Assembly: GCA_015711795.1 (NCBI GenBank)
Contig: JACVJC010000010.1
Coordinates: 1-64,000, forward strand
Direction of reading: 5' to 3'
Source: Candidatus Geothermocultor quzhuomuensis
Lineage (GTDB): Bacteria > Actinomycetota > Aquicultoria > Geothermocultorales > Geothermocultoraceae
Length of the DNA stretch: 64,000 nt
Position numbers and translations under genes: made by a program. A model generated the notes under the pieces. The model ran no database searches. It had not been told where the DNA came from and saw nothing but the letters and a program-made list of their open reading frames with translations. Shown here in pieces: positions 1 to 64,000 of the stretch. Numbering within the stretch: position 1 is the stretch's first letter; every line of letters begins with the position of its first letter.

Positions 1-54
1 TTTGCTGACCCCGTTTGTCGAATTGCCAGAATTCTCTGTTTTTGAAAGCTTCTC

Positions 55-540
55 TCATCTCGCATCTCCTTTGTTTAGTCCCAAATTTAAATTATCTAAT
101 GGACTTTTTATTTGACTTAAATTTTTCATACTTACATGAGTATAAATCTCTGTTGTCTTACTATTCTTATGTCCCAATAATTCTTGAATGTATCTTAAAT
201 CAGTTCCACTTTCCAGTAGATGCGTAGCAAAACTGTGTCTTAATGTGTGGACTGTTATATCTTTCTTTACTCCCGCAATTCTACAAGCATGCTTAAAAAC
301 TTTTTGAACTGTTCTGACTGTAATGTGTCTTTCTAGCTTTACTCCTTCAAACAACCATTTTTGAGGTTTGTATTCTTTTCAATATTGCCTTAAGGCATCT
401 AATACAAAATTATACCCCTCACCCCTACCCTTTCCCACAAGGGGAGAGGGGGTTTCATCGGCTTTCATTATCATTCGCTGCATCCACTCCTGTATTTCCC
501 CACCAAAGTCTAAACCAAAATCGTATTTATATTCATTATA
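55..540 (-). pseudogene. Broken tyrosine recombinase (phage/Xer-type integrase)
   Basis: The last 99 codons (354 down to 55) encode the catalytic end of a tyrosine recombinase: the box [10 protein letters not shown], then [10 protein letters not shown] and the nucleophile tyrosine in TEIYTHV. Reading on upstream in the same frame gives ALRQY, a TGA, then [12 protein letters not shown]. In this family that position is normally tryptophan (LRxYWKxYKPxxWLF), so a single TGG to TGA change appears to have killed the gene. Further upstream the frame stays open to about 540 but runs through a GC-rich repeat (about 415-455) and then sequence I do not recognise as an integrase amino-terminus. TGA is a normal stop elsewhere here, for example in the moxR-like gene, so recoding is unlikely. 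The gene is probably a relic of a mobile element. Confidence 0.75.
415..457. repeat. GC-rich imperfect palindromic repeat inside the recombinase relic
   Basis: A pyrimidine-rich arm (cccctcacccctaccc) is followed after a short spacer by a purine-rich arm (aaggggagaggggg). The composition stands out from the AT-rich surroundings. The repeat is in frame with the recombinase remnant and would translate as TPSPLVGKGRGEG. A related C-rich/G-rich pair, with CCTTCCC and GGGAAGG arms, lies near 2433-2461. It looks like a small dispersed palindromic element. Copy number cannot be judged from one window. Confidence 0.45.
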
Positions 541-563
541 ATTGTCTGCTATAACTTTAAATG

Positions 564-1415
564 TTAAGTTTGTGCTAGCGATTTGGCTGCTCTTAAGGTA
601 TTTTTTAAAAGCATAGTTACTGTCATAGGCCCTACTCCACCAGGAACTGGCGTAATAGCAGAAGCAACTTCTTTTGCGCTTTCAAAATCAACATCTCCAA
701 CTAGCTTTCCATTAACCCGATTAACACCAACATCAATGACGACCACGCCTTCTTTTATCATATCCCCTTTGATTAAATGGGGCTTGCCTGCCGCTACCAC
801 CAAAATCTCGGCTCTTTTAGTATGGAAAGCTAAATCTCTAGTCCGGGTGTGGCAAATAGTCACCGTAGCGTGTCTTTGAAGGAGCAAAATTGCAACTGGT
901 TTTCCCACAATATTGCTTCTTCCAACAACAACAGCCTCTTTCCCTTTAATTTCTACACCGGTTCTTTCAAGTAGCTCGATTATCCCTTGAGGTGTGCAGG
1001 GAACAAAAGTTTCCTCCCCCAAAAGTAACTTGCCAACATTGACTGGGTGGAAGCCATCAACATCTTTTTGAGGAGAAACTCGATTAAGGATTTCACTCTC
1101 ATTAAGGTGAACTGGTAAAGGAAGCTGAACTAAAATTCCGTGAATTTCGGAATCATTATTGAGCTGGTCAACCAAATTCAAAACCTCATCCTGACTAGCG
1201 TTTTCTGGTAAAGCGTATTTTCTCGAAATGATACCCACTTGTTCACAGGCTTTTTCTTTTTGCCCAACATAAACAAGAGATGCAGGATTCTCCCCAACCA
1301 AAACTACTGCCAACCCAGGTGTAATACCAGTTTCTTTCTTGAATGATTCAACTTCCAAAGTCAAATCCTTCCTAATTTCCTCCCCAATTTCCTTACCGCT
1401 AATTATTTGAACCAT
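564..1415 (-). CDS. folD: Bifunctional methylene-THF dehydrogenase / methenyl-THF cyclohydrolase
   Basis: FolD interconverts 5,10-methylene-, 5,10-methenyl- and 10-formyl-tetrahydrofolate in the cytoplasm, which forms the middle of the methyl branch of the Wood-Ljungdahl pathway. At 283 residues it has family length. Visible are the catalytic segment YVGQKEKAC, the dinucleotide-binding GRSNIVGKPVA and the carboxy-terminal signature PGGVGPMTVTMLL. The ATG is preceded by a good Shine-Dalgarno sequence (GGAGGT). It is the last of four same-strand C1 genes (fhs, acsV, cooC, folD). The 221-bp gap before it holds only low-complexity sequence, so it may have its own promoter. Confidence 0.96.
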   Translation of the reverse strand: MVQIISGKEIGEEIRKDLTLEVESFKKETGITPGLAVVLVGENPASLVYVGQKEKACEQVGIISRKYALPENASQDEVLNLVDQLNNDSEIHGILVQLPLPVHLNESEILNRVSPQKDVDGFHPVNVGKLLLGEETFVPCTPQGIIELLERTGVEIKGKEAVVVGRSNIVGKPVAILLLQRHATVTICHTRTRDLAFHTKRAEILVVAAGKPHLIKGDMIKEGVVVIDVGVNRVNGKLVGDVDFESAKEVASAITPVPGGVGPMTVTMLLKNTLRAAKSLAQT

Positions 1416-1636
1416 TTTTTACCTCCTTCCTATCAAATTCTAAACGAATTTTCTAATGTCTCAATTTGCAGATCTCCCCTTTTTTCTCCCCTCTAAGAAG
1501 CCTGCCTGGGATAGATAGGGAGAGAAAATTGTAAAATCTTCCCATTTACATCCTCCTCCGACTTTGCCCAGGTTAGCTTAATCCCTTCCTGCCAGCGTAG
1601 GGGAACTGCTCACTCCTCTTTCTTCACTTATCACTT
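1416..1636. other. Intergenic gap between cooC and folD, no gene seen
   Basis: No open frame with a ribosome site was found. The stretch is pyrimidine-rich and contains the octamer TGCTCACT at 1607-1614. That octamer recurs in other gaps of this window (2502, 50729, and inverted at 24580). The sequence looks like decayed dispersed repeat. Confidence 0.4.
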
Positions 1637-2389
1637 CTAAATAATCACTTTTTCCACAAGACGGTTAAATTCCCTCACAGCTAATGATTCATCTGGTAAT
1701 TCGATGAGAGAGCGAACTTCCAAATCAAACTGCCAGATTTTTTGGTCAAAGGGTATTGCGCCCAAAAAATTTAAATTTTCTTTTTTTATCCTTTCCCATA
1801 CGCTTTCTTCAATTTTATCAGCCTTATTTATCACCAAAAACATTTCCCCAATCTTTAAATTAAGGGAAATAGCCAGTTTTTTTATCCTCGCCACTGCTTC
1901 TATTCCCCGAGGAGTTGGGTCAGAAATTAAAAATAAGGAATCAATATCTCTCGTAATCCGCCTGCTTAAATGCTCCATTCCTGCTTCATTGTCAATAACA
2001 ATATAAAGATAATTTTCAGCTACTAAATCTAAGTACTTCCGTAAAATATTGTTTATGTAACAATAACATCCAGGACCTTCCGACCTCCCCATAACGAGTA
2101 AATCAAAGCCATCTCCTTCTGAGACTGCTTGCTGCAGCTTTAACTCAATTAAAGTATCTTTAGAAACTCCAACCGGAATTTCCTCAACCTTCTGAGTAAT
2201 TTCTTCCCTTAACTCCCCAATTGTTTGATTGATTTCAATCCCTAAAGCCTCATTAAGATTGGAATTAGGGTCAGCGTCCACTGCTAAAATAGGTTTCTTT
2301 TTTGCCTTTAAAAGATATCTTATTAAAAGAGCCGAAAAAGTGGTTTTACCTGAACCTCCTTTTCCTGCCACTGCCAGTGTCTTGGTCAT
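1637..2389 (-). CDS. cooC: CooC-type CO dehydrogenase nickel-insertion ATPase
   Basis: A MinD/ArsA-type deviant Walker A motif (GKGGSGKTT, residues 9-17), AVDADPNSN and the CYC cysteine pair near residue 109 match CooC/AcsF. This cytoplasmic dimeric ATPase loads nickel into carbon monoxide dehydrogenase/acetyl-CoA synthase. The length of 250 residues is normal. It sits downstream of acsV and fhs on the same strand, supporting a role in the Wood-Ljungdahl carbonyl branch, although the CODH/ACS structural genes are outside the window. The CxC motif separates it from plain ParA proteins. Confidence 0.9.
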   Translation of the reverse strand: MTKTLAVAGKGGSGKTTFSALLIRYLLKAKKKPILAVDADPNSNLNEALGIEINQTIGELREEITQKVEEIPVGVSKDTLIELKLQQAVSEGDGFDLLVMGRSEGPGCYCYINNILRKYLDLVAENYLYIVIDNEAGMEHLSRRITRDIDSLFLISDPTPRGIEAVARIKKLAISLNLKIGEMFLVINKADKIEESVWERIKKENLNFLGAIPFDQKIWQFDLEVRSLIELPDESLAVREFNRLVEKVII

Positions 2390-2608
2390 CTTACCTCCCC
2401 AAACAAACGTCGCTCGTTCTCCCCTCCCCTTAATCCCCTTCCCTACAGCTGGGAGGGAAGGAGAACTGCTCTCTGCTCTCTGCTTGCTGTTACCTGCTAT
2501 CTGCTCACTTTTTACCCACCTCTGGTGGGGCTCAGAATGACGCTCTGCATCACTTTTATCTTTGCTTTTCCCTCGCTTCTCGCCACTCTCTTTTCCCCAA
2601 TATTCGAC
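2390..2608. repeat. Intergenic gap with decayed dispersed repeats
   Basis: The gap between acsV and cooC holds a C-rich/G-rich inverted pair (CCTTCCC/GGGAAGG, about 2440-2461). It also has the motif TTACCTGCTATCT (2490-2502) overlapping TGCTCACT (2502-2509). A close copy of the same motif pair occurs at 50729-50750. No reading frame or RNA structure was identified. Confidence 0.4.
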
Positions 2609-4555
2609 TTACGACCTACCACCTGCTATCAATTTGTCGACGGTTGGAAACAGCTCTGTATTAGTGTGAGGCAAAAAAAGAGCTGAAACATACTCATCAT
2701 AAAATTTGCTACTTGTCGAGAGCTCTAAATAAGTTATTTTTTTAGCTACTTTTTCCGCTTCCTCAATCATCTCCTTAGAAACTGAGGTTAGATAGGCGCC
2801 ATGAAGAGAGCCATTACCCAGAAATTTAAACTTATCGCAGGGAAAATCAGGTAACAAACCTAAAATGATTGCTCTTTCAATATCAAGGTAATTTCCAAAA
2901 GCTCCTGCAATTAATACCTCGTCAATCTGCTTAAAAGAAATGTTTACCGAATTAACTAAAGTTCTTATTCCGGCAAAAACTGCTGCTTTAGCCCGCATTA
3001 AATTGTCAACATCAACTTCAGTAAGAACAATATCCTTTCCCGTTCCACTATCCTCGCTCCAAACTAAGACATACTCATATCCATATTTCCCTTCTCGAAT
3101 CCGATTGCTCTTAGCCTCAAGGTTAAACTTACCCCTTCGATCAACAAGACCTGAAAGAAAAAGCTCTGCCAGAGTATCGATTAAGCCAGATCCACAGAGA
3201 CCAATTGGTTTTTTCCCCCCAATTGTTAAAATCATTGGTTCATATGTTTCAGGAGATATTCTTACTTGCTCAATTGCTCCTCCGGCTGCTCTCATTCCGT
3301 GTTTTATCCCTCCCCCTTCAAAGGCAGGACCAGCTGAGCAAGAACAAGCAACTAACCAGTCGAAATTGCCTAAAACTAGCTCCCCATTTGTCCCAATGTC
3401 TATATAAAGTTTAATCTTTTGACTTTGAAACATCCCTGATGACAAAATCCCTCCAACAATATCAGCCCCAATATAACTGGCGACACTAGGTAAAGCATAA
3501 AGATAAGCTTGAGACGAAAAGCCAATCCCTATCTCCTCAGCTTTAACCCAGGTCGAAAAACTAGTAGCTGGGATATAAGGTTCTTCTCGAATAAACCGAG
3601 GGCTAATGCCAAAAAGAAAATGAAGCATAATAGTGTTTCCAGCTACATAATAAGAAGTAATTTCTTTCTTTTCAATCTTAGCTAGCATAACCAGTTTATT
3701 TATTATTTTATTGATTGTCTCCACCACTAATTGATGAAGTTCCTTTAGCCCTTTCCCTTTTAAAGAATGGATAATTCTTGAAATAACATCGTCTCCAAAG
3801 GTCATTTGGGCATTGTATTCTGATTCTGTAACAATAACATTGCCATTCATTAAATCAACTAACTGTCCAACAATAGTAGTTGTCCCCAAGTCAATAGCCA
3901 CTCCGTAGTTTGCTCTTCTTGTATCTCCTGGCTCAACTTCAACCAGCCACCAGCTACCAAAATGGTCGAAAAGGGTTAAAGTCACTCGCCAATTGCTTTC
4001 TCTTAAAATGCGGGGTAGCTTTCTCAAAACCTCAAGATCAACATAGCTAAAGAATAAACCAATCTCTCTCTTTAGACTTCTTCGGAGTCTCCTTAAGTCG
4101 CTTAAGGTATCTTCAAGGGTAGGCGGAGAAAGTTCAAGATAAACTTTCTTAAAAGAAGGCTCAATCTTAAACGAGGGCAGATATTTTTTCCATTCCTCAG
4201 CCGATAAAACCAACCCACAAATGGGTTGCTTAATTTCCCTTGTCAGTGCTTTTTTGTCCCCAATTAAAGACTCGACTGGAATTCTTGCTTCTAAATCACT
4301 TTGAGGATAAGAAAGACAAGCGAGAGCATAACCTTGTTTAATTTCCTCTTGAGTTAAATGGTGCTTTTCATCCCTTTTCTGCTTTATCTTCCCTTTCCTC
4401 ACAATAATGCGGCATTTTCCACAGGTTCCTTCACCACCACAAGAAGCAGTAATATAAACACCAGCTTTGAGAGCTGCCTTTAAAAGGTTCTCTTCCTCTT
4501 CAATTGGAACAGTTTTATTTTGAGGAAAGAAGGTAACCTTAAAAACTTTCCCCAA
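2609..4555 (-). CDS. acsV: Reductive activator of the corrinoid iron-sulfur protein (RACo)
   Basis: The 648-residue protein starts with a plant-type [2Fe-2S] ferredoxin domain (C39, C45, C48, C80). A linker leads into an ASKHA/actin-like ATPase domain (AIDLGTTT near residue 221, ASYIGADIVGG, DIGTNGEL, AGAFGNYLD). This architecture (DUF4445) is that of RACo, which uses ATP to re-reduce Co(II) to Co(I) in the corrinoid protein that carries the methyl group to acetyl-CoA synthase. Related RamA-like activators serve methylamine or O-demethylase corrinoids. The neighbouring fhs and cooC make the Wood-Ljungdahl role more likely. It follows fhs after 17 bp, so the two are co-transcribed. Confidence 0.88.
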   Translation of the reverse strand: MGKVFKVTFFPQNKTVPIEEEENLLKAALKAGVYITASCGGEGTCGKCRIIVRKGKIKQKRDEKHHLTQEEIKQGYALACLSYPQSDLEARIPVESLIGDKKALTREIKQPICGLVLSAEEWKKYLPSFKIEPSFKKVYLELSPPTLEDTLSDLRRLRRSLKREIGLFFSYVDLEVLRKLPRILRESNWRVTLTLFDHFGSWWLVEVEPGDTRRANYGVAIDLGTTTIVGQLVDLMNGNVIVTESEYNAQMTFGDDVISRIIHSLKGKGLKELHQLVVETINKIINKLVMLAKIEKKEITSYYVAGNTIMLHFLFGISPRFIREEPYIPATSFSTWVKAEEIGIGFSSQAYLYALPSVASYIGADIVGGILSSGMFQSQKIKLYIDIGTNGELVLGNFDWLVACSCSAGPAFEGGGIKHGMRAAGGAIEQVRISPETYEPMILTIGGKKPIGLCGSGLIDTLAELFLSGLVDRRGKFNLEAKSNRIREGKYGYEYVLVWSEDSGTGKDIVLTEVDVDNLMRAKAAVFAGIRTLVNSVNISFKQIDEVLIAGAFGNYLDIERAIILGLLPDFPCDKFKFLGNGSLHGAYLTSVSKEMIEEAEKVAKKITYLELSTSSKFYDEYVSALFLPHTNTELFPTVDKLIAGGRS

Positions 4556-4572
4556 CTAATCACTCTTCCTTA

Positions 4573-6306
4573 TTAAAAAAGACCTACTACCTTCCCATCA
4601 TCATCTATATCAACCTTCATAGCAGCTGGAACTGATGGTAAGCCTGGCATTGTTCGCATTTCACCACAGAGAGGATAGATAAAGCCAGCTCCAATTGAGG
4701 CTCTAACCTCACGAATAGGAAGACGGTAATTCTTAGGAACACCTTTCCAAGTTGGGTCATGGGATATGGAAAGATGGGTCTTGGCTAAATTTATTGGCAA
4801 GTTACCAAAACCAGCCTTTTCGTAGTCAGCAATTTGCTTCTCTGCTTTAGGGGTATAGTCCACTCCATCAGCTCCCAAAAGCTCAAGAGCAATAGTCTCA
4901 ATTTTTTTCTTAATTGGCCAGTCTAAAGGATAAAGAAATCTAAAACTAGAAGGCTTTTCACAAGCTGCTACCACTGCTTCAGCTAATTCAATGGCTCCAT
5001 CTCCACCTTTTTCCCAATGCTCACAGGGGTATGCTCCCTTAGCTCCCGCTTCAATTGCTGCTTCTTTAACTATTTCAATCTCCCTATCAGTATCATAAGC
5101 AAAGCGGTTAATTGCTACAACCACTTGTATTCCAAATTTCTTAGCAATTTCGATATTGGCTTGAAGGTTGCAAACTCCCTTCTTCAGTAACTCCAAATCC
5201 TCATGGGTATAAGCTGGGTCAAGGGAGCGACCAGGAACAACCATTGGTCCACCTCCGTGCATTTTAAGTGCTCTGATAGTTGAAACAATAACGACGCAAT
5301 TTGGAATAAGACCAGAATAACGGCACTTAATATCAAAAAACTTAACCATTCCACAGTCAGCACCAAAACCCGATTCCGTAATAACATAATCAACTAATTT
5401 AAGACCGATTTGGTCAGCTAAAATAGATGAGTTGCCATGAGCAATATTAGCAAAAGGCCCAGCATGGACAAAAGCAGGCTGACCTTCTAAGGTTTGCATT
5501 AAATTGGGTTTTATCGCATCCTTCATAAGAACAGTCATAGCACCTGCTACTCCGAGGTCTTCAGCGGTAAGTGGCTCACCACTTTTGCTATAACCAAAAA
5601 CAATCCGACCAAGCCTTTGGCGCAAATCCTTAAGCCCGGTAGTCAAAGCGAGAATTGCCATTACTTCTGAAGCAACAGTAATATCAAAGCCTGTTTGGCG
5701 AGGACGACCATCCGTTTCATGGCCCAAACCAATAATAACATTGCGTAAAGCTCGGTCATTAACATCAACCACTCTATTCCAAGTAATGCTATAAGGATCA
5801 ATGTTAAGGCGGCGTAAACCAAGCTGAGCTAACTTCTCATCACTCATTCTATCTTCGTGCATAATTCGTGCATCAATTGCGGCTGCTAGAAGATTGTGGG
5901 CAGCTCCAACTGCATGAATATCACCAGTCAAATGAAGATTAAAGTCTTCCATCGGAACAATTTGGGAATAACCTCCGCCAGCCGCTCCTCCCTTTATTCC
6001 AAAGGTCGGGCCTTGGGAAGGCTGGCGAATACAACACATCACTTTCTTACCAATTTTCCCTAGTGCTTGAGTTAAGCCAACTGTAGTTGTTGTTTTACCT
6101 TCCCCTAAGGGGGTTGGAGTTATTGCAGTAACATCAATATATTTACCATTGGGTTTACCCTTAAGCCTCTCGAGAACATCAAGAGTTACCTTTGCCTTAT
6201 ATTTGCCGTAAAGCTCAACCTCATCCTCCTTAAGGCCAAGCTCACTAGCAACTTCTACGATTGGTCTTAATTTTGCTTTTTGAGCAATTTCTAAATCTAC
6301 ACTCAT
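4573..6306 (-). CDS. fhs: Formate--tetrahydrofolate ligase
   Basis: Fhs makes 10-formyl-THF from formate, THF and ATP, the ATP-consuming entry step of the methyl branch. The P-loop [13 protein letters not shown] (near residues 65-77) and the segments [18 protein letters not shown] and [12 protein letters not shown] are diagnostic. The length of 577 residues is slightly above the usual 555-560. The ATG is preceded by AAGGAGGGTG. This is the first gene of the C1 operon. A TTGACA hexamer lies in the 114-bp upstream region, but no convincing -10 at ideal spacing was found. Confidence 0.97.
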
Positions 6307-6420
6307 AAATTCACCCTCCTTTTAAATATTTGAAAATTAAATTTCAAAGGTAAATTATTTTCAACTTTTTGTCAACCTATTTCTTTTTATAACTATACGA
6401 TAAAGTTAAACCTTATAATC

Positions 6421-7323
6421 TTACTGAGATAAAGTTGGTGGTTGAGGTGGCGACGGTGGAAGAGGTAGCTCAGGTTGTCTTGAAACAGAAAGTGTTGATT
6501 TAGTTGAAGCAATCTTTTCTTTAATTCTCATTCCAATGCCTCCAATCATTCCTACAAAGATTAACCCTAAGCTAATCAGGAAGAAAATTCGATAGTTTTT
6601 TTGGGCAACTCGAATTAACGGAGCCGCCACTTCACTCAAGAATTTTGCCTGTAAGTTTGACTTCCCAATTTGCTTAGGGGGTAAGGTTCTCTCCAAAATC
6701 GTTAAAAGGGAGAAGCTAGGAAAACTGGCGATACAAAAACAAAGACCAACATTAAAAATCTTTCCAAAGCGAAAGCTAAAAAAAATGAAGGGTAATAAAA
6801 GAAAAAGAGAAACCACAGCAAAAAATAGAAAAATTGATTTGAGCCTTTGGTGTATTTTTTGGTTGAAGAAGTTAAAAATATGGATAGCTAATTGTAATTG
6901 CTGCTTTCTTTCTCCCGCCCTTTCAAGAAGTTCTTCTTCCGAAACAATAGCCTTTAACCCTTTTTCATAACTTTCCTTAACAATTTGGCTAAAAATTGCT
7001 TTTTTTAGTTCCTCCTTTGTCATTTGGATAACATCTTTACCCATTATATTAAGCCTTATTGAAGTGTTAGGAATAGAAAGGTATTCATCCGGGTTTTCTC
7101 GACTGAAAGCAAGAATCTCCGAATAAAACTGGTCAAATTTCTTATCAACTTGAAAGAAATCCAAAGTAAAGAAAGAAAAGATATTTTTAGCTTGCTTAAA
7201 ACTAGTTAGCTGAAATAAATTAAAGAGGAGTAGAGTTAGAGTTAGAACAAATGCAAAACAAAAACCAAAAATCCATTTGGCATCTTTGTACCAAACTGGC
7301 CTGCTTTTTCTAATCCAAACCAC
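6421..7323 (-). CDS. Unrecognised multi-pass membrane protein with proline-rich tail
   Basis: I do not recognise this 300-residue protein. One hydrophobic segment lies near residues 18-38. A charged, helix-rich region follows (about 50-160). Two more hydrophobic stretches fall at about 165-212 and a last one at about 243-265, ahead of a Ser/Pro-rich tail ending PLPPSPPQPPTLSQ. The start is a GTG preceded closely by AGGAAG. It is divergent from the DUF5667 gene and separated from fhs by a 114-bp gap, so it is probably a single transcription unit. The middle region between membrane segments could be extracytoplasmic. No function can be assigned. Confidence 0.7.
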   Translation of the reverse strand: MVWIRKSRPVWYKDAKWIFGFCFAFVLTLTLLLFNLFQLTSFKQAKNIFSFFTLDFFQVDKKFDQFYSEILAFSRENPDEYLSIPNTSIRLNIMGKDVIQMTKEELKKAIFSQIVKESYEKGLKAIVSEEELLERAGERKQQLQLAIHIFNFFNQKIHQRLKSIFLFFAVVSLFLLLPFIFFSFRFGKIFNVGLCFCIASFPSFSLLTILERTLPPKQIGKSNLQAKFLSEVAAPLIRVAQKNYRIFFLISLGLIFVGMIGGIGMRIKEKIASTKSTLSVSRQPELPLPPSPPQPPTLSQ

Positions 7324-7478
7324 CTTCCTGTGGGATTATTTTATCTCCTCTTTCTTATTTGTTCAAGGAATTAAAAGTGATAATGTGGTACCCAGATATC
7401 TCCCCTATAGTTCTATTATTTATTTTTTTTCTTAATCTGCCGATATTTATATTGTAAGATTTTAATTCGGTGATATAG

Positions 7479-8444
7479 ATGGGAAATAAAGAAGTACAAG
7501 CTTATCAAAATTATATTCGTTCCTTAATCGAGGAAGTTAAAAAAGTAGCGGCTCGAAAGGATGATATTTCTGAATATAAAAGGTTACTTGAATCTTTAAT
7601 TCAAGCAGTTAAAGAAGGAGACTGGGAGCTAGCAGATTATCTTATTGAAATGATTAATGAAAATCTTAATCAAGAGAAAGCTGCCTCGGGAAAGTGGGGA
7701 AGAGAAATTAAGCTAGAAAAAGTTGAAGAGGATTTTGATAAAAAGGATGAAGAAAAAGTTGAGAAAAAGAAAGAACTTAAAACTTATTTCAAGCCGGGAG
7801 TAAAATCAAACCAATTTCACCTCACTCCTCTTAAGATACTATCCATTACCTTAGTCTTCATTTTGTTAACTGGGAGCTTAGCTTACGCTTCCAGTAAAGC
7901 TGTGCCAGAGAGTTTCCTCTATCCCATTAAAAGGAATTTGGAGAAAGTGAAACTTTATATGACGACTGATCTTGAAAAGAAAGCTTACCTATATGCTGAG
8001 TTCAGCCAAAATCGGTTAAGGGAAGCTAACTTTTTACTTGAGAAGGGAGAAAAAGAAAAAGCAAAGGAAATTTTGGAAGAGATGGAAGAACAAATGCAAA
8101 AAAGTCTGAAGTTGGGCTTTAATAACCAAGAAATTGTCACAAGAATAAGGGCTTTATCTCAAAGAAAAGAAGCCGCTCTTCAAAAGGTTATGGAGATAAC
8201 CTCTCAAGAAGCCGAAAGAAAAAAGACCATCACACCATCACAAAAAGAAAAGGTTGAGCTAAGTCAAACTCCAAAAGTAAAAAGTCCTCAAGAAAAGAAA
8301 AAAGAACAAGAAAATCTAAATAAAAAGGAATTAAGACCAAATACAAATGCTAATCAAAGTTCACTAAATTCATCTAGCCAAAAAGAAAATAAAAGTTCCC
8401 AAGACAAAAAGGGGGAAATCAAATCTAATAGGACGAACAAGTAA
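7479..8444 (+). CDS. DUF5667-domain single-pass membrane protein
   Basis: The 321-residue protein has a charged, helical cytoplasmic-type amino-terminus. One membrane segment follows (about residues 122-142, ending ITLVFILLTGSLAYASS), and then the DUF5667 pattern AVPESFLYPIKRNLEKVKL and a coiled-coil-like Glu/Lys helix. The tail (from about residue 245) is Lys/Ser/Gln/Asn-rich and low-complexity. DUF5667 proteins have no established function, and in other genomes some lie beside sigma/anti-sigma genes. No sigma factor is adjacent here. The MoxR operon begins about 100 bp downstream. Confidence 0.75.
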   Translation: MGNKEVQAYQNYIRSLIEEVKKVAARKDDISEYKRLLESLIQAVKEGDWELADYLIEMINENLNQEKAASGKWGREIKLEKVEEDFDKKDEEKVEKKKELKTYFKPGVKSNQFHLTPLKILSITLVFILLTGSLAYASSKAVPESFLYPIKRNLEKVKLYMTTDLEKKAYLYAEFSQNRLREANFLLEKGEKEKAKEILEEMEEQMQKSLKLGFNNQEIVTRIRALSQRKEAALQKVMEITSQEAERKKTITPSQKEKVELSQTPKVKSPQEKKKEQENLNKKELRPNTNANQSSLNSSSQKENKSSQDKKGEIKSNRTNK

Positions 8445-8518
8445 CAGAGTTCAAATTGAGACTCACTAATCTTTCCTTCATCCCTCCCCACTTAACTAGA
8501 AAAAGTTTTTTTTCAAGG

Positions 8519-8524
8519 TATAAT
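8519..8524 (+). promoter_or_regulatory. Candidate -10 box (TATAAT) ahead of the moxR-like gene
   Basis: A perfect TATAAT lies 27 bp before the ATG of the MoxR gene, which leaves room for a short leader with the GGAG ribosome site. No good -35 hexamer is present at 17 bp. The call rests on the -10 alone. Confidence 0.35.
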
Positions 8525-8550
8525 CATTAATTATTGGAGTTTAATTAACA

Positions 8551-9498
8551 ATGAAAAAGGAATTAGTAAAGCAACTTATAAAAAAGTTAGTTGAAAACGT
8601 TGAGAAAGTCATTAAAGGGAAAAGCAAAGCTGTTGAAATGTCAATCCTTTGTTTTTTATCTTCAGGACATCTCCTGATTGAAGACCTTCCTGGGGTTGGA
8701 AAAACAATGCTAGCAAAATCAATTGCTAAATCAGTTAATGGGCTTTTTAAGAGAGTTCAATTCACCCCTGACCTCCTCCCTTCCGATATTACTGGTATTA
8801 CTATTTATGATCAAAAACTGAGAGATTTTAAATTTGCCCCTGGCCCTGTCTTTGCTAACATTGTCTTAGCTGATGAGATAAATCGAACAACACCCAGAAC
8901 TCAATCTGCTCTCTTAGAAGCAATGGAAGAACGCCAAGTCACTGTTGATGGTGTAACTCACCCTCTACCTGAGCCATTTTTTGTAATCGCTACTCAAAAC
9001 CCCCTAGAATACCATGGAACTTATCCTTTACCTGAAGGTCAACTTGACAGGTTTTTGGTTTCCATAAGTTTAGGTTATCCCCCAAAGGAAGCTGAAAAAG
9101 AGATTTTAAAAAGCCAATTAATTAGACACCCCATTGAGACTTTAGAAGCAGTTATCTCAGCTGAAGAAATAGTCAAAATTCAAAAAGTAATCCGAAAAAT
9201 TTATGTTGAAGAAAGTTTAATTGATTATGCTTTAAAAATTGTTTTAGCCACTCGTGACCATCCTGATGTTCTTCTAGGCTCAAGTCCTCGAGGAACAATT
9301 AGTTTAACTCGACTGGCTCAAGCTAAAGCAGCTTCAGAAGGACGAGATTATATCTTACCCGATGATATAAAATATGTTGCCACATATACCCTTTCTCATC
9401 GAATTGTTTTAAAGCCTCATTTGAGGCTGGGTCAGAATGCTAACAAAGAATTAATTAAATCAATTTTAAATCAAATTCCTGTTCCTATTGGGTTGTGA
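8551..9498 (+). CDS. MoxR-family AAA+ ATPase
   Basis: A full-length MoxR protein (315 residues) with Walker A GVGKTMLAKS, Walker B IVLADEINRT, sensor 1 IATQNP and the arginine-containing LDRFL segment. MoxR ATPases act as cytoplasmic chaperones that mature or insert metal cofactors and partner proteins. They are typically encoded with DUF58 proteins, as here. The stop overlaps the DUF58 start by 4 bp, showing translational coupling. The partner substrate is unknown. Confidence 0.93.
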   Translation: MKKELVKQLIKKLVENVEKVIKGKSKAVEMSILCFLSSGHLLIEDLPGVGKTMLAKSIAKSVNGLFKRVQFTPDLLPSDITGITIYDQKLRDFKFAPGPVFANIVLADEINRTTPRTQSALLEAMEERQVTVDGVTHPLPEPFFVIATQNPLEYHGTYPLPEGQLDRFLVSISLGYPPKEAEKEILKSQLIRHPIETLEAVISAEEIVKIQKVIRKIYVEESLIDYALKIVLATRDHPDVLLGSSPRGTISLTRLAQAKAASEGRDYILPDDIKYVATYTLSHRIVLKPHLRLGQNANKELIKSILNQIPVPIGL

Positions 9499-10700
9499 CC
9501 TTTATGATTACTAAAAAGGGTTTGGTTTTCCTTTTGCTCTTGTCTGCCCTTTTCCTGGTAGGGATAAATATTCAAGCTGGCTGGATTTTCGTTTTAGTCT
9601 CCTTTCTCTCTTCAACCTTTCTTTTTTCTTTCTTTTTGCCCCCTCTTTTTCTAAGAAAAGTTGAGCTTAAAAGAGAAACACCTTCAAAAGGATTTGAAGG
9701 AGAAAAAATCCCAATCACCTTAAAGGTTATCAATAAAGGGGGATTGAAGGTTCTCCTTGAGTATTCTGACCAATTTTTGGACCAACAAATCCATCTTCCC
9801 ATTCCATTCTTAAAAAAGAAAGGAAAAAAAAGCTGGGATTACTCAATCAAGGCATCGAGAAGGGGGTTCTATCAAGGAAGCTATGCAACACTTAAATGCT
9901 CAGCTCCTTTTGGTTTTTTTCTTTGGCAAAAGAGGTTTTATCTCCCTTCACCCCTTTTAATTTATCCTTCTTACTTTGAGATAAGAACGTTCCCCCTTTT
10001 AGAAACAGCTTCTTATCCCGCAGAAGTAATTCACGAGCGGAAAAAAGGTTCAGGGTCAGAATACTATGGAACGAGAGAATATGCCCCTGGTGATAGCCTG
10101 AGGTTTATCCACTGGAAGAACACAGCTAAAAAAGGAAAAATGATTGTTAAAGAATTCGAAAGAGGATTTGGCTCTTTAGTTAATATATTGATTGATTCTA
10201 ACTCCAATCACAATTTAGGTGAAGGAAAAGAATCAACTCTGGAATATAGCATAAAAATAGGTACCTCCTTAATTAATTATTCATTAAAAACGGGGCACCC
10301 TATTCAACTAATAGCCTCAAAAGGAAAAAAGATTGAGGTTTTGTCTTACCCAGATTGGTGGCAAGCTTTAGAATGGCTATCTCGGCTTGAGGCTGAAGGA
10401 GATTTAAGCTTTCCTGACTTAGTTAAATTAAGCTTACCTTATCTTCCCCCACGTTCCACTTTGATTTGCCTTATTCCAACTTTACCTGGCCTTAATCTAT
10501 CGACTTTCCTTTTAGCTCAGGAAAGCAAGGTTAGAATCATTAATATTTTTTTAAAAGCTGATACCTTTACTAAAGGGAGAAGAGTTTTAGAAAAGGAAGC
10601 TTTTGATAAATTGCTTCAAGATTTAAGTGAAGCAAGAATCCTTAGCTATGTTTGTCAAAAAAGTGATGACATATGTCAGTCATTAAACAAGCCCTTTTAA
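9495..10700 (+). CDS. DUF58-domain membrane protein
   Basis: Two amino-terminal membrane segments (about residues 8-25 and 29-48) are followed by a beta-rich region. Then comes the DUF58 hallmark GSEYYGTREYAPGDSLRFIHWKNTAKKG (cited here only as a landmark near residue 190). It ends in a von Willebrand A-like fold with a partly preserved metal-binding site (LIDSNSN). DUF58 proteins work with MoxR ATPases, and the gene overlaps moxR upstream and the transglutaminase gene downstream. The length of 401 residues is typical. Its specific role is not known. Confidence 0.88.
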   Translation: MTFMITKKGLVFLLLLSALFLVGINIQAGWIFVLVSFLSSTFLFSFFLPPLFLRKVELKRETPSKGFEGEKIPITLKVINKGGLKVLLEYSDQFLDQQIHLPIPFLKKKGKKSWDYSIKASRRGFYQGSYATLKCSAPFGFFLWQKRFYLPSPLLIYPSYFEIRTFPLLETASYPAEVIHERKKGSGSEYYGTREYAPGDSLRFIHWKNTAKKGKMIVKEFERGFGSLVNILIDSNSNHNLGEGKESTLEYSIKIGTSLINYSLKTGHPIQLIASKGKKIEVLSYPDWWQALEWLSRLEAEGDLSFPDLVKLSLPYLPPRSTLICLIPTLPGLNLSTFLLAQESKVRIINIFLKADTFTKGRRVLEKEAFDKLLQDLSEARILSYVCQKSDDICQSLNKPF

Positions 10701-12841
10701 TTTATAAACGTTTAAATGCCCCTCCCCCTCCTGAGAACTCTATCCTTTTAAGAGTTCTGGTTTCTGGCTCAGTTTTATCAGGTGTTCTAGGAATTGCTTT
10801 TGAGAGAGGATTTAGTATAAGTTTTTCCTTCTTAGCTCTCTTTGGAATTTTAGTTGGTAACCTAGTTAGCTGGCTAAGGAGAAGGAAAAACAATTGGCAA
10901 ATTAAACTAATTCTTTCCTTTCTTCTCTTTATTGCCTTTAGTAATTACTTAAGAGAGCTTTCAACATATTTTTACGACCCTCGTTATCCTTTAGCTCGAC
11001 TTTTCATTCTGATTCTCGTCCTTCACAGCTTTGATTTACCAGCTCGGAGAGATTTACTCTTTTCTTTAGCTAGCTCCTTAATATTAGTGGGAACATCAGG
11101 GGCTTTAAGTATTAGCTTGAAATTTATTCCCTTCTTCCTTTCTTTCATTATATTTTCCGCTTTTTACCTTCTTTTTGATCAGGTTTCTACTATTGGCCTG
11201 GAAGTAGATAACATTTTTTTAAAATACAAAAAGGTTTTCTTCCCCTTTGGACTTTTTTCTATTCTTTTGATAACCCTTCTTTCCCTTTTAATCTTCCCAT
11301 TTATTCCTCGCTCATCTGGCTGGAGAGTAAGAAACTTTCCATTTAAAGAAGCCGAGGAAAGGTTGATTCCCAATTTTGGAGGTGGGGTTGTTAATCCTGC
11401 CTATCCTTACTCTCTAGGGAAGGAGTTTAGTCCTTTTAACCCTCAAAGCTATTTTGGTTTTAACCCTTATCTAAACTTAAATTATCGAGGAAAACTTTCA
11501 GAAGAAGTAGCTTTAATTGTTAAAACTGATGAACCTTCTTACTATCGTGGGTTGGTTTTTGATCTCTATGATGGGAAAGGTTGGGAGTCAAGTGATAAAA
11601 CACCTAAAGAAATTTCTACTTCATTTCAACCTTTCTCCATTCCCTTAGAAGAAATCTCCTCTTACTATCGCACTTCACAAGTGATTCAAACTTTTTTCAT
11701 AATTAAAGAACAACCAAATGTAATTTTCGCTGCTTACCAACCTGAATCTCTTTACTTTTCTGCCCTCTCAATTTGGAAAGACAAGTTTTCTTCCTTAAGA
11801 AGCCCTTTTACCTTACCTGAAGATATGGTTTATACCGTTATTTCTCTTGCTCCTCGCTGGAGCGCAGGAGAACTTAAGAGGTTCAAAGGAGAAACCTTAG
11901 TTGACCAAAGATATCTTCAACTTCCCTCTAACTTCCCACAAAGAGTTAAAGATTTAGCTAAGAAGATTACCCTTCCTTATAGTAATTCTTTCGATAAAAT
12001 TTTGGCAATTGAAAACTACCTCAAGAAAAATTATCGATATAATTTGGAAATAGAGCCTTCTCCTCCTAAGAGTGATGTGGTTGACTATTTCCTTTTTGAA
12101 AAAAAAGAAGGGTATTGCGAACACTTTGCTAGTGCCTTAACCTTAATGTGTCGGGCAGTGGGAATTCCTGCTCGATTGGTTACTGGTTACACTGAAGGCT
12201 ACCTCAATCCATTTACTGGATATTACGAAATCAAAATTTCTGATGCTCATGCTTGGACCGAAATTTACTTCCCTGGTTTTGGCTGGTTAACCTTTGATCC
12301 AACCCCAGGCTTCGAAGCCCCACAAGCAATTTCATCAAAAAAGTCTTTCCTCGTAAGTTATTGGCAATATATTAAAAAACAAATTAAAAAGATTCCTATC
12401 TTTGCTTCATTGCAAAGAAAGTTGATTTTCTCTCTTGCTACGCTAAAAAGGCTGGCCTCAAATCTTTCATTTTCTCCATCCCGAGGCTACTGGATATCCT
12501 TTTTAACTTTCTTCATTTTTTTAAGTGGTTATTTTTGGGTAAAAAGGGAGAAAGCAAAAAGGAAAAAAGCCATTGCGCCATCTGATAAAATTGGATTGTA
12601 CTTTAAGAACATTTGCGAAGAGCTTGATGCTTTAGGTTTTAAGAGAAAAGATTGGGAAACTCCTTCTGAGTTTGCGAAAATAGTTAACAAGGAAAAAAAG
12701 CTTAACGAATTCTTTGATTTTGTAAAATTTTTTGAAAGAGACAGGTTTAGCCCTAATCGACTTGAAGCAAAAGAAATAAAAGAAGCCGAAATTTGTTATC
12801 AAGCCATTAAGGAAAAGCTAAAATTCTTAAAGGCTAAATGA
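10673..12841 (+). CDS. TgpA-like membrane transglutaminase/protease-fold protein
   Basis: The 722-residue protein has about six hydrophobic segments in its first 215 residues and a large, presumably extracytoplasmic part. This contains a transglutaminase-like core with a Cys-His-Asp triad: C482 (GYCEHFA), H526 (SDAHAWTE) and D542 (FDPTPG). One more membrane segment (about 610-630) and a DUF4129-type tail follow. This is the TgpA architecture (DUF3488/transglutaminase/DUF4129). The gene overlaps DUF58 by 28 bp. MoxR-DUF58-TgpA operons are common and are suspected to act in envelope protein processing, but the substrate is unknown. Confidence 0.88.
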   Translation: MSVIKQALLIYKRLNAPPPPENSILLRVLVSGSVLSGVLGIAFERGFSISFSFLALFGILVGNLVSWLRRRKNNWQIKLILSFLLFIAFSNYLRELSTYFYDPRYPLARLFILILVLHSFDLPARRDLLFSLASSLILVGTSGALSISLKFIPFFLSFIIFSAFYLLFDQVSTIGLEVDNIFLKYKKVFFPFGLFSILLITLLSLLIFPFIPRSSGWRVRNFPFKEAEERLIPNFGGGVVNPAYPYSLGKEFSPFNPQSYFGFNPYLNLNYRGKLSEEVALIVKTDEPSYYRGLVFDLYDGKGWESSDKTPKEISTSFQPFSIPLEEISSYYRTSQVIQTFFIIKEQPNVIFAAYQPESLYFSALSIWKDKFSSLRSPFTLPEDMVYTVISLAPRWSAGELKRFKGETLVDQRYLQLPSNFPQRVKDLAKKITLPYSNSFDKILAIENYLKKNYRYNLEIEPSPPKSDVVDYFLFEKKEGYCEHFASALTLMCRAVGIPARLVTGYTEGYLNPFTGYYEIKISDAHAWTEIYFPGFGWLTFDPTPGFEAPQAISSKKSFLVSYWQYIKKQIKKIPIFASLQRKLIFSLATLKRLASNLSFSPSRGYWISFLTFFIFLSGYFWVKREKAKRKKAIAPSDKIGLYFKNICEELDALGFKRKDWETPSEFAKIVNKEKKLNEFFDFVKFFERDRFSPNRLEAKEIKEAEICYQAIKEKLKFLKAK

Positions 12842-12871
12842 GGTAATTTTTCTCTTAAAAATGGATGAACA

Positions 12872-13816
12872 ATGAGTAAGGAAAAGTTTACCATTGGTAT
12901 TGATTTAGGAGGAACTAAAATTATTTCTCTTTTAGGTAATTCGCAAGGGGTAAAATGTTTTCTTCGCACTCAGACTCCAAAAGAAGAAAGTCAAATTGTC
13001 CAAAAAATTCTGGAATTAGTTAAGAACTTAATGAAAAGAGGAAAAATTGAAAGAAAAGATTTGTTAGGAGTTGCCATCGGAGTAGCCGGATTAGTTGACT
13101 CTTCAAAAGGGATAATCGTTTTTACCCCCAATCTCCCCTTTGAAAATTTTCCTTTGCTCAAGGTTTTAAAGAGGTATCTTAAACTCCCCTTTGTTTTAGA
13201 AAATGATGCAAATTGTTTTGTCCTTGGAGAGCAAAGATTCGGAAGTGGAAAAGGAGGAATAAACTTAATTGGGATAACTTTAGGGACTGGCATTGGGGGA
13301 GGAATCATCATCAACAATCAGTTATATCGAGGACAAAACTTTGGAGGAGAAATTGGCCATATGATTATCAAAGAAGACGGACCAATTTGCAATTGCGGGA
13401 ATAAAGGTTGCTTAGAAGCCCTGGCATCGGGAAAAGCAATTGAAAGGATAGCTAAAGAAAGAGTAAATCAAGGGAGAAAATCCTTAATCTTAAAGCTTGC
13501 CTCAGATAAGGAAAAAATTACTTGCGAAACTGTTTCAGAAGCAGCTAAAAGAGGTGACTCTTTGGGAGTAGAGATATTTCAGGAAGCTGGAAAATTTTTG
13601 GGAATTGGTATTGCTAACTTAATTAATATTTTCCATCCAGAGAAAGTTATTTTAGGGGGCGGGATGATTCAAGTTAGAGAACTATTTTTTTCAACCCTCC
13701 TTGAAATGGTAAAGAAAAATGTTATTCCAGCAATTTTAAAGAAAGTAGAAATTGTCCCAGCAAATTTAGGAGAGAAAGGAGTAGCCTTAGGAGCAATGTC
13801 TCTTTTTTGGAGGTGA
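12872..13816 (+). CDS. ROK-family sugar kinase, probable glucokinase
   Basis: Contains the ATP-binding phosphate-1 motif GIDLGGTKI, ENDANCFVLGE with its catalytic aspartate, GTGIGGGIIINN, the ROK zinc site (GEIGHM...CNCGNKGCLEALASG) and GGGMIQ. The length of 314 residues fits glucokinase-type ROK enzymes, which phosphorylate glucose to glucose 6-phosphate using ATP (or polyphosphate). No DNA-binding domain is present, so it is an enzyme rather than a ROK repressor. The next gene begins 3 bp downstream. Sugar specificity is inferred, not shown. Confidence 0.88.
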   Translation: MSKEKFTIGIDLGGTKIISLLGNSQGVKCFLRTQTPKEESQIVQKILELVKNLMKRGKIERKDLLGVAIGVAGLVDSSKGIIVFTPNLPFENFPLLKVLKRYLKLPFVLENDANCFVLGEQRFGSGKGGINLIGITLGTGIGGGIIINNQLYRGQNFGGEIGHMIIKEDGPICNCGNKGCLEALASGKAIERIAKERVNQGRKSLILKLASDKEKITCETVSEAAKRGDSLGVEIFQEAGKFLGIGIANLINIFHPEKVILGGGMIQVRELFFSTLLEMVKKNVIPAILKKVEIVPANLGEKGVALGAMSLFWR

Positions 13817-13819
13817 GTT

Positions 13820-14929
13820 ATGTCAAAAGTATTCTTTGCTAATGCTTTAACTCCTAAGAAAAGTCTCCTTGAAAAACTGGAGCAGCTTTTTGAAAAGGCT
13901 AGACTCTACAGTGTCTTTAAACCTGATGAACTGGTTGCCATTAAAACTCACTTTGGGGAAAAAGGGAACACAGCTTTCTTGCCACCCATATTTGTTCGCC
14001 GAGTCGTTGATAAGGTCAAAGAGAAAGGAGGTAAACCCTTTTTAACTGACGCCAATACATTATATCGAGGAGCTAGGTCAAATGGAGTCGATCACATCAT
14101 CACTGCCATAGAAAACGGCTTTGATTATTCAGTTGTTAAAGCTCCCATAATTATTGCTGATGGGTTAAATGGCAAAGATTACATCAAAATAAAGATTGAA
14201 GGAAAGCATTTTAAAGAAGTTAACATCAGTAGTGCTGCAGTTCATGCTGATTCCTTAGTTGTTCTCACCCATTTTAAAGGACATTCAATGACTGGTTTTG
14301 GCGGAAGTTTAAAGAATTTAGGAATGGGGTTTGGCTCAAGAAGTGGTAAACAAATGATGCATTCGGATATTCTTCCCGTAGTTGAAGAAGCTCTTTGTAA
14401 TGGTTGTGGTAAATGTGCCAAGTGGTGTCCAGCTTCAGCTATCTTTTTAAAAGACAAAATTAAAGGTAAATTAGCTATCATTGATTTAGAGAAGTGCTAT
14501 GGGTGCGGCGAGTGCCAGGTTACTTGCCCTTCTTCAGCTATCTCAATTAGCTGGGAATCTGAACCTGATGTTGTTCAGGAAAAGATGGTCGAATACGCCT
14601 GGGGAGTTTTAAAAGAAAAAAATGGAAAAGTAGCTTTTTTGAATTTTTTAATCAACATCTCTCCTGACTGTGACTGCTGGAGTTACAGTGAATCTTATAT
14701 CGTTCCTGATATAGGGATTTTGGCTTCCTTCGATCCAGTGGCAATTGACCAGGCTTCCCTTGATTTAGTTAATCAAGAAAGCTGGGTTCCAAAAACTACC
14801 TACAAGGATTCTGGAACCAGCGATAAATTTAAGGCTCTTTACCCTACTGTTGACCATCTTACCCAATTAAAATATGCTGAAAGAATTGGGCTTGGTTCTC
14901 GAAGATATGATTTAGTTAGGATAGTCTAA
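13820..14929 (+). CDS. DUF362 protein with two [4Fe-4S] ferredoxin clusters
   Basis: The protein has a DUF362 domain (TDANTLYRGARSNG, THFKGHSMTGFGGSLKNLGMG) with a central bacterial ferredoxin insert. The insert carries two four-cysteine sets, CNGCGKCAKWCP and CYGCGECQVTCP, at about residues 193-240. Members of this family are widespread in anaerobes and are thought to be electron carriers or redox enzymes of unknown substrate. The length of 369 residues is normal. It is immediately followed by another small ferredoxin gene, suggesting an electron-transfer unit. Confidence 0.88.
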   Translation: MSKVFFANALTPKKSLLEKLEQLFEKARLYSVFKPDELVAIKTHFGEKGNTAFLPPIFVRRVVDKVKEKGGKPFLTDANTLYRGARSNGVDHIITAIENGFDYSVVKAPIIIADGLNGKDYIKIKIEGKHFKEVNISSAAVHADSLVVLTHFKGHSMTGFGGSLKNLGMGFGSRSGKQMMHSDILPVVEEALCNGCGKCAKWCPASAIFLKDKIKGKLAIIDLEKCYGCGECQVTCPSSAISISWESEPDVVQEKMVEYAWGVLKEKNGKVAFLNFLINISPDCDCWSYSESYIVPDIGILASFDPVAIDQASLDLVNQESWVPKTTYKDSGTSDKFKALYPTVDHLTQLKYAERIGLGSRRYDLVRIV

Positions 14930-14941
14930 AAGAGGGGTAAA

Positions 14942-15115
14942 ATGGCTTTTAAAATTAATCAAAATGAGTGCATTGGTTGTCGACTTTGTCTTGATGAGTG
15001 CCCTCACTCAGCTATTATTGAGAAAGATGATGTTTATGTAATTGATACTGAGAACTGTGACCAGTGTGGAATTTGCTTTGAAGTTTGTCCAGTTGATGCG
15101 GTGCTCGAAGAGTAA
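14942..15115 (+). CDS. Small 2[4Fe-4S] ferredoxin
   Basis: The 57-residue open frame starts with ATG after GAGGGG. It has two classic clusters, CIGCRLCLDECP and CDQCGICFEVCP, spaced as in clostridial ferredoxins. Such proteins carry low-potential electrons in the cytoplasm. The gene lies 12 bp after the DUF362 gene and is surely co-transcribed, so the two may be redox partners. It is short, but the eight cysteines make the call firm. Confidence 0.93.
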   Translation: MAFKINQNECIGCRLCLDECPHSAIIEKDDVYVIDTENCDQCGICFEVCPVDAVLEE

Positions 15116-15202
15116 AAAGCAGCCCAGTAGCTAAGGAAAAGCCTAGCTAGAAGCGAAGAGCAGAGGTTGATTTTAATTGAAAGTGACAAAAAGTGAGTTC
15201 AG

Positions 15203-16078
15203 ATGGATTATTGGGTTGTTTTAAAAGAAGCAGCTCAAATAGTTTGGCGTTGGAAAATTCTTTGGGCTTTCGCTCTTTTTCCTTCCTTTTTTGCCCAATT
15301 AGCAAGTATTTTCTATCAACTAATTGAACCTTCTCTTTCCTTTTACCCCTTTCTATCCCAATTTAAAACTGTCCCTCTCAGCTTCTCCAAAGAACCCCTT
15401 TTTTTAATAGCAGGAGGGCTAATTTTAATTTTCATTCCTATAACTTCTTTCTTCTGTACCTCTTCCATCATTGGTTTAATTGGTGATGTGAAGAAAAAAA
15501 AATTTGCCAAATTTGCTTCAGGGCTAAACTACGGATTTAACTTTTTTTTCTCGCTCTTAACAATCTCTCTCTTACTTTGGTCACCCTTCATAGCTTTCCT
15601 CCTTTTTCTCGCGGGCTTACTTTTTTTACCTTCTTTATTTGCCTTCGCCTTTAGAAAATTTACTTTAAGCAATATTTTAATGATTTTAGGTGTAGCTATT
15701 TTCTTTTTAGTTTCTCTTTTGGCCTTCGTTTTCTTCAATATTCTCTTTACCTTCGCTTCCCGACTTGTCATCTTAGAAAGAGAAAAAATTTTAGCCTCTA
15801 TCAAAAAAGCTTACTTGCTAATAAGGAAAAACCTCTGGAAAACTGGGTTCTTCTGGCTACTAATAACTGGAATAAGCTTACTTTTCTTTCTTTTCCTTTA
15901 TCTTTTTTCTTCTTCCCTCCTTTTTCTTTTTAAATGGAGAATTGTTTACTTAATTTTTACCGTCTTAATTCTCTTCACCATCATTCTTTTACATGGAGTC
16001 TTTAAGTCTTTTGAATTAACATCCTGGACTCTCTTTTTCTCTAAATTAAAGGAGAAGGGAGGCATTTTCTCTCGGTGA
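15203..16078 (+). CDS. Unrecognised six-helix membrane protein
   Basis: The 291-residue protein is hydrophobic, with about six membrane segments (near residues 20-38, 66-92, 113-140, 150-180, 215-242 and 250-272). Its amino-terminus (AAQIVWRWKILWAFALFPSF) resembles that of poorly characterised bacterial integral membrane proteins found near TgpA/glycerophosphodiesterase membrane domains. I cannot assign a function. Its stop codon overlaps the GTG start of rsmI (GTGA), so the two are translationally coupled. Confidence 0.75.
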   Translation: MDYWVVLKEAAQIVWRWKILWAFALFPSFFAQLASIFYQLIEPSLSFYPFLSQFKTVPLSFSKEPLFLIAGGLILIFIPITSFFCTSSIIGLIGDVKKKKFAKFASGLNYGFNFFFSLLTISLLLWSPFIAFLLFLAGLLFLPSLFAFAFRKFTLSNILMILGVAIFFLVSLLAFVFFNILFTFASRLVILEREKILASIKKAYLLIRKNLWKTGFFWLLITGISLLFFLFLYLFSSSLLFLFKWRIVYLIFTVLILFTIILLHGVFKSFELTSWTLFFSKLKEKGGIFSR

Positions 16079-16917
16079 AAGGGAAGCTCGTTATCTGTGC
16101 TACTCCCATAGGAAACTTAGAAGATATTACTTTAAGAGCTTTAAGGATTCTTGGTGAAGTTGATTTAATTGCTGCTGAAGACACGAGGGAAACAAGGAAA
16201 CTCCTCACCCACTATAAGCTAAAAACTCAACTAACAAGCTATCATTCATATAATGAGAAAAAAAAGAAGAAAAAGATAATCGAAGAAATCAAAAAAGGGA
16301 AAAAGGTTGCTTTAGTAGCTGACCGAGGAATGCCAGGCCTTTCAGACCCTGGTTATTCTCTCATTAAGTCTTGCATTGAAGAAGGAATTGAATTAGAAGT
16401 CCTGCCAGGCCCGTCAGCTGCTATTTCTGCTCTAGCTGTCTCAGGTCTTCCTTCAACTAGCTTTATTTTTCTTGGTTTTTTACCCCGAAAGAAAGGTGAA
16501 AGAAAAAAAATTTTATCAAAACTTAAAGACGAAGAAAGAACCTTGATATTTTATGAAGCTCCTCATAGAATTAAACAACTAATTGATGAGATTCTTGAAG
16601 TCCTGGGCAACAGAGAAGCCGTTTTAGTCCGTGAATTAACCAAAGTTTATGAAGAAATTTTAAGGGGAAGCGTTAAAGAGATAAAAGAAAAAATACAAGC
16701 TAAAAAGCCTAAAGGAGAATTAACCTTTTTAGTGAAAGGAGAAGGAAAGAAAGCAAGTGAAAAAATTTCAAGCGAGGAGATTTATCATTTGGTTCAGGAT
16801 TTAATAGCTCAAGGTTTTTCTAAAAAGGAAGCAATAAAAAAAGTAGCTCAAGAAAAAAAAGTTTCTAAAAAATTTGTTTATGATATTGCAAGAGGGGTGA
16901 GGTTAAATCATCGATAA
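16075..16917 (+). CDS. rsmI: 16S rRNA (cytidine-1402-2'-O)-methyltransferase
   Basis: RsmI uses S-adenosylmethionine to methylate the ribose of C1402 in the decoding centre. Diagnostic segments are CATPIGNLEDITLRAL at the start, AAEDTRETRKLL, VADRGMPGLSDPG and LPGPSAAISALAVSGLP. The length of 280 residues is normal. The GTG start is fixed by its overlap with the upstream stop. The 3' end overlaps the convergent AbrB gene by 15 bp. Confidence 0.95.
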   Translation: MKGKLVICATPIGNLEDITLRALRILGEVDLIAAEDTRETRKLLTHYKLKTQLTSYHSYNEKKKKKKIIEEIKKGKKVALVADRGMPGLSDPGYSLIKSCIEEGIELEVLPGPSAAISALAVSGLPSTSFIFLGFLPRKKGERKKILSKLKDEERTLIFYEAPHRIKQLIDEILEVLGNREAVLVRELTKVYEEILRGSVKEIKEKIQAKKPKGELTFLVKGEGKKASEKISSEEIYHLVQDLIAQGFSKKEAIKKVAQEKKVSKKFVYDIARGVRLNHR

Positions 16918-17145
16918 CTTTTTGCGACACCTTTCACATATCTTCTTTCCTTGGAATGTTCTAACTTTTTTTCCACTACCACAGAAGAGGCAAGAATCAG
17001 CATATTTGGAGAGGATAATTTGGTCTTTGTTAACAATGATTTCCATCGAGTTACCACTAGAAATTGAAAGAGTTTTTCGGATTTCTGATGGAATTACAAT
17101 TCTTCCAACGCGATCAATTTTCCGAACAATCCCACTTGCCGTCAT
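16903..17145 (-). CDS. AbrB/SpoVT-type transcription regulator with a CxxC...CxxC tail
   Basis: The amino-terminal swapped-hairpin AbrB domain (TASGIVRKIDRVGRIVIPSE, then IRKTL) closely follows the AbrB/SpoVT consensus and should bind DNA as a dimer or tetramer. The carboxy-terminal half carries CLFC and CERC, a likely zinc ribbon. The ATG at 17145 follows a GGGGGCGAGAG ribosome site and gives 80 residues. A GTG at 17166 would add seven. It is convergent with rsmI and divergent from metG. Target genes are unknown. Confidence 0.88.
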   Translation of the reverse strand: MTASGIVRKIDRVGRIVIPSEIRKTLSISSGNSMEIIVNKDQIILSKYADSCLFCGSGKKVRTFQGKKICERCRKKLSMI

Positions 17146-17247
17146 TATCTCTCGCCCCCTTTCCACTATTGACTATTGTAATATTTTAATATATTTCCAA
17201 TTTGATGTTAAGATTTTCAGGATTTTTATAAACTAAAGGAGTGGTAA

Positions 17248-18789
17248 ATGAAAAAAACTTTTTTTGTTACTACAGCTATTGATTATATCAATGCACCACC
17301 TCACATTGGTCATGCTTTAGAAAAGGTTCAAGCAGATGTAATGGCTCGATATCATCGGCTTTTAGGTGAAGATGTTTTTTTTCTTACTGGCTCAGATGAA
17401 CACGGAACTAAAGTTGAACAAGCAGCTAAGAGAGCCTCATTAAGACCTCAAGAATTTTGTGACCAAATGGTTAAGAAATTTCACCTCCTTAAGGAAAAAC
17501 TTAATCTATCATTTGACTACTACATTAGGACAACCAATCCTCAACATACAAGAGCAGCTCAAAATCTCTGGAAAGCTTGCCAAAAAGATATTTACAATGC
17601 TAAATACTCAGGATATTACTGTGTTGGTTGCGAAGCTTATTTAACTCATTCAGATTTAATTGATGGAAAGTGCCCTAATCATGGGATTACTCCTGAAATA
17701 ATTAAAGAGGAGAATTATTTCTTTCGTTTATCTAACTATCAAAAACCGCTTCTCAAACATTTTGAAGAAAACCCTAACTTTGTTCTTCCTTCAACCCGAT
17801 ACAATGAGATTTACACCCTTATTAAGAGCGGGCTAGAAGATATAAGCATTTCGCGCTCGACTGCCAAATTAAGATGGGGTATTCCTGTTCCAGGGGATCC
17901 AAAACAAGTTATGTATGTTTGGTTTGATGCCTTAACCAACTACATTTCAGCTATCGGTTATTCTTATGATGTTAAAAAATTTAGGAAATGGTGGCCAGCT
18001 AATGTTCATGTCATTGGGAAAGATATTACCCGCTTCCATGCTATTCTTTGGCCAGCCATGCTGATGTCAGCTGGGCTTCCTCTCCCTAAAACCATCTTTG
18101 TTCATGGCTTTATTACTGTTGGAGGACAAAAGATGAGCAAGACTTTGGGAAATGTCATTGACCCTATTAAATTAGTTGAAAAATATGGAGTGGATTCAGT
18201 TCGCTACTATTTAATGCGAGAAATTCCTCCCACTGAAGATGGAGACTTCACTTACGAGAGATTTGAGGAACGCTACAACGCTGACCTCGCTAATGACTTA
18301 GGTAATCTCCTCCATCGAAGCATTCCTATTTACGAAAAGTATTGTGAGGGCCGAATACCATATCCCAATGAAGATTTATCAATTGATCAAGCCCTTAAGA
18401 AACTAATTGGTTCTGTTGAGAAAAATTACTTAGAGTTAATGACATCTTATGATTTTAAAGGAGCATTAGAAGAAATCTGGAAAATTGTGAGGCAAGCCAA
18501 TAAGTACATTGATGAAACAGCACCTTGGTCTTTGGCTAAGAAAAATAGCCGCCGACTAGGAACCGTATTATACAACTTAGCTGAGACTATTAGAATAATT
18601 GCCTTTTTAATTTGGCCATTTTTGCCTTCAGCAGCTGAAACAATGTTAGACCAGTTAGGAGTAACCGATAGTCTTAAAGAAAAATCTTTGAAAGAAACAA
18701 TTCCTTTTGGTCAAATTAAGCCTGGCTCTAAGCTAAGTAAAGGAAAGCCAATCTTTCCCAGGATCCAAAATAAAGCTGTTAGAGACTAG
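17248..18789 (+). CDS. metG: Methionyl-tRNA synthetase
   Basis: Class I synthetase with the HIGH motif as PPHIGHALEK, the KMSKS motif as QKMSKTLGN and a zinc-knuckle insert (CVGCEAY...GKCPNH). The length of 513 residues means it lacks the carboxy-terminal tRNA-binding/dimerisation domain that some bacterial MetGs carry. The ATG follows AAAGGAGTGG. It charges tRNA-Met in the cytoplasm. Confidence 0.97.
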   Translation: MKKTFFVTTAIDYINAPPHIGHALEKVQADVMARYHRLLGEDVFFLTGSDEHGTKVEQAAKRASLRPQEFCDQMVKKFHLLKEKLNLSFDYYIRTTNPQHTRAAQNLWKACQKDIYNAKYSGYYCVGCEAYLTHSDLIDGKCPNHGITPEIIKEENYFFRLSNYQKPLLKHFEENPNFVLPSTRYNEIYTLIKSGLEDISISRSTAKLRWGIPVPGDPKQVMYVWFDALTNYISAIGYSYDVKKFRKWWPANVHVIGKDITRFHAILWPAMLMSAGLPLPKTIFVHGFITVGGQKMSKTLGNVIDPIKLVEKYGVDSVRYYLMREIPPTEDGDFTYERFEERYNADLANDLGNLLHRSIPIYEKYCEGRIPYPNEDLSIDQALKKLIGSVEKNYLELMTSYDFKGALEEIWKIVRQANKYIDETAPWSLAKKNSRRLGTVLYNLAETIRIIAFLIWPFLPSAAETMLDQLGVTDSLKEKSLKETIPFGQIKPGSKLSKGKPIFPRIQNKAVRD

Positions 18790-18875
18790 ATTTAAGTCAA
18801 AAGAAAAACAGCTCTTTAGTTGTGACTTCTCATCCATGTTGATAAAATAACTTTTAATTATATAAGGGGAGAAAG

Positions 18876-20111
18876 ATGCCAATAATTGTCCAAAAATATG
18901 GCGGTTCATCAGTTGCTGATACAGAAAAAATTAAGAATGTCGCCAAGCGGGTGGTCAAAACTAAAGAAAAGGGCTATCAAATGGTCGTGGTTGTTTCAGC
19001 TATTGGCGACACAACTGATCACCTTTTAAAAATGGCTTACGAAATCTCTCCATCGCCACCGGAAAGAGAACTTGATATGCTCCTAGCCACAGGTGAGCAA
19101 GTCTCAATTTCCTTGCTTTCAATGGCTATTCAGTCTTTGGGTTACGGTGCTATTTCTTTAACCGGTCCTCAGGTTGGAATCTTAACAGACGCTAGCTATA
19201 CTCGTGCTAAGATTATTGACATTAAATCCAGTCGAATATTAGAAGAGTTAAAGAAGGGAAATATTGTCATTATTGCTGGTTTTCAAGGAGTAACAGTGGA
19301 TAACGATATCACTACCTTAGGACGTGGTGGTTCAGACACGACAGCAGTTGCTTTAGCTGCCAAACTGGGAGCTGAAGTTTGTGAAATTTACACTGATGTT
19401 GAAGGTGTCTTTACCGCTGATCCAAGAATAGTCCCTAACGCCCGCCTCCTGCCAGCCATTTCTTATGATGAGATGTTAGAGATGGCAGCAACTGGAGCTA
19501 AAGTGCTTCAGTTAAGGTCAGTGGAGTATGGAAAAAATTATGGTGTTAAAATTCGAGTAAGATCAAGTTTTACAGAAAGCGAGGGAACATTAGTTATGGA
19601 AGAGTCTGAAATGATGGAAAAACCTGTTATTAGCGGAGTCACCTTTGATGTAGGTGAAGCTAAAATTACTATTCGCGATGTGCCTGACCGACCAGGCATA
19701 GCAGCTAAGGTCTTTCGCTCTTTGGCTGACGCTAACATTAATGTTGATATGATTATCCAAAACATTAGTGAAAAAGGGTTAACCGATATCTCCTTTACTG
19801 TCAGTAAGGGTGACTTGAAAAAAACTAAGGAAGTCATTGAGCAAGTGGTCAATGAGCTAGGAGCACGAACTTTTGAAGCAGATGAAAACATTGCTAAAGT
19901 CTCTCTAGTTGGGGCAGGGATGAAAACCCATCCTGGAGTTGCTGCTGATATGTTTGCTGCTCTGGCTGAGAAAAAAATTAATATTGAGATGATTAGCACC
20001 TCGTCAATTAAAATTTCTTGCGTTATTAAAGCAGAAAGGGTTAATGAAGCAATCCAAGCTATTCACGACAAATTCAATTTGGCAAAAGACAAAATCCTTG
20101 AGGAGCGGTAA
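18876..20111 (+). CDS. lysC: Aspartate kinase
   Basis: Catalyses the first step of the aspartate family (lysine, threonine, methionine). The kinase domain begins with the KYGGSSVAD motif. [13 protein letters not shown] and [13 protein letters not shown] are conserved. Two ACT domains (from about residue 265) should give feedback control by end-product amino acids. The length of 411 residues is typical of single-function bacterial enzymes. TTGATA (18839) and TATAAG (18861), 16 bp apart, lie so close to the ATG that a transcript from them would be nearly leaderless. asd follows after 3 bp, forming a lysC-asd operon. Confidence 0.97.
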
Positions 20112-20114
20112 GAA

Positions 20115-21125
20115 ATGGGTTATCGAGTAGCTATTGCCGGTGCTACGGGAGCCGTTGGCGAAGAAATGAGGAAAATTTTAGAAGAGCGTAATTTTCCAGT
20201 TGATGAATTAAAACTCCTGGCTTCTGAAAGGTCAGTCGGTAAAAAGCTAACCTTTAAAGGGATAGACATTGCTGTTGAGAAGCTTTCAGAGGATTCATTC
20301 CGAGGATTTGATATTGCTTTGTTTTCAGCTGGAGCTGAAAGGAGCCGCGAGTTTGCTCCTTTAGCGGTTAACTCTAATTGTATTGTCATTGATAATAGTA
20401 GCGCCTTTCGGATGGAAAAAGATGTCCCTTTAGTCGTACCCGAAGTAAACCCAGGGGATTTAAAGAATCACAAAGGAATTATTGCTAATCCTAACTGTTC
20501 CACCATCCAAATGGTTGTCGTTTTAAAACCTCTCTACGATCGGTCACCTATTAAGAGGCTAGTTATCTCGACTTATCAATCTGTTTCCGGTGCTGGTCGC
20601 GCTGCCATTGAAGAACTAAGAGAACAAAGCAAGGCGTATTTAAATGGGAAAGATTTAGAAGTAAAGATTTACCCTCACCAAATTGCCTTTAATCTTATCC
20701 CTCAAATTGATGTTTTCCTCGAAAATAATTACACTAAAGAAGAGATGAAAATGGTCAATGAAACCAGAAAGATTTTAGGGGATGATGAGATTAAAATAAC
20801 CGCTACTTGTGTTAGGGTTCCCGTTTTTATATCTCACGCTGAATCAGTTAATGTTGAAACAGAAGAAAAGATTGGAGCGAAAGAAGCAAGAGAAATTTTA
20901 GAAAGAGCCCCGGGAGTGAAGGTGGTAGATTCACCCAAAGAGCTTTTATACCCCCTCCCAACCTTAGCAGCTAGGACTGACTTTTGCTTTGTGGGAAGAA
21001 TTCGGGAAGATGAATCGATTGAAAATGGTTTAAATTTGTGGATTGTCGCTGATAATTTGCGTAAGGGGGCAGCTCTAAATGCGGTCCAAATAGCTGAAGA
21101 ATTAATTAAACAAAAGCTAATTTAA
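20115..21125 (+). CDS. asd: Aspartate-semialdehyde dehydrogenase
   Basis: Reduces aspartyl phosphate to aspartate semialdehyde with NADPH, directly after LysC. The sequence shows the Rossmann motif GATGAVGEEM, the catalytic cysteine in NPNCSTIQ, and YQSVSGAGRAAIEEL. The length of 336 residues is standard. Only 3 bp separate it from lysC. The stop overlaps the end of the convergent CBS gene by 4 bp. Confidence 0.97.
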   Translation: MGYRVAIAGATGAVGEEMRKILEERNFPVDELKLLASERSVGKKLTFKGIDIAVEKLSEDSFRGFDIALFSAGAERSREFAPLAVNSNCIVIDNSSAFRMEKDVPLVVPEVNPGDLKNHKGIIANPNCSTIQMVVVLKPLYDRSPIKRLVISTYQSVSGAGRAAIEELREQSKAYLNGKDLEVKIYPHQIAFNLIPQIDVFLENNYTKEEMKMVNETRKILGDDEIKITATCVRVPVFISHAESVNVETEEKIGAKEAREILERAPGVKVVDSPKELLYPLPTLAARTDFCFVGRIREDESIENGLNLWIVADNLRKGAALNAVQIAEELIKQKLI

Positions 21126-21571
21126 ACTTTCAAAATAATCAAGTAACCAGCGTAGTCTTCAATATCAGTTAAGGAAACTAAACCAACCAGCTTCCCCTTT
21201 TCAATTACCGGGAGACGGCGAATTTTTTTAGATATAATTAATTCCAAAGCTTTCTTAACTGTTTGCTTAGGTGAAATTGTTGTCACATTTTTAGTCATAA
21301 TTTTTCCAACCGGTGTTTTTTCTGGGTTAACCTTTTTCTCGTAAATCGAATAGAGAATGTCTCCATCAGTTACAACACCAACTAGCTTTTCCCCCTCAGT
21401 AACAAGAAGATAATTAACACCTTCCCTTCTCATAGCATTAATACTTCGAGCTAAACTTGTGTCTTCACTAATGGTGACCAGATCAGTTTTCATAATTTCG
21501 CTTATCTTTGTCCGAGCAATTTCCTCAGGGTCTTTCTGCTTTCTCTTTTTTAAAATATCCAAAATAGGCAT
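21122..21571 (-). CDS. Two-CBS-domain protein
   Basis: The 149-residue protein consists of a short basic amino-terminus and a tandem CBS pair (IMKTDLVTISEDTSL...VTDGDILY and IMTKNVTTISPKQTV...LTDIEDYAGY). CBS pairs bind adenine nucleotides or similar ligands and act as sensors. No catalytic domain is attached. It is convergent with asd and divergent from the helicase gene, so it stands alone. Its partner is unknown. Confidence 0.9.
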   Translation of the reverse strand: MPILDILKKRKQKDPEEIARTKISEIMKTDLVTISEDTSLARSINAMRREGVNYLLVTEGEKLVGVVTDGDILYSIYEKKVNPEKTPVGKIMTKNVTTISPKQTVKKALELIISKKIRRLPVIEKGKLVGLVSLTDIEDYAGYLIILKV

Positions 21572-21644
21572 TGCTCAACCTCCCCTTCCTTTTTGATATA
21601 TTATAAAGATGAAATGGTTAAATGACAATAAAAGTTTTTAAGGG

Positions 21645-23900
21645 ATGAAAACAAAAAAAGTTATTAAATTTTTAAAAGATTCTTTCCCCAAAGAAATTGC
21701 CCATGAAGAGCTAATTTCAGCTCGAAAAGCTCAATTCAAGAACTTAAGGATTCTCCCCTTTTTAAGAAAGAAGTTAAAGGAGCTCGGCCTTAAAGAACTT
21801 TACACCCACCAGGCAAAAGCAATAAAACTCATCCGGGAAGGAAAAAATGTAATAATTGTTACCGGTACAGCCAGCGGCAAAAGCCTTTGCTACAACATCC
21901 CGGTAATTGAGTCTTTTCATCGTAATAAAAAAGCAAGAGCTCTTTATGTATTTCCAACCAAAGCCTTAGCTCAAGACCAGCTAAGGGTAATTGAAAGTTT
22001 AAGAATTCCTGAGCTCCTCCCAGCTACCTATGACGGCGATACACCGGTAAACAAAAGACGCTGGATTAGAAAGAATGCTTCGATTGTTTTAACCAATCCA
22101 GAGATGATTCACTGCGGAATTTTGCCCCATCATGAGAAATGGGGAGACTTCTTTCTCAATTTAAAGTTTGTTGTTGTCGATGAAGTACACACTTTAAAAG
22201 GTATCTTTGGAGCAAATTCGGCTTGTCTTTTTAGACGCTTGAGGCGAGTAGCAGAGCACTACAACTCTTTTCCCCAGTTCATTTTGGCTTCAGCAACCAT
22301 TGCTAATCCTCATGAAGCAGCTGAAAAACTAATAGGTCTACCCTTCGAAGTTGTTGACAATGACGGTTCTCCCCAAAGTGAAAGGACTTTTCTCTTTTTG
22401 AATCCTTCTTTTATTCAAAAAGAGAATAAAAGAAAAAGCTCTAATGTCGAAACAACCAGACTTTTTATTGAGTTAATAAAAAGAGGAATAAAAACAATTG
22501 TCTTTAGTAAATCGAGGCAAGCAGCTGAATTAATTTTAAAATATGCCCAAAGAGAGTTAAAGAAACATCCTAAATTAAAAAGTAAAATTACTGCTTATCG
22601 GGCTGGTTACTTACCAGCCGAAAGAAGGAAAATCGAAAAAAGGCTTTTTGATGGAGAATTGCTCGGAGTAAGTTCAACTCCTGCTTTAGAATATGGAATT
22701 GACGTTGGAGAACTAGAAGCATCAATTATTAATGGCTTCCCAGGAACAATTGCTTCAACCTGGCAACAAGCAGGAAGAGCTGGAAGAAGAGAGACGGGTT
22801 CGCTTAGTATTTTGGTGGCTCAAGAAGACCCTTTAGACCAGTACTATATGAGTCACCCTTCCAAATTTTTTTCCCAAGCTCATGAAGCAGCTGTCTTTGA
22901 CCCCGAAAATCTTTATGTTTTATCTAAGCATCTTTTATGTGCTGCTTTCGAAAAACCCTTAAAGATTAACGATAAAAAACTATTTGGTTCTTCTTTCCCT
23001 CAGGTTTTAAAATCCCTAACTGAAGAGGGCAAACTAGTTGAAAAGAAAGGGAAATGGTTCTGGACAAAAAAGAGCTATCCTCATGATGAAGCAAGCTTGA
23101 GAACAGCTACCTTTAACGACTACTCAATAGTAGAAAAGGAAACAGGAGTACTGATTGGAACAATTGACGCCTCGACTGCTTTTTTCTTTGTCCACCCTGG
23201 AGCGATTTACCTTCACCAAGGCAATTCTTACTTAGTTAAGGAGCTAAACCTTGAGGCAAAGGTAGCTTTAGTTGAACTAACTTGGGCAGACTACTATACC
23301 CAACCAAGAGAAGAGACTTTCATTGAAATTTTGACTGAGGAAAGAAAAAAAGAAGTGGGGAAAACTCAAGTTTATTTCGGTCAGCTTGAAGTGACTAATC
23401 ATGTCATTGCTTATCAAAGAAGACATATCTACACAGGGAAAATCTTAAGTACCGAGGAGCTCTCTCTTCCTCCTCAAGTCTTTAAAACCAAGGGGTTTTG
23501 GTTTATTGTCCCTGAAAATTTAATTAGAAAACTTAGCTTAGACGAACGGCAACTAGCTGGAGGGATTCACGCTCTGGAGCATGCAGGAATTGGCATTCTC
23601 CCTCTCTTTGCCATTTGTGACCGCTGGGACATTGGTGGAGTTTCAACTCCCCTCCACTACCAGACCGATGAGACAACCATTTTTATCTATGACGGGATTG
23701 AGGGAGGTATTGGAATTGCTGAAAAAGGCTTTGAATTATTTAATGAGCATCTTAAAGCCACTTGGCATTTAATAAAAGATTGTCCTTGCGAAAGAGGATG
23801 CCCTTCTTGTATCCAATCTCCAAAATGTGGTAACTGGAATGAACCACTTGACAAAGAAGCAGCCCTCAGGGTATTAGAGGAACTAATAATAGCGCTGTAG
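21645..23900 (+). CDS. MrfA/YprA-type DEAH-box helicase with DUF1998 zinc region
   Basis: The 751-residue superfamily 2 helicase has Walker A TGTASGKS, motif II DEVH and SATI. Conserved QQAGRAGRR marks helicase motif VI, and a carboxy-terminal DUF1998-like region carries the four-cysteine cluster CPCERGCPSC...KCGN. This is the layout of Bacillus MrfA, a 3'-5' DNA helicase that with MrfB repairs mitomycin-type crosslinks. No MrfB-like exonuclease gene is adjacent. The start ATG is weakly supported. Confidence 0.88.
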   Translation: MKTKKVIKFLKDSFPKEIAHEELISARKAQFKNLRILPFLRKKLKELGLKELYTHQAKAIKLIREGKNVIIVTGTASGKSLCYNIPVIESFHRNKKARALYVFPTKALAQDQLRVIESLRIPELLPATYDGDTPVNKRRWIRKNASIVLTNPEMIHCGILPHHEKWGDFFLNLKFVVVDEVHTLKGIFGANSACLFRRLRRVAEHYNSFPQFILASATIANPHEAAEKLIGLPFEVVDNDGSPQSERTFLFLNPSFIQKENKRKSSNVETTRLFIELIKRGIKTIVFSKSRQAAELILKYAQRELKKHPKLKSKITAYRAGYLPAERRKIEKRLFDGELLGVSSTPALEYGIDVGELEASIINGFPGTIASTWQQAGRAGRRETGSLSILVAQEDPLDQYYMSHPSKFFSQAHEAAVFDPENLYVLSKHLLCAAFEKPLKINDKKLFGSSFPQVLKSLTEEGKLVEKKGKWFWTKKSYPHDEASLRTATFNDYSIVEKETGVLIGTIDASTAFFFVHPGAIYLHQGNSYLVKELNLEAKVALVELTWADYYTQPREETFIEILTEERKKEVGKTQVYFGQLEVTNHVIAYQRRHIYTGKILSTEELSLPPQVFKTKGFWFIVPENLIRKLSLDERQLAGGIHALEHAGIGILPLFAICDRWDIGGVSTPLHYQTDETTIFIYDGIEGGIGIAEKGFELFNEHLKATWHLIKDCPCERGCPSCIQSPKCGNWNEPLDKEAALRVLEELIIAL

Positions 23901-23994
23901 CGCTGAGGGCTGAAACTTGTCCCTTCATTTTATTCAAGGCAAGCTCTGGGAGAAGTGAAGGAACTAAGAAGATAAGGGAAAAGATAGGATTCAA

Positions 23995-24034
23995 GGGCTA
24001 GCCCGCCTGCTGTCAGGCAACTAGGCCCTAAAAC
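23995..24034. repeat. Imperfect hairpin with GCCTG-CTGT-CAGGC tip
   Basis: The hairpin has outer arms AGGGCTAG and CTAGGCCCT with one bulge, inner arms GCCTG and CAGGC, and the tetraloop CTGT. It lies about 100 bp beyond the helicase gene with no T-run after it. It could be a weak terminator or a dispersed palindromic repeat. Confidence 0.4.
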
Positions 24035-24102
24035 AATATGTATTTTTGATCTTTGTTTAAGTTACGATTCAAGATCCACAATCCACGAGCAGGAGGTGAA
24101 GG

Positions 24103-24570
24103 ATGTATATTGCAGTAATTGGCTCAGGAGAATGTGACCAGGAAACTTATCAAATAGCTTATCAAGTTGGAAGATTAATTGGGGAGAAAAGAGCCATTCT
24201 GGTTTGTGGTGGACTGGGAGGAGTAATGGAAGCTGCCTGCAAAGGAGCAAAAGAGAGAGGAGGTTTAACTGTCGGAATTTTACCAACTGATAGTCGAAAT
24301 TTAGCTAATCCTTATCTTGATATCTCTTTGCCAACGGGAATGGGAGAAGGGCGCAACTTTTTAATTGCAAAGTCTGCTGATGTTGTTATTGCAATTGGGG
24401 GAGAGTATGGAACATTGTCAGAAATCGGATTAGCTCTTAAAATGGGGAAAAAAGTCATAGGACTCCAAACATGGAATCTTTCTCGTCAGGGACAAAGCGA
24501 CAAAGGAATTATCGAAGCAAAAAGCCCGGAAGAAGCCCTCCATTTAGCACTGAAGGTCTTAAACACTTAA
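24103..24570 (+). CDS. TIGR00725/LOG-like (SLOG) nucleotide-binding protein
   Basis: The 155-residue Rossmann-like protein contains IGSGECD, CGGLGGVMEAACKGA and GMGEGRNFLIAKSADVVIAIGGEYGTLSEIGLAL. These place it in the SLOG superfamily beside LOG (cytokinin-activating phosphoribohydrolase) and DprA-like proteins. The exact TIGR00725 family has no proven reaction. Nucleotide or nucleoside phosphate binding is inferred. The ATG follows GGAGGTGAAGG. It stands alone between gaps. Confidence 0.8.
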   Translation: MYIAVIGSGECDQETYQIAYQVGRLIGEKRAILVCGGLGGVMEAACKGAKERGGLTVGILPTDSRNLANPYLDISLPTGMGEGRNFLIAKSADVVIAIGGEYGTLSEIGLALKMGKKVIGLQTWNLSRQGQSDKGIIEAKSPEEALHLALKVLNT

Positions 24571-24850
24571 GCCAGAGTTAGTGAGCAGTTAACAAATAGT
24601 AGCAATTTTTAATTTCAATCCTGTTTTGCTTCAGCTTTCTTAACTCTTGGTTTTTCATCTTACACTTTTCATTTTTATTTTTAACTTCCTCAACCTTAAG
24701 CTTTACCTCAACTTGTCTCTTTTGTTCTTCATCTCTACCGCCTTCAGCCTTACTCATTGCTCTTGACAACTTGATCGTTTTATTATACAAATCATATTAA
24801 TCATATATATCATTCATTTTGTATTAAGTTAGCCTGAGAAAGGAAAAGAA
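24571..24850 (+). promoter_or_regulatory. Gap with a candidate promoter for the AbrB-ABC operon
   Basis: The first part is low-complexity sequence with the octamer TGCTCACT inverted at 24580-24587. At 24763 there is TTGACA, and 15 bp later TATACA (24784-24789), a suboptimal spacing. Then come AT-rich repeats of ATCAT/ATAT that could bind the AbrB-like regulator encoded just downstream. An open frame on the minus strand here is Lys/Glu-rich filler and not credible as a gene. Confidence 0.35.
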
Positions 24851-25117
24851 ATGATTGACCCCAAAGGCAAAAAGTGTTACGGCTCGGTTACAGTTGGCGA
24901 GCGAGGTCAAGTTGTTATCCCTGCTTCTGCTAGAGAAGAGCTTAAGATAGAAGCTGGAGAAAAGCTCTTTGTTTTTCAGGTTGGGAAGAGAGGAATAATT
25001 ATGATTAAAGCTGAATCAATCATCGAGTTCGTTTCAAAAATGATGAAGAGATTTATCCAACTTCAAGAAATAGCTGATCAAGAAGGAGAGGAAGATAGAA
25101 AAGAAAAAAAATTATGA
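24851..25117 (+). CDS. AbrB/SpoVT-domain regulator fused in operon to an ABC exporter
   Basis: The 88-residue protein has the AbrB swapped-hairpin core (YGSVTVGERGQVVIPASARE, then ELKIEAGEKL) near residues 10-50 and a charged helical tail. It should bind DNA as a multimer. The stop overlaps the ABC ATPase start by 4 bp, so the regulator and transporter are made together. This suggests it controls the transporter, possibly its own operon. Its effector is not apparent. Confidence 0.88.
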   Translation: MIDPKGKKCYGSVTVGERGQVVIPASAREELKIEAGEKLFVFQVGKRGIIMIKAESIIEFVSKMMKRFIQLQEIADQEGEEDRKEKKL

Positions 25118-26076
25118 TAATTGAAGCAAGAGAACTTGTAAAGGAGTTTAACGGCTTAAGGGCAGTTAAAGGCGTGAGTTTCTCCGTTAATGAGGAGGAA
25201 ATTTTCGGTTTCTTAGGCCCCAATGGAGCTGGTAAAACAACCACCATCAATATGCTCTGCACTTTACTAAAGCCTACTTCAGGAACGGCAATTTTAAATG
25301 GATATGATGTTATTAAAAAGCCAAATGAAGTTCGCCGCTCAATTGGTCTTGTCTTTCAAGATCCTAGCCTCGATGAGCGCTTAACAGCAAAAGACAACCT
25401 AAATTTCCACGCGCTAATTTACGGTATTCCAAAAAGGGAACGGAAAAGAAGAATAGCTGAAGTTCTCGAGATGGTTGAGCTTGCAGATAGACAAAATGAT
25501 ATTGTTCGCACCTTTTCAGGCGGAATGAAAAGAAGATTGGAAATTGCTCGCGGGTTACTCCACTACCCCAAAATTCTTTTTCTGGACGAACCTACCTTAG
25601 GGCTTGATCCCCAAACAAGAAGTCGTATTTGGGAATATATCAAAGATTTAAGGAAAAAAGAGAAAATTACAATCTTTCTGACTACCCATTATATGGATGA
25701 AGCAGAAGTTTGTGACCGCATTGCCATCATCGACTATGGAAAAATTATTGCTCTCAATACACCAAAGAAGTTAAAAAAACAGATTGGTGGAAGCGTAGTG
25801 ACTATCACTACAGCCCGCAACGAACTGGCAAAAAAATTACTTAAGGAAAGGTTCAGTTTAGAAGCAATAGAAACTAATAATAGCTTGCGTTTTGAAGTAA
25901 AAGAGGGAGAAAAATTCATTCCCCAACTGGTCAAAAGATTAGGTGTTGAAATTTTAAGTGTCGAACTTCATCTCCCAACTCTTGATGATGTTTTTTTAAA
26001 ATTAACTGGTCGCGCTATCCGAGAAGAAACGGTGAGCAAGCGAGAATTAATGAGAAAACACTGGAGAAGAAGGTAA
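25114..26076 (+). CDS. ABC exporter ATP-binding subunit (DrrA-like)
   Basis: Motifs are Walker A GPNGAGKTTTI, signature FSGGMKRRLEIA, Walker B ILFLDEPTLGLDP and the H-loop TTHYMDEAE. The 320 residues include a carboxy-terminal extension typical of the daunorubicin-resistance (DrrA/NodI) subfamily, which drives export of drugs, lipids or polysaccharides. The permease gene follows after 2 bp. The substrate cannot be deduced. Confidence 0.92.
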   Translation: MIIEARELVKEFNGLRAVKGVSFSVNEEEIFGFLGPNGAGKTTTINMLCTLLKPTSGTAILNGYDVIKKPNEVRRSIGLVFQDPSLDERLTAKDNLNFHALIYGIPKRERKRRIAEVLEMVELADRQNDIVRTFSGGMKRRLEIARGLLHYPKILFLDEPTLGLDPQTRSRIWEYIKDLRKKEKITIFLTTHYMDEAEVCDRIAIIDYGKIIALNTPKKLKKQIGGSVVTITTARNELAKKLLKERFSLEAIETNNSLRFEVKEGEKFIPQLVKRLGVEILSVELHLPTLDDVFLKLTGRAIREETVSKRELMRKHWRRR

Positions 26077-26078
26077 CA

Positions 26079-26903
26079 ATGGCAGGATTAGTAGGAATTT
26101 ATACCATCTGGTATCGGGAACTTAAAAGATTTCTTCTTGATCGAGCGAGAATCATTGGCTCTTTCTCCCAACCAATTCTTTGGCTTTTTCTTTTAGGAAC
26201 TGGAATGGGCAGTGGCTTAGCTAAAGTTTTTAGCCGAGGGGGAGGAACTGAAATGTTTCCAGGAACAGGCATAGATTATTTAGAGTTTCTTTATCCTGGA
26301 ATTATTGGAATGAGTATTTTGATGACCTCAATTTTTTCAGCCATTTCTATCGTTTGGGATAGAGAATTTGGTTTCTTAAAAGAAGTTTTAGTGGCTCCAA
26401 TCCCTCGTTACTCTATAACTATTGGCAAAGCTCTAGGTGGAAGCAGTGTTTCCCTGTTACAAGGGGTAATCCTCCTTTTATTTGCTCCCCTCATTAAGGT
26501 TAATTTAAGCTTTCTTTCAGTAATCAAATTAATTTTAATCATGTTTTTAGTCTCTTTTTCTTTAACCTCCCTTGGCATTGTTATTGCAGCCAGGATGAAA
26601 TCAATGGAAGGTTTTCAAGTAATTATGAACTTTTTAATGATGCCGATGTTCTTTCTTTCTGGAGCAATGTTTCCCTTAAGTGGCTTGCCCGAGTGGATGG
26701 AAAAACTAGTCAAACTAGACCCCCTTACTTATGGGATTGATGCTATTCGCAGCACTATCTTAGGGGCTCATAAAATTGAAGTAGCAGGCAAAGTCCTCTT
26801 TCAAATTCCCACCTATCCACTTTCTTACGATATAACAATTATTGCTTTCTTTGGAGCAATAATGATTATTTTAGCGGTTGTTCAGTTTAACCGAGTTGAA
26901 TAA
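26079..26903 (+). CDS. ABC-2 type exporter permease (DrrB-like)
   Basis: The 274-residue membrane protein has about six hydrophobic segments and the ABC-2 signature region LKEVLVAPIPRYSITIGKALGG...MFFLSGAMFPLSGLPEWM...LDPLTYGIDAIR. This is the classic DrrB pattern. It pairs with the ATPase encoded just upstream to form an inner-membrane exporter. Confidence 0.92.
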   Translation: MAGLVGIYTIWYRELKRFLLDRARIIGSFSQPILWLFLLGTGMGSGLAKVFSRGGGTEMFPGTGIDYLEFLYPGIIGMSILMTSIFSAISIVWDREFGFLKEVLVAPIPRYSITIGKALGGSSVSLLQGVILLLFAPLIKVNLSFLSVIKLILIMFLVSFSLTSLGIVIAARMKSMEGFQVIMNFLMMPMFFLSGAMFPLSGLPEWMEKLVKLDPLTYGIDAIRSTILGAHKIEVAGKVLFQIPTYPLSYDITIIAFFGAIMIILAVVQFNRVE

Positions 26904-26966
26904 ACTATCTCCCCCTTCTTCTAAACCAAACTTTTTTCATTTGAATTTCTAGAATAACCATAGGAA

Positions 26967-26995
26967 TTGTTAGGCTTCTCAAAAAGTGCTATTAT
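26967..26995 (+). promoter_or_regulatory. Promoter for ybaK / Fe-S-GGDEF / amrS
   Basis: TTGTTA (26967-26972) and TATTAT (26990-26995) are separated by exactly 17 bp. This promoter sits on top of the longest possible ybaK start and therefore supports the downstream GTG at 27051 as the true start. Confidence 0.55.
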
Positions 26996-27050
26996 AACCA
27001 AAGATAAAATAGGTTACTGGAATAACTTAAAAAGATTCTTCGGAGGAGCG

Positions 27051-27518
27051 GTGAAAACAAGTATTGATGTTCATAATTTTCTTCAGGCAAAAGGAATAAA
27101 ACACGAGATTTTTTTAGTTGATACCCCAACCCTAACCGCCCAAAGGGCTGCTGCTTTGCTTGGCTTAAAATCTTGTGAAGTAACAAAGTCTGTCCTCTTT
27201 TTGGTAGAGAAAGAACCTGTTCTTGTTGTTTTGCCTGGTGATTGTCGTGTCTCATATAAGAAAATGAAAAAGGTTTTGGGAACATCTAAAATTAAACTGG
27301 CTTCCCCTGACGAAGTCGTTAAATATACTGGGTACACTTTAGGAGCAACGCCACCTCTAGCTCATCAAACACCTATTAAAGTTTTAATTGACAAAAGGGT
27401 CGCTAAAAGAGAAATAATATATACAGGAGCAGGCGATGTGACAGCAGTCTTAAAGATAAGGTCGGAAGACTTAATTAAGGTCATCGGGGTAGATGTTATA
27501 GATGTTTGCAAGGAGTAG
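27051..27518 (+). CDS. ybaK: YbaK/EbsC-type aminoacyl-tRNA deacylase
   Basis: This free-standing editing-domain protein of about 155 residues has TLTAQRAAALLG, VTKSVLFLVEKEPVLVVLPGD, GYTLGATPPL and a conserved lysine in EVTKS. YbaK-like proteins hydrolyse mischarged Cys- or Ala-tRNA-Pro. The GTG at 27051 was chosen because GGAGGAG precedes it and a promoter lies over the longer alternative (26967, 183 residues). It is followed after 7 bp by the Fe-S/GGDEF gene. The reason for that pairing is not known. Confidence 0.85.
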   Translation: MKTSIDVHNFLQAKGIKHEIFLVDTPTLTAQRAAALLGLKSCEVTKSVLFLVEKEPVLVVLPGDCRVSYKKMKKVLGTSKIKLASPDEVVKYTGYTLGATPPLAHQTPIKVLIDKRVAKREIIYTGAGDVTAVLKIRSEDLIKVIGVDVIDVCKE

Positions 27519-27525
27519 TTAAAGA

Positions 27526-29394
27526 GTGATTTTGATTGAGACTTTAAAGGAGAAGTGTAAACATTGTTTAGCATGTATTAGAACTTGCCCTGTTAAAGCT
27601 CTAAAAGCCAACAAAGATAATGGCTATATGGAAGTCTTTGCTGAGAAGTGCATTTATTGTGGTCAGTGCATAATTTCCTGTGCTCAGGAAGCTAAGATTA
27701 TAAAAGGCGATATTGAAAGGTTAAAAAACTTCTTAAAAAGTAAGAAAAAATTAGTTGCGATTCTTACTCCTGAATATATCGCCTCATTCCACCCAATCTC
27801 ACCCCTCAAAGTTAAAGCAGGTCTTAAAAAACTTGGCTTCTCAGCGGTTGAAGAGACAACCCTCGGCGAGGAGTTGGTAGCTTCGGCATACTTAAAATAT
27901 TTTCGAGACTCGCCTAACTATCCTATCATCAGAACAACCTGCCCTGTAGTAACCAAATGGTTCAAAAAGAATTACCCCAACTTTCTTAAATTTTTAGCTC
28001 CCATAGTTTCACCTCTCATCGCCACAGGAAAGGTAGCAAAAGAAAAGTATGGTCCTGATGCAATAACAGTTGCTATTTCCTCGTGCATTGCTCAAAAGGC
28101 AGAAGCCATTGAAGAAGAAGTAGTTGGTTCAATCAATCTTGTTTTAACATTTAAAGAGTTGAAAAAGATATTTAAAGATAAACATATTAATTTAGAATCT
28201 CTATCCTCAACCGATTTTCCTGAAGGACAACTTATTCTCCCAAGGATGTCTTCAGTTGCCAGCGGTTTTCCCAGGGAAATTTTAAAGAACTATAACTTAA
28301 TCGACCGCGAGATTAAAGTTGTAAGGGGCGTTAATAAATTGGAGAAATTAGTTAGTGCCCTTTCTCAAAACGAGATTAGCTTAAAATTAGTTGATGCTTT
28401 AAACTGTGAAAGCTGTGCTGATGGACCTGGAATCGATAGCAAGATCAGTCTCTATGCTCGACGCAATTTAATCGAAAATTATTATCAAGAAAAACTTAAA
28501 AATACCTCTCCCAAAATCTTTCAAGAATTTTTTTCTCGACTCCCTTCTTTTGACTTAAAACGCACTTTTTTAAGCGAGGAATTTTTCCTCCCCCTTCCAA
28601 CTGAGAATGATATTCAAAATATTCTAATCCAAGAAGAAAAATACTCCAATGAAGATTTACTAAACTGCCGAGCCTGTGGATATGATACTTGCCGCCAAAA
28701 GGCAATCGCTATTTACCAAGGCTTAGCTGACCTTGAAATGTGCTTTCCTTTCCAAAAGAAGATGCTACTCAAAACCGTCTCCCACCTCAAATCACTCTCA
28801 AGAACTGATAGCTTAACAGGAGTATTAAATCATAAAGCCTTTATCGAGGAACTTTCTACTGAGTTCAGCCGCTCAAAAAGGTATAAACTGCCCCTTTCCC
28901 TTTTAATGATTGATATTGACAGTTTTAAAGAAATTAATGATCAATTTGGACACCCCTTTGGAGACAAAATCCTAAAAGGAGTTGCCCGAGTTTTAAAAGA
29001 AAACACCCGTTCAAGTGATATTGTTGCTCGCTATGGTGGAGATGAATTTGCAATCATCCTCCCCCACATCGAAGAAATTGATGCTTTTGCAGTTGGAGAA
29101 AAACTAAGAAAAGCAGTTAGTGAGCTAAGAATAGATAATGGAAGTAACTTTAGGGTAAGTATTAGCGTAGGCATATTTTCAGTTCACGAAGAAATGGAAA
29201 TTGCTGAAGAGCTGCTTGAAGAAGCCGATAAAGCTCTTTATCGAGCAAAAGAAGCGGGGAAAAATCAAACCTGGTTAACAAAAATTGGACAAATTTTTCT
29301 TGATTTGGAAACCAAGATGTCAAAAGAACCCTCAGAAAAAGAAAACAAAAGAAATCTCGGAGGAAAAAGGAATAAAAGAAGCAGTCCTTTATGA
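27526..29394 (+). CDS. Hydrogenase-like iron-sulfur sensor fused to a diguanylate cyclase
   Basis: The 622-residue protein has four modules. First, a 2[4Fe-4S] ferredoxin (C11/14/17/21 and C42/45/48/52). Second, an [FeFe]-hydrogenase large-subunit-like domain with the three cysteine loops as TTCPVV (C139), SSCIAQKAEA (C187) and NCESCADGPG (C294, C297). Third, a four-cysteine Fe-S module (C381, C384, C389, C406). Fourth, a GGDEF domain with GGDEF at 504-508 and a correctly spaced inhibitory RxxD (R495-D498). The first three resemble HsfB-type putative H2/redox sensors. The L3 spacing CxxC, not the CxxxC of active HydA, argues against full hydrogenase activity. It probably makes c-di-GMP under redox or H2 control, which is inference. 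It lies between ybaK and amrS. Confidence 0.88.
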   Translation: MILIETLKEKCKHCLACIRTCPVKALKANKDNGYMEVFAEKCIYCGQCIISCAQEAKIIKGDIERLKNFLKSKKKLVAILTPEYIASFHPISPLKVKAGLKKLGFSAVEETTLGEELVASAYLKYFRDSPNYPIIRTTCPVVTKWFKKNYPNFLKFLAPIVSPLIATGKVAKEKYGPDAITVAISSCIAQKAEAIEEEVVGSINLVLTFKELKKIFKDKHINLESLSSTDFPEGQLILPRMSSVASGFPREILKNYNLIDREIKVVRGVNKLEKLVSALSQNEISLKLVDALNCESCADGPGIDSKISLYARRNLIENYYQEKLKNTSPKIFQEFFSRLPSFDLKRTFLSEEFFLPLPTENDIQNILIQEEKYSNEDLLNCRACGYDTCRQKAIAIYQGLADLEMCFPFQKKMLLKTVSHLKSLSRTDSLTGVLNHKAFIEELSTEFSRSKRYKLPLSLLMIDIDSFKEINDQFGHPFGDKILKGVARVLKENTRSSDIVARYGGDEFAIILPHIEEIDAFAVGEKLRKAVSELRIDNGSNFRVSISVGIFSVHEEMEIAEELLEEADKALYRAKEAGKNQTWLTKIGQIFLDLETKMSKEPSEKENKRNLGGKRNKRSSPL

Positions 29395-30388
29395 GAAGAA
29401 AGAGAAAGGAAAGGTCAAGTGTTATCTTTGCCCGAGAGAATGTATTATTTCTCCTGGGCAGAAAGGAGTTTGTCGAGTTAGAGTTAATCAAGAAGGAAAA
29501 CTCTACACTTTAGTTTATGAAAAGTGCTCCTCAATAGCGGTTGACCCAATTGAAAAAAAGCCCCTTTTCCATTTTTATCCCGGCTCTCAAGTCCTATCTT
29601 TTGGAACTATCGGCTGCAATTTGCGCTGTAAGCATTGTCAAAACTGGGCAATTGCTCATGCAGAACCTCAATCATTTGACCTTGGGTTAACTTCAGTTTC
29701 CTCTCAAGAAGCAGTTGACTTAGCTAAGAAATATCAAGCTTCTGGAATTGCCTGGACTTATAATGAACCAACTATTTGGTTTGAATACACTCTCGACTCA
29801 GCTAAGCTTTGCAAAAAAGAAGGTCTTTATACTGTTTATGTCACCAACGGTTATATCTCTTTTAACGCTCTTGACATGATTGGGCCTTATCTCGATGCTT
29901 TCCGGGTTGATGTCAAAGGTTTTACAGAAAAATTTTACCAATTTTTAGCTGGTGTAAAAGACTTTTCCCCCATCTTAAAGGCAACTGAGCGAGCTAAAGA
30001 AAAGTGGAAGATGCATATTGAGGTTGTAACTAATGTTATCCCAACCTTAAATGACACTGAAGAACATTTTAGAGGGATTGCCCGATGGATAAGAGACTCT
30101 TTGGGAACTGATACTCCCTGGCATATAACTCGATTTTATCCTTATCTCAAGCTTTCTCATCTCTATCCCACTCCAATAGAAACATTAGAAAAAGGGAGAG
30201 AAATTGGGCTTGAGGAAGGATTGTCCTTTGTTTACCTCGGCAATGTCCCTTCTCACCCCGGCGAGCACACCTACTGCCCTAACTGCAAGAGACTAGTTAT
30301 TAAGAGAATGGGCTACTCCATTTCTGTTTACGATGTTGAAAAGGGAAAGTGTAAATACTGCCAAGCAAACTTAAATATCGTTGAGTAA
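29372..30388 (+). CDS. amrS: AmmeMemoRadiSam-system radical SAM enzyme (probable ATA start)
   Basis: A radical SAM protein with CNLRCKHCQNW (CxxxCxxC), an amino-terminal cysteine pair (CYLCPREC) and a carboxy-terminal YCPNC...CKYC pair, all as in AmrS/PflA-like proteins. Family members start around KEALFYE. Here the matching segment IKEAVLYE begins at codon ATA (29372), preceded by GGAGG at ideal spacing (29359-29363). No ATG, GTG or TTG lies nearby in frame. The nearest alternatives are TTGs at 29285 and 29300, which would overlap the GGDEF gene by about 100 bp. From 29372 it has 338 residues. The usual partners AMMECR1 and MEMO are not in the window, and the substrate is unknown. Confidence 0.88.
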   Translation: MKEAVLYEKKEKGKVKCYLCPRECIISPGQKGVCRVRVNQEGKLYTLVYEKCSSIAVDPIEKKPLFHFYPGSQVLSFGTIGCNLRCKHCQNWAIAHAEPQSFDLGLTSVSSQEAVDLAKKYQASGIAWTYNEPTIWFEYTLDSAKLCKKEGLYTVYVTNGYISFNALDMIGPYLDAFRVDVKGFTEKFYQFLAGVKDFSPILKATERAKEKWKMHIEVVTNVIPTLNDTEEHFRGIARWIRDSLGTDTPWHITRFYPYLKLSHLYPTPIETLEKGREIGLEEGLSFVYLGNVPSHPGEHTYCPNCKRLVIKRMGYSISVYDVEKGKCKYCQANLNIVE

Positions 30389-30568
30389 CTAAAAATCAGC
30401 GTTCTAGCTTTAACAGTTTGGCTACAAGCACCTCAAAAATAGCCCCATAGGAAAACCCCAAGTGTTAACCATAACTTTTATATTTACCACTATCTTGGAA
30501 TTGTGAGAAAGGAATCATTGAAGAGAAATTTGGTCTTGCACCTAGGAAATTTTATTTAAGGCTAGCCT

Positions 30569-30596
30569 TTGGAACTCCTTAATAAGTTGATATAAT
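30569..30596 (+). promoter_or_regulatory. Promoter for the Nudix/Clp1-like operon
   Basis: TTGGAA (30569-30574) and a perfect TATAAT (30591-30596) are 16 bp apart, about 60 bp before the Nudix start. The rest of the 268-bp gap (30389-30656) shows no gene or stable structure. Confidence 0.5.
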
Positions 30597-30656
30597 CTTT
30601 GAGGAAATAAATAAACTGTATTTTGTCTTAAGACCACAATTTGAGGAGCTAAAGGT

Positions 30657-31097
30657 TTGAAAAAGTTTGTTCCAGTCAAAAGAGTAGTCTCAGCCGGAGG
30701 AGTTATTTACGATAAAAGTGATGGAGAAATCCGCCTTGCCTTAATTTCTCACTCAGGGGGAAAGGTTTGGGCTTTGCCAAAAGGAATTGTCGAGAAGGAA
30801 GAAGATATTGAAAAAACTGCTTTAAGAGAGGTGGAAGAAGAAACAGGATTGAAGGGTGAAGTCGTTAAGAAAATTTCCGTCATTAATTACTGGTTTTATT
30901 TAAAAGAAGAAGGCGTTAAAGTTCATAAGTTTGTCCACTTCTACTTAATGAGATGCCTAGGTGGTTCAATTAACCAGCATGACTGGGAAGTGGAAAGGGT
31001 TGAATGGTTTACTTTAGACGATGCAATTGAAAAACTTTCCTACCAAAGTGAAAAAGATGTTGTTAAAAAAGCTAAGGAGTTACTCTTAAGTGCTTGA
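30657..31097 (+). CDS. Nudix hydrolase
   Basis: The Nudix box is complete (GIVEKEEDIEKTALREVEEETG, given as landmark: G-x5-E-x7-REVxEExG). The 146-residue size and the sequence VVSAGGVIYD resemble diadenosine polyphosphate/NUDT2-like hydrolases, which cleave nucleoside diphosphates linked to another moiety. The TTG start follows GAGGAG. Its stop overlaps the Clp1-like kinase gene by 8 bp, so a joint role in nucleotide or RNA-end metabolism is plausible but unproven. Confidence 0.85.
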   Translation: MKKFVPVKRVVSAGGVIYDKSDGEIRLALISHSGGKVWALPKGIVEKEEDIEKTALREVEEETGLKGEVVKKISVINYWFYLKEEGVKVHKFVHFYLMRCLGGSINQHDWEVERVEWFTLDDAIEKLSYQSEKDVVKKAKELLLSA

Positions 31098-31983
31098 GAT
31101 TCCCGAAGAATGGAGACGAACAGCCAAAGAAATCTTAGAAAGAAAGGGGATTGTTTTTGTCCTCGGAGGTGTAGATTCAGGCAAAACAACTTTTTCTCTT
31201 TTTCTCGTTGGTGAGGGAGTTAAAAAAGGATTAAAGGTAGGATTAGTTGATTCCGATGTCGGTCAGTCAACTATTGGACCACCGACAACGATTGGGCTTA
31301 AACTCTTTGAAAACCCACCTAAGTTAGAAAATCTCGAGCCATCTGCCTTATTTTTTGTAGGAGAGACTTCCCCCCGCGGTCATTTCTTAGAAATCTTAAC
31401 CGGAACAAAGAGGTTGATTGAGAAAAGTTTAAGCCTCGGTTCGGACCTAACCGTTGTTGACAGTTGTGGCTTGGTCTCCTCGCCAGTAGGCACTTCGCTA
31501 AAGTTTCAAAAGATTAACTTAATTTCTCCCCAATTCATTGTAGCATTTCAAAGAAACAAAGATTTAGAAAACATCTTAAGGGCAATTAGTTCGTATTCCT
31601 TCAAAATTTTCCTTTTGGAGGTAGCACCTCAAACTCGCCTAATTCCAAGGGAAGAAAGGGTTTTAATCCGAGAAAATGCCTATAAAAAATACTTCTCCAA
31701 AAGCAATCAGATTGAAATTCCTTGGACTAAAGTTTCGATTTACCCTCCAGAAATAGATTTAAGTGGCAAGCTTGACCTTGTTTACTTATTGGTTGGTCTC
31801 CAAAATAATTTTAGTGAGTGTTTGGGTGTGGGGGTTATCTCTCAAATTATTCCAGAGAAGAAAACCCTAAGGATGATAACTCCTGTTAGAGATGTCAAAA
31901 AAGTAAAAGGAATTATTCTTGGATATTTGAAAGTCTCACCCCAAGGAAAAGAGCTAGGGAGAATATCTTTCCAAGCAAGATAA
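31090..31983 (+). CDS. Clp1/Grc3-like polynucleotide 5'-kinase
   Basis: The 297-residue P-loop protein has the Clp1-type Walker A GGVDSGKTTF (near residues 26-35), DSDVGQSTIGPPTTIG and FVGETSPRGH. These motifs are shared with eukaryotic and archaeal Clp1/Grc3/NOL9 RNA 5'-OH kinases. The carboxy-terminal part looks like the small beta domain of the family. Bacterial homologues occur in scattered, often thermophilic lineages and are little studied. Phosphorylation of RNA 5'-hydroxyl ends is inferred from the family. The TTG start overlaps the Nudix gene. Confidence 0.78.
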   Translation: MLEIPEEWRRTAKEILERKGIVFVLGGVDSGKTTFSLFLVGEGVKKGLKVGLVDSDVGQSTIGPPTTIGLKLFENPPKLENLEPSALFFVGETSPRGHFLEILTGTKRLIEKSLSLGSDLTVVDSCGLVSSPVGTSLKFQKINLISPQFIVAFQRNKDLENILRAISSYSFKIFLLEVAPQTRLIPREERVLIRENAYKKYFSKSNQIEIPWTKVSIYPPEIDLSGKLDLVYLLVGLQNNFSECLGVGVISQIIPEKKTLRMITPVRDVKKVKGIILGYLKVSPQGKELGRISFQAR

Positions 31984-32077
31984 GGAAGTGGACTGAAGAC
32001 GATAGACTGAAGGATAAAAGATTAAAAAAATCTTTTTAAAAAGCTCAGTCTTCATTAATTGGAAAGGAGGGAATTAG

Positions 32078-32845
32078 ATGGAATTTTTAAGTTGCTTTTT
32101 CGCCTTTAGTTTCATCCTACTTATTTTTTGCTTAATTACTTTGGGGGCAGCCATTCGGATTGTTCCTGAATACGAAAGAGGGGTTGTTTTTCGACTTGGG
32201 AGGTTAGTAGGAGTTAGAGGACCTGGGCTAATCCTTTTAATCCCCTATATTGAGACGATGAGAAAGGTGGACTTGAGAACAGTAACGATGGATGTCCCAG
32301 CCCAAGATGTAATAACTAAAGACAATGTTACAGTTAAAGTTGATGCCGTTGTTTATTATTATGTTCAGGACCCCGCCTTAGCCATCGTAAAGGTAGAAAA
32401 CTATCATTTTGCAACGAGTAAAATTGCCCAAACAACTTTGCGGTCAGTGGTTGGCCAGTGCGAACTGGATGAGCTTCTTTCCCATCGCGATGAAATTTCT
32501 CACAAAATTCAAAAGATTGTCGATGAAGCAACTGACCCTTGGGGAATTAAAGTATCCATTGTTGAGCTTAAAGCCATCGATTTGCCTGAAGGAATGATTA
32601 GAGCTATGGCTAAGCAAGCTGAAGCTGAAAGAGAAAGAAGAGCTAAAATAATCCATGCTGATGGAGAAGCTCAAGCAGCTCAAAAACTTACAGAGGCAGG
32701 TAGTGCTCTAGCTAAGGTTCCCACCGCTCTCCAGCTCCGACTACTTCAAACTTTGACCGAAATTGCAGTTGAGAAAAGTTCGACTATTATCTTTCCGGTA
32801 CCAATTGATTTAATTAATCAATTCTTAGAAAGTAAAAAGAAATGA
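32078..32845 (+). CDS. SPFH/Band 7 slipin (stomatin-like) membrane protein
   Basis: One amino-terminal hydrophobic hairpin (residues 3-28) is followed by a Band 7 domain ([16 protein letters not shown]...[12 protein letters not shown]) and a helical tail rich in Ala/Glu ([21 protein letters not shown]). The 255-residue length fits slipins, which scaffold membrane microdomains. The usual partner NfeD protease is not adjacent. The ATG follows AAAGGAGGG. An A/T-only hairpin precedes it at 32016-32036. Confidence 0.92.
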
Positions 32846-32861
32846 TTTTTTGTGATTATTT

Positions 32862-33665
32862 ATGTTAAGATTAGAGATAATAAAGTGGCTTAAAGTTATT
32901 TTAATTGGATTTTTTTCAGGTTTTCTATCGGGGCATTTTGGCATTGGTGGGGGTTTGATCACTACACCAGCTATCCGATTACTCCTTGAAAAATCAGCTT
33001 GGATTGCAGTGGGAACACCTCTTCTTGTCATGATTCCTTCAGCTTTAACTGGCGCTTTTAATTACTACCGAAAAGAGCTTGTAGAAAAAAATATCCTTTT
33101 CACTTTAATAATTTCAGGTTTAATTGGCGTAATTTTAGGTTCTCTAGCTACGACTCAGGTTTCTGGACACTTTCTTATGCTAATTACCGCTCTCATTATC
33201 TTACTCATTGGCCTTCGATTTCTCTTTCCCATCAGGATTTTAAGAGACCGCCGACCACAAACCATTGACCGCAGACTTTTTCTCCATCGCAATTTTCTCT
33301 TAGCTCCCATTTTAATTGGCTCCGGGGCTGGTTTCTTCTCAGGCTTCCTTGGATTAGGAGGTGGTTTTTTACTAGTTCCAGCTTTTATTTTTTTTCTTGA
33401 GTTTGATTTAAAAAAAGCCTTTGGTACTTCACTGGTAACAATCTCTGCCTTTGCTTTCCCTGGCTCAATTCTTCACTACTATCTTCACCATGTCGATTTA
33501 CAACTAGCTTTTCTCCTCACTTTAGGGGTAATGCCTGGTTCCTATCTTGGCTCAAAAGTTGCCATCTCTCTTCCCGATAAACTTTTGAGGATTCTTTTCG
33601 GGCTTTTTCTCATTTTTGTTTCTCTTTATTTCACCTACTTCGAAGCTAGCTTCTTAAAGGGATGA
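32862..33665 (+). CDS. TauE/SafE-family anion transporter
   Basis: The 267-residue protein has about eight membrane segments in two halves. Each half carries the family's repeat motif: SGFLSGHFGIGGGLITTPA and SGFLGLGGGFLLVPA. TauE/SafE proteins export or import sulfite, sulfoacetate or other small organic or sulfur anions. The substrate is not evident. It follows the slipin gene after 16 bp and precedes folC by 9 bp, so it may share their transcript. Confidence 0.9.
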   Translation: MLRLEIIKWLKVILIGFFSGFLSGHFGIGGGLITTPAIRLLLEKSAWIAVGTPLLVMIPSALTGAFNYYRKELVEKNILFTLIISGLIGVILGSLATTQVSGHFLMLITALIILLIGLRFLFPIRILRDRRPQTIDRRLFLHRNFLLAPILIGSGAGFFSGFLGLGGGFLLVPAFIFFLEFDLKKAFGTSLVTISAFAFPGSILHYYLHHVDLQLAFLLTLGVMPGSYLGSKVAISLPDKLLRILFGLFLIFVSLYFTYFEASFLKG

Positions 33666-33674
33666 ATAAAATAA

Positions 33675-35015
33675 ATGCTCCGTCCAAAAATCAAGAAATA
33701 CTTAGATAAATTAGGGCCAGAAAAAATAAAGCCTGGTCTTAAAAGAATTAAATTACTCCTTAAATGGTTAGGTAATCCCCAACAAAAATTGAGGGCTATT
33801 CACATCTCTGGAACTAACGGGAAAGGTTCGACCTTAGCCTTTCTTGCTTCAATCTTAACTGAGGCAGGCTATCAAGTTGGAACTTTCACCTCCCCTCATC
33901 TAATTAAAGTAAATGAAAGGATAGGGATTAATTTAAAACCCATTCCCGATTGCGATTTGGAAAAACTTTTAATAAGAATAAAACCTTTAGCCAAGCGGAT
34001 TGAAAAAGAAACTACCTTTGGTCACCCTACCTACTTTGAAGTTTTAACTGCTGCTGCTTTTGAATATTTTTCCTGGAAAAAATTAGATTTTTCCTTAATC
34101 GAAGTGGGTATCGAAGGTAAGTTCGATGCAACCAATGTCATAAATCCCATAATCAGTATCATCACCAGTGCAGATTTGGACCACCAAGAATACCTGGGAA
34201 GCACCTTAAATTCAGTGATAAAAGAGATGGCCAGTGTAATAAAGCCAGGCTTTCCCTTAGTTACTGCTGTTAAAAATCCTCAAGCTTTAAACTTTATAAA
34301 AAAGAAAGCAAAAAACAAAGGAGCTCTTTTATTTCAAGTGGGGAAAGATGTCACTTGGGAAGAGGTTTCCTTTAATTTAAAAAAACAAGTATTTCACTAT
34401 AATGGACTTTTCAATAACTGGAAAAATTTAGAAATTTCTCTTCTAGGCGAATTTCAACTTTCCAATGCCTGTTGTGCTTTAGCCACAGTTGAACTTTTAA
34501 TCGAGCAGGGATGGGAGATAAAAGAATCCTCAATTAGAAGAGGGCTTAAAAAAGCATGCTGGCCAGGGAGATTACAAATAATTAAAGAAAAGCCCCTTTT
34601 TATAGTTGATGGAGCACACAATCCCGAAGCTGCTCAAATTTTGAAAAAGGCAATTTATCGTCATTTCCCCAGTCGAAAAATCATTTTTATCTTAAGCATT
34701 TTGAAAGATAAAGATGTGGAAGGAATTCTTAAGATTTTGGCTCCTATTGCTTCTCTTGTAATTGCTACTGAAGTGGACTCTCCACGGGCAACAAAACTAA
34801 ATGACCTTTATGAAATGGTTTTAAGCTATAACAATCAAGTCTTAAAGGCAAAAAAGATTAATGAAGCAATTCAGCTTGCTTTTTTAAAAGCTGGTTTTAA
34901 TAGTTTGATTTGTGCTACTGGCTCCCTTTTAACCGTTGGCGAAACTCTTTCTCAAATAGAAAACTTGAAAAGGAAAATCGGTAAGGATAATATCAAGAAG
35001 TTAGCGAAGAGGTAA
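33675..35015 (+). CDS. folC: Folylpolyglutamate / dihydrofolate synthase
   Basis: A Mur-ligase-fold enzyme adding glutamates to folates, with the P-loop ISGTNGKGST, TSPHLIKVNERI and DGAHNPEAA. The length of 446 residues is typical. Polyglutamylated THF is the C1 carrier for the Wood-Ljungdahl enzymes encoded earlier in the window, although the genes are 27 kb apart. Whether it also has dihydrofolate synthase activity cannot be read from the sequence. Confidence 0.94.
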   Translation: MLRPKIKKYLDKLGPEKIKPGLKRIKLLLKWLGNPQQKLRAIHISGTNGKGSTLAFLASILTEAGYQVGTFTSPHLIKVNERIGINLKPIPDCDLEKLLIRIKPLAKRIEKETTFGHPTYFEVLTAAAFEYFSWKKLDFSLIEVGIEGKFDATNVINPIISIITSADLDHQEYLGSTLNSVIKEMASVIKPGFPLVTAVKNPQALNFIKKKAKNKGALLFQVGKDVTWEEVSFNLKKQVFHYNGLFNNWKNLEISLLGEFQLSNACCALATVELLIEQGWEIKESSIRRGLKKACWPGRLQIIKEKPLFIVDGAHNPEAAQILKKAIYRHFPSRKIIFILSILKDKDVEGILKILAPIASLVIATEVDSPRATKLNDLYEMVLSYNNQVLKAKKINEAIQLAFLKAGFNSLICATGSLLTVGETLSQIENLKRKIGKDNIKKLAKR

Positions 35016-35082
35016 TAAAACTTTACTAGAGGTAAATTTTTAACTCCTTACTTCTAATTGCCAACTTTTTGAGGAGGAAAAG

Positions 35083-36465
35083 TTGAAAAAGCTAATTAGC
35101 TTAGAAGAAGCAATTAAGGCATCTCGAAAAGAAACCAAAAAATGGCATCAAAATATTAATCCGAGTTTGGCACAGCTTCTTTCCCTTCTTGGTTTTGATA
35201 AGCGTTATCTTAAGGCTGAAGGAGTTTTTATCTGGGATGAAGATGGTAAAAAGTATTTAGACTTTTTAGCAGGCTACGGCTCTTTAAATTTAGGCCATAA
35301 CCACCCAAAGGTAGTTGAAGCATTAAGAAAGGTTTCTAGTTTGCCCAATTTGCTACAAGCTTCTTTAAATCCTTTAGCTGGTGCTCTAGCTCACAACTTA
35401 TCTTTAATTACACCTGACAAACTCGATAAAGCTTTTTTTTGTAATAGTGGAGCTGAAGCAGTTGAAGGAGCCTTAAAGCTAGCTCGAGCTGCTACAGGTA
35501 AAGAAAAAATTATCTTTACCGAAAATTCTTTTCATGGAAAGACTTTAGGTGCTTTATCAGTAACCGGTCGTATCCATTACCAAGAGCCTTTTAAGCCCCT
35601 TATTCCTCAGTGCTCAGCTATTCCCTATGGAAATTTAAAAGCCTTAGAAAAAGAAATAGTTCAAGGGGATGTAGCTGCTTTTATTGTTGAACCAATCCAG
35701 GGTGAAGGAGGAGTAAACATCCCACCCGATGGATATCTAAAAGGAGCTGAAGAGCTTTGCCAAAAGCACCAAACACTCCTTATCTTTGATGAAGTCCAAA
35801 CAGGTCTTGGTCGAACAGGCAAAATGTTTGCTTGTGAATGGGAAGACGCCAAACCTGACATTATTTGCTTAGCCAAGTCTCTAGGCGGGGGCTTAATGCC
35901 AATTGGTGCATATCTCACTAAGGAAAAGATATGGAGCTCCGCCTATGGTGGGATTAAAAAATGCCTCAGACATACCTCAACCTTTGGTGGAAATACTTTA
36001 GCTTGTGCCGCTGCCCTGGCTACTCTAGAAGTAATCTTAGAAGAAAACCTAATTGAAAAAGCTAAAGAAGAAGGTGCGTACTTTTTAAGTAAATTGAAGG
36101 AGCTAAAAGAAAAGCATCCTATCATCAAGGATGTTCGAGGTCGGGGTTTATTGATAGGTATCGAATTTGAGCAACCAGCTAAAAGCTGGCTTAACAAAGC
36201 TTCTGGGGGGTTAATTAGTCAACTTTCAAAAGAATATTTTGCCTCTATGGTTGCTGCTGAACTTCTCAATAATTATCAAATCATAACGGCCTATACTTTA
36301 AACAACCCAAATGTCATCCGCCTTGAGCCTCCTTTAATCATTAAAAGAAAGGAAATTGATTATGCTATTAAATCTCTCGATGAAGTTTGTGAAAAAGGTA
36401 AGAATCTTTGGCGAATGAGTTTAAAAACAAGTCAAACAATTATAAAGAGGATTTTTAAGAAGTAA
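35083..36465 (+). CDS. Class III aminotransferase, putrescine/ornithine aminotransferase-like
   Basis: A PLP enzyme with NSGAEAVEGALKLAR, the DEVQTGLGRTG loop (aspartate contacting the pyridine nitrogen) and the Schiff-base lysine in CLAKSLGGG. The 460-residue length and an amino-terminal extension (NPSLAQLLSLLGFDKRY) recall putrescine aminotransferase (PatA/YgjG). Related acetylornithine or 4-aminobutyrate enzymes are possible. The TTG start follows GAGGAGG. Substrate specificity is inferred only. Confidence 0.85.
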   Translation: MKKLISLEEAIKASRKETKKWHQNINPSLAQLLSLLGFDKRYLKAEGVFIWDEDGKKYLDFLAGYGSLNLGHNHPKVVEALRKVSSLPNLLQASLNPLAGALAHNLSLITPDKLDKAFFCNSGAEAVEGALKLARAATGKEKIIFTENSFHGKTLGALSVTGRIHYQEPFKPLIPQCSAIPYGNLKALEKEIVQGDVAAFIVEPIQGEGGVNIPPDGYLKGAEELCQKHQTLLIFDEVQTGLGRTGKMFACEWEDAKPDIICLAKSLGGGLMPIGAYLTKEKIWSSAYGGIKKCLRHTSTFGGNTLACAAALATLEVILEENLIEKAKEEGAYFLSKLKELKEKHPIIKDVRGRGLLIGIEFEQPAKSWLNKASGGLISQLSKEYFASMVAAELLNNYQIITAYTLNNPNVIRLEPPLIIKRKEIDYAIKSLDEVCEKGKNLWRMSLKTSQTIIKRIFKK

Positions 36466-36483
36466 TCCTTCAGGAATTTTCCG

Positions 36484-37506
36484 ATGTCTAAAAAGGGAAA
36501 AGAGAAAGTAAAGATAATTGGGATTGAAACTTCTTGTGATGAGACAGCCGTTGCTATCGTAGAGGATGGGCGAAAGATTCTTTCCAACTTAGTCGCTTCC
36601 CAAGTTGACTTTCATCGAAAATTTAAAGGAGTTGTCCCGGAAATTGCTTCTCGGAAGCACTTGGAAATAATTAATTCCTTAATTGATGAAGCTCTTTTTC
36701 AAGCTAATCTTTCCCTTAAAGATTTATCAGCTATTGCTGTTACATTAGGTCCTGGTTTAATCGGGGCTCTCTTAATAGGTGTTTCAACAGCTAAAGCTCT
36801 CTCTTATGCTACAAGCCTCCCCCTGATTGGTGTTAATCATCTTCTCGGTCACATCTGGGCAAACTTCTTAGAAGATCCTCAAATTAAGTTTCCCTTTATT
36901 TCTTTGATTGTCTCCGGTGGTCATACTAGCATCATTCTCGTTGAGAAGGTGGGAAAATATAAGATTATTGGGGAAACTTTGGATGATGCAGCAGGAGAAG
37001 CTTTGGATAAAATAGCTGGATTTATGAATTTAGGTTATCCTGGTGGGCCAATAATCGATGAACTTGCTCAAGAAGGAAACCCTCAAGCCATTAACTTTCC
37101 CCGAGCCATGATCAAAAAGAAAGGCTATGACTTAAGCTTAAGTGGACTAAAAACAGCTGCTTTAAACTATGTAACCCGTGTTGGTCAGGAAAAGATTAAT
37201 GTCCCTGACTTTTGCGCTAGCTTTCAAGAAGCAATATTTGATGTTTTAGTCGATAAAGTGACAAAAGCAGCCCAAGAATTTAAAATTCCAAGGATTGTTC
37301 TGGCGGGAGGAGTTGGGGCTAATACCCGACTAAGAGAAAAGTTGTTAGAAGAAGCTAAAAAGTTCCAGCTTGAACTTTATTTCCCCTCACCTTTCCTCTG
37401 TACTGACAACGCCGCTATGATTGCTGCTTTTGGATATGAAAAATTTTTAAGGGAAGATTTGGTAACACTAGAAGTAGAACCCGATGCTAATTTTCCCCTC
37501 CGTTAA
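36484..37506 (+). CDS. tsaD: tRNA N6-threonylcarbamoyltransferase catalytic subunit
   Basis: TsaD transfers threonylcarbamoyl to A37 of ANN-decoding tRNAs. It shows GIETSCDETAVAIVEDG, the metal-binding HxxxH motif (NHLLGH), SGGHTSIILV and the carboxy-terminal CTDNAAMIA. The length of 340 residues is normal. Its partners TsaB and TsaE are encoded at 56824-58006 in the same window. Confidence 0.97.
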   Translation: MSKKGKEKVKIIGIETSCDETAVAIVEDGRKILSNLVASQVDFHRKFKGVVPEIASRKHLEIINSLIDEALFQANLSLKDLSAIAVTLGPGLIGALLIGVSTAKALSYATSLPLIGVNHLLGHIWANFLEDPQIKFPFISLIVSGGHTSIILVEKVGKYKIIGETLDDAAGEALDKIAGFMNLGYPGGPIIDELAQEGNPQAINFPRAMIKKKGYDLSLSGLKTAALNYVTRVGQEKINVPDFCASFQEAIFDVLVDKVTKAAQEFKIPRIVLAGGVGANTRLREKLLEEAKKFQLELYFPSPFLCTDNAAMIAAFGYEKFLREDLVTLEVEPDANFPLR

Positions 37507-37517
37507 TAATTTTTTTC

Positions 37518-37535
37518 TGTGGATATTGTGGATAA
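37518..37535 (+). promoter_or_regulatory. Two abutting DnaA-box sequences
   Basis: TGTGGATAT (37518-37526) is followed directly by TGTGGATAA (37527-37535). The second is the exact complement of the consensus TTATCCACA, and the first has one mismatch. They lie in the 92-bp gap between tsaD and lnt, and AT-rich sequence follows (TTATTGTGGAAAAAAA at about 37565). No dnaA, dnaN or other origin marker is near, so this is more likely a DnaA-titrating or regulatory site than oriC. Confidence 0.5.
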
Positions 37536-37598
37536 CTCTGTTAATAACTGAAAGAGGAAAAGATTTATTGTGGAAAAAAATTTCACTTTTTCACAAGG

Positions 37599-39107
37599 AT
37601 GAATAAATCAAAGTCAAGACAATTAAATAGGAAAATGAAGTTAAAAAAACCCCTTTGGCTTTTTTCTTTATCACTTTCTACAGGAGTCCTTCTCGCTTTT
37701 CTTTTTCCTAAATTTTCATGGCACCATTTAGCTTGGTTTGCTCTCATACCATTATTTTTTGCTCTCAAGAACTCACCTTCCTACAAATTTTCTTTTTTTC
37801 TTGGATTTTTGAGTGGTTTTGTTTTCTTTTCCATCCTTCTTTACTGGATTTTAATCTTTGGTTTTTTGGCTTGGTTTGCTCTTTCATCAGTTGAGGCTCT
37901 TTTTTTTGCTCTCTTTGCCTTAGGGGCAACTTTTTTCTTTAGAATCAAAAAACTTTGGAGTAATTTTTTTCTCATTCCAGCTTGGTGGGTTGGGGTTGAA
38001 CTTTTGAGGTCCATTGGTCCTTGGAGCTTCAGCTGGGGAGTAATTGGTTACAGCCAAGTAAATAACCCTTTTATTCTGCCCCTCGCTAGTTTTATTGGCG
38101 TTTTTGGCCTTTCTTTTTTAGTTACCTTAATTAACCTATTCCTTATCTTCTTGCCAGAATTACTTAAAGAAAAAAAGAAAGTCAAAACCCTAGCTCCATT
38201 TCTAATTGGGATATTGCTTCTCCTAATTATAGCTCTTAATCTAATTAATCGCCCAAAGGGAAGGGAATGTCCTCTTAAAGTAGCCATTCTCCAAGGAAAT
38301 ATTCCGCAAAAAGATAAGTTTGACCCCACTAAAGAGGAAAAAGTTAAAGAAATTTATTTTAATTTAACCAAAAAAGCAAAAGGGGCTGAACTTATTATTT
38401 GGCCTGAAACTTCCTTTCCAACCCACTTACTTGAGGATAAAGAAGGGCTTTCTCGAGTAAAAAATTTAGCCTATAAATTGAAGGCTTCCCTTTTAATTGG
38501 GAGTTTTTATCTAGAAAGAATGGATTATTTCAACTCAGCATTTCTAATTAACCCAAGAAAGAAAGTTTTTCGTTACGATAAGCTCCACCTTGTCCCTTTT
38601 GGAGAATATGTTCCTTTTAAACCTTTATTTACCTGGCATAAAATTCTTGCTTCTTTAAAGGATTTAACGCCTGGTAAAAGAAGCGTCCTCTTACCCATAA
38701 AAAATAAGAAGCTAGGGGTAGGCATTTGTTTTGAGTCAGCTGAGACCTTCAGCGCCCGACACCTTACTGCTAGTGGGGCTAACTTGCTTGTTTATATTAC
38801 CAATGACGCTTGGTTTAAAAAAACATCGGCTGCTTATCAGCATCTTGAGATAACTGCAATGAGAGCAGTTGAAAATAAGGTATATACTCTTCAATCAGCC
38901 AATACTGGTATTTCAGCTGTAATAAATCCTTTTGGCAAGATTCTCCTTGAAACTCCTCTCTTTAAAAGGGATGCTTTAAAGGCAAAAGTTTACTTAAATA
39001 ACAAAAAAACCTTTTATGTTAAGGTAGGTTTTTTATTCCCTTTTCTCTGCTTATTTTTAGGATTAATTTCTCTCATCTATAACAGCTTTAAGCGCTTAAT
39101 ATTATAA
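37599..39107 (+). CDS. lnt: Apolipoprotein N-acyltransferase
   Basis: The amino-terminal half has about six membrane segments. The carboxy-terminal nitrilase-like domain shows the Glu-Lys-Cys triad: WPETSFP (Glu), YDKLHLVPFGEYVP (Lys) and GICFESAE (Cys). The length of 502 residues is typical. Lnt adds the third acyl chain to lipoproteins at the outer face of the cytoplasmic membrane. The window's LivK lipoprotein is a potential substrate. Lnt is usual in diderms but also found in actinobacteria, so it does not settle the envelope type. Confidence 0.94.
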   Translation: MNKSKSRQLNRKMKLKKPLWLFSLSLSTGVLLAFLFPKFSWHHLAWFALIPLFFALKNSPSYKFSFFLGFLSGFVFFSILLYWILIFGFLAWFALSSVEALFFALFALGATFFFRIKKLWSNFFLIPAWWVGVELLRSIGPWSFSWGVIGYSQVNNPFILPLASFIGVFGLSFLVTLINLFLIFLPELLKEKKKVKTLAPFLIGILLLLIIALNLINRPKGRECPLKVAILQGNIPQKDKFDPTKEEKVKEIYFNLTKKAKGAELIIWPETSFPTHLLEDKEGLSRVKNLAYKLKASLLIGSFYLERMDYFNSAFLINPRKKVFRYDKLHLVPFGEYVPFKPLFTWHKILASLKDLTPGKRSVLLPIKNKKLGVGICFESAETFSARHLTASGANLLVYITNDAWFKKTSAAYQHLEITAMRAVENKVYTLQSANTGISAVINPFGKILLETPLFKRDALKAKVYLNNKKTFYVKVGFLFPFLCLFLGLISLIYNSFKRLIL

Positions 39108-39109
39108 AA

Positions 39110-40366
39110 CTACTCCTCTTTAAACCTTTGCCAAGCTTCTTTGGCCTGATCCCAATGCCTAATGAGGTAAGGCTTAAAGCGTTCAAAGATAATAGCATGC
39201 CCTTCAATTAATGATTCCGTTAAAATTGAAGAAATTAGCTTGGTTTCATTGATAAAAGAAGCTGTTCGCGCCAGATATAACGGAACAAGAGCTTCCAAAA
39301 CCTTTTCTTGAGGAAGGCAAGAAAAGTTATAACCAATGGCAAAGTCGTAAATCACTTTTACCCAAACATCTTCAGGGAAGTAAAAGCTTTCATTAGATAA
39401 TTTGAGGAGAGATAAAACTTGACGAAAATTCTTTCGAGTTAACACCTGCTCAAGAACTTTCTTTTGGCTCTCAAAGTCTTCCTTAAATCGGGAAATTAAT
39501 CTCTCAAGAGAAATATCCTTCCCATGAGGTTCAGCATAAACAGCTTTCCCAAAAACATCAACAGGATGACTCCCTTCTACTGCTTTCCACTTCATCTCAT
39601 ACTCTCTCATTAAAGAAAAAACTGTCCCAACCACCTGCTTAAACATAGGAACTAAATCACTTGCTGGGTCTTTAGGGTCATGGAGTTTCACCCCAACACC
39701 AGCTTGAGCAATGCGAAATCCTTCATTTAATGCGACGGTTGTCATCCAAATATCAATACCAAATCGAGCAATATCAGTTTCCCAAACATCAAGATGGGAA
39801 TAGACTTTAGCCAAAGCTCCGCTGAAAGCAAAATCACCCCCAATGGGCTGGCGAACCCGAAAGCCATAGAGAGCCCGGGTCAATGGGTAAACAATTGAAT
39901 TAGTAATCGTCCCATCATATTTATATCTAAGATAATAAGGAGTAACAAAACCGTAGTTATATTTATATACCGGTTCACCTAAAAGTTTAATCCATTCAGG
40001 CGTAATGCTTCTTAAATCTGAATCAAGAACGATACAAACTTTAGCTTTTAATCGGTCAGCAATTTCAAAGATGGTATGAAAAGCACTTCCTTTGCCTGGC
40101 AGCCCCCGATAAGGAGTAACAATCTTTTCAAATCCTTGAGGAAGAGGTGTCTTTAAAACAACTTCCCGGGTATTATCGGTCGAGCCTCCATCGGCGTTGA
40201 CAATAATCGGTTTTAAAAAGGGGAAATATTTAACTGCTCCAGCAGCAGAAGTCCTAATGACATGAGAAATTGTCTTTTCACTTCGAAAAGATGGAATACC
40301 TATAACTAAATCAGCTTGCTTAACTTCTTCAACTTTTTTGATTACTTCGGGGTAAAGAACTGTCAA
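39110..40366 (-). CDS. Mannosylglycerate-synthase-like glycosyltransferase
   Basis: The 418-residue GT-A glycosyltransferase has VIGIPSFRSEKTISHVI, NADGGSTDNT, the metal-binding DSDLRSI (DxD) and PGKGSAF. A downstream pattern, IGGDFAFSG...ARFGIDIWMTTVAL, resembles the single-step mannosylglycerate synthase of Rhodothermus (GT78), and the long helical carboxy-terminus also matches. It likely transfers a sugar from a nucleotide donor to a small acceptor such as glycerate. The TTG start overlaps the stop of galT (TTGA), so the two are coupled. Donor and acceptor are inferred. Confidence 0.75.
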   Translation of the reverse strand: MTVLYPEVIKKVEEVKQADLVIGIPSFRSEKTISHVIRTSAAGAVKYFPFLKPIIVNADGGSTDNTREVVLKTPLPQGFEKIVTPYRGLPGKGSAFHTIFEIADRLKAKVCIVLDSDLRSITPEWIKLLGEPVYKYNYGFVTPYYLRYKYDGTITNSIVYPLTRALYGFRVRQPIGGDFAFSGALAKVYSHLDVWETDIARFGIDIWMTTVALNEGFRIAQAGVGVKLHDPKDPASDLVPMFKQVVGTVFSLMREYEMKWKAVEGSHPVDVFGKAVYAEPHGKDISLERLISRFKEDFESQKKVLEQVLTRKNFRQVLSLLKLSNESFYFPEDVWVKVIYDFAIGYNFSCLPQEKVLEALVPLYLARTASFINETKLISSILTESLIEGHAIIFERFKPYLIRHWDQAKEAWQRFKEE

Positions 40367-41394
40367 CTTTTTAACGCTCTCTCTTGAGAATTAAGATCCA
40401 CTTCCCTTAAAGCCTTAGCAGCGTCCTCAGGAGATATTGGATTAATAAAGATACCTCCCCCAAATTCAAAACCAGCAGGCATTGCCAAGCGAGGGATAAC
40501 CTCAAAATGCCAATGGTAATAAAGAAGCCCTAGTGTTCTAAGAGGAGAGACGTGAAGCATATAATTATAAGGTGGATCGTTAAGAAGCTTTTCTAAGCGC
40601 TTAAAGACCTCTTGAATTGCTTCGGTCAAGTAAAAAATTGATTTTTCATCTAACTCTTCTAAAATAGCTTGGTGATTTTTGGGTAAAATGTAAATTTCAA
40701 AAGGGAAACGAGAAGCATAAGGGCAAAAGGCAACTATACTTTCATTTTCAAAAACTTTTCTTGAACCTTCCTTCAGTTCTACCTCAACCATTTGGCAAAA
40801 AATACATTTATTTTCCATCTTATAATACTCTTTAGCTTCCCTCAATTCCTCAAAAATTCGAGGTGGGATAATGGGAGTAGCAATTAGCTGAGAGTGAGGA
40901 TGGGAAAGAGAAGCACCTGCTTCATGGCGATAGTTTTTAAAAATTAAAACATATACTATCCGAGGGTCCACTCGCCAATACTTATATCTTTGAATATAAG
41001 TGCGAAGAACCGCTTCAACTTGTTCACTTTTCATATTGGCAAGGGTGTCAAAATGGTCTCGGCTATCAACCAGAACCTCATGGCCACCCACTCCAGCTAA
41101 GTAATGGTAAAGCTCCCCTACCTCACCTTGATAAAATTGGGTGCTTGCCTTTAAAGCAGGAAATTTATTAGGTAAGACCCTGGTTATCCATTGTTTTGTT
41201 TTTTCATCGTACTCTCCTGGCCAAATAGCAAATTTCTGAGTAGGTTGAGTAAATTCCTTCCCTTCACAAAAGGGACAACCTTTTTGAGAAATCTTTTCTA
41301 ACTCTTTCCTTTTATAATCAGAAGGCCTCTTACCCCGCTCAGTAGAGATAACTACCCAAGTGTGGCTAACAGGGTCTTTTCTTATCTCAGACAT
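40363..41394 (-). CDS. galT: Galactose-1-phosphate uridylyltransferase family (GalT)
   Basis: A HIT-superfamily enzyme with the catalytic HPHSQ histidines, a second HWHFEVIPR and zinc ligands CPFC and CIFC. The length of 343 residues is normal. GalT exchanges UMP between UDP-glucose and galactose 1-phosphate. In lineages like this the same fold can act on other sugar phosphates. No galK or galE is nearby, and it is coupled to the glycosyltransferase gene downstream. A role in supplying sugar nucleotides for that enzyme is therefore plausible. Confidence 0.88.
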   Translation of the reverse strand: MSEIRKDPVSHTWVVISTERGKRPSDYKRKELEKISQKGCPFCEGKEFTQPTQKFAIWPGEYDEKTKQWITRVLPNKFPALKASTQFYQGEVGELYHYLAGVGGHEVLVDSRDHFDTLANMKSEQVEAVLRTYIQRYKYWRVDPRIVYVLIFKNYRHEAGASLSHPHSQLIATPIIPPRIFEELREAKEYYKMENKCIFCQMVEVELKEGSRKVFENESIVAFCPYASRFPFEIYILPKNHQAILEELDEKSIFYLTEAIQEVFKRLEKLLNDPPYNYMLHVSPLRTLGLLYYHWHFEVIPRLAMPAGFEFGGGIFINPISPEDAAKALREVDLNSQERALKS

Positions 41395-41484
41395 CCTCGC
41401 CCTCTAAAAACAGAGATTTTAGCTTAATTAGTTATTTATGGTAAACTAAGAAAGCATTCATGACAAGATAAAAGGAGGAAGTAG

Positions 41485-42432
41485 ATGAATCCAGAAACTT
41501 GGTTCAAAGGGAGAACTTACCACCATAAAGAATTTTGCAACCTTTCTTTTCTTCAAAAATTAAAAGAAGAAAAAAATGTCCAAATAAGCCTAGGAATTCC
41601 AACTTTAAATGAAGAAAGGACAATCGGTAAAATCCTTCAAATAATAAAGGAAAATTTTTTAGAAAAACATCAAATTCTTGACCAAGTAGCTTTAATCGAC
41701 AGCCACTCAACTGATGAAACAGTAAATATAGCCCAAGAGGCGGGTTTTGAAGTTTATTACGATGATGAAATCCGACCCGATTTAAAAAGTGAAAAAGGTA
41801 AAGGTGAAGCTCTTTGGAAAAGTCTTTTCATCCTAAAAGGAGATATTATTATTTGGATTGATGCTGATATTGAAAATTTTCATCCCCGCTTTCTCTACGG
41901 AATTATTGGGCCTCTCCTCTATGAAGATGAAATTGGCTTTGTTAAAGGATTTTACCAAAGGCCATTAAAAACCGAAGAACTATTAACAAGTGGTGGAGGA
42001 AGAGTTACAGAAATTCTTGTCCGTCCCTTGCTTAACCTTTTCTACCCTGAGCTTGCTTATTTTTTCCAGCCAATTTCAGGCGAATACGGAGGAAAAAGAG
42101 AAATTTTAAGAAAGATTCCCTTTTACACTGACTATGCTGTTGAGGCAGGAATGCTAATAGAAATTTGGAAAAAATTTGGTCTTAATTCAATGGCTCAAGT
42201 AAACTTGGAAACAAGAGTTCACCGCAACCAACCAACAGCTAATCTAGGCAAAATGTCCTTTGCTATTCTCCAGTGTTTTCTTGACCTCATGGAAAAAGAA
42301 AAAAGAGTTAAATTTTTCCAAGAATTTAATTTTTCATATCTTTTGCCCATAATCGGAAAAGACCATCACTTTTTTGATAAAACAAAAATAAAAGTAGTTC
42401 GTCGCCCTCCATTTGAGTCAATTAAAAATTAA
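41485..42432 (+). CDS. gpgS: Glucosyl-3-phosphoglycerate synthase
   Basis: This GT81-type enzyme has a GIPTLNEERTIG nucleotide-binding start, DSHSTDET, WIDADIENFHP (DxD metal site), KGFYQRP, TSGGGRVTE and QPISGEYGGKRE. All are conserved in GpgS, which joins glucose from NDP-glucose to 3-phosphoglycerate. The length of 315 residues is typical. The next gene encodes a HAD phosphatase that would remove the phosphate to give the compatible solute glucosylglycerate. The ATG follows AAAGGAGGAAG. Confidence 0.9.
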   Translation: MNPETWFKGRTYHHKEFCNLSFLQKLKEEKNVQISLGIPTLNEERTIGKILQIIKENFLEKHQILDQVALIDSHSTDETVNIAQEAGFEVYYDDEIRPDLKSEKGKGEALWKSLFILKGDIIIWIDADIENFHPRFLYGIIGPLLYEDEIGFVKGFYQRPLKTEELLTSGGGRVTEILVRPLLNLFYPELAYFFQPISGEYGGKREILRKIPFYTDYAVEAGMLIEIWKKFGLNSMAQVNLETRVHRNQPTANLGKMSFAILQCFLDLMEKEKRVKFFQEFNFSYLLPIIGKDHHFFDKTKIKVVRRPPFESIKN

Positions 42433-42433
42433 A

Positions 42434-43321
42434 ATGAAAGAAAAAGTCTTTAAAGAAAAACGAATTAGCGCAAATAAAGAAAAAATAAAAAAACTTATCA
42501 AAAAGCTGAAAGTTGTTTATACTGATGTTGATTCTACTTTAGTTGGGCAAGGTGGTTCCCTGTTCCGGACAGCCGATGGTAAACTGACAATGCTGCCCGC
42601 TAATGCTCTTTTAAAATGCCATCAACATAAAGTCGATATTACCCTCGTCTCTGGCCGGAGCTCTCACCAACTTCAAGAAGATGCAAGAATCCTTGGGCTT
42701 AAAAACTACCTAGCTGAACTTGGCTGCGAAATAGTTTATAACCTGGGCGAAACCGTTGTTTTAAATGTTGGTAACTTTTTTAACAAAAAAGGGAAGCCAC
42801 ACGATGCTATCGCTAACTCAGGAGCAGTTGAGCTTCTTTTCTCTAGCTTCCCTGGATACCTTGAGCATCATACTCCTTGGTCAGAGTGGAGAAATTGTAC
42901 TACCGTTTTTAGAGGTTACATTGACATCTCTAAAGCTCAAAAAATTCTTAATCAAAATGGTTACGGTTGGCTCCAATTAATCGATAATGGAGTTATTCAG
43001 CGGAGGGGGACTTTATCACCTAATATTACTGAGGTTCATGCTTATCACCTCATTCCAAAAGAGATCGGAAAAGCCAAGGGTGTCCTTAAAGATAGAGAAA
43101 TCAGGAAAATTCCAAAAGAATCTTGCATTGCTATTGGGGACTCATTGTCTGATTCGGAACTCGCAACGGTTGTTGGCGCTTTTTTCTTGGTTCGAAATGG
43201 TTTAATTGAAGATAATAAACTTTTAAAAACCCTTTTAGAGACAGAAAATGCTTTTGTCACTGAGGAAGAAATGGGGCTTGGTTTTGCTCAAGTCATTGAA
43301 CTCCTTCTTGAGGAGGATTAG
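42434..43321 (+). CDS. Glucosyl/mannosyl-3-phosphoglycerate phosphatase (HAD family)
   Basis: A HAD hydrolase of the MpgP/GpgP group. It shows motif I TDVDSTLVG (nucleophile and acid Asp), motif II SGRSS and motif IV GDSLSD with a C2-type cap between. It should dephosphorylate the GpgS product to glucosylglycerate. The ATG at 42434 lies 1 bp after the gpgS stop. A TTG at 42413 would add seven residues and overlap. It has 295 residues from the ATG. Glucosyl specificity is inferred from the neighbour. Confidence 0.87.
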   Translation: MKEKVFKEKRISANKEKIKKLIKKLKVVYTDVDSTLVGQGGSLFRTADGKLTMLPANALLKCHQHKVDITLVSGRSSHQLQEDARILGLKNYLAELGCEIVYNLGETVVLNVGNFFNKKGKPHDAIANSGAVELLFSSFPGYLEHHTPWSEWRNCTTVFRGYIDISKAQKILNQNGYGWLQLIDNGVIQRRGTLSPNITEVHAYHLIPKEIGKAKGVLKDREIRKIPKESCIAIGDSLSDSELATVVGAFFLVRNGLIEDNKLLKTLLETENAFVTEEEMGLGFAQVIELLLEED

Positions 43322-43325
43322 GTTC

Positions 43326-43901
43326 TTGAAATCCTTTTCTCCTTTGATAACTTCTTTTTTCCTCATCTTTTTGGCAGAAATTAGCGACAAGACTCAGCTG
43401 GTTGCCATCTCTTTAGCCACCCACTATCAGGTTTTGCCTCTAATCTTAGGGATTTTCTTGGCTGCTGTGTTCCTTCAGGGAATGGCTGTTAGTCTTGCCG
43501 AAGTCGCTAGAACCATCTTACCAGTCTCAGCTCTTAAAATCATCACGGCTGGTCTTTTCACTGGAGCTGGATTGTGGCTTTTCTTTTCTCGTCCTTCTCT
43601 CAGAAAAGAAGCGAAAAATAAGAAAACTAAATGGGGACCCTTCTTAGCTGCTTTCATCGCCTTTTTTCTAGCTGAAATTGGTGATAAGACTCAAGTTGGC
43701 ACCCTTGCTCTAGCCACCAAATTTAAAAATCCCGGGCAAGTCTTTTTCGGTGCTACTTTTGGTTTGTGCACCTCTAACTACTTAGGAATCTTTCTAGGTA
43801 ACCTAGTTAGTAAAAAGTTCCACCCTCAATTGATTAGAAAAATTTCAGCTTTACTCTTCCTTGCTTTTGGCTTAATCACCCTCACACAAGCAAAAATTTA
43901 A
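43326..43901 (+). CDS. TMEM165/GDT1-family cation transporter
   Basis: The 191-residue membrane protein has two copies of the family motif, AEISDKTQLVA and AEIGDKTQVGT, each at the start of a three-helix half. Bacterial members such as MneA export Mn2+, and others move Ca2+. The TTG at 43326 was chosen because AGGAGG lies nine bases upstream. Upstream starts would run deep into the phosphatase gene. Ion specificity cannot be read here. Confidence 0.87.
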   Translation: MKSFSPLITSFFLIFLAEISDKTQLVAISLATHYQVLPLILGIFLAAVFLQGMAVSLAEVARTILPVSALKIITAGLFTGAGLWLFFSRPSLRKEAKNKKTKWGPFLAAFIAFFLAEIGDKTQVGTLALATKFKNPGQVFFGATFGLCTSNYLGIFLGNLVSKKFHPQLIRKISALLFLAFGLITLTQAKI

Positions 43902-44270
43902 CAAAGCCTCCGACAAAACTACATATCCCCACTTTGAGGTCTGAAGTTTTCAAAAGAATAGGTAAGCAAAACAATATCAAAGGACCAAAAACTTTAAAAT
44001 TTTTTCAAAATCTCTTGATAAACAATTATAGGTTTTGCTTTTGTTGAAGTGCTAAATACCGTTTAACTAAAAGCTCTCAAGAAAAAACCGTTAGTCTTGC
44101 GGTGCAATGCATTTGGTAATATTCCTTTCTTTTGGATTTTTCCTATACCAATTGCATTATAGAAGTGTTACCAAGTTATGTAAAGTTTACACTTAAATAC
44201 TTCTTTAATAAATAAGGACTTCTGCAAATTGCATCTCAATCTCTGGAATGTAATACTTTAATAGTATATA
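43902..44270. other. 369-bp gap, no gene; one imperfect inverted repeat
   Basis: No coding frame was found between two convergent genes. An inverted repeat is visible: AATGCATTTGGTA near 44106 against ACCAATTGCATT near 44148, one mismatch and about 28 bp of loop. It is not GC-rich and has no T-run, so it is a poor terminator. Otherwise the stretch is AT-rich sequence without recognisable signals. Confidence 0.4.
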
Positions 44271-45422
44271 TTATAATATTGTTCGCAAATCTTTTCCTAT
44301 CCTTTTCCCCATCATTTCTAAGAAAAACGAGGCATTTTTTATTGACTCCTTAAGAGAAGTTGTATAGTCAATTGCAGAATATGCTTTTCTCACCCCGAGT
44401 AAACTTAAATCCTTTTCCGGGAAATCAATTATTCCTGCCACAACTAAAACCGGGAGATTGAAACCTTTAGCTAACTTAATTACTCTAAAGGGTATTTTCC
44501 CGAAAGAAGTTTGAGTATCAAATTTACCTTCTCCCGTAATTACCAAATCTGCTTTTTTTAGATAATCTTTAAAGCCAACTAAATCAATGACTAAATCTGA
44601 GCCTAGGGTTATTTTTGCATTTAAAAAGGCTAAGAGTCCCGCTCCTAAACCACCAGCTGCTCCCCCACCTGGCAAACTCAAAATGTCTTTCCCAAAATCC
44701 CTTTTAATTAATTGAGCAAAATGGCGAAGACCCTCTTCTAAAAGAGCTACTCCTTGAGGGTCAGCTCCTTTCTGGGAAGCATAAACTTGAGCTGCTCCTT
44801 GAGGACCGATAAGAGGATTATTGACATCAGAAGCGATTAAAAAATCAACCCCCTCAAGCCTTTTATCAATTAAAGAAGGGTCAATCTTTGCTAATTTGGT
44901 GAGCTCACCGCCACCAAATCCAAGTTCCTCTCCTTTTTTATCGAGAAATCTTACTCCCAAGGCTTGGAGAGCTCCCATTCCTCCATCACAAGTAGCACTT
45001 CCCCCAATTCCAACAATGATTCTTTGACACCCTTTAGCTAAAGCAGCTTTGATTAACTCTCCTGTTCCAAAAGTCGTTGTTATTAAAGGATTCCTTTTTT
45101 TAGGTGGAACTAGGTGGAGTCCAGAAGCAGCCGCCATTTCAATGATCCCTAAAGGCTTGAGTTGCCTTGGAGGTGACTGAGATACAAAGCCAAAGTAAGA
45201 ACTAATTTTGTTGCCAAGGGGGTCAGTGACCTGACATGAGATAACCTCACCGCTTAAAGCTTCAATAACTGTCTTAACAGTCCCCTCACCGCCATCTGCT
45301 AAAGGACAAATTATTATCTCCGCTTGAGGCAAAACACTTTTAATCCCTCTAAAAAGTGATAAGGCAACTTCTTTTGCTGAAAGGGAATCTTTAAACTTAT
45401 CGGGAGCAATGAGGATTACCAG
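44271..45422 (-). CDS. Glycerate kinase (GckA/GlxK type), probable CTG start
   Basis: The carboxy-terminal 353 residues contain ADGGEGTV, TFGTGELI, GIGGSATCDGGMGALQALG, LPGGGAAGGLGAGL and TGEGKFD, all typical of the type I glycerate kinase. The family's amino-terminus (IAPDKFKDSLSA) is encoded further upstream in the same frame. It begins right after an in-frame TGA, and the first usable codon is CTG at 45422-45420, preceded by AAGAAGG at proper spacing. This gives 383 residues, the family length. The enzyme makes 2-phosphoglycerate (or 3-phosphoglycerate) from glycerate. It may recycle glycerate from glucosylglycerate, whose genes are next door. Confidence 0.87.
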   Translation of the reverse strand: MVILIAPDKFKDSLSAKEVALSLFRGIKSVLPQAEIIICPLADGGEGTVKTVIEALSGEVISCQVTDPLGNKISSYFGFVSQSPPRQLKPLGIIEMAAASGLHLVPPKKRNPLITTTFGTGELIKAALAKGCQRIIVGIGGSATCDGGMGALQALGVRFLDKKGEELGFGGGELTKLAKIDPSLIDKRLEGVDFLIASDVNNPLIGPQGAAQVYASQKGADPQGVALLEEGLRHFAQLIKRDFGKDILSLPGGGAAGGLGAGLLAFLNAKITLGSDLVIDLVGFKDYLKKADLVITGEGKFDTQTSFGKIPFRVIKLAKGFNLPVLVVAGIIDFPEKDLSLLGVRKAYSAIDYTTSLKESIKNASFFLEMMGKRIGKDLRTIL

Positions 45423-45451
45423 TCAAATCTACCTTCTTTAAGAAAATTTCA

Positions 45452-46381
45452 TTAAGATTTTTTAAGCTCAGCCTTTTCAAAAAGTTTCTTTTGCTTTTCC
45501 AAAAAGTCTTGTTCAAAAGGGTAAAAATTATAAAAAATCTCTTTCTTTAAATTCAATTCTCTTTTAATATTTTCAATCAGCAATTTGACCCAATTCTCTA
45601 AAACTCCTTTATCAGAGGGAATCATTCGTATCTCCAATCGGCAAACTAGATGAGAAGGTAAAGAAAACAAATCTCGAAATTGAAAATTCAAAAGAAATGA
45701 GTCCCGCTTAATTAAAAAACTAGCTAAATCACTAATTACTTCCTTAAGTTTTGACTCCTTTATTCCCCTTGGCAAATAAAGGTCAATTAGCCAAAGAATC
45801 CAACCTTTAGAAAACTTCTCAACCCCTGTGATGCTCCCATTAGGAATATAATGTAAGCTTCCGCTTAGATCCCTAACTTTTGTTGCTCGTAGCCCAAAAT
45901 CCTCAACTATTCCTTTAGCCTCGTATGGTCCAGCCTTTAAATAAACAAAATCCCCCACCGCAAATTGCCCCTCAAAGAGAATGAAAAAACCAGCGACCAA
46001 GTCTCGAACCAAAGTTTGAGCACCAAAACCAATCGCCAAGCCTGCTATCCCCGCACCAGCTAAAATTGAAGCCATACTAATACCACTACCCTTTAAAATA
46101 ATTTCTATAATCATATAGGCGCAGACAAAAAAAGTAAAATACTTCAAAAGATTGCGAAAAAGAGTAAATAAAGTTGCAGTTCTCTTTTGAGCAGCTAAGC
46201 CTTTAAAAGCTTTGCTTTCTTTTAATCTCAATTTAAGATATCGAGTAATCAGCCAGCTCGTAAAGTGGTAAGCCAAATAACTTAAGATGAGGATTATAAT
46301 AATCTCTATCGCTTTAAGAAAAAAAATTTGACCATATCTTTTGACTAAAGATTGGGGGGTGGAAAGAAAAGAGGAGAACAA
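45452..46381 (-). CDS. MscS-family mechanosensitive channel
   Basis: Three amino-terminal membrane segments lead to the pore helix motif (AGAGIAGLAIGFGAQTLVRD) and a beta domain (EGQFAVGDFVYL...GIVEDFGLRATKVRDLSG), as in small MscS channels that release solutes on osmotic downshock. The length of 309 residues is typical. The TTG start follows GGAGG and sits 1 bp from the upstream deacetylase gene. The glycerate kinase follows, so the three are probably one operon. Confidence 0.92.
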   Translation of the reverse strand: MFSSFLSTPQSLVKRYGQIFFLKAIEIIIILILSYLAYHFTSWLITRYLKLRLKESKAFKGLAAQKRTATLFTLFRNLLKYFTFFVCAYMIIEIILKGSGISMASILAGAGIAGLAIGFGAQTLVRDLVAGFFILFEGQFAVGDFVYLKAGPYEAKGIVEDFGLRATKVRDLSGSLHYIPNGSITGVEKFSKGWILWLIDLYLPRGIKESKLKEVISDLASFLIKRDSFLLNFQFRDLFSLPSHLVCRLEIRMIPSDKGVLENWVKLLIENIKRELNLKKEIFYNFYPFEQDFLEKQKKLFEKAELKKS

Positions 46382-46382
46382 A

Positions 46383-47336
46383 TTAAACCTCCTTAACTAC
46401 ACTCTCAACCCAAACTTCTTTCTCTTCATCCATCATACTAAGCATTTCACCCACGGTAACTATCCGATAACCTTTCTCAATAAGATAATCTATGACCAAT
46501 GGTAAAGCCTTTACTGTACTCTCTCTCAAGCCACCTTCCGGTCGAAGAAGGGCTCCACTATCGTGAAAAAGAACAATACTCCCTCCTTTAACGTACCTCT
46601 TTACTCTACCTAAAATCTTTTGAGGAGTAATGCCCCGCCAATCTTGGGTCGAGAGAGACCAAAGGATAATCTTATAACCTCTCTCCAAAAGAAACTTCCT
46701 CACTGCGTTGCTATAAACCCCCCGTGGAGGGCGAAAGATGTTACTTCCTTGACCACATATTTCAATTAAGGCTTTTTCAGTCTTACCGATTTCTCTTAAA
46801 AGGACTCGCCTTACCGAAGGGACTAAATCACGATGAGAATAAGTGTGATTACCAAGCTCGTGACCTTCTTCAACTATTCTGCGGGCTATCTCAGGGTACT
46901 TTTCAACATGCTTTCCAACAACAAAAAAAGTTGCTTTTACCTTCTTTTCTCTCAAAATATCAAGAATTTTTGGGGTGTATTTTGGGTTAGGACCGTCATC
47001 AAAAGTAAGAGCAACAACATTGGGGATAGAGCCTCGACGAATAATTCCATCTTGAGGACCAATTCCATGATATTCATAATAGCTAATGAAACCAGCACCA
47101 AGAATAGAAAGAAAAGCTAAGGAAGAAAGGAGAAACCAAAACTGGCGCTCAAATTCCTTTATCTTTCCTCCAATAATAAACTCACGATAAAAAATAAACA
47201 AACTTAAAACAAGCCCGATAATAAGAAGAGTTTGTGGAACTCGAGGAGTAATTCGGTGACGAAAGGCCTTGCCTAAAACAGCCTTTATGAAATTATGCGC
47301 TTTTCCTTTCCCCAACCTTCTTCCTGAATCCACCAC
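46383..47336 (-). CDS. Polysaccharide deacetylase with membrane anchor
   Basis: Two hydrophobic segments (near residues 36-51 and 68-85) precede a NodB-homology domain. The domain shows motif 1 LTFDDGPNPKYT (metal-binding DD), motif 2 GNHTYSHRD and motif 3 RPPRGVYS. These enzymes remove N-acetyl groups from peptidoglycan or other glycans outside the cell. The length of 317 residues is normal. A GTG start is assumed. It shares an operon with mscS. Confidence 0.9.
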   Translation of the reverse strand: MVDSGRRLGKGKAHNFIKAVLGKAFRHRITPRVPQTLLIIGLVLSLFIFYREFIIGGKIKEFERQFWFLLSSLAFLSILGAGFISYYEYHGIGPQDGIIRRGSIPNVVALTFDDGPNPKYTPKILDILREKKVKATFFVVGKHVEKYPEIARRIVEEGHELGNHTYSHRDLVPSVRRVLLREIGKTEKALIEICGQGSNIFRPPRGVYSNAVRKFLLERGYKIILWSLSTQDWRGITPQKILGRVKRYVKGGSIVLFHDSGALLRPEGGLRESTVKALPLVIDYLIEKGYRIVTVGEMLSMMDEEKEVWVESVVKEV

Positions 47337-47377
47337 CAGCCCCCTTCACAACAATTATAGCAATTAGAAGTCACAAC

Positions 47378-48481
47378 TTATTCTACTTTTTCAAAGCGGC
47401 TTTCAAGCTTCTTCATTATATCTGGCATTGTGGTGTATTCAAGTTCATCTAAAGGTAAGCGATGAGGCTCAAAAGGTCCATGTCTCCTTAAATAATCAGC
47501 TACCTCGAGAGCCATTTGACGCGCTCTATCAAAACTAGGGTCATCAAAAACATCTCGTGGCCCAACAAATTTCCCTTCAGCAAGCTGAAAGCCTAAGCAG
47601 ACCACCCTTGGAGGACCATCAAACCTTGAAGGAGTAGCATCCTTGACCGAAACAGGCATCAAAGGACCGTGATGTGAGCCTCTCATCCAGCCAGCAACGG
47701 TATGAGGAAAAGCAAATGGCTCAAGAACCTCACCAACAGCTGGGAGTCCAGCTTGAGACCGAACAATCATTACTGGGTCATCCTTTCCCACATACCTCCC
47801 AGCCATTAAGCTAAGACGCTGAGTTGAAGTAGCTGCTACAACCTCCTTATCTGCCTTTCGATAAACAAACTTAATAGTAAATCTAGCAGGGGCCCCAATA
47901 AAAACGAGCATATCATAAAGCTCTTTAGGACAATCAAAGACTATCTTTTTATGCTCAATTAAATCATGAACTTCAAAGAGGAAACCATCATGCATAGCAG
48001 GGTCAATGATGAGCCCAGCCGTATTAAATGGGTCAGCAAACATTTTATAAAGAGGCATGTTCCAAGCACCAGGTTCAGTTTTATCCGCTAAAAAAATGAG
48101 GACTGGCTCACTTTTTCTTTCTTCAAACTCCATTTCAGCATAACCAGGGCCCATTCCCTTTAAGTTACCGGAAAAAGCATCAGATAAAAGGTCTTGACCA
48201 GCCCCATATTGCTTAAGTTCCTTGGCAACTTCAGTCACTGTTTCAAAAGTTTCCCAAGCAAAACGGTGTATCTTTTCAGAATCTGCTCCTTCCTTATGCG
48301 TCATAATAAGAGCAATATCATCACCACAGTGGCCACAATAATAATCAATTAAAAGCCCCTCTGATTTAACCTTCGCCAAGCACTCTTCAGCTTTTGATAG
48401 AAGCTCTGGGTGAACTGAGGAGTGGCCAACATATCCCCCTACATCAGCTTTAATAACACTTAAGGTTACCTTCTTACCCAT
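47378..48481 (-). CDS. Bifunctional FBP aldolase/phosphatase
   Basis: The archaeal-type (class V) fructose-1,6-bisphosphatase starts GKKVTLSVIKADVGGYVGHSS. It carries the active-site Tyr/Lys region GRYVGKDDP and WMRGSHHGPLMPV. In characterised enzymes one protein condenses dihydroxyacetone phosphate and glyceraldehyde 3-phosphate and then removes a phosphate, making gluconeogenesis one-way. The length of 367 residues is normal. It is found in most archaea and some deep-branching thermophilic bacteria, often autotrophs, which fits the C1 genes here. Confidence 0.93.
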   Translation of the reverse strand: MGKKVTLSVIKADVGGYVGHSSVHPELLSKAEECLAKVKSEGLLIDYYCGHCGDDIALIMTHKEGADSEKIHRFAWETFETVTEVAKELKQYGAGQDLLSDAFSGNLKGMGPGYAEMEFEERKSEPVLIFLADKTEPGAWNMPLYKMFADPFNTAGLIIDPAMHDGFLFEVHDLIEHKKIVFDCPKELYDMLVFIGAPARFTIKFVYRKADKEVVAATSTQRLSLMAGRYVGKDDPVMIVRSQAGLPAVGEVLEPFAFPHTVAGWMRGSHHGPLMPVSVKDATPSRFDGPPRVVCLGFQLAEGKFVGPRDVFDDPSFDRARQMALEVADYLRRHGPFEPHRLPLDELEYTTMPDIMKKLESRFEKVE

Positions 48482-48540
48482 TTTTCTTTTCCCCCTTTCA
48501 AAATTTCACTCAAAGTATATCACTCATCTTGAAAAAATAG

Positions 48541-48580
48541 AAGAAAACAAAAGAGCCTCCACGAAAATCGAGGAGGCTCA
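48541..48580 (-). terminator. Rho-independent terminator of groESL
   Basis: On the minus strand the perfect arms GAGCCTCC and GGAGGCTC (48572-48579 and 48553-48560) enclose an 11-base loop and are followed by TTTTGTTTTC. It lies about 20 bp after the groEL stop. Confidence 0.9.
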
Positions 48581-48601
48581 TTTTGCTCTTTAAAAGGCCC
48601 T

Positions 48602-50224
<1,623 letters not shown>

Positions 50225-50239
50225 CTAATCCCTCCTTCC

Positions 50240-50530
50240 TTATTTTTTTTCAACAATCGCTAAAATATCTTTTTCACTTAAAATTAAATATTCTTCACCA
50301 TCTAACTTTACTTCAGTTCCCCCATACTTTGAGTAGATTACTCGCTGTCCAACCTTAACTTCCATAGGAACACGCTGGCCATTCTCAAATCTGCCAGGAC
50401 CAACAGCAATAACCTCCCCTTCTTGTGGTTTTTCCTTAGCTGTATCCGGTAAAACAATTCCACTTTTAGTAACTTCCTCCGCCTCAATAGGCTTGACCAC
50501 AACACGGTCTTCCAGAGGCTTTAACTTCAC
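50240..50530 (-). CDS. groES: Co-chaperonin GroES
   Basis: The 96-residue lid of GroEL has [16 protein letters not shown], the mobile loop [16 protein letters not shown] and [21 protein letters not shown]. The start follows GGGGGGATGTAAGGTG. Its transcript starts from a strong promoter carrying CIRCE, indicating HrcA-repressed heat-shock expression. Confidence 0.97.
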
Positions 50531-50554
50531 CTTACATCCCCCCTTCTAGAAATT

Positions 50555-50581
50555 TTAGCACTCTTAGTCTTAGAGTGCTAA
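50555..50581 (-). promoter_or_regulatory. CIRCE operator (HrcA binding site)
   Basis: A perfect TTAGCACTC-N9-GAGTGCTAA inverted repeat lies directly downstream of the groES promoter. HrcA binds this element to repress chaperone genes. hrcA itself is not in the window. Confidence 0.97.
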
Positions 50582-50588
50582 TTTTTAT

Positions 50589-50616
50589 ATTATAATCAGT
50601 CTTTTTTAGTTGTCAA
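50589..50616 (-). promoter_or_regulatory. groESL promoter
   Basis: On the minus strand, a perfect TTGACA (50611-50616) and perfect TATAAT (50589-50594) are separated by 16 bp. The CIRCE element begins 8 bp further on. Confidence 0.9.
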
Positions 50617-50761
50617 GAAAAAAATAAAAATTTTTTTACTTTAAAAATTAAAAAGGTTCTTTCCTAAAATCTTTACTCACTGTTTAGCTCGGTCTTGAGA
50701 GGCATTATGGAAGGATAAAAAGATAAATTGCTCACTATTACCTGTTATCTTTTACCTACTC

Positions 50762-51469
50762 TTAGGCTTCTCCCAAATAAGCTTTTCTTATCTTATCACT
50801 CTTTAAAAGCTCCGAAGCTTTACCTTCCATAACAATTTCACCAGTTTGAAGAACATAACCACGGTCAGCAATGGAAAGAGCCGCTTGAGCATTTTGTTCA
50901 ACAACAAAGATGGTTACCCCTTGCTTATTCACTTCCTTGATAATCTCGAAAGATTGGTCAACTAAAGCTGGCGAAAGACCCATTGAAGGCTCATCCATAA
51001 TTAAAAGTTTAGGACAAGCCATTAAGGCTCTTCCCACTGCCACCATTTGTTGTTCCCCCCCACTTAATGTTCCAGCTCTTTGGTTTTTCCTCTCCTCCAA
51101 GACGGGGAAAAGTTGATAGACCCGTTTTAAATCTTCTTGAATTCCTAACTTATCGTTCCGAGTAAAAGCGCCCATCTCTAAATTCTCAAGAACAGTTAGG
51201 TGAGGAAAGAGGCGGCGATTTTCGGGAACAGTTGCAATTCCCATCTTAATCCTTTGAGCAGTGGGAACATCATTAATAACCTCCCCCCGATAGACAACCC
51301 TACCTGAAGTAGGTCGGACAATACCTAAAATAGTTTTCATTGTAGTTGATTTGCCAGAAGCATTACCACCCAGAAGACAAACAATCTCGCCTTCATTGAC
51401 TTCAATATCGATAAACTTCAAAACCTCAATCCGTCCGTAATGGGTTTGAACCTTCTCCAGTCTAAGCAA
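50762..51469 (-). CDS. livF: Branched-chain amino-acid type ABC transporter ATPase LivF
   Basis: The 235-residue ATPase has Walker A GGNASGKST, signature LSGGEQQMV and Walker B LLIMDEPSMGL, with the LivF ending IRKAYLGE. It energises uptake together with LivG. The TTG start overlaps the livG stop by 8 bp. It is the last gene of livK-livH-livM-livG-livF. The substrate may be branched-chain amino acids or another amide or amino compound. Confidence 0.94.
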   Translation of the reverse strand: MLRLEKVQTHYGRIEVLKFIDIEVNEGEIVCLLGGNASGKSTTMKTILGIVRPTSGRVVYRGEVINDVPTAQRIKMGIATVPENRRLFPHLTVLENLEMGAFTRNDKLGIQEDLKRVYQLFPVLEERKNQRAGTLSGGEQQMVAVGRALMACPKLLIMDEPSMGLSPALVDQSFEIIKEVNKQGVTIFVVEQNAQAALSIADRGYVLQTGEIVMEGKASELLKSDKIRKAYLGEA

Positions 51470-52244
51470 TCTGGGCTCCCTTCTTACCTAAGTAAGCTTC
51501 AATCACCAACGGATTTCGAGCTACCTCTAAGGCTCCCCCTTCAGCAATTTTCTCTCCATGATCCATCGCCACCACTCGGTCTGAAGCACCCATTACAACT
51601 TTCATGTCGTGCTCAATTAAAATAATAGTATATCCCTTGTCCCTAATCTCCTTAATTTGTTCCATCATCTCAATTGTTTCAGATGGATTCATTCCAGCAG
51701 CTGGTTCATCGAGAAGAAGAAGTTTAGGATGATTAGCTAAAGCGCGGCAAATTTCTAGCCTCCGGCGATTAGCATAAGAAAGACTGCTGGCGGGATGATT
51801 TAACCTTGGCCCCGTAAGCCTCCCCTTAAAATAGGAAAGGATTTTAATCGCTTCTTCTCTTGCCTCCTTTTCCTCCCTTCTCACCTTTAAAGTGTGCAAA
51901 AGAGAATGGAAAAAGTTAGATTGAAGGCGGGGGTGCATCCCGACTAAAACATTTTCTAAAACAGTCATATTGCCAAAGATTCTCAAAGTTTGATAAGTTC
52001 GGGCAATTCCCTTATTTGAAATTTGGTCAGGTCTCAAGCCAACCAAGCTCTCACCTTCAAAAAGAATGTCTCCTGAATCAGGCTTATAAAGCCCGCTTAC
52101 TAAATTAAAAAAGGTAGTTTTCCCTGAACCATTTGGACCAATAATGCTGACAATCTCACCCTCATTAATCTTAAAATTAAATTTTTTAACCGCACTAATT
52201 CCTCCAAAATATTTAGTTAAGTTTATAGTTTCTAGAAGTACCAC
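51462..52244 (-). CDS. livG: Branched-chain amino-acid type ABC transporter ATPase LivG
   Basis: Walker A GPNGSGKTTFF, an extended helical insert, a signature-like LSYANRRRLEI in place of canonical LSGGQ, Walker B LLLLDEPAAGMNP and the LivG ending VIEAYLG. The GTG at 52244 was chosen: GGAGG precedes it and it begins 1 bp after the livM stop. A start at 52283 would overlap livM by 38 bp. It has 260 residues. Confidence 0.94.
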   Translation of the reverse strand: MVLLETINLTKYFGGISAVKKFNFKINEGEIVSIIGPNGSGKTTFFNLVSGLYKPDSGDILFEGESLVGLRPDQISNKGIARTYQTLRIFGNMTVLENVLVGMHPRLQSNFFHSLLHTLKVRREEKEAREEAIKILSYFKGRLTGPRLNHPASSLSYANRRRLEICRALANHPKLLLLDEPAAGMNPSETIEMMEQIKEIRDKGYTIILIEHDMKVVMGASDRVVAMDHGEKIAEGGALEVARNPLVIEAYLGKKGAQIA

Positions 52245-52245
52245 C

Positions 52246-53400
52246 TTATACCTCCAAATCTTTTTCCTCTTCCTCCAAATCAAACCTAATCATTTGAGTT
52301 TCCTCTAAAAGACGAGGGTCAATTTCGTGAAGTTCTCTCTGCCAAGCTCGACTTGGGATTAAGCCCTCAGGTCGAAAAATCATCATTAAAACAATGGCTA
52401 AGCCAAAGATAAGCATGCGATAACGGTCAAAGTCGAATAAGAAGTTTTGAAGGAGTGGAGGGAAGCTAGTTAAAAAATCTTCGCCCAAAAAGGAAGGAAG
52501 CCAAAAGGCGAAGGTGTGCCTAATAATTTCAGGTAAAGTATCAAGGGCAATAGCTCCAGCAATAACACCGGGAATGCTACCCATCCCACCCAAGACAACC
52601 ATACAAACAACCAGAACCGACTGCATAAAAACGAAGTATTGAGGGTTAACAAACTTTTGAAGGGAAGCAAAGATGCAACCAGCAAACCCTGCAAATAGGG
52701 AACTTACCATAAAAGAGAGAAGCTTAGCCATAGAAACATGGATACCTGCACACTCTGCTGCAATCTCGTCTTCTCGCAGAGCATTCCAAGCACGACCAAA
52801 ACGAGAGTTCTTTAAATTTCGAATTAAAATGAGACAAAGAATGATTAAGCCAAGGGTGAGATAATAATATTCAAAGTTGTTATCTATTCTTAAGCCAAAA
52901 ATAACAGGGTCATAAATGCCAGGAATACCACCTGGACCATTAGTTACACTTTCCCAATTATTTAAAGTAATCCGGACTATTTCCCCAAAAGCTAAGGTAA
53001 CAATGGCTAAATAGTCACCTCTTAACCTTAAAGTTGGCAGCCCTAAAAGAAAACCAAAAGCCACAGCAAAAAAGCCACTTAAAAGAAAGAGTAACCAAAA
53101 GGGGAGATGAAAACCAAGACGAGGAGAAGCGAAAATGGCAGTCGTGTAAGCACCAATGGCAAAAAAAGCAATATAGCCTAAGTTTAAGAGACCTGTTTCT
53201 CCAATTATTATGTTTAGCCCTAAGGCAAGGAGGACAAAGACTGCTACCTTAACCCCAAGTCGAACCCAAACCATACCCATCCAACCGAGTAAATTGAAAA
53301 GAGGAAAAATAAAAGCCAAAAAAAGAACAGCTCCAATCAAAACTTGCCGATTAATCCGACTCCACTTTAATAATTTTTCTTTCTTAAAAGTTTTTTTCAC
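52246..53400 (-). CDS. livM: Branched-chain amino-acid type ABC permease LivM
   Basis: The 384-residue permease has about ten membrane segments and the family landmarks LALGLNIIIGETGLLNLGYIAFFAIGAY, LPTLRLRGDYLAIVTLAFGEI and RAWNALREDEIAAECAGIH. The last is the cytoplasmic loop that couples to the ATPases. It forms the membrane channel with LivH. The carboxy-terminal extension after FRPEGLIPS is a little longer than usual. Confidence 0.93.
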   Translation of the reverse strand: MKKTFKKEKLLKWSRINRQVLIGAVLFLAFIFPLFNLLGWMGMVWVRLGVKVAVFVLLALGLNIIIGETGLLNLGYIAFFAIGAYTTAIFASPRLGFHLPFWLLFLLSGFFAVAFGFLLGLPTLRLRGDYLAIVTLAFGEIVRITLNNWESVTNGPGGIPGIYDPVIFGLRIDNNFEYYYLTLGLIILCLILIRNLKNSRFGRAWNALREDEIAAECAGIHVSMAKLLSFMVSSLFAGFAGCIFASLQKFVNPQYFVFMQSVLVVCMVVLGGMGSIPGVIAGAIALDTLPEIIRHTFAFWLPSFLGEDFLTSFPPLLQNFLFDFDRYRMLIFGLAIVLMMIFRPEGLIPSRAWQRELHEIDPRLLEETQMIRFDLEEEEKDLEV

Positions 53401-53505
53401 TTATCCTTTCCTTTCTAGTTCCTTCTCCCTCTTATTTGCAAAAGGGTTAGACCTGCCCTGAGCAAAGTCGCAGGAGTGAAGGTCATTTTATTCCCCACCT
53501 TTGCC

Positions 53506-53524
53506 TTCCTCCCAAAGGGAGGAA
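53506..53524. repeat. Perfect 8-bp inverted repeat between livH and livM
   Basis: TTCCTCCC-AAA-GGGAGGAA lies in the 193-bp gap after livH. It has no T-run on the minus strand, so it is a weak terminator at best. The surrounding sequence resembles decayed repeat. Confidence 0.4.
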
Positions 53525-53593
53525 TTAAAACTTTTCCTTGTTACTCCTCTTTTCCAGCTACTTCTTCCTTGCCTTTCATCCTTAATCCTCTAC

Positions 53594-54838
53594 TTAAACT
53601 TTCTCCGGAATATGCTCACCTAAAATTCCTGCTGGTTTAAAGATTAAAACAAGCATTAAAACTAAGAAGGTTATGCCATTTTGCCACTCAGAAGAGATTT
53701 TATAATTAGAGTTCAAGAAAAAAATGAGAGTAACTAAAAACAAAAAGGTATTGGCAAAACCTACTCTTATTGCTTGGCGGGCATGAATTCTTACCAAGCT
53801 ATCACGTCTTTCCTTAAAAAGAAAATAAAAACCACTAATCCAACCACCGTAATAACAATAATTGAGTATTTTAACCTTTGATAAGCTTCCCTCATCATAA
53901 CTAAACCTATCGGCTAAATTAAAAAGAGCTTTTTTGCGAGCTTCTCTTGGTAAAAAATAAAATTGGTAAGCTAAACCCACGATTAAACCAAGAATAAAAA
54001 AATAAGCTAATATTCCTAACTTCAAACCCACCCCATAGTTCTCAGCTAACCCAAGGACTAAAGCTCCAATAACCGCTCCAGGTATATTGCCAATTCCTCC
54101 AAGAACAGCAGCGGTAAAAGCTTTAATTCCATAAAGAAAACCAGTATCAAATTTTAAAGTTCCGTAATACATCGCCACTAAAATCCCTGCAATAGCCGCT
54201 AAAGCTGAGCCAATAATAAAGGTTAAAGAAATCGTCATATTAGTATTTATACCCATCATTTCAGCTGCTTCTCGATCTTGAGAAGTAGCCCTCATTGCTT
54301 TTCCTAGCCGAGTTTTCTTAATGAATAAAGTTAATCCACCCATTAAAATTAAGGAAAAGACAATAATAATTACAGCAAGATAACGAAAATTGGCACCAAA
54401 GACTGGAATATATCCTTCAGGAATAGCAGCTACTGGCATAATAATAGGGTCGACTCCAAAAACAAGAAGAATTAAATTTTGGAGAAATATTGAAACACCA
54501 ATGGCAGAGAGAAGAGGAGCTATTCTCGTCATTTTTCTGAGGGGTCGATAAGCAAATCGCTCAACCGACCAGCCAAGAGTAGCAGTTAAAATCATTGAAA
54601 AGAGGAAAGCTAAAATAACATAGAGAATTTTGAGGGGCAAGGGAATACCATCCTCTATCCCAATCCAAATGAGGAAAGTAGCTCCAAGATAACCACCCAC
54701 GGTAAAAATTTCTCCATGAGCAAAGTTAATAAGCTTAAGAACTCCGTAAACCATGGTGTAACCTAAAGCCACAAGAGCATAAATCATTCCTACTGTTAAA
54801 CCACTTAGTGTTAAGCCAACAAAAGTTTCGAAACCCAT
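53594..54838 (-). CDS. livH: LivH-type ABC permease with a large extra membrane segment
   Basis: Residues 1 to about 272 are a normal LivH (VALGYTMVYGVLKLINFAHGE, GKAMRATSQDREAAEMMGI, AFTAAVLGGIGNIPGAVIGAL). The family's last helix (GITFLVLMLVLIFKPAGILGE) appears only near residue 380. The roughly 110 residues between them are extra. They include hydrophobic stretches and YYGGWISGFYFLFKERRDSL...RIHARQAI, which resembles the DUF4870/Tic20-like membrane family. The total of 414 residues compares with about 290-300 in ordinary LivH. The frame is continuous, so it looks like a true insertion. Confidence 0.9.
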   Translation of the reverse strand: MGFETFVGLTLSGLTVGMIYALVALGYTMVYGVLKLINFAHGEIFTVGGYLGATFLIWIGIEDGIPLPLKILYVILAFLFSMILTATLGWSVERFAYRPLRKMTRIAPLLSAIGVSIFLQNLILLVFGVDPIIMPVAAIPEGYIPVFGANFRYLAVIIIVFSLILMGGLTLFIKKTRLGKAMRATSQDREAAEMMGINTNMTISLTFIIGSALAAIAGILVAMYYGTLKFDTGFLYGIKAFTAAVLGGIGNIPGAVIGALVLGLAENYGVGLKLGILAYFFILGLIVGLAYQFYFLPREARKKALFNLADRFSYDEGSLSKVKILNYCYYGGWISGFYFLFKERRDSLVRIHARQAIRVGFANTFLFLVTLIFFLNSNYKISSEWQNGITFLVLMLVLIFKPAGILGEHIPEKV

Positions 54839-54970
54839 TTTCTAATTAATACCCAATTTTCCCGCTTTATCTGCACCATTAAATCCTAAACTAGACTTAA
54901 GAATTCCTTATATCATTATGAAAGAAAGAATCAGTTAAATCTACTTTATCAACTGTTTTTTTCGATAAAA

Positions 54971-54995
54971 GAAAGGGGGGCTCTGCCCCCCTTTC
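54971..54995 (-). terminator. Terminator/attenuator between livK and livHMGF
   Basis: A perfect 11-bp stem, GAAAGGGGGGC against GCCCCCCTTTC, with a 3-base loop, followed on the minus strand by TTTTATCG. It lies 26 bp after livK. It should stop most transcripts there, so the binding protein would be made in excess over the permease. Confidence 0.85.
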
Positions 54996-55021
54996 AAATT
55001 CAATTTTTCTCTCCTAGGGTA

Positions 55022-56212
55022 TTACTTTTGATAAGGAACCCATTGGCCATTCTGAGCTACTGATTTAGTGATAAAAGCAGAGACATCTTTCCCTTTAATT
55101 TGAATTTCGCCATCTTCATCAAAACTTAATGTGCCAATAACTCCTGTATATTCAGCCTCGTGAAGTGCTTTGATAATATTCTCACCTTTTAAGCTATTTG
55201 CTTTCTTAATAGCTTCAACTAAAATACCTACCGCATCGTAATTGTTTTCCGAATAAGGTCCTGGGTCCTTACCATAAGCTTTCTTGTATTTCTCTTTAAA
55301 CTCATCATAAGCTCTCATATCTTTTGCCTCTAAAGAAGCAAAAGTACAAAGGGCGCCTTCCATGTTTTGAGCTCCACCGGCTTCTTTAAAGATTTCTGTA
55401 GATTTAATGCCATCTCCACCCATCAATTTGATATTCTTCAATCCTTGCTCTACCATTTGCTTTCTCAACAAACCTGCTTCGCGATGGTATCCAGTAAAAA
55501 CAACCACTTCAGCTCCGAAGCTTTTAATGTTTTGAATCTGAGCTGAGAAGTCAGTGTCTCCTTCAGTGCAATGTTCCCTCAAAGTTTCAATCTTTGCATC
55601 TTTTAAAACTTTTTCAACTTCATCACCGAGACCAACAGCATAATCACCTTTATCATCCATAACCGCTACTTTCTTAAAGCCTAATTCAACTACCCATTTG
55701 CCAAGGACACGACCTTGTAAAGCATCTGAAAGACAAGTTCTAAAGAAATTCTCATGAGCTTTAGCTAAGCCAGCTAAAGTTGCTGAGCCTGAAATTACAG
55801 GAATCTTGTTTTTCTTGTAGACCGGTAAGGCAGCATTGGTATTACCACTTGTTAAAGCACCAATTACAGCTATAGCTCCTCGGTCAACAGCATTTTGAGC
55901 AACAATAGCAGACTCAGCTGGTTCTCCTTTATCGTCCATACTAATAAGCTTTATCACATACTCAGTACTCCCTACTCTAAACGGACTAAAATCTTTCACC
56001 GCTAGCTCAATCCCATTTTTAGCTGTTAAACCATAATCAGCCAATCCTCCCGTTAAGGATGTGTGAGCAACTAGAATAATCTCTTTTTTCTTAACTGCTT
56101 CTTCCTTTACCTCTTTCTTCACCTTTTCTTTAGGAGCGCAACCTATTACCAAAAAAGCAGCCAGAGTTAATACCAAAAGTACCACAACAACCTTTTGAAT
56201 TATTTTAAACAA
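55022..56212 (-). CDS. livK: Branched-chain amino-acid type binding lipoprotein LivK
   Basis: The protein has a hydrophobic signal (residues 9-24) with a lipobox ending LVIGC (lipid-attached cysteine at about 25). The type I periplasmic-binding fold follows: AHTSLTGGLADYGL, DDKGEPAESAIVAQNAVDRGAIAVIG and YSENNYDAVGILVEAI. It is an exported lipoprotein that captures leucine/isoleucine/valine or a related ligand for LivHMGF. The length of 396 residues is normal. The start is TTG after GGGGGAAGG. Confidence 0.92.
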   Translation of the reverse strand: MFKIIQKVVVVLLVLTLAAFLVIGCAPKEKVKKEVKEEAVKKKEIILVAHTSLTGGLADYGLTAKNGIELAVKDFSPFRVGSTEYVIKLISMDDKGEPAESAIVAQNAVDRGAIAVIGALTSGNTNAALPVYKKNKIPVISGSATLAGLAKAHENFFRTCLSDALQGRVLGKWVVELGFKKVAVMDDKGDYAVGLGDEVEKVLKDAKIETLREHCTEGDTDFSAQIQNIKSFGAEVVVFTGYHREAGLLRKQMVEQGLKNIKLMGGDGIKSTEIFKEAGGAQNMEGALCTFASLEAKDMRAYDEFKEKYKKAYGKDPGPYSENNYDAVGILVEAIKKANSLKGENIIKALHEAEYTGVIGTLSFDEDGEIQIKGKDVSAFITKSVAQNGQWVPYQK

Positions 56213-56302
56213 TTTTCCTTCCCCCTTTCCTAAAGAATTTTTTATTATATATACTCTTTTCCACCCCCCTTCACTTCCAAAAGTATCGCTTAATTAAAGA
56301 TA

Positions 56303-56330
56303 ATTATAGCAATTCTCCTTAAAACTCAAA
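56303..56330 (-). promoter_or_regulatory. livK promoter (extended -10)
   Basis: On the minus strand TATAAT (56303-56308) is preceded by TGC, an extended -10. A partial -35 (TTTGAG or TTGAGT, 56324-56330) lies 15-16 bp upstream. Confidence 0.5.
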
Positions 56331-56339
56331 GAGGAAATA

Positions 56340-56852
56340 TTAAAGAATTTCCTCTTGCCATTTAATTAATCTCTTTTTATACTCAGGATCATTTAAATTT
56401 TTTAAAATCATAACTAAAGCATCTTCAACCGGTTTAGTGTAATAACCTTGCCTTACATAGGCGACCTCAAAGCCAAACTTTTCATATAAATGTCGGGCAA
56501 CAATGTTAGAGGCTCTAACCTCAAGGCTAAGTTGAAAAAGACCCCTTTCAATTGCCTCAGTGAGAATCTTAATTAAAAGCAATCTTGCCAATCCTCTCCT
56601 TTGAAAGAGGGGATCAACTGCTAAAGTGGTAATATGCCCCTCACCTGAAAAGAAAAATAAGCCCACGTAACCGACAATCTTCTTATCAACCCGGGCAACA
56701 AAATAAACTCTATTTTCCTGAGTTAACTCATCTAAAAAAATGTTATAACTCCAAGGAACAGTAAAAACTTGATTCTCAATAGCAATAACCTCAGCTAAAT
56801 CATCAATTTTCATAGGTTCAAGATTAACTTTTTTTTCTCTTGCGAGCTTCAA
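56340..56852 (-). CDS. rimI: Ribosomal-protein-alanine N-acetyltransferase family (RimI)
   Basis: The GNAT fold shows the acetyl-CoA loop QRRGLARLLL, LEVRASNIVARHLYEKFGFE and YYTKPVEDALVM. RimI acetylates the amino-terminus of ribosomal protein S18 or other proteins. The length of 170 residues is slightly long. It is the third gene of a tsaE-tsaB-rimI operon, a common arrangement, and overlaps tsaB by 29 bp. Confidence 0.88.
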   Translation of the reverse strand: MKLAREKKVNLEPMKIDDLAEVIAIENQVFTVPWSYNIFLDELTQENRVYFVARVDKKIVGYVGLFFFSGEGHITTLAVDPLFQRRGLARLLLIKILTEAIERGLFQLSLEVRASNIVARHLYEKFGFEVAYVRQGYYTKPVEDALVMILKNLNDPEYKKRLIKWQEEIL

Positions 56853-57528
56853 TTAATCCCTCCTCAGCATAAGAAAGGCGAAGGTAAATTGGGGTAACTT
56901 CCATTAAGCTTTGAGGAACAAAACCTTCCTTTGATTGAAGAAAGTGCAAAGAAATTAAATTTGCAGCATAAGGTAACCATTTTTCTGAAGATGAAAGAAT
57001 AAAATTGCGATTTTTAAAGATTTCTTGATACACTTTTATTCCATTACCAGCTAAGATAATTTTCTCTTTTCTTTTCTTAAGAACTTCCTTCACTTCTTGA
57101 GGATAAGCTACTTGGTAGCCAGAGACTCTTCTAAAGCCATTTTTTAGCCGATAAAGAGAGAAATAAACCTGTAGCCTTTTGGCATCAACTAAAGGGCAAA
57201 CAAGCTCTCCGTTTCCAAAAAAATTAAAAGCAATGGCATCAAGCGAAGAAATACCAATTAAAGGAATTTTGAGACTTTGTGAAAGGCCTCGAGCGCTGGT
57301 GACTCCAATTCTTACTCCAGTATAAGAACCAGGGCCAATTCCTACCACAATCAGTTCGATTTCACTTATTACCTTGCCTACTTCCTTTAAAAGTTCATCA
57401 ATCAACGGGAAAAGTCTTTCCTGATGAGAATGGGGACCATAAAGAGTCTTCTCACGCAAGATTTCCTCTCCCAACCCAATTGCCACTGAAGAATAATCCG
57501 AACTCGTATCAAAAGCCAGTGTCAGCAT
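56824..57528 (-). CDS. tsaB: tRNA threonylcarbamoyladenosine accessory protein TsaB
   Basis: An ASKHA-fold paralogue of TsaD with TLAFDTSSDYSSVAIG, GPGSYTGVRIGVTSARGL and ISSLDAIA. It dimerises with TsaD and TsaE to make t6A37 in tRNA. The length of 234 residues is normal. It overlaps tsaE by 20 bp and rimI by 29 bp. The carboxy-terminus (AEEGLIEARKRKKS) is free of known domains. Confidence 0.94.
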   Translation of the reverse strand: MLTLAFDTSSDYSSVAIGLGEEILREKTLYGPHSHQERLFPLIDELLKEVGKVISEIELIVVGIGPGSYTGVRIGVTSARGLSQSLKIPLIGISSLDAIAFNFFGNGELVCPLVDAKRLQVYFSLYRLKNGFRRVSGYQVAYPQEVKEVLKKRKEKIILAGNGIKVYQEIFKNRNFILSSSEKWLPYAANLISLHFLQSKEGFVPQSLMEVTPIYLRLSYAEEGLIEARKRKKS

Positions 57529-58006
57529 TAAACCACCTCTTTACTCTCTCTACCCAAGAAACTCCATGAGGAACAATCTTTATTTTTCTCTCTTTTTCCT
57601 TTAAAGTTCTCTTTAATTCAATTTCGAGAAAATCACCAGAGAGAAGAGAATAAATTTTTTCCCCCCATTCAATGACACTTACTCCATCCCCAAAAAGATA
57701 TTCCTCATAGCCCAAATCCTCAAGTTCTTCTAAGGAAAGACGATAAAGGTCAAAGTGGTAAACGGGAAGTTTTCCCTTATATTCGCGGATAATAACAAAG
57801 GTTGGACTGGTAACCTTTCTTTTAATTCCTAACCCTTTAGCTAGCCCTTGGACAAAACAAGTCTTTCCCGCCCCTAAATCACCAGTGAGAGAAATCACAT
57901 CCCTTGGATAAAGGAGTGGAGAAAGTCGGAAAGCAAGTTTTTTTGTCTCTTGAGGAGAATGAGTTCTTAACTCTGTTTTTTTCTCTAAATTAGCCCTTTT
58001 GCCCAT
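57509..58006 (-). CDS. tsaE: tRNA threonylcarbamoyladenosine ATPase TsaE
   Basis: A P-loop ATPase of 165 residues with GDLGAGKTCFVQGLAKGLG, VTSPTFVIIREY and HFDLYRL, followed by IEWGEKI. TsaE powers turnover of the TsaBD complex. It is first in the tsaE-tsaB-rimI operon. The first 12 residues are lysine-rich, and the exact start is uncertain. Confidence 0.94.
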   Translation of the reverse strand: MGKRANLEKKTELRTHSPQETKKLAFRLSPLLYPRDVISLTGDLGAGKTCFVQGLAKGLGIKRKVTSPTFVIIREYKGKLPVYHFDLYRLSLEELEDLGYEEYLFGDGVSVIEWGEKIYSLLSGDFLEIELKRTLKEKERKIKIVPHGVSWVERVKRWFNADTGF

Positions 58007-58088
58007 AAAAAAATACTATCACAAGCACTATCAATTTTTAAAATAGTTAAAGCAAAGAGTGACCTACTAGTAAACATAATCAACAAAT

Positions 58089-58175
58089 TCAGTCCTCGAT
58101 GATGAAGAAAAGTTGCTCCACAGAACTGTTTAAAGCTTTAGCAATATCAAAGGCATTAGATATTCCCCCATTTTT
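58089..58175 (-). pseudogene. Remnant of a Cro/CI-type (XRE) HTH regulator
   Basis: On the minus strand a short frame ending at 58089 reads GISNAFDIAKALNSSVEQLF then FIIED and a stop. This matches the end of an XRE HTH domain (IAKALNxSxEELF). Upstream the frame is not HTH-like and has no start with a ribosome site, so only the carboxy-terminal helix survives. It may have belonged to a phage- or plasmid-type repressor. Confidence 0.5.
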
Positions 58176-58367
58176 TGTAACAAACCAAAGAAAGGTTGAA
58201 AACAAAAACTTGCAAAGCAAATATCAGAGCAAAAGCGTAGCTTAAGACAACAGCGGCTTTATTTGAAGCTAAAGTAAAGTCAGAACAAAGAAAATAAGAG
58301 ACGAGACAAAAGCATTTTTTGTTGACTTGTAAATGTTAATTTCAAGCCGTTTGTCACTGATTGACTC

Positions 58368-58478
58368 TCTAAATTCAAAGAAACCAAAAAAGCCAAAAAA
58401 CCCATAAAAACCTACATTGCTTGCTAACAAACCTAATAAACTAAGAAAACTAAACAAGTCTAAATAGCTTAACAAACC
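58368..58478 (-). repeat. Degenerate 9-bp minisatellite (11 units plus one 12-bp unit)
   Basis: Read on the minus strand the stretch splits into consecutive 9-mers such as GGTTTGTTA, AGTTTTCTT, AGTTTATTA, GGTTTTTAT and GGCTTTTTT, with a single 12-bp unit (GCAAGCAATGTA) in the middle. Consensus is about RGTTTNTTN, and GGTTTGTTA occurs twice exactly. The period is a multiple of three, so a minus-strand frame at 58269-58544 stays open as Leu/Phe/Gly/Ser-rich sequence. I regard that frame as a by-product, not a proven gene. Confidence 0.65.
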
Positions 58479-58516
58479 TCTTTTTATCTTAGACACCCCT
58501 TTAATGTTAAAATTAG

Positions 58517-58531
58517 ATAACATTTTGTTAT
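58517..58531. promoter_or_regulatory. Perfect palindrome ATAACA-TTT-TGTTAT, possible operator
   Basis: A 15-bp palindrome in the gene-poor stretch, followed by AT-rich sequence and a minus-strand TTGACA (58552-58557). The size and symmetry suit an XRE-type repressor site, which would fit the regulator remnant 350 bp away. No direct evidence of function. Confidence 0.35.
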
Positions 58532-58573
58532 AAATATATAACACAATAAAATGTCAACACGGGCATAAAAAAC

Positions 58574-58602
58574 TTGACAACTTTTTAAATACTATATATA
58601 GT
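58574..58602 (+). promoter_or_regulatory. Strong promoter for the 54-residue gene
   Basis: A perfect TTGACA (58574-58579) and TATAGT (58597-58602) are exactly 17 bp apart. ACAACT (58577-58582) and AGTTGT (58600-58605) form an inverted pair straddling the promoter, a possible operator. Confidence 0.65.
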
Positions 58603-58707
58603 TGTTGAAAGTGAAATTTTCCTAAATATTGAGTTTTTGGGGGAGGGAAGGAATAAAGAAACTTTAAGCCTTCCAATTCGTTATAAATAGCAAAGGAGGG
58701 AGGAAAA

Positions 58708-58872
58708 ATGGAAGAGTTGAACTTTAAAAGCTTAACTCCTCAGCAAAAGGAAGTCATTAACTCTATCTTAAAAGTAATTGAGGAAGGGAAAAAGTATAAC
58801 GACTCAATTAAAGAGATAATTAATTCCCTTTCTCACCGCTTAGAAGAAAAAGAAGCAATTGAAGCAAAATAA
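58708..58872 (+). CDS. Small acidic helical protein of unknown function
   Basis: The 54-residue frame starts with ATG directly after AAAGGAGGGAGG, one of the strongest ribosome sites in the window, with a consensus-like promoter 106 bp upstream. The product (MEELNFKSLTPQQKEVINSI at the start, HRLEEKEAIEAK at the end) is charged and probably two short helices. It has no cysteines and no membrane segment. I do not recognise it. It is convergent with the GAF-GGDEF gene, 8 bp apart. It could be a small regulator or adaptor. Confidence 0.65.
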   Translation: MEELNFKSLTPQQKEVINSILKVIEEGKKYNDSIKEIINSLSHRLEEKEAIEAK

Positions 58873-58880
58873 ACTTAAAA

Positions 58881-60065
58881 TTATAAAATTTTGTGTTGAT
58901 GTAATTTCTTATTGCTTGATTTGTAGTTAACAACTCTATTTCTTCCTCTCCGTTTAGCTAAATAAAGAGCTTGGTCTGCACAAGCAATTAAATCTGATTG
59001 TTTAGTTGCATCAATGGGATAAGTTGCTACTCCCAAGCTAATAGTTCTTCTAACTAAGGGATGTTTTTTATTTCCTTCAAATGTCTCATTCTCAAAAGCT
59101 TTCCTGATTTTTTCTGCTACCTCAAATGCTTTTTCTTTGTCGGTTTGAGGTAGCGCAACAACAAACTCCTCACCTCCATAGCGGGCAACAATGTCAATCT
59201 CTCGAACATTTTGTCTGAGGACTTTTCCCATTCTCTTAAGTACGAGGTCGCCTTTAGGGTGACCAAAAGTATCATTAAATTTTTTAAAGTGGTCGATATC
59301 AATCATAATTAAGGAAAGAACCAATCCGAAACGCCTTGCTCGACTGAGCTCCTCTTCCAAGCGCTGATGAAAATGCCCATGGTTGTAAAGCTCAGTTAAT
59401 CGGTCAGTAACGGATAATTTTTCAATTTCTTGGTAAAAGAGAGCATTTTGTAAAGCAGCGGCTGACATTTGGCCAATCTCAGATAATCTTTCCAATTCAT
59501 CCTTGGTTAGATTTCGTTTCTCTTTTGAAGCTATTCCTAAGGCGCCTAAAACTCTTTCTTTGATTACTAAAGGAACAGCACTGATTGATTTGGGGGTCTT
59601 TTTAAAGATTGTACATTTAAAAGCACTTTTTTCCAGATCATCGATATTAATTAATTTGCCACTTGAAACAGACTGACCAAGAATTCCCTGCCCAACTTTT
59701 ATTTTTTTTTCTAAAAACTTTGGGTTAATGCCCTGGCTTGACTTAAGAAAAAGCTCATTCTTTTCAGGATCGAGGAGGTAAAGGAAACTCATCTCAGCAC
59801 CGAGGATGCCAACTAATCCATCCATAATAGTTTTAGCAACTTCATCTAAGTCAAGGGTCTTGGCAAGAAGTTTTGTAAGTTCATGAATGAAATAAATTTC
59901 AGCATAAAGAGCTTCTTGTTCCTGATAAGTTTTTTCTATTTCTTTCATTTTTTTTAATTTTTCTTCCTGTCTCTTCAGTCTCTTTAGAGCAGAATCTAAT
60001 TCTTTTTTAAGTTTAACTATATTGCTTTTTCTCTTTTCTTCCACCATTTTTTTGGGTAAACTCAT
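58881..60065 (-). CDS. GAF-GGDEF diguanylate cyclase
   Basis: A lysine-rich coiled coil (about residues 10-50) leads into a GAF-type sensor domain (about 60-205, with GILGAEMSFLYLLD and AVPLVIKERVLGALGIAS) and a GGDEF domain. The active-site loop is ARYGGEEF and the RxxD inhibitory site (REID) is five residues upstream, so it should make c-di-GMP and be product-inhibited. The ATG at 60065 follows AGGAAGG and gives 394 residues. An ATG at 60101 would add 12 and overlap cheD. It is last in the chemotaxis operon, linking c-di-GMP to motility. Confidence 0.9.
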   Translation of the reverse strand: MSLPKKMVEEKRKSNIVKLKKELDSALKRLKRQEEKLKKMKEIEKTYQEQEALYAEIYFIHELTKLLAKTLDLDEVAKTIMDGLVGILGAEMSFLYLLDPEKNELFLKSSQGINPKFLEKKIKVGQGILGQSVSSGKLINIDDLEKSAFKCTIFKKTPKSISAVPLVIKERVLGALGIASKEKRNLTKDELERLSEIGQMSAAALQNALFYQEIEKLSVTDRLTELYNHGHFHQRLEEELSRARRFGLVLSLIMIDIDHFKKFNDTFGHPKGDLVLKRMGKVLRQNVREIDIVARYGGEEFVVALPQTDKEKAFEVAEKIRKAFENETFEGNKKHPLVRRTISLGVATYPIDATKQSDLIACADQALYLAKRRGRNRVVNYKSSNKKLHQHKIL

Positions 60066-60075
60066 TTTTGCCTTC

Positions 60076-60531
60076 CTAAATCTCTTTTTGCCCTTTAGCA
60101 TAAGATTTTACTACTATTTTCCCATTTTTAGTATCAAAAAAAACACTTCGAGCATAGTCACCACCGGTATCCTCTGAAACAATTTTAATTCTTTCTTTAA
60201 AAAGAACATCTTTAACAACTGAAACATTCCGTTGTCCAACTCTACTATTTTCCGACCCAATAAACATAAAGGCTCCGCCAACTATTTTAGCAACTATTCT
60301 TCCCCTCCTAGCACCTAATCTAACCATTTTTTTAATCATATAAGGAATAGCTGTATTAGCATATTTAACAGCGTTTTCCGGTTTAGCGGTGGGGCTTTCA
60401 GGGAGCAAAATATGAGCTAAGGCACCAATTGATTTCTGATTATCATATAAAGCAACGGCAACACACGAACCCAAAGCTAAACTAACGAGAAGCTGCCCGC
60501 TTGAAGAAACCTTCATGTGAGCTAAGCCCAC
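60076..60531 (-). CDS. cheD: Chemoreceptor glutamine deamidase CheD
   Basis: The 151-residue protein has the CheD active site: catalytic cysteine in LALGSCVAVALYD and histidine in GALAHILLP. RGRIVAKIVGGA and VGQRNV are also conserved. It deamidates glutamines in chemoreceptors and binds CheC. The start is an ATG or a nearby alternative, just after cheC. Chemoreceptor genes are not in the window. Confidence 0.94.
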   Translation of the reverse strand: MGLAHMKVSSSGQLLVSLALGSCVAVALYDNQKSIGALAHILLPESPTAKPENAVKYANTAIPYMIKKMVRLGARRGRIVAKIVGGAFMFIGSENSRVGQRNVSVVKDVLFKERIKIVSEDTGGDYARSVFFDTKNGKIVVKSYAKGQKEI

Positions 60532-60554
60532 TTGGACCTCTCTTTTTGACAGTT

Positions 60555-61169
60555 TTAATTCACCCCAATTTTTTTAAAAATCATTTCCCAAGATTTAGGT
60601 TCAGCAATAAAAAATATGACTGCTTTAATTCGGCTAGCTTTCTCAATTATTTCCGTCTCAACGATGAGAGCTTTTTCTGCTTGAAATCCAAGTTCAGCAA
60701 GGGAAGAAGAAAAAATCGCACCAGCCATATCCATAGCAAAACTTGGAACTGAGGGTATTAAAACAATGTTAATGAATTTAGCTAAGGCATTAAGGTAAGA
60801 AGCAGCTAAGATATTGCCAACTTGCCTTAATAATTCCCTTTCTAGTTCCCCAATAATCTTGGTTGTCCCAAAATTTTTTCCTTCAAGCAAATCAACCATT
60901 TTTAAACCGCTCTTACTTGGAACAAGAAAAAGGATTCCACCAGGAATTTCCCCCAAAACTTTGTTAAAAACTGCAACGACTGGTATTTCAGCTCCTCCCA
61001 TAACTTCGGTCAGTTTCTTTAAGGGAACTAAATTGGCCTCCGGCACAGTTATCAAGATTTTTCGGTCAACAAATTGGGAAAGAGCAGTAGCAGCATGACC
61101 AGCTCCAATAGTCCCAATTTCTTTTAAAACATCTTTTTGAAGCTCCTTTAAGGAATTTCTCTTAGCCAT
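60555..61169 (-). CDS. cheC: CheC-type CheY-P phosphatase homologue with altered active sites
   Basis: CheC proteins have two D/SxxxExxNx22P phosphatase motifs. Here the first reads D13, E17, T20 (Asn replaced), P43. The second reads E112, Q116 (Glu replaced), N119, P142. The 22-residue spacing to proline is exact in both, so the identification is firm. Each site, however, lacks one of the two residues thought to be needed for CheY-P hydrolysis. It may mainly bind and regulate CheD. The ATG at 61169 follows GAGGAAGG. A TTG at 61184 would overlap cheA. It has 204 residues. Confidence 0.85.
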   Translation of the reverse strand: MAKRNSLKELQKDVLKEIGTIGAGHAATALSQFVDRKILITVPEANLVPLKKLTEVMGGAEIPVVAVFNKVLGEIPGGILFLVPSKSGLKMVDLLEGKNFGTTKIIGELERELLRQVGNILAASYLNALAKFINIVLIPSVPSFAMDMAGAIFSSSLAELGFQAEKALIVETEIIEKASRIKAVIFFIAEPKSWEMIFKKIGVN

Positions 61170-61180
61170 TTTGTCCTTCC

Positions 61181-62797
61181 TCAACCTTTTTCCTCAACTA
61201 ACCCTGAAGAAAGGCTTCGAGTATCAAGAATTAAAGCAACTTTACCATCCCCTAAAATTGTTGCCCCTCCCAACCCTTTTAAACCTTTAAACATTTTATC
61301 TAGGGATTTGATGACCACATCCTGCTGCCCTAAAATTTCATCAACAATTAGGCCCACTTTTTTACCAGATACTTCAACAACAACAGCTTGCTTATTGCGT
61401 ATATCTTCATCGTGTGGGAAGTGAAAGGCTTCTCTTAAATCGAGAAGAGGAATAATTTCCTGATGAAGTTTAATTACTTTTTCTCTTCGGATTCTCCGAA
61501 CCCTTTTATTTTTAAGACTTGAAATCTTAACAATATTATTGAGAGGAATGGCTAAAACATTTCTTTCTACTTTAACGAGTAAAGAGGGAATAATAACCAA
61601 GGTAAGAGGGAGCCTTAAGATAAATTGGCTTCCCTTCCCAGGTTGTGTTTTTATCTCAAGTGTTCCCCCCAGCTCCTCAACCTTATTTTTGACAATATCC
61701 ATTCCAATTCCCCGACCGGAGAGAGGGGAAACTTTTTTAGAAGTGGTAAAACCAGGTTCACAGATAAAATAAACTAAATCTTCATCGCAAATTGTTTTAG
61801 CTTTCTCCGGATGAAGAGAGCCAATCTCAATTGCTCTTTTTCGAACTTCTTCAAGATTAATTCCTCTTCCATCATCAGTAACTTCAATGACAACAGAGTT
61901 CTTCTCTTTTCTAGCTTTTAAGTGAACTACGCCCTCTCTCTTCTTTCCCTTCCTTTCCCGTTCTTCTGGCAACTCGATACCGTAGTCTATTGCATTTCGA
62001 ATCAGGTGAAGGATGGAGTCACTAATTTCATCGAGAATCATCCGATCTAATTCAATTTCCCCTCCTTCAATGAGAAACTCTACTTCCTTATTAAGTTGCC
62101 GAGCTATGTCCCGAGCAAACCGAGGAAAACGGTTAAAGACATTTTCCACCGGGATCATCCTTGCTTTTATTACCTCATCCTGAAGGAGAAGAGAAACTCT
62201 TTTTAATTCATCAAGGGCTTCACTTAATTGTTCAAGATTGTAGCGGGAGCCAATTCTTTCAAGTTTAGAGCGGGCAATGATTAACTCTCCAGTTAGATCA
62301 ACCAAGTTATCAAGATGAGAGAGGTTAATCCGAACAGTTTTGGATTTAAGAGAAGGAGTAAAGGATTCTTTAGCTTTAGGAGAAATTTTCTCTTTTCTCT
62401 CGAGTCTGACTTTTCCCACCATCCCTACCGTTGCTTCTTCTATTTTTTTAAGCAAACCCTTTAAATTAATTGAAGGTTTTTCTCCTGATGAGGCTAACTC
62501 AATTAAATTTTGAAGGGTATCATGACTTTCAAAGAGCAAGTCAATAGTGGAAGAAAAAAGAGGCTGACCTTTCTTTAAGAAATCAAGGAGGGTTTCTAAT
62601 TTATGAGTTAATTGAGCAATTTTATCAAAACCCATTGCGGCTGCCATACTTTTAAGTGAATGGACACTCCGGAAAATTTCTTCAAGGGGTTCAATGTTGT
62701 CAGGTTCCCTTTCTAAAAGGAGGAGAGAGTTAATAAAGTTTTGAAGAAGTTCACGAGATTCAGTATTAAAAAGAGAAAGGTAATCAAACTGATTCAA
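61181..62797 (-). CDS. cheA: Chemotaxis histidine kinase CheA (no P2 domain)
   Basis: Domain order: an Hpt (P1) domain with phospho-accepting H46 (SVHSLKSMAAAMGF), a short linker and a P3 dimerisation helix pair (LDNLVDLTGELIIARSKLER). Then a P4 ATPase (HLIRNAIDYG, VTDDGRGI, SGRGIGMDIV) and a P5 CheW-like domain. The 538 residues are shorter than classic CheA (about 650-700). No P2 CheY-binding domain fits between P1 and P3. It phosphorylates CheY and CheB. cheW is not adjacent. Confidence 0.94.
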   Translation of the reverse strand: MNQFDYLSLFNTESRELLQNFINSLLLLEREPDNIEPLEEIFRSVHSLKSMAAAMGFDKIAQLTHKLETLLDFLKKGQPLFSSTIDLLFESHDTLQNLIELASSGEKPSINLKGLLKKIEEATVGMVGKVRLERKEKISPKAKESFTPSLKSKTVRINLSHLDNLVDLTGELIIARSKLERIGSRYNLEQLSEALDELKRVSLLLQDEVIKARMIPVENVFNRFPRFARDIARQLNKEVEFLIEGGEIELDRMILDEISDSILHLIRNAIDYGIELPEERERKGKKREGVVHLKARKEKNSVVIEVTDDGRGINLEEVRKRAIEIGSLHPEKAKTICDEDLVYFICEPGFTTSKKVSPLSGRGIGMDIVKNKVEELGGTLEIKTQPGKGSQFILRLPLTLVIIPSLLVKVERNVLAIPLNNIVKISSLKNKRVRRIRREKVIKLHQEIIPLLDLREAFHFPHDEDIRNKQAVVVEVSGKKVGLIVDEILGQQDVVIKSLDKMFKGLKGLGGATILGDGKVALILDTRSLSSGLVEEKG

Positions 62798-62806
62798 GAA
62801 AACCCC

Positions 62807-63877
62807 CTAACTTAATTTTTTCTCGGAGAAAGATTGAGTTAGTTTAACAATTTCTTCGCCTAAAGAACCTAAAGGAAGAACTTTGTCAACACAACCTAGG
62901 TCAATAGCTGATTTAGGAATGCCAAAAACGGTGCTACTCTTTTCATCTTGAACAAGAATTTTTCCCCCTTTTTGCTTAATAGCTTGAGCACCTTGAGCTC
63001 CATCATGACCCATCCCTGAAAGAAGAACACCAATGGCTTTTTCCTTATAAACTTGAGCAACCGATTTCATCATTTTATCGATTGAGGGCTTAACACAATT
63101 GACGGGAGGACTGTCATCCAATCTCACCACTATTTTCTTTCCTTTTTTTCTAACAGTTAAGTGATACCCACCAGGAGCTAATAAGACTTGATTAAAGGAA
63201 AGGGGTTGATTGTCTTGAGCCTCTTTTACCTCAATTTGACATCGATTGCTTAAGTTTTTTGCTAGAGCTTTGCTAAAGCCAATGGGTAAGTGCTGGACAA
63301 TGAGGATGGGTAAGGGAAAATTAGAAGGAAGTGAACTAAGAATTACTTCTAATGCTTTTGGCCCCCCTGTTGAGGCTCCAATTGTAACAACACCTGAAGT
63401 TCCGGAAGGAAAAGAAGCGGGTAATTCTCGAGTCTTAATTGGCTGAAAACTTACCCGTTTGACCATAAAAGCTGCCTTTACCTTTTTTATCAATTCTTCT
63501 TGAACTTGTTCCAAATCAATTGAGAAAGTTCCTGAAGGCTTAAGAACAAGGTCAATAGCTCCAAGGTGAAGAGCTTCAACAGCAATTTCTGGATCAGTTA
63601 GCCCTGTCAAAACAACAATTCTAGCCGAAGAAATTGCCATGATTTCTTTTATAACTCTTAAACCATCCATTTTAGGCATATAAACATCTAGGGTGATGAC
63701 ATCAGGATTGATTTCTTTAACTTTTTCTACTGCCTCAAGACCATCTCTGGCAACATCAACTACTTCAATATTTTTATCTGAATCAAGCATGTTGGAGATA
63801 AGTCTCCTCATCAAAGCAGAATCATCAACGACTAGAACTCTTATTCTTTTTTTCGCCTGAAGAATTTTACTTTCCAC
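62807..63877 (-). CDS. cheB: Protein-glutamate methylesterase/deamidase CheB
   Basis: A receiver domain with VVDDSALMR and phospho-acceptor D64 (TLDVYMPKMDG) is joined to a methylesterase domain. The catalytic Ser lies in IGASTGGPKA, the His in VQHLP and the Asp in GMGHDGAQG. It removes receptor methyl groups to reset adaptation. The GTG start overlaps the end of cheY by 11 bp. It has 356 residues. Confidence 0.95.
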   Translation of the reverse strand: MESKILQAKKRIRVLVVDDSALMRRLISNMLDSDKNIEVVDVARDGLEAVEKVKEINPDVITLDVYMPKMDGLRVIKEIMAISSARIVVLTGLTDPEIAVEALHLGAIDLVLKPSGTFSIDLEQVQEELIKKVKAAFMVKRVSFQPIKTRELPASFPSGTSGVVTIGASTGGPKALEVILSSLPSNFPLPILIVQHLPIGFSKALAKNLSNRCQIEVKEAQDNQPLSFNQVLLAPGGYHLTVRKKGKKIVVRLDDSPPVNCVKPSIDKMMKSVAQVYKEKAIGVLLSGMGHDGAQGAQAIKQKGGKILVQDEKSSTVFGIPKSAIDLGCVDKVLPLGSLGEEIVKLTQSFSEKKLS

Positions 63878-64000
63878 GCTTACTCTTACCCAAATATTTA
63901 AAAACGGTTTTAATTACCTTGTTTGGCTGAAAAGGCTTAGTGATAAAATCTAAAGCCCCTGCCTCAAGGGATTCGATAATTAGCTTTTGCTGACCCATAG
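63867..64000 (-). CDS. cheY: CheY-like response regulator, carboxy-terminal part
   Basis: The last 44 codons of a receiver domain run in from beyond the window. They read GQQKLIIESLEAGALDFITK, then PFQPNKVIKTVFKYLG and a basic end. The conserved lysine-proline pair (TKPF) and GALDF are typical of CheY. It is the most upstream visible gene of the chemotaxis operon and overlaps cheB. Confidence 0.88.
   Translation of the reverse strand, partial: MGQQKLIIESLEAGALDFITKPFQPNKVIKTVFKYLGKSKRGK

Follow-up and report, generated by a model that had tools for sequence, protein, structure and literature searches.

A hydrogenase-like iron-sulfur sensor fused to a GGDEF domain, a probable redox-responsive diguanylate cyclase of Actinomycetota

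The window analyzed here is the whole stretch of 64,000 nucleotides that opens contig JACVJC010000010.1 (positions 1 to 64,000, forward strand) of Candidatus Geothermocultor quzhuomuensis, a member of the Actinomycetota class Aquicultoria (hereafter, the class). One of its genes encodes a protein in which ferredoxin, hydrogenase-like, Fe-S, and GGDEF parts follow one another (Table 1). The gene starts with GTG and runs for 622 codons without an internal stop, the opposite strand being stop-rich, and about 12 nt 5' of the start there is an AAGGAG resembling a ribosome-binding site. A gap of 7 nt separates the GTG from the stop of the preceding gene, which encodes a YbaK-family aminoacyl-tRNA deacylase and is probably co-transcribed with the fusion gene; a deacylase of this type is the upstream neighbor of the sensor gene in 19 of the 29 class loci. 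The frame of an AmmeMemoRadiSam-type radical SAM protein (AmrS) overlaps the 3' end of the fusion gene, and the real start of AmrS probably lies further inside that frame. The same contig also carries Wood-Ljungdahl genes at 564-6306 on the minus strand, which we named by eye as FolD, a CooC-like ATPase, a RACo-like corrinoid activator, and formyl-THF synthetase.

Table 1. Genes, domains, and residues of the fusion locus (window coordinates)
Feature	Coordinates	Strand	Evidence or conservation
YbaK-family aminoacyl-tRNA deacylase	26967..27518	+	PF04073; directly 5' of fusion gene
Fer4-Fe_hyd_lg_C-FeS-GGDEF fusion protein, 622 aa	27526..29394	+	ORF and Pfam; forms a single conserved clade across 28 Actinomycetota genomes sampled
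2x[4Fe-4S] ferredoxin domain, residues 8-52; C11, 14, 17, 21 and C42, 45, 48, 52	27547..27681	+	Pfam Fer4_10; cysteines conserved
Fe_hyd_lg_C (hydrogenase H-domain fold), residues 74-301	27745..28428	+	PF02906, 134 bits; PDB profile match; Foldseek
E83 at CpI S232 position	27772..27774	+	E in 25/25 class proteins
E115 at CpI A272 position	27868..27870	+	E/D in 25/25 class proteins
L1 loop RTTCP, ligand C139 (CpI C300); CpI C299 replaced by Thr	27931..27945	+	
L2 loop CIAQKAE, ligand C187 (CpI C355); Q190 in place of CpI K358	28084..28104	+	
L3 loop NCESCADGP, ligands C294 and C297; CxxC, not CxxxC	28402..28428	+	CxxC in 25/25 class proteins
FeS module Cx2Cx4Cx16C, C381, 384, 389, 406, fourth [4Fe-4S] cluster	28660..28749	+	PF04060; motif as in TmHydS/TamHydS
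Continuous helix 407-426, from just after ligand C406 into GGDEF domain	28744..28803	+	AlphaFold2 model
GGDEF diguanylate cyclase domain, residues 427-581	28804..29268	+	PF00990, 164 bits; Foldseek match to WspR, PleD
Inhibitory-site motif RSSD 495-498 and active-site GGDEF 504-508	29008..29049	+	Sequence motifs
AmmeMemoRadiSam-type radical SAM protein (AmrS)	29285..30388	+	TIGR04337, 333 bits against a cut-off of 220

The original prediction, made from the letters of the DNA, had read all four parts in a single open frame, and both Pfam and the reading-frame check agree with it. The hydrogenase-like domain scores far above the PF02906 cut-off of 22.1 bits, and the PF04060 match covers residues 379-408 with 35 bits. 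The cysteine set and the intact RxxD motif were also read correctly: the protein has 16 cysteines, all of them in the four Fe-S groups of Table 1, and RSSD sits five residues ahead of GGDEF. These cysteines, including all four ligands of the H-domain cluster, [4Fe-4S]H, are kept across the alignment of 29 class sequences, with the sole exception of a C14 to Ser change in L025. The profile of the sensor half, i.e. the protein up to the GGDEF domain, matches the [FeFe]-hydrogenases CpI, HydA, and DdH in the PDB. The AlphaFold2 model of the whole protein has a mean pLDDT of 91.4, and the best solved structures matching its sensor half in Foldseek are the [FeFe]-hydrogenases CbA5H, DdH, and HydA of T. 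kivui. Together, the profile match and the Foldseek match exclude an unrelated fold for this region. It is a true [FeFe]-hydrogenase homolog, which in sequence and predicted fold matches the group C/D "sensory" enzymes (HfsB/HydS, written "HsfB" in the original prediction). In the model, helix 407-426 joins the FeS module to the GGDEF domain without interruption, and we propose that it acts as a signaling helix.

We then consider how widespread this architecture is. The sensor half was found in 34 of 60 related genomes, in one copy each and nearly always in the window's class. A class-wide search identified exactly one Fe_hyd_lg_C protein in 33 of the 36 class genomes, and this protein always belonged to the family of the window protein. 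Relatives of the sensor half are much more broadly distributed, with more than 570 of them in many phyla in a scan of GTDB contigs. Among the best 80 of these relatives, histidine kinases and sigma-54 activators bearing a Fis helix-turn-helix make up most of the outputs, a few have PAS domains, and a GGDEF output is found only in four Actinomycetota matches (L040-L042 and L048). Since elsewhere the same half drives kinases and sigma-54 activators, we regard it as a signal input module. A loose text pattern had pointed to a second GGDEF fusion in Thermosediminibacter (L072), which was rejected because its sequence and Pfam matches show a PAS domain. When 397 Actinomycetota genomes were searched with the full protein, the fusion turned up in the window's class and, outside it, in a single genus, g120, of a second class (genomes G202, G232, and G251). 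In the tree, the 28 GGDEF forms all group in one clade (99% SH-aLRT), which puts the fusion well outside what chance could produce and excludes a one-off fusion or an assembly error. In other words, the survey of the architecture across genomes suggested by the original prediction reveals one conserved Actinomycetota clade: the fusion is single-copy, near-universal in the window's class, and found only in this phylum. On the tree, it has a single origin.

The gene neighborhoods of the two classes have aspartokinase, ASD, AmrS, TauE, and a LytS/LytTR pair in common, and about ten class loci continue with formyl-THF synthetase and RACo. The LytS-type kinase and LytTR regulator lie downstream of the sensor in around 21 of 29 loci (the L151-L175, L191-L193 group), and the genes for formyl-THF synthetase and RACo often come next. 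Around the sensor gene of the window, no such pair was seen.

The output domain has kept its motifs. Both GGDEF and RxxD are intact in 29 of the 30 class proteins, that of the window included, whose domain thus looks catalytically intact from its sequence. The exception in the class is L029 (genome G001), where the motif is broken to GEDNF and RxxD is kept. The three g120 proteins (L191, L192, and L193, from G202, G232, and G251, respectively) also keep RxxD next to a broken motif, RGDQF or GGDQF. These four proteins are likely to be c-di-GMP receptors instead of cyclases. They lend some weight to the idea that the domain serves mainly as a receptor throughout the family, binding c-di-GMP through RxxD, in which case the signal would travel in reverse, with c-di-GMP acting on the redox module or on a partner. 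The intact motifs of nearly all class proteins, the window's among them, speak against this idea, which we consider highly improbable. The search of the window's genome for a PilZ receptor gave none, which counts against a cyclase role of the fusion. A further GGDEF protein is encoded in the window, where, as the original prediction had noted, it closes a chemotaxis operon: the cheB-cheA-cheC-cheD operon (58881-63877, minus strand) ends with a GAF-GGDEF protein (58881-60101) carrying GGEEF and RxxD.

What the sensor half may perceive depends on whether it holds the [2Fe] unit, the hydrogen-binding half of the H-cluster. The lysine presumed to bind a CN ligand of this unit, K358 in CpI numbering, is found in 4 of 25 class proteins, against all 36 relatives whose genomes encode a catalytic [FeFe]-hydrogenase and all 30 catalytic enzymes. 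Position S232 shows serine in 35 of the 36 relatives from such genomes, and position A272 shows alanine in 34 of these 36 and in 30 of 30 catalytic enzymes, where the class proteins have the acidic residues listed in Table 1. In characterized enzymes, a CN ligand of [2Fe] is salt-bridged to a lysine (PMC6100070) and S232 is hydrogen-bonded to a CN ligand (PMC12138974). The g120 proteins have Arg at 358 and Glu at 232, with the same letters as the class proteins at the E83 and E115 positions, and the tree traces the E83 change to one event. The K358 position does not follow hydrogenase content without exception: the lysine is kept, in the absence of HydF, by four proteins of the class and by two from Dehalococcoidia, and a test of K358 against hydrogenase content on independent pairs, of which there are only 2-5, gave a sign test that is not significant. 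The L3 loop, which the original prediction took as a pointer to a sensing cluster, turned out to be a weak, non-diagnostic character. While CxxxC is present in all 30 catalytic enzymes, CxxC is shared by 50 of the 73 wider relatives, including many whose genomes encode HydF and a catalytic [FeFe]-hydrogenase, so that we rejected it as a mark of H-cluster loss.

The H-cluster is built by the maturases HydF and HydG. Neither was found above its curated cut-off in any of the 36 class genomes, the window's included, in a search where the control genome of T. maritima was positive. The sub-cut-off HydF matches in class genomes span the N-terminal GTPase part only, as expected of other GTPases. An assembly gap is excluded as the explanation for the class, since 26 of the 36 genomes are near complete (at least 90%) and all 26 lack both genes. 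The window's genome, which is 100% complete, has no further Fe_hyd_lg_C protein, and no other [FeFe]-hydrogenase was found in the 36 class genomes. The picture is similar in genus g120, where the fusion is the one Fe_hyd_lg_C protein and HydG was not found. Among the wider genomes, HydF is present in 0 of 9 lacking a catalytic [FeFe]-hydrogenase versus 25 of 37 having one (Fisher p = 0.0003, uncorrected for kinship).

Eleven wider genomes (G063, G064, G066, G068, G069, G070, G073, G074, G086, G091, and G103; loci L046, L049, L051, L056, L058, L059, L062, L063, L077, L085, and L114) encode a catalytic-type [FeFe]-hydrogenase although neither maturase was found in them. Three of the 11 are Ignavibacteria, where the absence of maturases may be systematic rather than a random loss in draft genomes, and it is possible that the hydrogenases of these 11 genomes are maturase-free or differently matured. 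Because of them, the lack of HydF and HydG is by itself no proof that an H-cluster is missing.

These observations bear on the hydrogen sensing put forward in the original prediction, in which the protein would carry a full H-cluster, made by unrecognized maturases, and H2 binding would alter c-di-GMP synthesis. This is in line with the conservation of all four H-domain cluster cysteines, with the hydrogenase-bearing genomes that lack recognizable maturases, and with TamHydS and TmHydS, which share the FeS module and in which alterations at C299, M353, and M497 do not prevent H-cluster binding. Members of the [NiFe]-hydrogenase family are present in most class genomes as well, and therefore H2 probably matters to these bacteria. 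(Many of the class [NiFe] large subunits contain one in-frame TGA, e.g. G003:C5:52068-53468, which probably encodes selenocysteine.) Yet, the class as a whole lacks both maturases and has no other [FeFe]-hydrogenase, K358 is lost, and the acidic residues at the S232 and A272 positions would face the anionic [2Fe] unit. We conclude that H2 sensing is very unlikely and that the window protein very probably lacks a [2Fe] site; it is the maturase-less exceptions and the small number of K358 changes that keep us from grading this absence, and the redox-driven cyclase discussed below, any higher.

An emptied pocket might have been put to another use. E83, E115, and E116 could hold a metal ion or some new ligand, in which case what is bound there, and not the redox state, would be the signal. 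The invariance of E83 and the Glu/Asp at E115 across the class proteins, where relatives have Ser and Ala, the same letters in g120, and the single origin of the E83 change are all compatible with such a pocket, but the acidic residues could be merely structural, and we see this as unlikely. In a broader form of the idea, a hydrogenase fold without [2Fe] and with an acidic pocket (E83, E115/E116) would bind some other signal, so that in Actinomycetota an old H2 sensor would have given rise to a novel type of c-di-GMP input; we judge this rather unlikely.

Comparison with known systems clarifies what is new in this protein. The hydrogenase fold has been used for other ends in Nar1/NARFL (IOP1), a eukaryotic cytosolic Fe-S assembly factor. 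That protein has the hydrogenase fold but lost the function linked to H2 (PMC8924675); set side by side with it by description, the window protein is alike in having the fold without H2 function and differs in that Nar1 has no signaling domain. Closer in domain content is TamHydS of Thermoanaerobacter mathranii (group D, M2e), which has a 2x[4Fe-4S] ferredoxin domain, an H-domain, and the Cx2Cx4Cx16C module, and whose alterations at C299, M353, and M497 we also count as a likeness (PMC8163306, PMC13104023). However, TamHydS binds an H-cluster, whereas the window protein has replaced K358, S232, and A272, has a CxxC L3, lacks HydF and HydG in its genome, and is fused to GGDEF. The PAS-linked group C enzymes (TmHydS, HfsB, and RaHydS; M2f) have the same sensor module and domain order, with a signaling domain after the FeS module, but they have a CxxxC L3 and their genomes encode HydF. 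Hence, the FeS module is directly followed by GGDEF in the fusion, by PAS in group C, and by nothing in group D. Loci L072, L099, and L107 look like the PAS-linked type of group C.

Other relatives resemble the HydDB type C1, "histidine kinase-linked (putative)", a label given here by likeness and not by HydDB's own classing, or are linked to sigma-54 activators. Their sensor halves are around 31-39% identical to that of the window protein, their output is likewise fused directly, and CxxC is common in their L3. They differ by their HisKA-HATPase or AAA/Fis outputs, and in most of the genomes examined, a catalytic [FeFe]-hydrogenase is also encoded and K358 is retained. In the kinase-linked relatives (L049-, L053-, and L067-type; G064:C6, G067:C97, and G077:C30), the sensor gene is often directly beside the catalytic [FeFe]-hydrogenase gene, which supports a real control by H2 or redox in these systems. 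The [FeFe] types of HydDB include kinase-, chemotaxis-, and phosphatase-linked ones, and among its [NiFe] types is one with a putative link to a cyclase. The latter, group 2c or "diguanylate cyclase-linked (putative)", also ties a hydrogenase-like input to c-di-GMP, with an unrelated [NiFe] fold (PMC5037454).

Since the hydrogen-binding iron core seems lost and four clusters are kept, the protein probably reports redox state rather than hydrogen. A role in converting redox state into c-di-GMP is likely, and it is the most sensible reading of the sequence. We thus favor a cytosolic diguanylate cyclase that responds to redox state, with a sensor that derives from a group C/D-type sensory [FeFe]-hydrogenase and has lost the [2Fe] half of the H-cluster, and regard this reading as probable. 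In this model, the ferredoxin domain would trade electrons with the low-potential (ferredoxin) pool, or suffer damage by oxidants, and these electrons or oxidants would act through it and through the H-domain [4Fe-4S] cluster. The cluster state would then be relayed to the C-terminal FeS module, whose last ligand, C406, lies at the foot of helix 407-426. A change of shape at the C-terminal cluster would pass along this helix to a dimeric GGDEF domain, where the helices of the dimer would set the register of the two half-sites, such that c-di-GMP output tracks redox state, and the RxxD site would supply feedback by product inhibition. In TamHydS, the C-terminal cluster gave no response to H2 (PMC13104023), a point against this relay.

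The protein might instead report oxygen or the state of Fe-S supply. Its clusters would be built under anoxic, iron-replete conditions and lost upon exposure to O2 or iron limitation, and it would be this loss, not a reversible reduction, that switches the cyclase. Clusters of the ferredoxin type are oxygen-labile, the FeS module directly adjoins the signaling helix in the model, and the Wood-Ljungdahl genes of the window suggest an anaerobic metabolism. On the other hand, a chain of electron-transfer-type clusters exceeds the needs of an O2 switch, and we find this alternative rather unlikely.

We found no published fusion of an [FeFe]-hydrogenase-like protein with GGDEF in the literature searched, whose coverage of subscription journals is thin. 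The fusion is a real, conserved variant of the sensory-hydrogenase family that is apparently undescribed. Proteins of this group are usually labeled putative H2 sensors. Here, gene content and pocket residues indicate that the H2-binding half is gone and the signaling use is kept, i.e. that Fe-S sensing by a hydrogenase fold is separable from H2. The contrast between the relatives keeping K358 and those lacking it suggests a simple rule to tell which "sensory hydrogenases" should bind an H-cluster. Through the redox-responsive cyclase, the low-potential redox state likely feeds directly into c-di-GMP signaling in these uncultured anaerobes, which carry a Wood-Ljungdahl gene cluster.
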